Position numbers and translations under genes: made by a program. Positions 1 to 34,532 of a stretch of 34,532 bases of DNA are shown piece after piece; position 1 is the first letter of the stretch, and every line of letters starts with the position of its first letter. The notes under the pieces were generated by a model that was not told the origin of the DNA, did no database searches, and was given only the letters and a program-made list of their open reading frames with translations. Location of the stretch: NCBI GenBank assembly GCA_003209225.1, contig QCRZ01000009.1:1-34532 (forward strand), given 5' to 3'. This DNA comes from Pelagibacteraceae bacterium AG-464-B04 (GTDB taxonomy: Bacteria > Pseudomonadota > Alphaproteobacteria > Pelagibacterales > Pelagibacteraceae).

Positions 1-4
1 AATA

Positions 5-3000
5 ATGTATATAACTGAACTAAGCATTAAAAGACCAGCCGTAGCGGTAGTCTTTTCGATGATACTTGTTATCTTTGGTTTATTCGTTTTTTCAAAGTTG
101 CCAGTTAGAGAATTGCCTTCTGGCCTGCAACCACCTGTAGTTCAGGTGCAGGTAGACTACCAAGGAGCTGGTGCAGAAGTTATTTCAAGTGAAATTACTG
201 AAATTATAGAAGATGTTATAGGAGGAGCAGAAGGTATCAAAAATATAGATTCAACATCAGAAAATGGAAGAAGTACAATTAAAATTGAATTTGAAACTGA
301 TATTGATTTGGATGCGGCTGCAAATGATATAAGAGATAGAGTTTCAAGAGTTTCTGATAATCTACCCGAAGATTCAAAACCTCCAGAAATATTAAAGCAA
401 AGCGCAGGATTCACAACAAGTATGTGGTTAAGTGTTTCAAGTAGCACTTGGTCAGATTTAGAAATTGGAGATTATACGAGAAGATATCTGGTTGATAATT
501 TTTCAAATGTAAAAGGAGTTGGTAGAATTCTTGTGGGAGGTCTCAGGGAATTAAGTGTAAGAGTTTACATAGATCCTATAAAACTAGCTGCAAACAATCT
601 CACTATCCAAGAAGTTGAGCAATCGTTACGAAAAGAAAATATTAGTCTACCCGCTGGTAGCTTAGAAGCAAATAATATTGATTTAACAATTAATCTTGAT
701 AAGGCATATAAAGATTTATCTTCAATAAAACAACTACCAATAAAAAAAAATAAAAATAATGTTATTCGTTTAGAAAATATTGCTGAAATTAAATATGGCC
801 CAGTATCAGAAAAAACTCTTTTTAAATCAATAAGTAAAGTTGGAAAATCTAATGACAAAGTAGTTGGGATTGGAATTTATGCAAAATCAGGTGCTTCAAC
901 GGTAGAGTTGTCAAAAAAAGTAAAAGAAAGAATAAAAGAAGTTCAAAAAACTTTACCTGATGGGCTTAAATTGAATGTGTCTTTTGATCGTGCAACTTAT
1001 ATTAATGCAGCTATATACGAGGTCTATAAAACTTTGGTTATAGCTTTTATTTTAGTTGTTATAATTATTTATCTTTTTCTTGGTAACTTAAAAGCTGTAA
1101 TTGTTCCAGCTGTGGCGCTTCCTGTAAGTTTAATTAGCTCCTTTTTGGGACTTTGGATATTTGATCTTTCTATAAATATTTTTGTATTACTGAGCTTCAT
1201 ATTGGCAATCGGAATCATAACTGATGACAGTGTTATTATGACTGATGCAATTTACCATAGAGTTGAAAATGGGGAAACTTCATTGGTGGCAGCTTTTAAT
1301 GGTTCAAAAAGTATAACTTTTGCAATCATTTCTACCACATTAGTTTTGGTGGCTGTGTTTTTACCTTTAATTTTTATTGAAGGAATATCAGGAACTTTAT
1401 TTAAAGAAACTGCAATTTCATTAACATTTGCAATTATTGTCTCTTCTTTTGTTGCCTTAACTCTCTCGCCAATGCTCGGGAGTAAATTTTTAAATAAAAA
1501 TAAAAAAAAAACAAAAATTATTTTAAAATTTGAAAGTTACTACAATTTATTTTCGGATTTTTATGCTGAGACATTAAATTATTGGATAACTAAACATAAA
1601 CTCATAGTTGGATTTATGCTTTTTGTAGTTTTGACTTCAGTATTGTTATTTATATTTTCTCCTAAAGAATTACTTCCACAGGAAGATAGAGGGGTTTACC
1701 TAGTTATAGGAAAAACTGATGAAGGAAGTTCTTTTCAATATACTTCTGATAAAGCTGAAGAGATAGAAAGAAGATTAACTCCTTTAGTTAAAAGTGAAGA
1801 ACAGTCCTATAAAAGAATGATCATGAGAGTGCCAGGCTTTGGAAGAGCAAGCAAATCTTATAATAGTTTTATTATTATCGCGTTGCTTGATGATTGGAGT
1901 GATAGAAGTGAAAGCGCAGTAAAAATCATGCGAAAAGCTATTGGAAAAATTGTAACTGTACCGCAGGCGTTAGCTTTCCCAATTTCTCCGCAAAGTATAA
2001 GGGTTAGCAGTTATAACAAGCCAGTACAAATGGTCTTGCTTGGAAAAAGCTACGATCAACTTGAAAATTGGCAAAAATTAATAATTAGAGAATTAAGAAA
2101 AAACAAAAATCTAGCAGCAATTGAATCTGACTATTCCAAAAATAAGCCGGAAATTAAATTAATAATCAATAGAAAAAAAGCTCAAGATTTGGGAGTTTCT
2201 ATTCAATCGATTGGTAAAACAGTAGAAACTCTATTTTCAGGAAAAACTGTTACAAAATTTAATCAACTTGGCAAAGAATACCCAATAATACTTCAATCTG
2301 ATATTAAAAATAGAAAAAAAAGTGAGAGTTTGAATAAAATTTTTGTGCGCTCAGATACTACCGGAAAATTAATTTCATTAGCAAATCTTGTTCAATTTGA
2401 AGAAGTAGGATCAGCAAAAATTCTAGCGAGATATGATAGACAGCGTGCCGTCACGATTAGTGCAAGATTAATTGGTGATTATTCTCTTTCTGAAGCTATG
2501 CGTTACCTTGAAAAAATAGTAAACAAAACTGTTCCTGAAGCTAGAATTGAATGGAAAGGTAAGTCCGAAGAGCTAAAAGAAACAAGCAATGAATTATTTA
2601 TTATATTTGCACTAGCATTAGTAACAGCCTTTCTAGTAATGGCTGCAAACTTTAATAGCTTTGTTCATCCAATAGTAATTATGCTAACAGTTCCCTTAAG
2701 TGTACTTGGAGGTATAATTTTTATTTTATTATTCAACTCAAGCATAAATATTTTTTCACAAATAGCTCTGGTGATTTTAATCGGTATTTCTACTAAAAAT
2801 TCAATTTTAATAGTTGATTGGGCAAATCAGCTTAGAAGAACTGGGAAAAATATTCAAAGCGCTACTCTAGAAGCATGCAGAAGAAGATTTCGTGCGATTA
2901 TTATGACTTCATTATCTACTATGATTGCAATGGTTCCATTATTAATTGGAAACATAGGCCCAGGTGCCGGCGAAGGTAGTAGGTTAGCTGTTGGAGCCAC

Positions 3001-3133
3001 AATTTTTGGAGGAATGTTAATAAGTACTTTTTTTACCCTTTATGTAACTCCTACAATGTATGTTTTGCTTGCCAAAAATACAAAAAGAATTGACGCAATT
3101 GATCTTGAATTAAATAAACAGCTTAAAAAATAA
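5..3133 (+). CDS. RND-family multidrug efflux permease (AcrB/MexB-like)
   Basis: This is an inner-membrane, proton-driven exporter subunit of a tripartite efflux pump. At 1042 residues it has the full length of the HAE1/AcrB class. It shows the duplicated layout: TM1 at about residues 10-30, a large periplasmic porter domain, a TM bundle from about 340 to 560, a second periplasmic domain, and a TM bundle from about 860 to 1025. The proton-relay residues are present: D407-D408 in TM4 (IITDDSV) and K931 in the later bundle (STKNSIL), matching AcrB D407, D408 and K940. The start at base 5 begins MYITELSIKRP, a typical family N-terminus, but the ribosome-binding site lies outside the window. The periplasmic adaptor gene is probably just upstream and not visible. 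Its 3' end overlaps the convergent transglycosylase gene by 11 bases. Substrates cannot be read from the sequence. Confidence 0.96.
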   Translation: MYITELSIKRPAVAVVFSMILVIFGLFVFSKLPVRELPSGLQPPVVQVQVDYQGAGAEVISSEITEIIEDVIGGAEGIKNIDSTSENGRSTIKIEFETDIDLDAAANDIRDRVSRVSDNLPEDSKPPEILKQSAGFTTSMWLSVSSSTWSDLEIGDYTRRYLVDNFSNVKGVGRILVGGLRELSVRVYIDPIKLAANNLTIQEVEQSLRKENISLPAGSLEANNIDLTINLDKAYKDLSSIKQLPIKKNKNNVIRLENIAEIKYGPVSEKTLFKSISKVGKSNDKVVGIGIYAKSGASTVELSKKVKERIKEVQKTLPDGLKLNVSFDRATYINAAIYEVYKTLVIAFILVVIIIYLFLGNLKAVIVPAVALPVSLISSFLGLWIFDLSINIFVLLSFILAIGIITDDSVIMTDAIYHRVENGETSLVAAFNGSKSITFAIISTTLVLVAVFLPLIFIEGISGTLFKETAISLTFAIIVSSFVALTLSPMLGSKFLNKNKKKTKIILKFESYYNLFSDFYAETLNYWITKHKLIVGFMLFVVLTSVLLFIFSPKELLPQEDRGVYLVIGKTDEGSSFQYTSDKAEEIERRLTPLVKSEEQSYKRMIMRVPGFGRASKSYNSFIIIALLDDWSDRSESAVKIMRKAIGKIVTVPQALAFPISPQSIRVSSYNKPVQMVLLGKSYDQLENWQKLIIRELRKNKNLAAIESDYSKNKPEIKLIINRKKAQDLGVSIQSIGKTVETLFSGKTVTKFNQLGKEYPIILQSDIKNRKKSESLNKIFVRSDTTGKLISLANLVQFEEVGSAKILARYDRQRAVTISARLIGDYSLSEAMRYLEKIVNKTVPEARIEWKGKSEELKETSNELFIIFALALVTAFLVMAANFNSFVHPIVIMLTVPLSVLGGIIFILLFNSSINIFSQIALVILIGISTKNSILIVDWANQLRRTGKNIQSATLEACRRRFRAIIMTSLSTMIAMVPLLIGNIGPGAGEGSRLAVGATIFGGMLISTFFTLYVTPTMYVLLAKNTKRIDAIDLELNKQLKK

Positions 3134-3728
3134 TATATCTTTTTCTACTTAATTTTTTTTTGCACTTGTTTAATTGTTTTCTATATTGAGTTGCTTGGTC
3201 TTTAACTTGTTTAGCTAAAATAATTACTTTTTTATTATTTTTATAATTACTATAATTGCCCCATCCTTCATGATAAGCAATATATTGACGATAGGCATCT
3301 GTTTTTGAAATTTTTAAAATTTTATTTGTTTTACTCATATACCATCCTATAAAATCAACACTATCTTTAAATCTTAATCTAGTTGCTAGAGGTTTGTTGT
3401 TTTCTTTTTTATATTGATTCCAAGTTCCTTTTATAGCTTGAGAATAACCAAATGAACTTGATTTTCTTTTATAAGGGATAACTTTAAATATTTTTGTTCT
3501 TTCGGGTTTTGCTAACCAATCAAAGTCTGATTCTTTTTTTATAATAGCTAATTGGATGTGTATAGGAGCGCCCCATTTTTTTTCAGTTTTTTTTGCATGT
3601 TTATACCATAAATATTTTTCAGAAAAAATATCACAACTATTATTGGTATTTAAAGGTATAGAGGTACAAGAATATAAAGTTGATAAAACTAAGCAATAAG
3701 CAAAATATTTCCTAATAAAACGAATCAC
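3123..3728 (-). CDS. Lipoprotein lytic transglycosylase (SLT domain)
   Basis: This 201-residue protein probably cleaves the glycan strands of peptidoglycan from the periplasmic side. The N-terminus has two to three basic residues, a short hydrophobic stretch and a lipobox ending at C21 (LYSC), so it is predicted to be a lipoprotein. The SLT-type fold is suggested by KKESDF, with the likely catalytic glutamate at E66, followed by a GYSQAIKGTW segment and a C-terminal YHEGWGNY segment that resemble family motifs. The region after about residue 180 is rich in lysine and arginine. The gene uses a GTG start at 3728. It overlaps the end of the RND gene by 11 bases in convergent orientation. The SLT assignment rests on motifs, and membership in a named subfamily is not resolved. 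Confidence 0.85.
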   Translation of the reverse strand: MIRFIRKYFAYCLVLSTLYSCTSIPLNTNNSCDIFSEKYLWYKHAKKTEKKWGAPIHIQLAIIKKESDFDWLAKPERTKIFKVIPYKRKSSSFGYSQAIKGTWNQYKKENNKPLATRLRFKDSVDFIGWYMSKTNKILKISKTDAYRQYIAYHEGWGNYSNYKNNKKVIILAKQVKDQATQYRKQLNKCKKKLSRKRYIIF

Positions 3729-3789
3729 AAATTCAATCTATATAAAAGTATCTGAACAATAAATAGAAATTAGTTAAAAAAGATTAATT

Positions 3790-4104
3790 TTATAAAAATT
3801 CTTTTTTTGCACGTTCAAGCAATAAATTCATTTGTTCTTTTATTTCAGTGTCAGCTATATTTAATTCAGACTTTTTAAAATCATTCTGAATTTTTCTAAA
3901 AACGTCATCATCGCCAGGTTCAGCAAAATCAGATTTAATAACCTCCTGTATATATATTACTTTATCTTCATTACTTTTGCCCAATTTACTAGCGGCCCAT
4001 TCACCTAAATACTTATTTCTTTTTGCATTAATTTTAAATTCTAACTCTTCATCTCTTGCAAATTTTTTTTCAAAACTTTTTTCTCTATCATCAAATGAGT
4101 TCAT
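3790..4104 (-). CDS. F1FO-ATPase inhibitor subunit zeta (DUF1476)
   Basis: This 104-residue protein belongs to the DUF1476 family, whose Paracoccus denitrificans member (zeta) binds the F1 sector and blocks ATP hydrolysis. The start FDDREKSFEKKFARDEEL and the following LGEWAASKLG closely follow the alphaproteobacterial family pattern. The N-terminal helix is the inhibitory segment in the characterised homologue. The rest is predicted helical with an acidic stretch (EPGDDD). The start codon directly follows the stop codon of the upstream VanZ-like gene, with GGAG about 8 bases before it, so the pair is probably translationally coupled. No ATP synthase genes lie in this window. The family call is secure, while the inhibitory role here is inferred from homology. 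Confidence 0.93.
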   Translation of the reverse strand: MNSFDDREKSFEKKFARDEELEFKINAKRNKYLGEWAASKLGKSNEDKVIYIQEVIKSDFAEPGDDDVFRKIQNDFKKSELNIADTEIKEQMNLLLERAKKEFL

Positions 4105-4494
4105 TTATTTTCTCCAAAATTTATAAATTAGTACTACTATTAAGGCAATTAATACACCAAAAATATTACCAACTAAATCTGGTATTTCAAAACCTCTTTC
4201 TGGAATGATCAAATGTAAAATTTCAAGAATTAAGGATAAAAAAATTAAATAAATTACAATTATTTTAAAACTATTATCCCTTAAGTAAGAAAATAGACCT
4301 AGAACAGATACAAAAAAATATAAATAAAAATGATTAGAAGACATGTACATAAAATTATTTGTTATTTGAGGATGATGTACGTAAGATCCATAAATCAAAA
4401 AACCCAAAATACTTCCTGGATATAATGAAAATATTATCAACAACAAGATTGAAATATGAAATAGTATTTTAAAATAACTAATTATTTTATCCAT
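4105..4494 (-). CDS. VanZ-like family membrane protein
   Basis: This 129-residue protein has four predicted membrane segments at about residues 12-35, 52-70, 75-92 and 105-126. The motif ILHLIIPERGFEIPDLVGN matches the VanZ-like signature, which has a conserved E/R-rich loop and then a DhxxN segment before the last helix. The namesake VanZ gives low-level teicoplanin resistance, but most members are uncharacterised envelope proteins, so no drug-resistance role should be assumed. It is the first gene of a two-gene unit with the zeta inhibitor, with no bases between them. It is divergent from the phosphoglycerate mutase gene, with 70 bases between the two starts. Confidence 0.8.
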   Translation of the reverse strand: MDKIISYFKILFHISILLLIIFSLYPGSILGFLIYGSYVHHPQITNNFMYMSSNHFYLYFFVSVLGLFSYLRDNSFKIIVIYLIFLSLILEILHLIIPERGFEIPDLVGNIFGVLIALIVVLIYKFWRK

Positions 4495-4564
4495 AGTAAA
4501 AAAATTTAATGTTCTTCATAAATGATTTTATTTATAATATACATATGTATTAATTATTATATAT

Positions 4565-5286
4565 ATGAATTATCTAATACTAGTAAGGCACGGACAAAGT
4601 ATTTGGAATTTACAAAAAAGATTTACAGGCTGGGTTGATGTAGAATTAACGGACCAGGGAAAATCAGAAGCACTTAAAGCTGGTAAGTTAATAAAAAATT
4701 AGATGTTAAAATAGATAATTTTTTTTGTTCTTATCAAAAAAGAGCAATAGAAACTTTAAAATTGATTTTAAAGACTATAAATAAAAATTCAAAAAGTATT
4801 ACCAAAGCGTGGGAGTTAAATGAAAGACATTATGGTGAGCTTACCGGATTAAATAAAAAAGAGATGGAAAAAGTTTATGGAAAGAAAAAAATACATATTT
4901 TTAGGAGATCTTGGGATACTGCGCCCGCTCCATTAAGCAAAAAAAATCCCTTTCATCCCATAAATATAAAAATTTACAAAGATATTCCAAAAAATAAAAT
5001 TCCTAACTCTGAATCTCTAAAAAATACTTACGAAAGAGTCGTTAGTTATTATTCAAAAAATATTGAGCACCTGATTAAAAATGAAAAAAATATTCTCATT
5101 TCAGCTCATGGTAATTCATTAAGAGCTCTTTGTAAGAAACTATTTAATATTTCCAACAAAAAAATTTCAAAATTAGAAATACCGACCGGCAATCCCCTTG
5201 TAATAAAATTTAATAGTAATTACAAAGTCTATAATGGTTACTATCTTGATATTAGTAGATCAAAAAATTTATTGGTAAAATTTTAA
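4565..5286 (+). pseudogene. gpmA: 2,3-bisphosphoglycerate-dependent phosphoglycerate mutase, broken by a one-base frameshift
   Basis: The reading frame from ATG 4565 begins with the family signature [10 protein letters not shown] (phosphohistidine) and [14 protein letters not shown], then stops at TAG 4700-4702. Homology resumes at once in the -1 frame ([20 protein letters not shown]). It continues through ERHYGELTGLNK, the RRSWDTAP segment and SAHGNSLRAL (second active-site His) to a stop at 5286. Restoring one A in the six-A run at 4693-4698 would give about 240 residues, the normal length. All active-site motifs are present across the two frames, so decay is very recent or the shift is an assembly error. 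Recoding is also possible, because the run reads A AAA AAT in the zero frame. The enzyme would interconvert 3- and 2-phosphoglycerate in glycolysis and gluconeogenesis. Confidence 0.9.
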
Positions 5287-5981
5287 TAATTTTTGTTAAT
5301 TAACTGTTTATAAATTTTAAGATTAGTTACATGCAACAATTTTTGGGTACTTTCAATTCCAAATAATTCTTTTTTTTTTATTAAAAAATCCCAAATTAAA
5401 TTTATTGAAAAGGGTTTAATTTCTTTACTTTGAAATACAGAATTATTTAGTATTTGTGATCCTGTATAAATATATTTTTTTTCAATACTTTTTCTGTCTA
5501 AAATATTTTCTTTTAGATTAAAATCCCCACTTAAATTTTTATCAAAACTTTTTTTTTTATTAACTACTAATAAAATACTCTTACAATTATTATAAAAATA
5601 TTTTTTTTCCATTTCTTTAAAATCATACAAATAAGAATCTGACCATATTGTATCTGGATTTAAAACAAAAAAAGGTTCATTGTTAAATTTTTGTGCTGCG
5701 TTTAAAATTCCACCTCCAGTATTTAAAATCTGATTATGTTCTCTAATCAAAAAAATTTTTGAACCAAATTTTTTACTACTAATAAATGAATTTATTTGAT
5801 TAGCAAGATGATGCGTATTAATCACAATTTCTTCTATTCCAAATTTTTCTAAAATATAAATTGCGTTTTCTAATAAAGTTTTTTTATTTATTTCGAGAAG
5901 AGGTTTTGGTTTATTTTTAGTTATCGGATACAATCTTTCTCCAAATCCTGCAGATAAAATAATAGCTTTTTTAATTTTCAT
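5283..5981 (-). CDS. murU: Nucleotidyltransferase, probable N-acetylmuramate-1-phosphate uridylyltransferase
   Basis: This 232-residue sugar-phosphate nucleotidyltransferase has the N-terminal signature ILSAGFGERLYPITKNKPKP, with the catalytic G-x-G-x-R and the downstream K-P-x-P-L-L. It also has VLNPDTIW around residue 107, a metal-binding aspartate region. MurU joins UTP and MurNAc-1-phosphate to give UDP-MurNAc in the cell-wall recycling route that bypasses de novo MurA/MurB synthesis. The specific name rests on the gene directly upstream, an AmgK-type kinase, with which it overlaps by 11 bases; tsaE-amgK-murU is a known order in Proteobacteria. Other NTP-transferases share the signature, so the family is certain and the substrate is inferred. 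Its end overlaps the convergent gpmA by 4 bases. Confidence 0.85.
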   Translation of the reverse strand: MKIKKAIILSAGFGERLYPITKNKPKPLLEINKKTLLENAIYILEKFGIEEIVINTHHLANQINSFISSKKFGSKIFLIREHNQILNTGGGILNAAQKFNNEPFFVLNPDTIWSDSYLYDFKEMEKKYFYNNCKSILLVVNKKKSFDKNLSGDFNLKENILDRKSIEKKYIYTGSQILNNSVFQSKEIKPFSINLIWDFLIKKKELFGIESTQKLLHVTNLKIYKQLINKNY

Positions 5982-6975
5982 AAAAAATAATTTTTTTTCT
6001 AACTTTTAAAGAAATAAATTTATTTAAAATATAATTAATTTCACTATACATTTTTCCCTGCAATCGCATTTCAAGTAATTGCCAAGCATAAGGAATTAAT
6101 TTTAAATACTTTTTTTTTCCATCTCTTCTAAAAAGTCTTGAAAAAATTCCAATTATTTTTAGATTTCGTTGTACAGACAAAATATTAAAATCATGAATAA
6201 AATCTTTTTTTCTAATTTTATAAGCTTTAGGACTTTTACACAAATAATAATCAAAAATATTTTTTCTCAGTTGATCGGAAACTTTAATTCTAACATCATC
6301 TATTAAAGAAACTAAATCATATGCTGGATTTCCTATAATAGCATCTTGAGAGTCAATTATTCCAATTTTATTATTAATTTTCATTAAGTTTGAAACATGA
6401 AAATCGCGGTGTACAAATATTTTATTTTTAAATTTCAATTTTTTATAAAGATTTTGTAAATTTTTTTTTAAATCTTTTTTAATTTCAAGTGTTTTTTTTT
6501 TATTCATAATTAAAGGTAAGTACCAATCAAAAAATAAATTGGACTCTTTGGTTAAATTTTCTAATGAGTATTTTTTTAATTTATAATTTTTTCCAAAAAA
6601 GTCTTTTATTTTTCTTGATCTAATTTTTTGTAATTTAATTAATAAATTAACTACTTTTTTATAAACTTTAATATTGTTTTTCTTTTTTTTAAGAAGTTTA
6701 TAAATTGTGGTATTGCCAAAATCTTCTATTTCGATAAATCCCTTTTTATAGTTCTCTGATAAAAGCCTAGGTGTTTTTATATTTTGACTTAATAAAAATT
6801 TATTAATAGCACTGTAAATTAGTAGATTTTTGTATTTTTCTTTTTTTGAAGTTACAATAATAGTATTAATTTTTTTTTTTCTGTCAATTTTTCTATAGTA
6901 TTTCCTAAATGATGCGTCACCTAATATAGGTAATAATTTATATCTTTTTAAAGTCATAGCTTTTCCACTTTCCAT
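5971..6975 (-). CDS. amgK: Phosphotransferase, probable N-acetylmuramate/N-acetylglucosamine kinase (AmgK-like)
   Basis: This 334-residue protein has the aminoglycoside-phosphotransferase/choline-kinase fold. The Brenner motif HRDFHVSN is visible, with the catalytic aspartate at D191, followed by IIDSQDA, the metal-binding aspartate of the DFG-like motif. AmgK phosphorylates MurNAc at the anomeric position and supplies MurU. The start at 6975 overlaps tsaE by 38 bases; a second ATG at codon 7 (6957, MTLKRYKLL) would cut this to 20 and is a plausible alternative. The gene is very rich in lysine and A/T, more than its neighbours. Synteny with tsaE upstream and murU downstream supports the AmgK reading. 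Confidence 0.85.
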   Translation of the reverse strand: MESGKAMTLKRYKLLPILGDASFRKYYRKIDRKKKINTIIVTSKKEKYKNLLIYSAINKFLLSQNIKTPRLLSENYKKGFIEIEDFGNTTIYKLLKKKKNNIKVYKKVVNLLIKLQKIRSRKIKDFFGKNYKLKKYSLENLTKESNLFFDWYLPLIMNKKKTLEIKKDLKKNLQNLYKKLKFKNKIFVHRDFHVSNLMKINNKIGIIDSQDAIIGNPAYDLVSLIDDVRIKVSDQLRKNIFDYYLCKSPKAYKIRKKDFIHDFNILSVQRNLKIIGIFSRLFRRDGKKKYLKLIPYAWQLLEMRLQGKMYSEINYILNKFISLKVRKKIIFYEN

Positions 6976-7384
6976 AACCTTTGATTTTAACTTTCCTTTT
7001 TTTTAGGTAACTAAAAGATAATTCTATTCGATTTTTTGGTTTTTTTTTAATCAATTCGGGCCATTCTATCAATGTAATATGTTTTTTGTCTTCAATAAAT
7101 ACTCCCAGTTCATTTATATCTTTGCTATTTTTTAAACGAAAAAAATCATAATGCATTATTTTTAATTTTTTAATTTCATATTCAAACATAATATTAAAAG
7201 TTGGACTTAATATTTGACTTTCATTTAGTCCTTTTTTTAATTCAAGATTATTAATTAAGCCTCTCACAAAAGTTGTTTTTCCAACTCCTATTTCTCCATA
7301 GAGGAAAATTATATCTCCATTGGATAATAGTTGTCCTATTTTTTTTGAAAGAATAAAAGTATCTTCTAATGAGTTTAATTCCAT
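6938..7384 (-). CDS. tsaE: tRNA threonylcarbamoyladenosine biosynthesis ATPase TsaE
   Basis: This 148-residue cytoplasmic ATPase works with TsaB and TsaD to place threonylcarbamoyl on A37 of ANN-decoding tRNAs. The Walker A motif GEIGVGKTT lies at about residues 30-38. It is followed by SPTFN (the threonine of a switch-like segment), HYDFFRL and LIEWPE, all typical of TsaE. The length is normal for the family. The stop lies inside the downstream kinase gene, a 38-base overlap. The start is 11 bases after the end of ahcY, so it most likely shares the chvI-to-murU transcript. Confidence 0.95.
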   Translation of the reverse strand: MELNSLEDTFILSKKIGQLLSNGDIIFLYGEIGVGKTTFVRGLINNLELKKGLNESQILSPTFNIMFEYEIKKLKIMHYDFFRLKNSKDINELGVFIEDKKHITLIEWPELIKKKPKNRIELSFSYLKKRKVKIKGYGKWKSYDFKKI

Positions 7385-7395
7385 CTAGCTACTTG

Positions 7396-8685
7396 CTAGT
7401 AGCGATAACTATCAGGTTTAAATGGACCTTTAACATCAACATTAATGTATTCGGCTTGCGCTTTTGATAATTTTGTCAATTTTGCTCCAACTTTATTTAA
7501 ATGAAGAATAGCAACTTTTTCATCTAAATGCTTGGGTAAAACGTAAACTTTATTTTCATATTTCTTGAAGTTATTCCAAAGTTCTATTTGGGCTATAGTT
7601 TGGTTAGTAAAAGATGCGCTCATAACAAAACTTGGATGGCCTGTCGCACATCCTAAATTAACCAATCTTCCTTCTGCTAAAAGTAAAATTCTTTTTTTAT
7701 CAGGAAATTCTATTTCATGAACCTGAGGTTTTATTTCATTCCACTTATAATTTTTTAAAGCTTCGACTTGAATTTCGTTATCAAAATGGCCAATGTTACA
7801 TAATATAGATCGATCTTTCATCAAACGCATATGATCTGCTGTAACAATATCTTTATTGCCTGTTGCCGTAACTACTATATCAGCATTTTCAATAGCTTCT
7901 TCCATTAATACCACTTCGTAACCTTCCATTGCTGCTTGTAAAGCACAAATTGGATCTGCTTCGGTTACCATAACTCTAGCCCCTGCCTGTCTTAGTGATG
8001 CTGCACTTCCCTTACCCACATCTCCAAACCCAGCAACTATAGCTGTTTTACCTGACATCATAACATCTGTCGCCCTTTTAATTCCATCAACCAAACTTTC
8101 TCGACATCCATATAAATTATCAAATTTAGATTTGGTAACAGAGTCATTCACGTTAATCGCAGGTATTAAAAGTTTATTATCCGCTTGCATTTTTTTTAAT
8201 GCCATGACTCCTGTTGTTGTCTCTTCAGAAACTCCTTTTACCTCTTTTAGAAGTTGTTTGTATTCTTTGTGCATCAACTTAGTTAGATCACCCCCATCAT
8301 CTAACAACATGTTTGGGGTCCAGCCTTTTTTAGCTTCTATAGTTTGTTTTATACACCACCAATATTCCTCTTCTGTTTCTCCCTTCCAGGCATATACAGG
8401 GATTCCTGCTTTCGCAATTGCTGCTGCTGCATGATCTTGGGTAGAAAAAATATTGCAAGATGACCACCTGACATCTGCTCCTAGATCAACTAATGTTTCA
8501 ATTAAGACTGCGGTTTGAATTGTCATATGAAGACATCCTAAGATTCTTGCTCCTTTAAGAGGACTCTTTCCTTTGTACTCTTGCCTAATTGCCATTAAAC
8601 CTGGCATTTCTGTTTCAGCGATAGATATCTCTTTTCTACCAAATTCTGCTTGGGATATATCTTTAACTTTATAATCTTGATTCAT
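7396..8685 (-). CDS. ahcY: Adenosylhomocysteinase
   Basis: This enzyme reversibly splits S-adenosylhomocysteine into homocysteine and adenosine, removing the product inhibitor of methyltransferases. The protein has 429 residues. Visible motifs are [14 protein letters not shown] near the N-terminus, the NAD-binding stretch [16 protein letters not shown] at about residues 217-232, [14 protein letters not shown] just after it, and the C-terminal KPDSYRY that reaches the neighbouring subunit's active site in the family. The gene is much better conserved and less lysine-rich than its downstream neighbours. It follows chvG by 51 bases and precedes tsaE by 11 bases. The leader shows no SAH riboswitch that I can recognise. 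Confidence 0.97.
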
Positions 8686-8736
8686 TGAGTTGGCTTTTTA
8701 ACAATTAAATTCTTTTTAATCAACCATCTTAAATGT

Positions 8737-10290
8737 TTAAATTGAATATTCTGGAAAATTTATATCAATTTTCGCACCATTGCCGTTAATATTATTAGAT
8801 GCGTTTATAGAACCGCCATGCAATTCAATGATGTTCTTAACAATATTTAAACCCAAACCTGTATGTTCTCCAAATTTTTCAGGTCGATTGCTATAAAATC
8901 TATTGAAAATCTGCTCTATATTATTTTCTTTAAACCCCGGGCCTTGATCTTCTACAATCAACTTAACTGTTTTATCCTTTAAATTTACAAAAACTTTAAT
9001 TTCACTATTTGGTGGACTGAATGAAATTGAATTATCAAGCAAATTTGCTAGGACTTGCTCCACGCGGCTTCCTACACCTAAAATGTTGGGCTGGGTTTTA
9101 TTATCAGTAGTTGTATCAAATTTAATCTTAATATTTTTTTTGGAGTTTAATAAATCGTTATTAAAATCATCTATTACAGATTTTACAATAGAAATTATAT
9201 CAACTTTTTGCATTTTTTCTCTAGATAATGCGGCCTCATCTTTTAGCATTTGAGAATAATCTGTTATAAGTCTTTCAATTCTTTGTACATCATGTGAAAT
9301 AATTTTTAAAAGTTTTGATCTTTTTTCTGGTTCATTAGTAGTATCTAAAAGTTCCGATGCACCCTTCAAAGATGCTAGAGGGTTTCTAATTTCATGTGCT
9401 AAATCTGTTGAAAAATTTTCAGCAATATTAATTCTTTTATAAAGATCTTGGGTCATATCATGTAGAGAGTTTGATAATTGCCCTACCTCATCTTTTCTTT
9501 TTAAAAAATTTTTAATCGTTCCTTTTTTTAAATCTTTATCTTTTATCCTTTTTGTGTAATCAACTAATCCTTTAATAGGTTTTAAAAAATATTTGTTTAA
9601 AAAAATTAAAAAAATTAAAATCACAAAGGCAACAGCCATAACTGTTCTAATAACAAAATTTTTTCTTTCTTCAACTGCTGTTACAATTTCATTGGAGGAC
9701 TCAGAAATAACAATATATCCTAGGTTTTGTTTATTAATATCAATATTTTGAATCGTAGAAACTATATAATTATTGTTAATTTTATTTTTTATTGCAAATG
9801 GTTTACCAAATTTTTTTGAATTTTTGTATTTTAAAATAACATCTTTGATTTTAGAAATTTTATTATTGTTTTTTAAATTTTTTAAAGGTTGGGTTAATGT
9901 TTTTTGGTTTTCAATTTCTCCTATTTTCATTTCTGTTACACTATAATTTTTTGAAAATGATCTTGGATCTAAATCTAAAATATCTGTATCACCTATTAAA
10001 CTAAGATTTTTGTTAAAAAATTGAACTCTATCTAAACTTTGAAACAAAAAACCAGTCGATAATAAAAAATTAGTAATTTCATTTTTTTCAAATTTAATAT
10101 TTAATCTTTCAATATGATTAGTGGTATTTTTTATTATTTCGATATGTTTTAAAGATTTTTTTTTAATTAAACTTGGCTCAATAGCCATTAAATAAAATAC
10201 TGTAAGCAAACCAATTATTAAAAAAATAATGAAGTTTATGGCTATGAATTTTTTAAGAATTGATGGATTTTTTCCAAAAAATATTTGCAT
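8737..10290 (-). CDS. chvG: Sensor histidine kinase, ChvG/ExoS-like
   Basis: This 517-residue membrane sensor has TM1 at about residues 15-37, a periplasmic domain of about 180 residues and TM2 at about 213-235. A HAMP linker, the HisKA dimerisation helix pair and a HATPase_c domain follow. The phospho-accepting H299 sits in DLAHEIRNPLASLKG. The N box (LLDNSISFSP), the G1 box (EDQGPGF) and the G2 box (HTGLGLNIVKN) are intact. The start overlaps the last base of the response regulator gene, giving tight coupling. ChvG/ChvI systems control envelope and acid-stress responses in Rhizobiales; the ChvG identity is inferred from the paired regulator and from ahcY downstream. The periplasmic ligand or partner is unknown. 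Confidence 0.87.
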   Translation of the reverse strand: MQIFFGKNPSILKKFIAINFIIFLIIGLLTVFYLMAIEPSLIKKKSLKHIEIIKNTTNHIERLNIKFEKNEITNFLLSTGFLFQSLDRVQFFNKNLSLIGDTDILDLDPRSFSKNYSVTEMKIGEIENQKTLTQPLKNLKNNNKISKIKDVILKYKNSKKFGKPFAIKNKINNNYIVSTIQNIDINKQNLGYIVISESSNEIVTAVEERKNFVIRTVMAVAFVILIFLIFLNKYFLKPIKGLVDYTKRIKDKDLKKGTIKNFLKRKDEVGQLSNSLHDMTQDLYKRINIAENFSTDLAHEIRNPLASLKGASELLDTTNEPEKRSKLLKIISHDVQRIERLITDYSQMLKDEAALSREKMQKVDIISIVKSVIDDFNNDLLNSKKNIKIKFDTTTDNKTQPNILGVGSRVEQVLANLLDNSISFSPPNSEIKVFVNLKDKTVKLIVEDQGPGFKENNIEQIFNRFYSNRPEKFGEHTGLGLNIVKNIIELHGGSINASNNINGNGAKIDINFPEYSI

Positions 10291-10988
10291 TAACTTACGT
10301 TCCAGCGATATCCACTACCATATCTGGTTTCTATTGCAGAAAATTCAGGATCTACTTTTTTAAATTTTTTCCTGATTCTTTTAACATGGCTATCAATTGT
10401 TCTATCTTCGATCTCGGTATTTTCTTTATAAGCAATATCCATCAATTGTGATCGCTCTTTGATAACCCCTGGTCTTTTTGCTAATTCTTTTACAATTAAA
10501 AATTCCGTTGTTGTTAATTTATCTGGTAAAGATTTTCCATCCCAATCACACTCAAGTTGCGATGGGTCTAATCTAAGTTTTCCATGAGAAATTAAATTCT
10601 TATTTTCCTCTACTCCTATATTTTTTTTTCTAAGTTGTACTCTAATTCTTTCAATTAAAATTTTTATTGAAAATCCACCTGACTTTTTAATAAAATCATC
10701 AGCGCCAAGTTTTAATCCAAGCAATTCGTCAATTTCTTCATCTTTTGAAGTTAAAAAAATTATCGGAATAGTGGTTTTTTTTCTTAGACGTTTTAATAGT
10801 TCTTCTCCATCCATTCTAGGCATTTTAATATCTATTACTGCTAGATCCGGAGGCGTTCTAGCAATACCAACTAGAGCTGTTTCTGCATCAATATATGTTT
10901 GGACTTTAAATCCTTCTTTTTCTAAAGCCATACTAATGCTAGTTAAAATATTTCTATCATCATCTACTAATGCGATTATCTGACTCAT
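10290..10988 (-). CDS. chvI: Two-component response regulator, ChvI-like (OmpR/PhoB class)
   Basis: This 232-residue DNA-binding response regulator has a receiver domain at residues 3-120, with the acidic pocket D9-D11 and the phospho-acceptor D53 in AVIDIKMPRMDG. The switch lysine lies in the LGADDFIKK segment. A winged-helix domain follows, with RTIDSHVKRIRKKF as the recognition region and the wing ETRYGSGYRW. The start at 10988 gives MSQIIALVDDD with no extra N-terminus. It heads the run to chvG, ahcY, tsaE, amgK and murU, and a candidate promoter lies just upstream. In other Alphaproteobacteria a chvI-chvG-hprK-PTS-ahcY order is common, so the identity is well supported by context. Confidence 0.9.
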   Translation of the reverse strand: MSQIIALVDDDRNILTSISMALEKEGFKVQTYIDAETALVGIARTPPDLAVIDIKMPRMDGEELLKRLRKKTTIPIIFLTSKDEEIDELLGLKLGADDFIKKSGGFSIKILIERIRVQLRKKNIGVEENKNLISHGKLRLDPSQLECDWDGKSLPDKLTTTEFLIVKELAKRPGVIKERSQLMDIAYKENTEIEDRTIDSHVKRIRKKFKKVDPEFSAIETRYGSGYRWNVS

Positions 10989-11002
10989 AATTAAAAATAA
11001 GC

Positions 11003-11030
11003 TATATATAGAAATACTAAATTGTCACAA
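11003..11030 (-). promoter_or_regulatory. Candidate promoter of the chvI-chvG-ahcY run
   Basis: On the minus strand a -35-like TTGTGA (11025-11030) is followed after 16 bases by a -10-like TATATA (11003-11008), about 15 bases before the chvI start codon. The region is very A/T rich, so chance matches are likely. No operator is evident. Confidence 0.35.
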
Positions 11031-11051
11031 ATTGGGCAAGCATTTGAACCA

Positions 11052-13823
11052 TTAATGTACTTCTCCCCAATTATATCCTGAATTTACATTAACTTCTAAT
11101 GGAATTGAAAACATGTGATATTCAGAGTTTGAAACTGATACCATTGCCTCTTTAATAGTTTTTTTAACATATGTCTCGTTTTTTTCTAAACATTCAAATA
11201 TTAACTCATCGTGAATTTGTAACAACATTTTCGTTTGCAATTTTTTATCCTGTTCAATTAATTTATTTATCTTAATCATTGCTAATCTAATAATATCTGC
11301 AGCAGAACCTTGGATAGGTGCATTAATCGCTGCTCTCTCTTGAAAACTTCTAATGCTAAAATTTTTATCATTGATGCCTCTGAGATGAATTCTTCTCCCA
11401 AAAATATTATTAACATAGCCTTGTTTCCTACAAACAGCTACTGTTGAGCTCATATAATCTTTTATTTCAGGAAATTTTTTAAAATAAGAATTTATAAAAT
11501 CTAAAGCTTCTTGGTTTGATACGGAAATTTGTTTAGCTAGACCATATTGAGTGATTCCATAAATAATACCAAAATTAATTGTTTTAGCTTTCCTTCTTAG
11601 ATCGTCGTTGATTTGATTGATAGGTACATTAAAAACCTGGCTTGCTGTTAGATTGTGAATATCCTCATTATTTTTAAATGCTCTTTTTAATTCTTTTACG
11701 TCAGCCATATCAGCTAAAATTCTCATTTCTATTTGATTGTAATCAGCAGAAATCAAAATATTTTTTTTTTCAGCTACGAAAGCTTTTCTAATCTCTCTTC
11801 CTTCTTCTGATTTTATTGGGATATTTTGTAAATTTGGATCGCTAGAGGCTAATCTTCCAGTATTTGTGGCTGCTAATAAAAAAGAAGTATGTACTCTTTC
11901 TGTTTTTTTGCTTATATGATCTTGTAAAGCATCTGAATAAGTATTTTTAAGTTTTGAAAGTTGCCTCCATTCTAATATTAGTTTAGGAAATTTTTGACCT
12001 GTAAGAGCAAGATCTTCAAGTATTTTTGCGTTTGTTGCTAAACTTCCTTTTTTTGTTTTCTTTAATTTAGCAATTTTAAGCTCATTATAAATTATTTCCC
12101 CAAGTTGTTTTGGTGAAGCAATATTAAAATCTTTTCCGGCTAATAAATATATTTCCTTTTCTATTTTTCTTAATTTTTCCTCAAATTTTTTAGAAAGTTT
12201 TTTAAGATACAAGTCATCAACTTTGATACCATTAAGTTCTAACTTTGAAAGTAGTTGTACCATTGGTTTCTCAAAAAATTCATAAACTCTATTTAACTTC
12301 TCTTTATTGAGTCTTGATTTAAGATGGTGATACAGTCTTAAAGTTACATCCGCGTCCTCCGCTGCATATTCTGTTGCTTTATTTAATTCAATATCAGAAA
12401 AATTTAATTTATTTTTTCCAGCACCAATTAAATCTTTATAGGAGATGGTTTTGTGATTTAAGTGAATTTCTGAAAGTGTATCTAGATTATGTTTATTGTT
12501 GCCAGCATCTAAAGTATATGAAATCAACATTGTATCTTCAATAGGATTAATCTCAATATTGTTTTGTTTAAAAATAATAAAATCAAATTTAATATTTTGA
12601 CCAACTTTTTTTATACTTGGATCTTCCAATATTGGTTTAATTTTTTCCAATACTAATTTTTTTTTTAAATTTTGGATATTTTTATGTGCCAAAGGAATGT
12701 AGCAAGCTTTATTGGATGCATAACTAAATGAAACACCAACTAGGGTGGCTTCTTGTAGGTTTAGGGAAGATGTTTCGGTATCAACAGCAATAACTGATTG
12801 TTCATTTAAAATATTTAACCATTTATCCAAACTTTTTTCATTAGTAATACTTTCATAAACTTTGGTGTTAATTTTTGATGATTGTATTTTTGTGGAATTT
12901 AACTCAAAATTTTTTTTTTCTGCTTCACCATAAAAACTTATAGTTCTACTTAATAACTTATTAAACTCCATTTCTCGGAGAAAATCATAAAGTTTTTCTT
13001 TTTGAACCTCTCTTAAAATAAAACTACTTAATTCATCCTTAACCGGAACATCATCTTTAAGGGTTACTAATTGTCTACTTAAAAGAGCCTTATCTTTGTT
13101 TGCCAACAAAGTTTCTCTTCTTTTATTTTGAGGAATCTCGCCAGCTTTCTTTAATAAAACATCTAAAGTTTTATACTTATTAATAAGCTCAGAAGCTGTC
13201 TTTATACCTATGCCTGGAACACCCGGAATATTATCAGAAGAATCTCCAGCTAATGACTGAACATCTATAACTTGTTCGGGTTTTACTCCAAATTTTTCAA
13301 TAACTTCTTTTTCACCCAAAACTTTATTTTTCATTGGATCATAAAGTCTAACTTCTTCAGAAACTAATTGCATTAAATCTTTGTCCGATGAAATTACTGT
13401 TACTTTAGCTCCCGCTTTAATAATTTGTTTTGTGTAAGTTGCTATTAAATCATCAGCTTCGTAATTAAGTAACTCTATTGATGGAAGATTAAATGCTTTA
13501 ACAGACTTTCTAATATATTCAAATTGCGGAGCTAAATCTTCAGGCGCTTCACTTCTGTTAGCTTTATATTCGCTATAAATATCATTTCTAAAATTTTTTC
13601 TTGCAGAATCAAATATTACTGCAAAGTGAGTTGGTTTATAGATCGAATCATCAGATCTTGAGTCTTCTAATAATTTAAATAACATAGAACAAAATCCACT
13701 TACTGCTCCTGTGGGCAATCCGTCACTTTTTCTAGATAAAGGTGGCAAAGCATAATAAGCTCTAAAAATGTACCCTGAACCATCAATTAAGTAAAAATGA
13801 TCTGTTTTTTTTATCGAATTCAT
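11052..13823 (-). CDS. polA: DNA polymerase I
   Basis: This 923-residue repair and replication polymerase fills gaps and removes RNA primers. Three domains are intact. The 5' nuclease is at about residues 1-290 (IDGSGYIFRAYYALPP, SSDKDLMQLV, GDSSDNIPGVPGIG). The 3'-5' proofreading exonuclease is at about 325-505 (AVDTETSSL with D-x-E, VGQNIKFD, YAAEDAD). The family A polymerase follows, with motif A (SADYNQIEMRILA), motif B (RRKAKTINFGIIYG) and motif C (LQIHDELIFE). Retention of the DTE exonuclease residues is notable because many bacterial PolA proteins have lost proofreading. The gene is a single unit, 63 bases upstream of chvI and divergent from the ABC ATPase with 52 bases between the starts. 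Confidence 0.98.
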   Translation of the reverse strand: MNSIKKTDHFYLIDGSGYIFRAYYALPPLSRKSDGLPTGAVSGFCSMLFKLLEDSRSDDSIYKPTHFAVIFDSARKNFRNDIYSEYKANRSEAPEDLAPQFEYIRKSVKAFNLPSIELLNYEADDLIATYTKQIIKAGAKVTVISSDKDLMQLVSEEVRLYDPMKNKVLGEKEVIEKFGVKPEQVIDVQSLAGDSSDNIPGVPGIGIKTASELINKYKTLDVLLKKAGEIPQNKRRETLLANKDKALLSRQLVTLKDDVPVKDELSSFILREVQKEKLYDFLREMEFNKLLSRTISFYGEAEKKNFELNSTKIQSSKINTKVYESITNEKSLDKWLNILNEQSVIAVDTETSSLNLQEATLVGVSFSYASNKACYIPLAHKNIQNLKKKLVLEKIKPILEDPSIKKVGQNIKFDFIIFKQNNIEINPIEDTMLISYTLDAGNNKHNLDTLSEIHLNHKTISYKDLIGAGKNKLNFSDIELNKATEYAAEDADVTLRLYHHLKSRLNKEKLNRVYEFFEKPMVQLLSKLELNGIKVDDLYLKKLSKKFEEKLRKIEKEIYLLAGKDFNIASPKQLGEIIYNELKIAKLKKTKKGSLATNAKILEDLALTGQKFPKLILEWRQLSKLKNTYSDALQDHISKKTERVHTSFLLAATNTGRLASSDPNLQNIPIKSEEGREIRKAFVAEKKNILISADYNQIEMRILADMADVKELKRAFKNNEDIHNLTASQVFNVPINQINDDLRRKAKTINFGIIYGITQYGLAKQISVSNQEALDFINSYFKKFPEIKDYMSSTVAVCRKQGYVNNIFGRRIHLRGINDKNFSIRSFQERAAINAPIQGSAADIIRLAMIKINKLIEQDKKLQTKMLLQIHDELIFECLEKNETYVKKTIKEAMVSVSNSEYHMFSIPLEVNVNSGYNWGEVH

Positions 13824-13875
13824 AAAATAATATTATCCTAAATCAAATAAGTGTTGTATTCGTTTTCAAATATTT

Positions 13876-14805
13876 ATGACAAAAAAAAATGCTGTTTTGG
13901 CAAACCAATTGACAAAAATATATACAAAGGACTCTAGCAATTCTGTTTTGGCTCTAAATAAATTAAACTTAGAGGTGAAACAAGGGGAAGTATTTGGTCT
14001 TCTTGGTCCTAATGGAGCTGGAAAAACTACATTTATAAATATTTTGTCTGGCACTGTTATCAAAACAAGTGGGGAAGTAAAAGTTTGGGGATTTAATTTA
14101 GATAAAAATCCAAGACAAGTTAGAGCTTCTATTGGAATTGTGCCACAAGAGGTAAATCTTGATGCTTTTTTTAGCCCTAGGAAACTTTTGGAATTGCAAG
14201 CTGGGCTATATGGTGTACCCAAAAATGAGAGAATAACTGACACCATACTTAAAATGGTGTCTCTTGAAAAACAAGCTGAAAGTTATTCCAGAAGTCTATC
14301 TGGTGGAATGAAAAGAAGATTACTAATTGCTAAAGCAATGGTACATAAACCACCGATACTTGTTTTGGATGAACCAACCGCTGGGGTTGATGTAGAACTA
14401 AGACAAAACCTATGGGAAAATGTCAAATATTTAAATAAACAAGGTGTAACAATTATATTAACAACACATAATTTGCTCGAAGCGCAAGAAATGAGTGACA
14501 GAATCGCAATTCTAAATAAAGGAAATCTTGTTGCTCTTGATACAACAAAAAATTTACTAGAAAAAATAGATACAAAAAAAATAACATTTAAAGTAAACAA
14601 ATTGATTGATTTATCTAAAAAAAAAATAGCTAATCTTTCTATATCTTCAAATACAAATAAAGAAATAATGGTTACATATAAAAAAAATGAGCACAAAATT
14701 GAAGAGGTAATAAATATAATAAAGAATGAAGGAGTTGAAATAGTCGATATGTCAACTGATGACGGGGATTTAGAAGATGTATTTATTCAGTTAACAAAAA
14801 ACTAA
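13876..14805 (+). CDS. ABC transporter ATP-binding protein (DrrA/NodI-like, ABC-2 type)
   Basis: This 309-residue protein is an ATPase subunit that would power an ABC-2 type exporter. Walker A (GPNGAGKTT) is at about residues 42-50, the signature SLSGGMKRR at about 140, Walker B (ILVLDEPTAGVD) at about 160, and the switch histidine in ILTTHNLLEAQEM. A C-terminal extension of about 90 residues, typical of drug or lipid-oligosaccharide exporters, ends in GDLEDVFIQLT. No permease gene is adjacent: the next gene is bioY, 31 bases away. The partner must be encoded elsewhere. BioY normally works with BioM-type ATPases of the ECF class, which this protein does not resemble, so pairing with BioY is unlikely. 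Confidence 0.92.
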   Translation: MTKKNAVLANQLTKIYTKDSSNSVLALNKLNLEVKQGEVFGLLGPNGAGKTTFINILSGTVIKTSGEVKVWGFNLDKNPRQVRASIGIVPQEVNLDAFFSPRKLLELQAGLYGVPKNERITDTILKMVSLEKQAESYSRSLSGGMKRRLLIAKAMVHKPPILVLDEPTAGVDVELRQNLWENVKYLNKQGVTIILTTHNLLEAQEMSDRIAILNKGNLVALDTTKNLLEKIDTKKITFKVNKLIDLSKKKIANLSISSNTNKEIMVTYKKNEHKIEEVINIIKNEGVEIVDMSTDDGDLEDVFIQLTKN

Positions 14806-14836
14806 ATTTAATATAGAATGACTTGGATAATTAATT

Positions 14837-15388
14837 ATGGAAGCTATAAATAAATATCAAATTAGTAAACTGATTAAAATTTCTGTAATAGTAATACTAG
14901 GAACTTTGATTCTAACCGTTTCTGCAAAAGTTAAAATCCCTTTTTATCCAGTTCCAATGACAATGCAAACTTTTGTTGTATTGTTTTTTGGAATTGCATT
15001 TGGTTATAAAATTGGTTTGATTACAGTGGGCTTATATCTATTTGAAGGAATTATAGGTTTGCCAGTATTTGCTGGTTCACCAGAAAAAGGGATAGGCTTG
15101 GTATATTTCACTGGTCCAACAATGGGGTATCTTATTGGTTTTTTAGTAGCTGTTTATATAGCGGGTAATTTTTCTTATGAAAAAAATTATTTTTTTATTT
15201 TTATGAAACTATTATTTGCAGTAAGTTTTATTTATATATTCGGTTTGTTGTGGTTAGGTTATTTAATAGGATGGGACAAACCAGTTTTTGAATTAGGTGC
15301 CCAACCTTTCTTGCTAGCAGAATTACTTAAATTATTGCTTCTTACAGTTTTGTCTTCTCATATTAAGAAATTTAAAAAAATTATTTAG
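14837..15388 (+). CDS. bioY: Biotin transporter BioY (ECF S component)
   Basis: This 183-residue membrane protein captures biotin for uptake. The family motif is clear: KVKIPFYPVPMTMQTF near residue 35, then LPVFAGSPEKG and the GPTMGYLIGF segment. About six hydrophobic segments are seen. BioY can act alone or with the BioMN energy-coupling module; neither bioM nor bioN is present here. No biotin synthesis genes lie in the window. The gene follows the ABC ATPase by 31 bases. Its 3' end overlaps the convergent regA-like gene by 8 bases. Confidence 0.93.
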   Translation: MEAINKYQISKLIKISVIVILGTLILTVSAKVKIPFYPVPMTMQTFVVLFFGIAFGYKIGLITVGLYLFEGIIGLPVFAGSPEKGIGLVYFTGPTMGYLIGFLVAVYIAGNFSYEKNYFFIFMKLLFAVSFIYIFGLLWLGYLIGWDKPVFELGAQPFLLAELLKLLLLTVLSSHIKKFKKII

Positions 15389-15938
15389 GTGATTTCTTAG
15401 ATAGTATCCTTTGGAGAGTTCTTCGATGCATTTTTAAACGTCTAGCTGTTTCGGATACGTTCCTATTACACAATTCAAATACCCTGTGGATATGTTCCCA
15501 TTTTACTCTGTTGGCTGACATGGGATCTTCGGGCGGATCAGCTTTTTTGCTTGGATCAGATAATAATGCTACTTCTATGTCACTTGCGTCCGCTGGTTTA
15601 GCAAGATAATCAATTGCTCCAGCTTTAACTGCCGCTACAGCTGTTGGGATATTTCCATAGCCTGTAAGCACAATAATTCTGCTTTCTTTCTTTGATTCTT
15701 GAATTTCTTTTACAACCTTTAATCCATTACCATCTTCTAATCTTAGATCGATTACTGCAAATGCAGGCTTAACTTCTTTTGCTTTAATAATACCAGATTT
15801 GACACTTTCGGCCTCGGTAACCTCAAACCCTTTTTTTATCATTGACCGGCTTAATCTGGTCCTAAAAGGTGCATCATCATCCACAATTAAAAGGGATTTG
15901 TCTTGAAAATCTTCTATTTTTTTAACTATATCAGTCAT
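15381..15938 (-). CDS. regA: Response regulator, RegA/ActR/PrrA-like
   Basis: This 185-residue regulator has a receiver domain (acidic pocket D20-D22, phospho-acceptor D64 in VIDLRLEDG, TGYGNIPTAV and the K-P pair in YLAKPAD). A proline-containing linker follows (ADPPEDPMSANRVKWEHI), then a short Fis-type helix-turn-helix at the C-terminus (SETARRLKMHRRTLQR). This layout and length match RegA/ActR/PrrA, the redox-responsive global regulators of Alphaproteobacteria. The kinase RegB is often encoded next to regA but is not in this window, so the partner is elsewhere or absent. The gene is divergent from the polyamine operon, with 169 bases between the starts, and could regulate it. Confidence 0.92.
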   Translation of the reverse strand: MTDIVKKIEDFQDKSLLIVDDDAPFRTRLSRSMIKKGFEVTEAESVKSGIIKAKEVKPAFAVIDLRLEDGNGLKVVKEIQESKKESRIIVLTGYGNIPTAVAAVKAGAIDYLAKPADASDIEVALLSDPSKKADPPEDPMSANRVKWEHIHRVFELCNRNVSETARRLKMHRRTLQRILSKKSPK

Positions 15939-15976
15939 TTTTTTTAATTAGCATTTATTGGAAGTGATATAGGAAC

Positions 15977-15996
15977 TTTTCAACAATTTTCAACAA
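15977..15996. repeat. Perfect 10-bp tandem repeat in the regA/polyamine divergent region
   Basis: The decamer TTTTCAACAA occurs twice back to back (15977-15986 and 15987-15996). It lies about 39 bases upstream of the regA-like start and about 111 bases upstream of the decarboxylase start. A period of 10 bases equals about one helical turn, as expected for side-by-side protein binding. No known binding motif is recognised. A chance origin in A/T-rich DNA cannot be excluded. Confidence 0.6.
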
Positions 15997-16046
15997 TGAA
16001 ATTTTTCCTTTACATTATTGTTCAATTAACTTAAGTGGAGAAAAAA

Positions 16047-16075
16047 ACTTTTTTTTATTTTTTTTTTAAAAAAGT
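16047..16075 (+). other. A/T hairpin in the leader of the polyamine operon
   Basis: The arms ACTTTTTT (16047-16054) and AAAAAAGT (16068-16075) are perfect reverse complements separated by 13 bases, almost all T. The structure ends 32 bases before the decarboxylase start codon. It could be a weak RNA hairpin in the leader. It is not a normal intrinsic terminator, since the stem has one G-C pair and no T tract follows. Confidence 0.4.
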
Positions 16076-16107
16076 GTTATGTGTAATTTATATGGAAGGC
16101 ACATGAA

Positions 16108-17286
16108 ATGCGGGAATTTAATAGCGTTAACGATTTAGTTAATGAATTAAAACCGGTAGATCCGATATATTGCATTAGGCCTAATTCTATTAGGTCAGCC
16201 TGTAATTGGTTTAATAAAAATTTTCCTGGAAAAATACTTTATGCAGTAAAAACTAACCCAAACGAAATAGTGGTAAACGAAATAAAAAATAGTGGCATCA
16301 ACGCATTTGATATCGCTTCCATAGAAGAAATAAAAATAATTAATAAAATTTCCCCAAATGCTGAGTGTTACTACATGAATGCAATTAAAAGTAGAGAGCA
16401 TATTAAAGAAGCTTACTTTAAATATAATATTAAAAACTTTGCTTTGGATAGTAAAGATGAACTGCTTAAAATAATTGAATCAACCAATAATGCAAAAGAC
16501 TTAAATCTATTTGTTAGAATATCTATCTCAAACGAACATGCTGAAGTTGATTTATCAAAAAAATTTGGAGCTATTAGTTCTGAAGCCTTGGGACTTTTTA
16601 GGCTAACAAAAGCCCATTCTGCAAAAATTGGATTAAGTTTTCATGTTGGTTCACAATGTATGCACCCAATATCTTACACAAAAGGTATAGGTGAAATAGG
16701 CAATATAATTAGAAAAACAAAAATAATTCCAGACTTTATTAATGTAGGTGGGGGATTTCCATCCATTTATCCAGACTTAAGACCACAATCGCTAGATAGC
16801 TACATATTTGAAATTAAAAAAGCTTTAGCAAATTTAAAATTAAATAAAATGCCACAATTAATCTGTGAGCCTGGAAGAGCTCTAGTTGCAGAAAGTGGGT
16901 CTACTATTGTTAAAGTAATACTTAGAAAAAAACAAAAGCTTTACATAAATGATGGGACGTACGGAAGTCTATTTGATGCAGGACAACCTAATATTATCTT
17001 TCCTGCTAGGATGATTCAAAATGGAAGAATAATTTCAAAAAAATTAACAGCATTTAATTTTTATGGTCCTACTTGTGATAGTATGGATTATATGAAAGGA
17101 CCTTTTATCTTACCAAACAATATTAAAGAAGGTGATTATATAGAATTGGGTCAAGTTGGTTCTTATGGGATAACATTTAGAACAAAATTTAATGGTTTCT
17201 TTTCTAATGAAATCTATAAAGTAAAAGATAATGCAATACTGTCAATGTATGAAAAAGAGGATGACGGCAAGTACCTTGTTGCTTAA
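16108..17286 (+). CDS. Fold III PLP-dependent decarboxylase (ornithine/lysine/arginine decarboxylase family)
   Basis: This 392-residue, eukaryotic-ODC-like (alanine racemase fold) decarboxylase makes the diamine precursor of polyamines. The PLP-binding lysine is K48 in YAVKTN. H179 in HVGSQ stacks on the cofactor, CEPGRALVAESG binds phosphate, and the catalytic cysteine from the partner subunit is C323 in GPTCDSMD. Ornithine is the usual substrate in Alphaproteobacteria, some homologues prefer lysine or arginine, and the sequence alone does not settle it. The neighbours (a deoxyhypusine-synthase-like enzyme and an agmatinase-type hydrolase) make arginine worth considering. The start is ATG 16108 with GGAAGG upstream, and the stop overlaps the next start as TAATG. 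Confidence 0.92.
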   Translation: MREFNSVNDLVNELKPVDPIYCIRPNSIRSACNWFNKNFPGKILYAVKTNPNEIVVNEIKNSGINAFDIASIEEIKIINKISPNAECYYMNAIKSREHIKEAYFKYNIKNFALDSKDELLKIIESTNNAKDLNLFVRISISNEHAEVDLSKKFGAISSEALGLFRLTKAHSAKIGLSFHVGSQCMHPISYTKGIGEIGNIIRKTKIIPDFINVGGGFPSIYPDLRPQSLDSYIFEIKKALANLKLNKMPQLICEPGRALVAESGSTIVKVILRKKQKLYINDGTYGSLFDAGQPNIIFPARMIQNGRIISKKLTAFNFYGPTCDSMDYMKGPFILPNNIKEGDYIELGQVGSYGITFRTKFNGFFSNEIYKVKDNAILSMYEKEDDGKYLVA

Positions 17287-18329
17287 TGTCTAATAAAAAA
17301 AACCTAGGACATAACAGTAAAAAAGATTTTCTAAAAAACCCTGTTGAACATATAGATATTACTTCTTTTGATTCTAGGAAGATTATTTCATCAATGGAAA
17401 AAATGTCGTTTGTTTCAAGAGAAACCGCAAATGCTGCAAATATTTTTAGCGAAATGCTTAGAGATAAAGATTGTACAATCTTTTTAACTCTTGCGGGCTC
17501 TACATCGGCAGCTGGCTGCATGAATATCTATAAAGATTTAGTTAAATATAACATGGTAGATGCAATCGTGGCTACTGGGGCTTCTATAATTGATATGGAT
17601 TTTTTTGAAGCTTTAGGATTTAAACATTATCAAGGCTCACAATTTCAAAATGATACAGAATTACGAAAAAACTATATTGATAGAATTTATGACACCTATA
17701 TAGATGAAAATGAGTTACAGATGTGTGATAAAAAAATATGCCAAATAGCAGATAGATTGGAGCCTAAAAGTTATACTTCTAGAGAATTCATTCATGAAAT
17801 TGGAAAATATTTAAAAAAAAATTCAAAGAAAAAAGATTCATTAATAGAAACAGCTTATGACAATAATGTGCCAATATTTTGCCCAGCTTTTACAGATTCT
17901 AGTGCCGGATTTGGTTTGGTTATGCATCAAGAAAAAAATCCAAAAAAACATTTAACCATAGATTCTGTAAGAGAATTTCGTGAGCTTACAGAAATAAAAA
18001 TAAGGTCAAAAGGCTCCGGTCTATTTATGATAGGCGGCGGGGTTCCTAAAAATTTTATTCAAGATACAGTTATTTGCGCAGAACTTTTGGGCAAAGAAGT
18101 TAATATGCATAAGTATGCTGTGCAAATTACAGTGGCAGACTCTAGGGACGGGGCATGCAGCAGTTCTACATTAAAGGAAGCAAGTTCTTGGGGAAAAGTA
18201 GACATAACTAAAGAACAAATGGTTTTTGCCGAAGCAACTAGTGTACTGCCTTTGATTGCTAGCGATGCATATCATAAGGGTGACTGGAAAAACAGAAGTA
18301 GAAAAAAATTTTCTAAAATATTTGGGTAA
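17286..18329 (+). CDS. Deoxyhypusine synthase-like enzyme, probable homospermidine-type polyamine synthase
   Basis: This 347-residue protein belongs to the NAD-dependent deoxyhypusine synthase family. The catalytic lysine is conserved as K304 in SSWGKV (human K329), with the preceding W and the E six residues before the lysine also kept. The GGGVPKNF segment replaces the human GGGVVKHH, so the histidine that helps bind spermidine in the eukaryotic enzyme is missing. Bacteria lack eIF5A, so the substrate should be a small amine. Related bacterial proteins are linked to homospermidine synthesis and carry the database name 1,9-bis(guanidino)-5-aza-nonane synthase, which implies condensation of two agmatines. 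The gene overlaps the decarboxylase by one base and precedes the ureohydrolase by three, a tight operon. Confidence 0.88.
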   Translation: MSNKKNLGHNSKKDFLKNPVEHIDITSFDSRKIISSMEKMSFVSRETANAANIFSEMLRDKDCTIFLTLAGSTSAAGCMNIYKDLVKYNMVDAIVATGASIIDMDFFEALGFKHYQGSQFQNDTELRKNYIDRIYDTYIDENELQMCDKKICQIADRLEPKSYTSREFIHEIGKYLKKNSKKKDSLIETAYDNNVPIFCPAFTDSSAGFGLVMHQEKNPKKHLTIDSVREFRELTEIKIRSKGSGLFMIGGGVPKNFIQDTVICAELLGKEVNMHKYAVQITVADSRDGACSSSTLKEASSWGKVDITKEQMVFAEATSVLPLIASDAYHKGDWKNRSRKKFSKIFG

Positions 18330-18332
18330 AAG

Positions 18333-19211
18333 TTGAACTATCTATCAAATAAAAAAGGTTTTCTGGGAATTGATAATAAATTTAATTTTAAAGAAAAAGC
18401 AATTGTTGTGCCCTTCGGTTTAGAAAAGACTGTTAGTTATGGTGGTGGAACAAAAAATGGTCCTAAAGAAATTATCAAAGCATCGCACCAAGTGGAGCTA
18501 TATGATGAAGAATTACTTTGTGAACCATATAAAAAAATTGGAATTAAAACTTTAAAAACATTTAAAATTGATAAAAATATTAAAAAAGCTCTTAAAAAAA
18601 TGTCTAATATCAATCAAGAACTTTTGAATAAAAAACTTTTTCCTATGACTCTTGGCGGTGAACATTCTATAACACCAGGATGTATTGCCCCTTTTGTTAA
18701 AAAACATAAAAAATTATGCTTATTACATTTCGATGCACACGCAGATTTAAGAGAAAGTTATAATGGTGAAAAATTTTCACATGCTTCAGCAATTAAAAGA
18801 TGTCTTGATTATAAAAATGTATCTGTAATTTCTTTTGGTATAAGAAATATTTCAGAAAGTGAAATGTCTTATTTAAAAAAAAACTCTTATAGAATTAATA
18901 TTTTTTGGGCAAAAGATAAGCTTAAATGGAATTTGAATAAATTTAAACAAATGATAAAAAATAAAATAGTTTACTTGACGTTCGATGTTGATGGGTTGGA
19001 TTCTAGCATAATGCCAGCAACCGGAACGCCTGAACCAGGTGGATTGTTATGGGATGAAACTTTGAACATTATAAAGATAGCAGCACAAAACTCTAATATA
19101 GTTGGAGCAGACATAAATGAACTATCTCCAATCAAAGGATTCAATTCTTACAATTTTTTAGTAGCAAAATTAGTTTATAAAATTTTATCTTACAAATTCT
19201 TATACAAATAA
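18333..19211 (+). CDS. speB: Agmatinase-type ureohydrolase
   Basis: This 292-residue Mn-dependent amidinohydrolase probably releases urea from agmatine or a related guanidino compound. The binuclear metal site is complete: H111 in GGEHS, D134-H136-D138 in DAHAD, and D218-D220 in TFDVDG. The GTPEPGGL segment near 233 is typical of agmatinases. The start is TTG 18333, three bases after the previous stop, and no in-frame ATG gives a better N-terminus. It is the third gene of the polyamine operon. No classical arginine decarboxylase is in the window, so either the fold III enzyme supplies agmatine or this protein acts on guanidino groups of the deoxyhypusine-synthase-like product. Arginase or guanidinobutyrase activity cannot be excluded. 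Confidence 0.88.
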   Translation: MNYLSNKKGFLGIDNKFNFKEKAIVVPFGLEKTVSYGGGTKNGPKEIIKASHQVELYDEELLCEPYKKIGIKTLKTFKIDKNIKKALKKMSNINQELLNKKLFPMTLGGEHSITPGCIAPFVKKHKKLCLLHFDAHADLRESYNGEKFSHASAIKRCLDYKNVSVISFGIRNISESEMSYLKKNSYRINIFWAKDKLKWNLNKFKQMIKNKIVYLTFDVDGLDSSIMPATGTPEPGGLLWDETLNIIKIAAQNSNIVGADINELSPIKGFNSYNFLVAKLVYKILSYKFLYK

Positions 19212-19219
19212 TTTTTTAT

Positions 19220-19768
19220 TTAAGCTGTTTTAAAAATGTTTAAAAACAATCTAAAAGGAATAAGCATTAATAAAGCTACTAAAATTTTTACTAATAAATC
19301 ACCAATGGACAATGTAACCCAAGGTATCCCGGTTCCATAAAAAGAAATTGAAAAAAATAAAAATGTGTCAATACTAGATCCAAAAATTGATGAAGTTAAT
19401 GGTGCGATAAACCATTTTTTATTCCTAAGATTATCAAATATTTGAACATCAACAAGTTGTGCAAATATAAAAGCTATTCCCGATCCAATTGCAATTCGAA
19501 TTGAAATTAAATTTGAAAAATTTGTTGAAAAATAAAGTGTAAATATTACACCTAGAAAAAAACCAAAATAAACAATTTTTTTTGCTGCGTTTTTTCCATA
19601 TTTTCTATTTGTTAAATCAGTAATTAAAAAAGCTACTGGATAACTAAATGCCCCATAAGTTAATATTTCTTCCAAGCCATAATAATTAACTGGGTATTGA
19701 ACTAAATAGTTGGAGATTAATACTACAGTCCCCATAAAAAAAGATAACACTAAGAACAATTTGTTCAT
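19220..19768 (-). CDS. yhhQ: Queuosine precursor transporter (YhhQ/VUT family)
   Basis: This 182-residue inner-membrane protein of the DUF165 family imports queuine precursors (preQ0/preQ1) in characterised members. About six hydrophobic segments are visible. Family features are YGAFSYPVAFLITDLTNRKYG in the first half, then FAQLVDVQIFDNLR, which is the most conserved part, and SSIDTFLFF. It lies 12 bases downstream of rpmB and probably shares its promoter. Its end is 8 bases from the convergent agmatinase gene. It implies salvage of the Q precursor, but no tgt or other queuosine genes lie nearby to confirm this. Confidence 0.9.
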   Translation of the reverse strand: MNKLFLVLSFFMGTVVLISNYLVQYPVNYYGLEEILTYGAFSYPVAFLITDLTNRKYGKNAAKKIVYFGFFLGVIFTLYFSTNFSNLISIRIAIGSGIAFIFAQLVDVQIFDNLRNKKWFIAPLTSSIFGSSIDTFLFFSISFYGTGIPWVTLSIGDLLVKILVALLMLIPFRLFLNIFKTA

Positions 19769-19780
19769 TTGTAATCTTGT

Positions 19781-20059
19781 TTAAGATCTTGATATTAATA
19801 ATTTTTTTATTTTTTTTGCTTTTGGTGAAAGCTTGGCTAGCTTCACTCCTGACAGAAAAGAATCTAGACCACCCTCTTTATCGACTGATCTTAAAGCTGA
19901 ATTTGTTACATTTAATTTAATATTTTTTTTTAATTTTATGCTCCTAAAAGTAACTTTTTTTAGGTTTGGCAAAAACTTTCTTTTAACTTTATTGTTAGCA
20001 TGGCTCACCTTGTGACCCTTTAATGGAGATTTTCCGGTTAATTCACATTTTCTAGACAT
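19781..20059 (-). CDS. rpmB: 50S ribosomal protein L28
   Basis: This 92-residue ribosomal large-subunit protein starts with MSRKCELTGKSPLKGHKVSH, the L28 signature, followed by NNKVKRKFLPNL and a basic C-terminus. The length is normal for Alphaproteobacteria. A purine-rich AAAAGAGAA ribosome-binding site precedes the ATG. It has its own candidate promoter (20082-20110) and is followed by the queuosine precursor transporter gene. Confidence 0.97.
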   Translation of the reverse strand: MSRKCELTGKSPLKGHKVSHANNKVKRKFLPNLKKVTFRSIKLKKNIKLNVTNSALRSVDKEGGLDSFLSGVKLAKLSPKAKKIKKLLISRS

Positions 20060-20081
20060 AATTCTCTTTTATTGGATAGAT

Positions 20082-20110
20082 GGTATAAATGCTGTCTTTA
20101 TATCAGTCAA
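20082..20110 (-). promoter_or_regulatory. Sigma-70 promoter for rpmB
   Basis: On the minus strand, TTGACT (20105-20110) and TATACC (20082-20087) are separated by 17 bases. The -10 ends 22 bases before the rpmB start codon, giving a short leader. The -35 box matches five of six consensus bases. Confidence 0.65.
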
Positions 20111-20123
20111 GTTTATATTAATA

Positions 20124-20152
20124 TTGACATAAATACTTTGTCGGACTAGTTA
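20124..20152 (+). promoter_or_regulatory. Sigma-70 promoter for ccdA
   Basis: A perfect -35 box TTGACA (20124-20129) is followed after 17 bases by TAGTTA (20147-20152). The GTG start of ccdA lies 27 bases further on, with AAAGG between. It is divergent from the rpmB promoter, with 13 bases between the two -35 boxes. Confidence 0.6.
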
Positions 20153-20179
20153 TCAAAAAAATAAAGGTGTGTAGTTTTA

Positions 20180-20893
20180 GTGATTTTAAATTTGTTTATA
20201 GCTTTTTTTGGAGGATTTGTCAGTTTTTTATCCCCATGCGTTTTACCTCTTATACCTGGTTATATTTCTTATATTTCGGGTCATACACTTGACAAAATAG
20301 TTAAAAAGAAACAATCAATATTACTAAAAACTATTTTATTTTCGATTGGCTTTTCAATTGTTTTTATTTCTTTTGGAATGACCGCTTCTTTTATAGGAAA
20401 ATTTTTTATTAGTTATTCAAATCAATTAAGAATTTTTGCAGGTATTATTATAATTTTATTTTCTTTACAATTAATAGGATTGGTTAATTTTAAAATACTT
20501 AATTCTGACACAAGATTTTTTACAAAAAGATACAGTAACAATTTTATTTTTCCAATTATTGTTGGTATAGCTTTTGGATTTGGATGGACTCCCTGTATAG
20601 GACCAATTTTAGGATCTATTTTAGCCTTAGCTTCTATTGATGGTAATTTAATAAAAAGTGTTTTGCTTTTAAGCTTTTATTCGCTTGGGCTCGCTATTCC
20701 TTTTATAATTTCTGGTTACGCAATACATAAATTTATTTTTGTTTCTAAAAAATTAAAAAATTATACATTGATCATAACTAAAACTGGAGGAGCGGTATTA
20801 TTAATAACTGGATTTTTGATTATAACAAACCGCCTTCAATCTTTAGGATATTATTTTTTAGAAATTTTTCCAATTTTATCAAAACTTGGATAA
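20180..20893 (+). CDS. ccdA: Cytochrome c biogenesis protein CcdA
   Basis: This 237-residue protein with six predicted membrane segments carries reducing power from cytoplasmic thioredoxin to periplasmic thiol proteins used in cytochrome c maturation. The two redox cysteines lie in conserved settings: SPCVLPLIPGY near residue 17 and GWTPCIGPILGS near residue 138. The length fits the short CcdA form rather than DsbD. The start is GTG 20180 with AAAGG about 12 bases upstream. The C-terminal 15 bases overlap the convergent pyrD gene. No other cytochrome c maturation genes are visible nearby. Confidence 0.94.
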   Translation: MILNLFIAFFGGFVSFLSPCVLPLIPGYISYISGHTLDKIVKKKQSILLKTILFSIGFSIVFISFGMTASFIGKFFISYSNQLRIFAGIIIILFSLQLIGLVNFKILNSDTRFFTKRYSNNFIFPIIVGIAFGFGWTPCIGPILGSILALASIDGNLIKSVLLLSFYSLGLAIPFIISGYAIHKFIFVSKKLKNYTLIITKTGGAVLLITGFLIITNRLQSLGYYFLEIFPILSKLG

Positions 20894-21937
20894 TGAGTTT
20901 TGACCAACTACGTCTGAAAAGTTTTTTACGCCATCATTTTTTAATTGATCGATTAGATCAATTTTAATATTTTTAATAATTTGAGGACCTTTATAAATCA
21001 TTCCTGTATAAAGCTGAATGAGAGAAGCGCCTGATAAAATTTTTTTATATGCAGATTTTCCTGAGTCTACCCCTCCAACTCCAATTATAGGGATTTGCCC
21101 TTTTAAAGCTTTATAAAATTTTTTTATTAAATTATTAGAAATTTCTTCTATAGGTTTACCTGAAAGGCCACCAGGTTCCTTTTTTTTTGAATCTGTTAAA
21201 TTTTCTCTACTAGCATTAGAAGTATTTGTAATAATTAATGCACTAATATAATTTTCTAAAACTATTTCTGCAATTTTTTCAACTAAATTTTCATCTATGT
21301 CGGGAGATATTTTAATTAGAATTGGAGTTTGGGATTTGAGATTTTTCTTTTCTAAATTAACCAATTTAATTAATGATATTAGCTTTTGATCATCGTGAAA
21401 ACTCCTTAATTTTTCTGTATTGGGTGATGAAATATTTATAGTTATATAGTCTGCGATGTTAACAAATTTTTTTAAACATAATAAAAAATCATTTTCTTGA
21501 ATTTTAGTATCTTTATTAGGGCCTATATTAACTCCTAATATGCCATTTGGTGGATTTGATAAAATTCTATCATATATAACTTCTGACCCATCATTGTTAA
21601 ATCCCAACCTATTAATTAATGCCTCATCATTTTCTAACCTAAAAACTCTAGGCTTAGAATTTCCATATTGCTTAAGAGGAGTAACTGTTCCAACTTCCAC
21701 AAAGCCAAAACCAAACTTAAATATAGTATTATATACTTCAGCGCTCTTGTCGAAACCAGCCGCTAAACCTATTGGATTAGAAAAAGTTTTGCCAAATAAT
21801 TTTATTTTTAACAATTCTTCATTTTCTATTTTGAAAAAACTTGAAGGAAAACAATTTAATTTTAAAGATTTGATTGCAATATTGTGGGCGGTTTCAGGCT
21901 CAATTTTAAATAGTAAAGGCTTAATAAAGGAATACAT
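20879..21937 (-). CDS. pyrD: Dihydroorotate dehydrogenase (quinone), class 2
   Basis: This 352-residue flavoenzyme oxidises dihydroorotate to orotate in pyrimidine synthesis and passes electrons to the quinone pool. The N-terminal helix MYSFIKPLLFKIEPETAH is the membrane-association segment of class 2 enzymes. FMN-binding and active-site segments are visible: GLAAGFDKSAE, GFVEVGTVTP, INISSPNTEKLR (with the catalytic serine of class 2), ITNTSNASRE and GVGGVDSGKSAY. It lies 9 bases after lysS on the same strand. Its 3' end overlaps ccdA by 15 bases. Confidence 0.97.
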   Translation of the reverse strand: MYSFIKPLLFKIEPETAHNIAIKSLKLNCFPSSFFKIENEELLKIKLFGKTFSNPIGLAAGFDKSAEVYNTIFKFGFGFVEVGTVTPLKQYGNSKPRVFRLENDEALINRLGFNNDGSEVIYDRILSNPPNGILGVNIGPNKDTKIQENDFLLCLKKFVNIADYITINISSPNTEKLRSFHDDQKLISLIKLVNLEKKNLKSQTPILIKISPDIDENLVEKIAEIVLENYISALIITNTSNASRENLTDSKKKEPGGLSGKPIEEISNNLIKKFYKALKGQIPIIGVGGVDSGKSAYKKILSGASLIQLYTGMIYKGPQIIKNIKIDLIDQLKNDGVKNFSDVVGQNSLSKF

Positions 21938-21946
21938 TTTATATTA

Positions 21947-23509
21947 TTATTCTATCTTTTTCTTTATTAAATCAATTGTTTCCTTAACACCAAAAAAACT
22001 TATAAAAAAACCCATTCTTGGTCCTTCTTTATCTCCAAAAACTACTTCGTATATCAATTTAAACCACTCTCTAAGATTATCTTTATAACCTACTTTTTTT
22101 CCTACAGAATAAACTATAGTTTGTAATTCCTCAGGATTCATATCTTCTCTACAATCTTTAAGGTCGTTTACCAATTCTTTTAATGCATTTTTTTCTTTTT
22201 CGTTGGCCTTTTTAAATTCTTTTTTATTTTTTAAAACATCATTATAATAATTTATTGCATATCCAACCAAATTATCAAAGATTGGATATTTTTCTGGTTT
22301 TATATTTTTTTTATATTTCTTAACAAACTTCCATAATACATCTTTATTTGATGAATTACTTGTTCCTACAAGATTTAATAAAACAGAAAAGGGCATAATA
22401 AAATTTTCTACTGGTGGTTCACTATTATGAACATGCCATACCGGATTTAAAAGCCTGTTTTGCTCATCTTGTGTTTGATATTTGTTAATAAAAGCTAGAT
22501 ATTCATCAACGGCTTTTGGAACAACATCAGAGTAAAGTTTTTTTGCTCTTTTGGGGTTTTGATACATAAACAAAGATAAACTTTCCGGTGATGCATATTT
22601 TAGCCAGTCTTGGATCGTAATCCCATTTCCTTTAGATTTAGAAATTTTTTCACCCTTTTCATCCAAAAATAATTCATAAGCAAAACCTTTTGGACTTTTT
22701 TTTCCAAGAACTTTACAAATTTTACTTGATATAATCGCACTTTCTATTAAATCTTTTCCATACATTTCGTAATCAACATCTAAAGCATACCATCTCATAG
22801 CCCAATCAACTTTCCATTGAAGTTTGCAATTACCATCTAAAATACTTATTTCAATTTTTTTTCCTTTGTTATCAAATATTATTTTTCTTTTATCATTTAG
22901 TATTTCTAAAACTGGTATTTCCAATACCTTTCCTGTTTCCGGACATATAGGAAGAAATGGACTATAAGTTGTTTGTCTTTCTTTTCCAAGAGTAGGAATA
23001 ACAATATTCATTATCTCTTGGTATTTGTCTAATACTAAAATTAAAGTGTCATTAAATTTTCCCGATTTATATAATTGTGTAGAGCTTTTAAAATTGTACT
23101 TAAATTTAAATTTATTCAAAAAACTTTTTAACATTTCGTTGTTATGTTCACCAAAACTTGAATATTTTTCGAAAGGGTCAGGAATGCTGGTTAATGGTTT
23201 ATTTAAATTATTTTTTAATATTTCTGAATTAGGTATGTTTTCTGGAATTTTTCTTAACCCATCCATATCATCCGAAAAAGTAATTATTTCTGTTGGAATA
23301 TCTGTTATATGAGAAATTGCATTAACAATCATTGTTGTTCTTGCAACTTCTGCAAAAGTTCCTATGTGTGGCAGTCCACTTGGACCATAGCCAGTTTGCA
23401 ATGTTATTTTACCCTTTTTTTTAATACTGTTTTCTCTTTCTTTAATCAAATTTCGAGCTTCAGTAAAAGGCCAGGCGGTTGTTTTTTCAATTATAGATTT
23501 ATCAATCAC
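21947..23509 (-). CDS. lysS: Lysine-tRNA ligase, class I
   Basis: This 520-residue lysyl-tRNA synthetase is of the class I (archaeal-type) form, which replaces the common class II enzyme in most Alphaproteobacteria. The Rossmann-fold signatures are present: PSGLPHIGTFAEV (HIGH, near residue 47) and EKISKSKGNG (KMSKS). The C-terminal helical region reads as the anticodon-binding part. It is followed by pyrD after 9 bases and is divergent from trkH, with 97 bases between the starts. Confidence 0.97.
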   Translation of the reverse strand: MIDKSIIEKTTAWPFTEARNLIKERENSIKKKGKITLQTGYGPSGLPHIGTFAEVARTTMIVNAISHITDIPTEIITFSDDMDGLRKIPENIPNSEILKNNLNKPLTSIPDPFEKYSSFGEHNNEMLKSFLNKFKFKYNFKSSTQLYKSGKFNDTLILVLDKYQEIMNIVIPTLGKERQTTYSPFLPICPETGKVLEIPVLEILNDKRKIIFDNKGKKIEISILDGNCKLQWKVDWAMRWYALDVDYEMYGKDLIESAIISSKICKVLGKKSPKGFAYELFLDEKGEKISKSKGNGITIQDWLKYASPESLSLFMYQNPKRAKKLYSDVVPKAVDEYLAFINKYQTQDEQNRLLNPVWHVHNSEPPVENFIMPFSVLLNLVGTSNSSNKDVLWKFVKKYKKNIKPEKYPIFDNLVGYAINYYNDVLKNKKEFKKANEKEKNALKELVNDLKDCREDMNPEELQTIVYSVGKKVGYKDNLREWFKLIYEVVFGDKEGPRMGFFISFFGVKETIDLIKKKIE

Positions 23510-23606
23510 TATTAACAGATTTATAAAATTTACATTAAAAAATACAGGTATATTTATTCCTATTTGTGTTGAAATTTATACAACATAAAATATTGTTTCC
23601 AGCAAA

Positions 23607-25052
23607 ATGACTAATTATAAAACAGTTTTTTTTGCAGTAGGTATTTTATTAATAATTCTGGGCTTTTTTATGTTAGTTCCGGTGTTAGTTCAATTAATTT
23701 ATGATGAATTTGATGGTACTTTTATTTATTCCTCAATAGTAACAATATTCATAGGAACACTTTTTTTACTTTCAAATTTAGATCAAAATAGAAAGTTAAA
23801 TTTGCAGCAAGCCTTTCTCTTAACTGCTTTATCTTGGATTGGTATTGCAACTTTTGGATCATTACCTTTTATTTTTTCAGAACTCAACTTAGATTTAAGC
23901 GATGCCTTTTTCGAAAGTATGTCTGGAATAACAACAACCGGGTCTACAATAATAATAAATTTGGACACTGCTCCAAAAGCAATTCTTATATGGAGATCAA
24001 CGCTACAATGGCTTGGTGGAATAGGTATTGTAATTATGGCTATTACAGTCATGCCTTTGTTGAACGTGGGTGGAATGCAATTGTTTAAACTAGAAAGTGG
24101 AGACACTACTGAAAAGATTTTACCTAAAACTAGAGAAATTGCTTTTAATATTATTTCTATTTATCTTTTTCTAAGTTTAGCTTGCGCTTTTTCTTATTTT
24201 TTTTCTGGTATGAATATTTTCGATAGCATTGCACATGCTATGACAACAATCGCAACAGGGGGTTTCTCAACTTACAATGAATCTATAGGACATTTTCAAA
24301 ATCCAACTATAGAAATTGTTTCAATTATTTTTATAATATTGGGTAGCATACCTTTTATAGCATACCTAAAATATTTAGATGGAAATAAAAAAGTTTTTTT
24401 TCAGGATATTCAAATAAAAGGTTTGATTTACATTTGTTTAATATCAACAATGGTTATGACTTTATACCTTTTCATAAAAGAAAGTGAAAATTTTATTTCT
24501 AATTTAAGAATATCTGCATTCAATGTAGTTTCTATTTTATCTGGAACGGGATATGTAACTTCTGATTTTGATATTTGGGGTAAATTCTCTTTAGTGTTTT
24601 TTCTTTTTTTAATGTTTATTGGAGGATGTGCGGGCTCAACAACTTGTGGAATAAAAATTTTTAGAATTCAAATTTTATGGTTATTTATTGTAAATGAATT
24701 AAAAAAATCAATTTACCCAAGAGGAGTTTTTCCCTTGTCTTATAACAAAGAAAAAATTAGCAAACAATTTATGTCTTCAATAATATCATTTGTTTTTTTA
24801 TATTTTTTAATTTTTTTTATTGTTGCTATGCTGTTATCTTTAACTGGGCTAGATTTTATAACTTCATTTTCAGGTGCCGCAACTGCAATTTCAAATGTAG
24901 GTCCTGGCCTTGGAGAAATCATAGGACCCAGTGGAAATTTCAATGAATTGTCTAATTTTGCAAAGTGGATTTTAAGTTTTACAATGTTATTAGGTAGACT
25001 AGAAATATTTGCTTTGTTAATATTGTTCTATCCTGGTTTTTGGAGAACGTAA
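23607..25052 (+). CDS. trkH: Trk-type potassium uptake protein TrkH
   Basis: This 481-residue channel-like membrane subunit takes up K+ together with the NAD-binding TrkA ring. All four selectivity-filter loops can be found: GITTTGST near residue 110, IATGGFST near 215, LSGTGYVT near 315, and ISNVGPGLG near 430. The membrane/pore-loop/membrane pattern repeats four times. trkA is not in the window. The next gene, an AmpG-like permease, begins 18 bases later on the same strand. Confidence 0.96.
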   Translation: MTNYKTVFFAVGILLIILGFFMLVPVLVQLIYDEFDGTFIYSSIVTIFIGTLFLLSNLDQNRKLNLQQAFLLTALSWIGIATFGSLPFIFSELNLDLSDAFFESMSGITTTGSTIIINLDTAPKAILIWRSTLQWLGGIGIVIMAITVMPLLNVGGMQLFKLESGDTTEKILPKTREIAFNIISIYLFLSLACAFSYFFSGMNIFDSIAHAMTTIATGGFSTYNESIGHFQNPTIEIVSIIFIILGSIPFIAYLKYLDGNKKVFFQDIQIKGLIYICLISTMVMTLYLFIKESENFISNLRISAFNVVSILSGTGYVTSDFDIWGKFSLVFFLFLMFIGGCAGSTTCGIKIFRIQILWLFIVNELKKSIYPRGVFPLSYNKEKISKQFMSSIISFVFLYFLIFFIVAMLLSLTGLDFITSFSGAATAISNVGPGLGEIIGPSGNFNELSNFAKWILSFTMLLGRLEIFALLILFYPGFWRT

Positions 25053-25070
25053 GGAATTTATAAATTTATT

Positions 25071-26447
25071 ATGGAAATATATAAAAAACAAACATTGTCC
25101 GAAACTTTTTCTGTATATTTCGACAAACGAATGTTGAGAATTCTTTTGTTGGGAATTATAAGTGGATTTCCATGGGTTCTTATCGGAAGTAGTTTAAGTC
25201 TTTGGCTCAAAGAAGATGGCCTAAGTAGAAGTACTATCGGCTGGGCAGGATTAATATTTGCAGTTTATGCATTTAATTATCTTTGGGCTCCAATAATAGA
25301 TAGAATTCGTATCCCGTGGCTTACAAATAAAATTGGTCACCGACGTGGCTGGATTGTGACCATGCAGTTTATCATTTTAATTAGTTTAATATGTTGGAGT
25401 GTAGTTGATCCAACTACCAATTTAACTTTCGTAATTATGATTGGGTTAATTATTGCAATTGCATCAGCTACACAAGATATCACGGTGGATGCATTAAGAA
25501 TTGAACAGATTGGAAAAGATGAAGGAAAATCAATGCAAGCAGGTGCTGCGATGGCCGTTGTCGGTTGGTGGACGGGATATAAATTAGGCGGTGTAATTGC
25601 ATTAAATGCTGCTGAATATTTTCAACAAGCAGGATTTGAAAACTATTGGCAAATTACCTTCCTTGTACTTAGCATAGTAATTATTACATGTAATATTTTT
25701 TTAATGTTTGTTCACGAACCTCAACCAACAGATCGACAAGAATCACAAAAAAGAAATGACCAAATGATTGAAGAAAAACTCGGAGCAACTAACGCTGTTA
25801 CAAAATCGATTGTGTGGATTGGTGGAACTATTGCTGGTCCGATAATAAGTTTTTTTAAAAAAAATGGTTTTAAAATTGCCATAGGTATTTTGGGATTTGT
25901 GTTTCTTTTTAAAGTTGGAGAAGCTTTTCTCGGAAGAATGTCCATAATATTTTATAAAGAAATAGGTTTTTCAAAATCCGATATAGCTCTTTACTCAAAA
26001 GGTATTGGTTGGATAACTACAGTTGTTTTTACTCTCTTAGGAGGTTTATTTGCAATTAGATCAGGCGTGATTAAAGCAATGTTTGTATCTGGAATATTGA
26101 TGGCCTCTACAAACCTATTATTTTCTTTACTTGCTTGGTCTGGAAAATCTGAATGGCTTTTTGCAATTGCTGTAATTTTTGATGATATGGCTGCTGCATT
26201 TGCAACTGTAGCTTTTGTTGCTTTTATTTCAATGCTTGTTGACAGAACTTACACAGCCACACAGTATGCTTTGCTAGCATCAATTGGAACCGCTGGAAGA
26301 ACCACATTGGCGGCTTCGTCAGGTGCGATGGTTGATTGGTTAAATGGTGATTGGGGCATATTTTTTGTAATAACTGCCATCATGGTTATACCATCATTAA
26401 TTTGTTTATGGGCAATAAGAAACAAATTAAATCTAAGTGAAAAATAA
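25071..26447 (+). CDS. Major facilitator permease, AmpG-like (muropeptide transporter family)
   Basis: This 458-residue transporter has about twelve predicted membrane segments. The N-terminal stretch (GFPWVLIGSSLSLWLKEDG, then FNYLWAPIIDRI and a GHRRGW loop) follows the AmpG pattern of a substrate-facing first helix and a basic loop after TM2. AmpG imports anhydro-muropeptides released by lytic transglycosylases. Its stop lies 11 bases inside an NlpC/P60 peptidase gene that looks cytosolic, and amgK/murU lie elsewhere in the window, which together support a recycling role. Members of this family also carry other substrates, so the function is probable rather than proven. A soluble loop of about 40 residues (near 215-255) separates the two halves. 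Confidence 0.82.
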   Translation: MEIYKKQTLSETFSVYFDKRMLRILLLGIISGFPWVLIGSSLSLWLKEDGLSRSTIGWAGLIFAVYAFNYLWAPIIDRIRIPWLTNKIGHRRGWIVTMQFIILISLICWSVVDPTTNLTFVIMIGLIIAIASATQDITVDALRIEQIGKDEGKSMQAGAAMAVVGWWTGYKLGGVIALNAAEYFQQAGFENYWQITFLVLSIVIITCNIFLMFVHEPQPTDRQESQKRNDQMIEEKLGATNAVTKSIVWIGGTIAGPIISFFKKNGFKIAIGILGFVFLFKVGEAFLGRMSIIFYKEIGFSKSDIALYSKGIGWITTVVFTLLGGLFAIRSGVIKAMFVSGILMASTNLLFSLLAWSGKSEWLFAIAVIFDDMAAAFATVAFVAFISMLVDRTYTATQYALLASIGTAGRTTLAASSGAMVDWLNGDWGIFFVITAIMVIPSLICLWAIRNKLNLSEK

Positions 26448-27183
26448 TTTTTCCAATATTTATCCTGTTGTAAATCTTTACAGAAAAAAAAAAATTACTT
26501 CTGAAATAGTAACACAAATACTATTTGGAGAAACTTTTACTATTCTAAAAAAATTAAAGGATTGGTATAAAATAAAATTAGATAATGATAACTATATAGG
26601 TTATGTAAAGAAGAAAAAATTCGTTAAAAAATTAAAACTAACTCACAAAATTTCTGCCTTATCATCAAATATTTATAAAAAACCCTCTTCTGTTAGTAAG
26701 TTAAAAAAAAAACTACCCTTTTATTCCAAAATTTGTGTAAAAAAAAAAAAAGGTCCTTTTTCAAAATTTAATAATTATTGGATTAAAACCAAAGATCTTA
26801 AACCAATAAATTATAGGGATAAAAATATTTTTTCTAAGCTCAATTTATTTAAAGGAGTAAAATATAAATGGGGAGGAAAAAATTTTAATGGAATAGATTG
26901 TTCTGCTTTGGTTCAACTAATTTTAAATTATAATAATAAATATTGTCCAAGAGATACTAAGGACCAGTTAAAATTTTTTAAAAAGAGTATTAAATTAAAA
27001 AATATAAAAAAAAATGATTTAATTTTTTGGCAAGGTCATGTAGCTATTGTATTATCTAAACAAAAATTAATACATGCTTATGGACCCTTAAAAAAAGTCA
27101 TAATTATGAATGTGAATCATGCTATTAAGAGAATTGAAAGAACAGCTAACTTAAAAATAATTGGGATAAGAAGATTAAATTAG
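26437..27183 (+). CDS. NlpC/P60 family peptidase with SH3-like domains
   Basis: This 248-residue protein has one or two bacterial SH3-like domains at about residues 1-125 and a C-terminal NlpC/P60 domain. The catalytic cysteine is C155 in NGIDCSAL and the histidine is H201 in WQGHVAIVL, with a further polar residue expected around HAYGP. No signal peptide is seen, so it probably acts in the cytoplasm, like YkfC-type enzymes that trim recycled stem peptides. The GTG start at 26437 lies inside the end of the permease gene, an 11-base overlap, pointing to coupled expression. The protein is unusually rich in lysine. The next gene begins two bases after the stop. Confidence 0.88.
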   Translation: MKNNFSNIYPVVNLYRKKKITSEIVTQILFGETFTILKKLKDWYKIKLDNDNYIGYVKKKKFVKKLKLTHKISALSSNIYKKPSSVSKLKKKLPFYSKICVKKKKGPFSKFNNYWIKTKDLKPINYRDKNIFSKLNLFKGVKYKWGGKNFNGIDCSALVQLILNYNNKYCPRDTKDQLKFFKKSIKLKNIKKNDLIFWQGHVAIVLSKQKLIHAYGPLKKVIIMNVNHAIKRIERTANLKIIGIRRLN

Positions 27184-27185
27184 TT

Positions 27186-28751
27186 ATGGATGATTTAAAA
27201 TTAAAAGCAGAAAAAGAAGCACAGATAATAATAAATTATTTTCAAACTGGGGATTACATATCTGCCGAAGCCAAAGCCAAAAAATTAATTAAAAAACTTC
27301 CAGATTATGTAGCGATGTATAATGTTCTAGGTTTATGCTTACAGTCGCAAAGAAAATTTTCAGAAGCAATAAAATATTATACTGATGCTATTAAAATGAA
27401 CCCTGACTTTATTGTTGCAATAAATAACTTGGGAAACACATATCACATTATGGGTGATTTAAAAAAAGCTCAATCTTGTTTTGAAAAAGCAATAAGAATT
27501 AATTCTAAATTTACTCACGCAATATGTAATCTGGGAAATATAAAGAAAGAATTAAATGATTTTGGTGAAGCTATTAAACAATACAAGCTTGCACTAAGCA
27601 TAGATAATAAATTGGCCGTCGTTCATAACAATTTAGGAATGGCACTACAAAGTATTGGCAATTTTGAAGAATCAAAACAACATTTTGAATCTGCTTTAAA
27701 AATTAATCCTAAGTTCACAAGGGCTGACAGAAGTTTAAGTATGTCGTTAAAATATGACGTCGATAGTGCTCATTTAAAAAGTATGGAAAAAAAATTGCAA
27801 GATAATTCGCTAAATAGTTTTCAAAAAATTGAATTGTACTTTGGTTTAGGAAAAGCCTATGAAGAAATTAAGCATTATAAAAAATCTTTTGAACATTTTA
27901 AAATTGGTAATAAAATAAAAAGAGAAAATATCAAATATAAAATTAAAGATGATATTATTTTATTTCAAAATATAAAAAATTATTTTTCAAAAATTAAATT
28001 TAATAATTTTAAAAATTTAAACAATAGTAATAATAAAATGATTTTTATTTTAGGAATGCCTAGGTCCGGAACTACTTTAGTAGAACAAATAATTGCTAAT
28101 CACAAAGAAGTATATGGTGCTGGGGAATTAAAAGATCTTACTGAAGTTATTAAAGAAAATTTCTTTTCAAACAGTAAAATAAAATTTCCAGAAAAATTTG
28201 ATATAAAAAACAAAAATTTTTTCGCTAGTATGGGTAAAAAGTATTTAGAAAATTTAAACCGTTTTAACATAAATAAAGATTATATTACAGACAAAGCTCC
28301 ATTAAACTTTAGATGGATTGGTCTAATAAAACTAATTCTTCCTGAATCAAAAATAATTCACTGCATGAGAGATCCAAAAGATAATTGTTTATCTTTGTTT
28401 AAAAATGTTTTTGAAGGTCAATTAAATTTTTCATATAGCTTAGAGGAAATTGGAAAATTTCATAAACTTTATCAAAATCTCATGGATTTTTGGCAAAAAT
28501 TGCTTCCGGACTTTATCTATAATATTTCTTACGAAAAACTAGTGAGTAATCAAGAGGAGGAAACAAGAAAATTATTAGATTTTTGTAATTTAAATTGGGA
28601 TGAAAAATGTTTAAGTTTCTACAAAAATAAAAGAGGAATTATTACGGCCAGCTTTGCACAAGCAAGAAAACCTATTTATAAAAATTCAGTAAAATCCTGG
28701 AAAAACTATGAAAATGAACTTTTTCCATTATTTAAAATTTTGGATAATTAG
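27186..28751 (+). CDS. TPR-repeat sulfotransferase
   Basis: This 521-residue two-part protein has about five tetratricopeptide repeats at about residues 20-205, each with the spaced G/A/Y pattern (for example FSEAIKYYTDAIKMNPDF). A sulfotransferase domain follows from about residue 280. The PAPS-binding 5' loop is GMPRSGTTLVEQ near 290 and the 3'-phosphate loop is IHCMRDPKDNCLSLF near 395. Sulfotransferases move sulfate from PAPS to a hydroxyl or amine; the repeats may bind a protein acceptor. No signal peptide is seen, and no glycan or polysaccharide genes are adjacent, so the acceptor is unknown. It is the last gene of the trkH-led run and ends one base before the convergent tyrA. Confidence 0.9.
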   Translation: MDDLKLKAEKEAQIIINYFQTGDYISAEAKAKKLIKKLPDYVAMYNVLGLCLQSQRKFSEAIKYYTDAIKMNPDFIVAINNLGNTYHIMGDLKKAQSCFEKAIRINSKFTHAICNLGNIKKELNDFGEAIKQYKLALSIDNKLAVVHNNLGMALQSIGNFEESKQHFESALKINPKFTRADRSLSMSLKYDVDSAHLKSMEKKLQDNSLNSFQKIELYFGLGKAYEEIKHYKKSFEHFKIGNKIKRENIKYKIKDDIILFQNIKNYFSKIKFNNFKNLNNSNNKMIFILGMPRSGTTLVEQIIANHKEVYGAGELKDLTEVIKENFFSNSKIKFPEKFDIKNKNFFASMGKKYLENLNRFNINKDYITDKAPLNFRWIGLIKLILPESKIIHCMRDPKDNCLSLFKNVFEGQLNFSYSLEEIGKFHKLYQNLMDFWQKLLPDFIYNISYEKLVSNQEEETRKLLDFCNLNWDEKCLSFYKNKRGIITASFAQARKPIYKNSVKSWKNYENELFPLFKILDN

Positions 28752-28752
28752 T

Positions 28753-29649
28753 TTATCTACCAAAGTTAGGCTTACTAATATCTTGTCCTGCTTTGATTAT
28801 ATCTTTTCTAATTTTTTTTGTCTTAGTAAAAATTTTTTCTAACTTTTTACCATCCTCATTTTCTATAGCTTTCTTTAATTTCTTTAAATTTACGATAAAT
28901 TTATCTATTGTTGTTGAGGTGTTTTTTTTATTTTGAATAAAAATATCTCTCCACATTATAGGATTAGATGAAGCTATTCTTGTAAAATCTCTTAAGCCAC
29001 CAGCGCTATACTTTATGATAGCAGATTTTTTTTTGTCTTGAATACTTATTGAGGTGTTTACAATGTTGTAGGCTATTAAGTGTGGAACATGGCTAGTAAT
29101 AGTTAAAATGTAATCGTGTTTTTTAGCATCCATAATATCAACTTTACTTCCTATTTTTTTCCAAAATAATTTAAGTTTTTTAATATCTTTTTTTTTTGCT
29201 TTTTTGCTTGGTGTAAGAATGCACCATCTATTTTTAAATAATTCAGAAAATCCAAAATCTGGTCCACTTTTTTCTGTACCCGCAATAGGATGGGATGGTA
29301 TCCAAGAAATATTTTTTGGTATCTTTTTTTCTATTAGATTAATTGCTTTTTCTTTAACTGAACCAACATCAGTTAATATTGTTCCTTTTTTAAGAGAATC
29401 TTTAATTTTAAAAATTATATTTTCATAACTACTTAGGGGTGCGGCAATAATAATTAAATCAGATTCTTTGGCCATTGCTTGCGTATCTGTGCTTGAGTCA
29501 TCAACTATTTTTAGCCTAACCACTTTTCTATTTAATATATTTGATCTATTAGATGAAACTGTTCTTTGTGAAAGATTGTATTTTTTTATTGCTCTCGCTA
29601 GGGATGATCCGATTAAACCGCATCCTATTATACAAATTTTTTTAAACAT
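28753..29649 (-). CDS. tyrA: Prephenate/arogenate dehydrogenase
   Basis: This 298-residue NAD(P)-dependent dehydrogenase of tyrosine synthesis converts prephenate or arogenate by oxidative decarboxylation. The Rossmann motif GCGLIGSSLA is at residues 9-18. The catalytic region includes SHPIAGTEKSGP, with the conserved histidine, and TSHVPHLIAYN. It lacks a chorismate mutase or ACT domain, as expected for this length. The start overlaps the hisC stop by one base (TAATG), so the two are co-translated. The preferred substrate, prephenate or arogenate, cannot be read from the sequence. Confidence 0.94.
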   Translation of the reverse strand: MFKKICIIGCGLIGSSLARAIKKYNLSQRTVSSNRSNILNRKVVRLKIVDDSSTDTQAMAKESDLIIIAAPLSSYENIIFKIKDSLKKGTILTDVGSVKEKAINLIEKKIPKNISWIPSHPIAGTEKSGPDFGFSELFKNRWCILTPSKKAKKKDIKKLKLFWKKIGSKVDIMDAKKHDYILTITSHVPHLIAYNIVNTSISIQDKKKSAIIKYSAGGLRDFTRIASSNPIMWRDIFIQNKKNTSTTIDKFIVNLKKLKKAIENEDGKKLEKIFTKTKKIRKDIIKAGQDISKPNFGR

Positions 29650-30740
29650 TATTTAAAAATACTCCTAATACACTCAATAAAACAATCATTTGATTTATTG
29701 TCTCCAATCGTAAGCCGTAAAGCATTTGGTATTTTGTATTGTGTCATTTTTCTTAAAATAATACCTTTTTTTATTAACTTTTCAAAAACTTCTTCTGAAT
29801 TTTTTTTTGTTTTATTGAAATGCATCAGAAAAAAATTAGCTGTGAATTCATTTGTTTGAATTTTATATTCATTTAAAACAGAAAAAATTTTTTTAGACCA
29901 TAGTTTATTATGTTGAAACGCTTTTTCTATCCATTCATTGTCTGCTATAGCTTCCATGCCTGCTGAGAGCGCTGCCCTGTTTACGTTAAAAGGAGGTTTA
30001 ATTTGATACATTGAGTCAATAATATTTTTCGAAGAATATCCCCAGCCCAATCTTAGCCCGGCAAGACCATAAATTTTTGAAAATGTTCTTGTTATTAAAA
30101 CATTTTTTTCATCTTTAAAAAGATCCAACCCAGAGGTAAAATCTTTTTTATCTAAAAAATCATAATAGGCATCATCAATTACTAATAAAATATCATTTCT
30201 AAGTTTTTGCCTTAAATTAATCATCTCACTACTAGTTAAATAGGTTCCGGTAGGATTATTGGGATTAGCAATAAATACTATTTTTGTTCTGTCGGAAACT
30301 TTTTTTAAAATTTCGTCAACTGATGCTTTAAAATTTTTTTCTGGAGCCAGTATAACTTTGGCTTTATAAAGAGAAGCATATATTCTGTGCATAATAAATC
30401 CATGCTCTGTTACTATAACCTCATCTTCGGGCTCTATAAATAATTGACATGTTAAATCAAATATTTGGTCAGATCCAGCCCCACATATAATCCTTTCTGC
30501 ATTAATATTAAATTTTTTTGATATTACGTCTCTTAATGAAGAAGAGTCGGATTCAGGATATTTAAAAATTATATTTTTTTCTTTCTCAAATGCCTGAATT
30601 GCTTTTGGGCTTGGTCCTAGAGCAGATTCATTTGCAGATAATTTAATTGGATTATCTATTTTATTTAACTTAGATAATCCACCTTCATATCTCTCGATAT
30701 TTAGTTTTTTTGGTTTTGGTAAAATCATAGTTTTATTCAA
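29649..30740 (-). CDS. hisC: Histidinol-phosphate aminotransferase (probably also aromatic)
   Basis: This 363-residue PLP-dependent class I/II aminotransferase has the Schiff-base lysine K222 in TFSKIYGLAGLRLGWG. NPNNPTGTYL, DDAYYDFL and a C-terminal RLTIGD segment (arginine for the substrate carboxylate) are present. It converts imidazole acetol phosphate to histidinol phosphate. Its coupling to tyrA suggests a second role on aromatic keto acids, a known dual function of HisC in several bacteria. It is divergent from the metX operon. Confidence 0.94.
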   Translation of the reverse strand: MNKTMILPKPKKLNIERYEGGLSKLNKIDNPIKLSANESALGPSPKAIQAFEKEKNIIFKYPESDSSSLRDVISKKFNINAERIICGAGSDQIFDLTCQLFIEPEDEVIVTEHGFIMHRIYASLYKAKVILAPEKNFKASVDEILKKVSDRTKIVFIANPNNPTGTYLTSSEMINLRQKLRNDILLVIDDAYYDFLDKKDFTSGLDLFKDEKNVLITRTFSKIYGLAGLRLGWGYSSKNIIDSMYQIKPPFNVNRAALSAGMEAIADNEWIEKAFQHNKLWSKKIFSVLNEYKIQTNEFTANFFLMHFNKTKKNSEEVFEKLIKKGIILRKMTQYKIPNALRLTIGDNKSNDCFIECIRSIFK

Positions 30741-30801
30741 TATAATTTGTAAAGCTAATTACTATATACGTAGTTTGGTAGCAAAATAAATACAACGCAA
30801 A

Positions 30802-30830
30802 TTGACAAAAGTCTTGGTTTTTAGTACAAA
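30802..30830 (+). promoter_or_regulatory. Sigma-70 promoter of the metX operon
   Basis: A perfect -35 TTGACA (30802-30807) and a -10 TACAAA (30825-30830) are separated by exactly 17 bases. Transcription would start at about 30836-30838, right at the first bases of the SAM-II aptamer. Confidence 0.8.
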
Positions 30831-30833
30831 ATG

Positions 30834-30887
30834 TTTGCGCTGATTTAACTGAATTGCGAGCGCTTAAAAAAAAGCAGCTAAAAAGGG
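30834..30887 (+). ncRNA. SAM-II riboswitch (metX leader)
   Basis: The segment follows the SAM-II pattern known from metagenomic metX leaders. It has P1 GCGCT/AGCGC (30837-30841 with 30859-30863), the conserved loop TGATTTAAC, the loop segment TTGC (30854-30857), and the invariant 3' strand AGCTAAAAAGGG. TTGC can pair with GCAG (30874-30877) to form the pseudoknot helix. SAM-II aptamers fold as an H-type pseudoknot around SAM and turn off methionine genes. It sits directly after a strong promoter and upstream of metX, the expected gene. The identification is by recall of the consensus and by base pairing. Confidence 0.92.
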
Positions 30888-30892
30888 TTTTT

Positions 30893-30917
30893 GCCCAGTC
30901 TAGCTGGGCTTTTTTTT
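30893..30917 (+). terminator. Intrinsic terminator in the metX leader (riboswitch expression platform)
   Basis: A six-pair stem GCCCAG/CTGGGC (30893-30898 with 30904-30909) closes a five-base loop and is followed by eight T residues (30910-30917). It lies between the SAM-II aptamer and the metX start, so it should cut transcription before metX. The bases CAGCTA of the aptamer (30875-30880) are complementary to TAGCTG (30901-30906), and GGG (30885-30887) to CCC (30894-30896). An alternative antiterminator is therefore possible. Confidence 0.85.
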
Positions 30918-30931
30918 ATTTGTGACCAAAA

Positions 30932-32071
30932 ATGAACAATAAAATAAAAAATATAAAAAAATTAATTGTTAAAGATTCTCTTGAGCTTGATTGTGGGAAG
31001 TTAATTAAAAATTTTTCTATAGCTTATGAAACGTATGGAACCTTAAATAAAAACAAAAGTAATGCTATACTTGTTTTTCATGCTTTAACAGGTGATCAGT
31101 TTGTTACAAATATTAATCCAGTAACTAATAGAGAAGGATGGTGGGCAACTGCAGTCGGTCCTGGAAAAGCAATTGATACTAATAAGTATTTTATCATTTG
31201 TTCAAATGTTTTGGCTGGGTGTATGGGTAGCTTCGGACCAGGAGAAATCAATCCAGAAACTAACGAATTATTTGGCACTACATTTCCAATTATTACAATT
31301 AAAGATATGGTCAAAGCCCAAATATATTTATTAAAATATTTGGGAATTGAAAAATTACTTTCAGTTGCCGGGGGATCTATGGGTGGTATGCAAGTTCTGC
31401 AATTTAGTTCTTTATATCCTGACAAGACCTATTCAGCTATCCCGATTGCATGTAGCGCAAGCCATTCGGCACAAAACATAGCGTTAAATGAATTGGGTCG
31501 ACAAGCAATCATGGCAGATCCTAATTGGAATAAAGGTAATTACTTTAAAACAGATTTATCTCCTAATAAAGGTCTTGCTGTTGCTAGAATGGCAGCTCAT
31601 ATAACTTATCTTTCTAAAAAAGGTCTTCAGGAAAAATTTGGAAGAAAATTACAAGAAAAAGGTAGTTTAAAATTTAGTTTTGATGCTGATTTTCAAATAG
31701 AAAGCTATCTTCGTTATCAAGGATCAAATTTTGTAGATAGATTTGATGCAAATAGTTACCTTTATATTACCAGGGCTATGGATTATTTTGATTTAGAAAA
31801 ACAATTTAATGGTAATTTATCGCTCGCTTTTAAAAACACTAAAACTAAATTTTGTGTAATTTCATTTTCATCTGATTGGCTCTACCCTACAGCAGAAAAT
31901 AAAGAAATTGTTATAGCCTTAAATGCTTGTGGAGCAAATGTAAGCTTTGTTGAAGTAAATTCAGACAAAGGCCATGACTCTTTCTTGCTAAATGTTCCTG
32001 AATTTTTAAAAACTCTAAGTGAATTTTTAAATTCAATATATAATGAAGTAAGTAATGAAAAAAGAATTTGA
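30932..32071 (+). CDS. metX: Homoserine O-acetyltransferase
   Basis: This 379-residue alpha/beta hydrolase-fold enzyme activates homoserine with an acyl group from acetyl-CoA (succinyl-CoA in some homologues) at the entry to methionine synthesis. The nucleophile S149 lies in AGGSMGGMQ, the aspartate in [10 protein letters not shown] and the histidine in [18 protein letters not shown] is the oxyanion-side segment. The gene lies behind a promoter, a SAM-II riboswitch and a terminator, and is expected to be repressed when SAM is plentiful. It overlaps metW by 17 bases. Confidence 0.96.
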
Positions 32072-32648
32072 AGTAATTTCTCAAATAATACAGAACAATA
32101 AAAAAGTATTAGATGTTGGCTGTGGAGATGGGACCTTAATGCAATTTCTAAAATTAAATCAACAAAATAATGTTAGAGGGTTAGAGCCTCAAAAAAAATT
32201 AGTACAAAAATGTATTTCTAAAGGTCTATCTGTTATTGAAGGTGATGCAGAAAAAGAATTGATTCAATTTCCCGAAAAATCATTTGATTATGTTGTTCTT
32301 AGTCAAACACTTCAAGCCTTTATTGCTCCCGAAGAAGTGCTTAAGCAATTGTTAAGAGTTGGCAAACAAACTATTGTTTCGATACCTAATTTTGGATATT
32401 GGAAAGTTCGTCTTCATTTATTGTTTAAAGGAACAATGCCTGTAACTAATAATTTGCCAAACCAGTGGTATGACACACCAAACTTACACATGTGTACAAT
32501 TCAAGATTTTGTTAATTTTTGTAAAGAAAAAAATATAAAAATAGATAGATCATTATGTTTAACCAATGAAAAAATTTCCGAGATTACGAATAAAAATATG
32601 TTTTATAAAAATATTTTTTCACATCTTGGAATATTTCTTATACAATAA
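32055..32648 (+). CDS. metW: Methionine biosynthesis protein MetW
   Basis: This 197-residue protein has a class I methyltransferase-like fold, with the SAM-binding signature [12 protein letters not shown] at about residues 19-30. It matches MetW in length and in the [18 protein letters not shown] segment. In several Proteobacteria MetW is needed together with MetX for homoserine acyltransferase activity. Its 17-base overlap with metX fits an obligate partnership. Whether it methylates anything is unknown. Confidence 0.95.
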
Positions 32649-32654
32649 ATAATT

Positions 32655-33416
32655 ATGCGAGTTGATTTAATATCTTGTTTAGTGGATAATTATGCATATG
32701 TTATTAACAATGACGCTTCTAAAACAGTAGGAGTAGTCGACCCTTCTGAAGCTTCTCCTGTTATTTCGTTCCTAGAAAAAAAAAATTTACATTTAAATTA
32801 TATATTAAATACTCATCATCATTATGATCATATTGGTGGAAACCTTGAATTAAAAAAAAAATATAATGCAGAAATAGTTGGTTTTGCTGATGACAAATAC
32901 AGAATACCAGGTATAGACATAACTCTTAGAAATAATGATGACTGGAATTTTGGCAATTCTTCTGTAAAAATATTACATATTCCAGGTCATACTTCTGGCC
33001 ATATATGTTTTTTTTTTAAAAATGAAAAAATTGCTTTTACAGGGGATACTTTGTTTTCACTAGGATGTGGAAGAATTTTTGAGGGTAATCATAAACAAAT
33101 GTTAAAATCATTGGATAAAATAAAAAAACTTCCAAAAAATACAAAAATTTATTGTGGCCATGAATATTCTCATAAAAACGCGCTATTTTGCATGAAGTAT
33201 GATGTTGGTAATATTAATTTAAAAAAAAAATATGAAAAAATAAAACAATTAAGATTAAAAGGTTTACCAACTATACCTACGGTTTTGGATGAAGAATTAA
33301 AGTCAAATATCTTTTTGAGATGCGATCAAGAGGCACTAAAAGTTAAATTAAAGATGAAAAACGTAGAAGATTATAAAGTTTTTACAAAAATAAGAGATTT
33401 AAAGGATAATTTTTGA
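32655..33416 (+). CDS. gloB: Hydroxyacylglutathione hydrolase (glyoxalase II)
   Basis: This 253-residue metallo-beta-lactamase-fold hydrolase splits S-lactoylglutathione in methylglyoxal detoxification. The metal ligands are visible in THHHYDHIGG (H54, H56, D58, H59), IPGHTSGHI, FTGDTLF and CGHEYS. The C-terminal region carries the glyoxalase II substrate-binding extension, with lysine-rich segments. It follows metW by 6 bases and is the last gene of the metX operon. Confidence 0.94.
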   Translation: MRVDLISCLVDNYAYVINNDASKTVGVVDPSEASPVISFLEKKNLHLNYILNTHHHYDHIGGNLELKKKYNAEIVGFADDKYRIPGIDITLRNNDDWNFGNSSVKILHIPGHTSGHICFFFKNEKIAFTGDTLFSLGCGRIFEGNHKQMLKSLDKIKKLPKNTKIYCGHEYSHKNALFCMKYDVGNINLKKKYEKIKQLRLKGLPTIPTVLDEELKSNIFLRCDQEALKVKLKMKNVEDYKVFTKIRDLKDNF

Positions 33417-33429
33417 TCATTGTTAGAAC

Positions 33430-33457
33430 TTGACATAAACATCTATAAAGTTATATT
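33430..33457 (+). promoter_or_regulatory. Sigma-70 promoter for rplU-rpmA-obgE
   Basis: TTGACA (33430-33435) and TATATT (33452-33457) are separated by 16 bases. The -10 ends 30 bases before the rplU start. Both boxes are near consensus, as expected for ribosomal protein genes. Confidence 0.75.
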
Positions 33458-33487
33458 CCCCGTACTTTCAACTATGAAATTAGAAAA

Positions 33488-33937
33488 ATGTCTTTTGCAG
33501 TTATTCAAACAGGTGGTAAACAATATAAGGTTTCAACAAGTGAAATTCTTAAAATTGAAAGACTTAACGATAAAGTAGGAACAACGGTTGAGTTCAAAAA
33601 TGTTCTATTTTTGAATGATGATCAAAATACAGAAATAGGTAATCCAACTATAAAAGGTGCCAAAGTTGAAGCAACTATTTTAAAAAATAATAAAAATAGA
33701 ACTGTTTTGGTCTTTAAAAAAAGAAGAAGAAAAAATTCAAGAAAAAAATATGGTCATAGACAGCAAGTATCTTTAATTCAAATTACTAAAATTTTTTCAA
33801 AAGATGGAAAAATTATTGCTGACAGTGAGTTAACAAAAAAAATAAGTAAGCAACAAATAAAAAAAACTTTACCTGAAAATACAAAAAAAACTATTAAAAG
33901 TATAAAAAATAAACCTGTTATAAGTAAAAAAAAATGA
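33488..33937 (+). CDS. rplU: 50S ribosomal protein L21 with basic C-terminal extension
   Basis: This large-subunit protein starts SFAVIQTGGKQYKVS and carries the basic KKRRRKNSRKKYGHRQ segment that marks L21. The core ends at about residue 103. A further tail of about 45 residues is rich in lysine (KKTIKSIKNKPVISKKK) and looks disordered. The usual L21 is about 103 residues, so the total of 149 reflects this extension. It precedes rpmA by 24 bases in the conserved rplU-rpmA-obgE order. Confidence 0.97.
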   Translation: MSFAVIQTGGKQYKVSTSEILKIERLNDKVGTTVEFKNVLFLNDDQNTEIGNPTIKGAKVEATILKNNKNRTVLVFKKRRRKNSRKKYGHRQQVSLIQITKIFSKDGKIIADSELTKKISKQQIKKTLPENTKKTIKSIKNKPVISKKK

Positions 33938-33961
33938 TAGGATATTTGTAGGATATTTACA

Positions 33962-34216
33962 ATGGCAACAAAAAAAGCAGGTGGATCATCAAGTAATGGT
34001 AGGGATAGTGCTGGACGAAGGCTTGGAGTTAAAAAATACGCAGGCCAAATAGTTTTTCCGGGTAACATAATTGTAAGGCAAAGAGGTACAAAAATTCACC
34101 CGGGGAGTCATGTTGGCATGGGAAAAGATCATTCAATTTATTCCTTAATTAAAGGGAAAGTTGAGTTTAAAAAAATAAAATCTGATAGAACATCCGTTTC
34201 CGTAAAACCCAATTAA
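33962..34216 (+). CDS. rpmA: 50S ribosomal protein L27
   Basis: This 84-residue ribosomal protein has an N-terminus that reaches the peptidyl-transferase centre. The start [20 protein letters not shown] and the following [15 protein letters not shown] are diagnostic. The N-terminus has no Firmicutes-type cleavable extension. The upstream gap holds a duplicated TAGGATATTT (33938-33947 and 33949-33958), which includes the likely ribosome-binding site. Confidence 0.98.

Positions 34217-34532
<316 letters not shown>

Follow-up and report, generated by a model that had tools for sequence, protein, structure and literature searches.

The metX leader of a member of the Pelagibacteraceae (SAR11), whose genome comprises 0.97 Mb in 50 contigs, very probably contains a SAM-II riboswitch that, judged from its sequence and from folding models, attenuates the transcription of metX and probably also of metW. 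The leader is part of the analysed stretch of 34,532 nucleotides, referred to here as the window. The sequence elements of the switch are present, they are conserved among relatives and the two competing structures are energetically mutually exclusive. The positions assigned in the initial annotation to CAGCTA, GGG, CCC, TAGCTG and the terminator hairpin were exact.

The metX leader and its aptamer

Along the gap of about 190 nt between hisC and metX, a promoter, a SAM-II aptamer, an intrinsic terminator and the metX start follow one another (Table 1), which places the element upstream of a methionine/SAM gene (metX–metW). The hisC gene, located upstream of the metX leader, is oriented divergently; the terminator was therefore ruled out as the end of an upstream gene. 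The promoter was absent from the output of a consensus promoter scan because its -10 region is weak. The arrangement TTGACA..TTTAGTACAA was found at a constant distance from P1 in the metX leaders of the same genus and of the sister genus, and the transcript probably starts a few nucleotides 5′ of P1.

Table 1. Features of the metX locus in the window.
Feature	Position	Strand	Description	Basis
Promoter	30804–30831	+	-35 TTGACA from 30804, spacer of ~17 nt, -10 TACAAA	kept in relatives
SAM-II aptamer, complete	30837–30887	+		P1, L1 and conserved elements in order
P1 stem	30837–30863	+	30837–30841 with 30859–30863, enclosing L1 GATTTAA and conserved TTGC (30854–30857)	RF00521/RF01726 alignments
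L3 linker and 3′ strand	30864–30887	+	A-rich linker and SAM-II 3′ strand AGCAGCTAAAAAGGG	pocket bases match 2QWY
Antiterminator	30875–30906	+	CAGCTA 30875–30880 with TAGCTG 30901–30906; GGG 30885–30887 with CCC 30894–30896	folding, conservation
Intrinsic terminator	30893–30917	+	GCCCAG-TCTAG-CTGGGC (30893–30909) and T8 (30910–30917)	terminator scan, relatives
metX	30932–32071	+	homoserine O-acetyltransferase; putatively regulated gene	NF001209, 3.4e-155, 516.5 bits vs. cut-off 331
metW	start 32055		downstream of metX	TIGR02081, 231.6 bits

All elements of the H-type pseudoknot (P1, L1 GAUUU, UUGC and the 3′ GCUAAA) were present in the window in this order. P2b is formed by GCUAA with UUGC and the short P2a by CU (30849–30850) with GG (30885–30886), and the innermost P1 pair, 30841–30859, changes on both sides across relatives. 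The spacing of the elements was that of the crystallised 2QWY RNA, except for one extra L3 base in the window. The pocket bases of 2QWY (G8, U11, U12, U20, U21, G22, C23, G42, C43, U44, A45 and A46) were identical to the window bases aligned with them (30842, 30845, 30846, 30854–30857 and 30877–30881), including those of the SAM-pocket triples U11-U21-A45, U12-U20-A46 and G8-C23-G42 listed for 2QWY (PMC3764141).

No Rfam matches at the gathering threshold were obtained in the whole window. The RF00521 match at 30827–30902 reached 23.6 bits (E = 0.0018) against a gathering score of 36, and the RF01726 match 23.3 bits against 44; the former was still the best RF00521 match in its genome. None of the 297 Pelagibacteraceae genomes reached the RF00521 cut-off, and the locus containing the crystallised SAM-II sequence (L044) scored 34.1. 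The low score is thus a property of the model and not the sign of a missing aptamer. At E ≤ 0.02, RF00521 matches were found in 222 of the 297 genomes but in none of the 14 controls. Since the cut-off serves as an operational filter and does not treat Pelagibacteraceae fairly, SAM-II membership was based on the structural features. By these features the window RNA is a SAM-II aptamer, predicted to bind SAM, and with its complete core the identity that the initial annotation had taken from the family consensus held. Annotation at the Rfam gathering score misses the SAM-II elements of Pelagibacteraceae, which are among the most abundant bacterial groups of the ocean, since none in the searched genomes reaches it. 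Low-score matches to RprA, the PyrG leader and PrrF over the same site align mainly to the terminator and were rejected as chance.

A terminator predicted to compete for the aptamer strand

The terminator scan returned one site, against 0.2 expected, and this intrinsic terminator, located between the aptamer and the gene, is retained in relatives. Between them, its loop and 3′ arm carry the antisense of the SAM-pocket strand GCUAAA of the aptamer. The antiterminator has a 4 × 4 internal loop (AAAA/AGTC) and a six-base apical loop (TTTTTG), exactly as drawn in the initial annotation.

Folding was calculated at equilibrium for nested structures (ViennaRNA without pseudoknots), the bound state being imitated by the blocking of bases. 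P1 with the antiterminator (-18.6 kcal/mol) and P1 with the terminator (-17.7 kcal/mol) were nearly isoenergetic. In the growing apo transcript, the GGG/CCC hairpin was formed first and the full antiterminator at 30906. The apo ensemble was divided about 50:50 between the terminator and the antiterminator at 3′ ends 30909–30912 and was the antiterminator from 30915 on, where the U tract also paired with the A-rich linker. Blocking of the pseudoknot/pocket-strand bases resulted in P(terminator) = 1.00 at every tested length from 30909. The energies, the outcome of folding with and without the aptamer constraint and the conservation presented below indicate that an aptamer strand is shared with a competing antiterminator, in agreement with the mutually exclusive pair of structures proposed beforehand.

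In the mechanism envisaged, transcription would start just 5′ of the aptamer. At low SAM levels, the 3′ strand, comprising the SAM-pocket bases G30877, C30878, U30879 and A30880 together with GGG (30885–30887), would pair with the loop, the 3′ arm and the 5′ arm of the terminator; once formed, the antiterminator would prevent termination and metX would be transcribed (ON). With SAM bound, the P2 pseudoknot would sequester this strand; the GCCCAG/CTGGGC hairpin would then form ahead of U8 and RNA polymerase would stop before metX (OFF). For the window RNA, we infer SAM binding, actual termination and a response to SAM; no in vitro termination data for SAR11 were found in the literature.

The CAGCTA/TAGCTG complementarity was compared with random and shuffled hairpins, because the null of compact strong hairpins of the genome (n = 9 in the stretches searched) was too small. 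A random hairpin of 6 bp with a 5-nt loop contained a run of at least 6 bp complementary to CAGCTAAA with a probability of 0.0067, and with the native stem fixed and the loop alone random the probability was 0.019. For the window alone these figures are weak evidence, and together with the conservation across relatives they are strong.

Conservation and alternative modes of control

The fetched loci yielded 224 SAM-II motif matches, corresponding to 210 distinct leaders, of which 110 had a strong terminator. A window-type terminator was present in 38 distinct metX leaders of several genera. The 3′ half of its loop (the last three bases, TAG) and the following CTGGG were invariant in all 38 (TAGCTGGG), while the spacer between the aptamer and the terminator varied freely. 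The antisense to the pocket strand in the loop and 3′ arm was thus kept in 38/38 leaders. In 19 distinct representative leaders, the terminator stem was 100% paired and the long helix of the antiterminator was paired in 96.5% of helix cells. Covariation, for which the initial annotation had suggested a search in both structures, was detected in the terminator stem as a compensatory change; none was found in the antiterminator across the 19 leaders, and none is expected there because the aptamer side is invariant, fixed by ligand binding.

A separate terminator type (ACCACCG; GACCACCG-CTTTAG-YCGGTGG), found in genera g2, g3, g9 and g12 and preceding bhmT/SAM-V and metF-like genes, bears its own antisense copy (GCUAAAGCG/CGCUUUAGC), setting CGCTTTAGC against the aptamer GCTAAAGCG. 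In the other Pelagibacterales family (f2), the pairing partner of CAGCTAA is the loop CTTAGTTG or CATAGCTG. Against shuffled hairpins (300 shuffles per pair), aptamer/terminator complementarity had p ≤ 0.05 in 48 and p ≤ 0.01 in 42 of 55 distinct Pelagibacterales pairs, which are related by descent and are not independent tests. The native matching of aptamer tails with terminators ranked 1 of 24 permutations, swaps with other types being worse. The antiterminator is supported by the conserved terminator loop and by the recurrence of this antisense in separate terminator types, and it is likely that SAR11 terminators acquired an antisense loop repeatedly. Terminators lacking such a loop were found in L067, of the same genus, and in the metY tandem leader of the window's own genome (L271). 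The apo antiterminator was favoured at equilibrium in 0 of 17 f2 entries and was not favoured in 14 of 55 GCCCAG-type entries; a kinetic decision would therefore have to be assumed where the terminator is preferred without SAM.

These data make it highly improbable that the stem combined with chance produced the CAGCTA/TAGCTG complementarity as a by-product, with termination being constitutive or controlled otherwise. Half of TAGCTG is set by the stem, the loop-only chance amounts to 1.9% and the antiterminator does not covary, but the loop TAG persists although the spacer varies, the antisense recurs in separate terminator types and the A-U to G-U changes in the stem leave the 3′ U intact, as pairing with the aptamer A requires.

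Translational control, in which the SAM-stabilised P2 would hide GGG as a Shine–Dalgarno sequence and the hairpin would be incidental, was judged quite unlikely. The crystallised metX SAM-II has been described as such a Shine–Dalgarno-hiding switch (PMC10907184, PMC6061858, PMC12434664), an in-frame AUG follows GGG in 14 of the 38 distinct window-type leaders and the Shine–Dalgarno sequence of S. meliloti metA lies far upstream of the start codon (PMC9373788). In the window, however, 44 nt separate the end of GGG from the metX AUG, with the hairpin and U8 in between; no AUG stands close behind GGG, which is paired with CCC in the predicted apo fold. Of the 38 leaders, 24 lack the in-frame upstream AUG, lost by small changes, and in the others this AUG is at most a few nucleotides away from GGG. 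A clear translational SAM-II of the same family differs in having GCTAAAGGAGG and an AUG within 6 nt (L084 and L063). No Shine–Dalgarno sequence was found before the window metX ATG, nor one within P2 at a working distance from it. A Shine–Dalgarno-like sequence occurred within 20 nt before the true metX AUG in one of the 38 leaders, and such sequences accompany 20% of long ORFs in the examined stretches of the window genome.

Dual control, that is, SAM-induced termination with a terminator hairpin near the AUG that limits translation of the read-through mRNA, appears rather doubtful for the window. The metX AUG follows the U tract by 2 nt in 26 of the 38 leaders and dual platforms were described by Barrick and Breaker (PMC2258182), but in the window 14 nt lie between the U tract and the AUG, which is unstructured and has no Shine–Dalgarno sequence to hide. 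Attenuation of transcription by strand exchange is the most likely reading.

Other SAM-II elements were also seen. In the metX leaders of genus g4 (L088–L164, e.g., L093 1107–1200), SAM-II was followed directly by U5–9 without a GC-rich terminator. The strand CTCNCAATTC, with small variants, was located after the U tract in 87 of 88 leaders and is antisense to the aptamer TGAATTGCGAG with one constant mismatch. No covariation was detected in this g4 strand, and the complementarity of L093 alone was modest relative to shuffles (10/500). The g4 leaders may have a different expression platform, in which the pseudoknot abuts the U tract and the anti-aptamer strand then locks the read-through RNA. 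The SAM-II-like elements L084, L063, L076, L248 and L250 (P1 GTCC/GGAC, GATTTA, TTGC and GCTAAAGGAGG) have a Shine–Dalgarno sequence within P2 and an AUG at most 6 nt away, with a short ORF next (55–59 aa in L084 and L063); by their sequence they look truly translational. L271 (G000:C22:8680-8745) is a degenerate SAM-II-like element with AATTT instead of GATTT, followed by its terminator, with SAM-V in tandem, before a metY-like gene. In L246, a SAM-II and a CTTTAG terminator precede a gene with a metF-like start. This putative metF would widen the set of SAM-II-regulated genes.

The crystallised SAM-II RNA and other known systems

The 52-nt SAM-II RNA used in biophysics, with its sequence printed in PMC8494917, is the CRYSTALLISED RNA, and the 2QWY triples fit its numbering (PMC3764141). 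A pattern search revealed the exact 52-nt sequence in two SAR11 genomes (G117 and G176) and a version with two mismatches in two more. In each of these genomes the RNA runs directly into GATGCCCAGTTTAGCTGGGC-T9-GG-AUG of metX, the terminator after the exact sequence in G117 and G176 being GCCCAGTTTAGCTGGGC-T9. The MetX N-terminus at these loci (MNIKLENIKKL) aligns with that of the window MetX, and the AUG after T9-GG is therefore the metX start; as in the window, the terminator is of the GCCCAG type and no Shine–Dalgarno sequence accompanies the metX AUG.

This Sargasso Sea metX SAM-II (PDB 2QWY) belongs to the same gene and the same bacterial family as the window element, which reads as an attenuator, whereas papers as late as 2025 still call the 2QWY RNA a translational switch; it is cited as a classic or a rare one that has no alternative folds. 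The genomic setting, with a terminator and then metX, argues for attenuation. It is likely that the 2QWY RNA acts in nature as a transcription attenuator, its pocket strand being swapped between the ligand pseudoknot and the terminator-loop antiterminator. Studies of this RNA by folding, NMR, FRET and simulation interpret their results as Shine–Dalgarno exposure; if the natural RNA directly precedes a terminator, their data ought to be reinterpreted as co-transcriptional competition. A full-length test construct can be obtained directly from the genomic sequence.

The initial annotation had singled out a transcriptional SAM-II as deserving attention. The wiring is indeed unusually clear, but descriptions or predictions of SAM-II elements with terminators go back to 2005, in S. 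meliloti metZ (PMC9373788) and Agrobacterium metA (PMC1273637), in SAM-II/SAM-V tandems (PMC9481103) and in SAR11 bhmT and metX (PMC5069961). The S. meliloti metZ and Agrobacterium metA systems share with the window the aptamer core, the position between a promoter and a methionine gene, the downstream terminator and the OFF logic. The part that seems to pair with the terminator in GC-rich alphaproteobacteria is AGGTCGG, the long P2 strand, although only 6 of the 14 sampled cases reached p ≤ 0.05 individually. In the window, by contrast, P2a is limited to about 2 bp, and the partner of the loop and 3′ arm of the terminator is the pocket strand GCUAAA. The Pelagibacter bhmT SAM-II/SAM-V tandem (PMC9481103, PMC11508383) likewise has SAM-II followed by a terminator, and relatives such as L029 show this arrangement, their loop being antisense to GCUAAAGCG; unlike the tandem, the window metX leader has no SAM-V part. 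The window element is one more SAM-II with a terminator, of a kind already known, and its points of interest are the wiring through the pocket strand and the new role proposed for the crystallised RNA.
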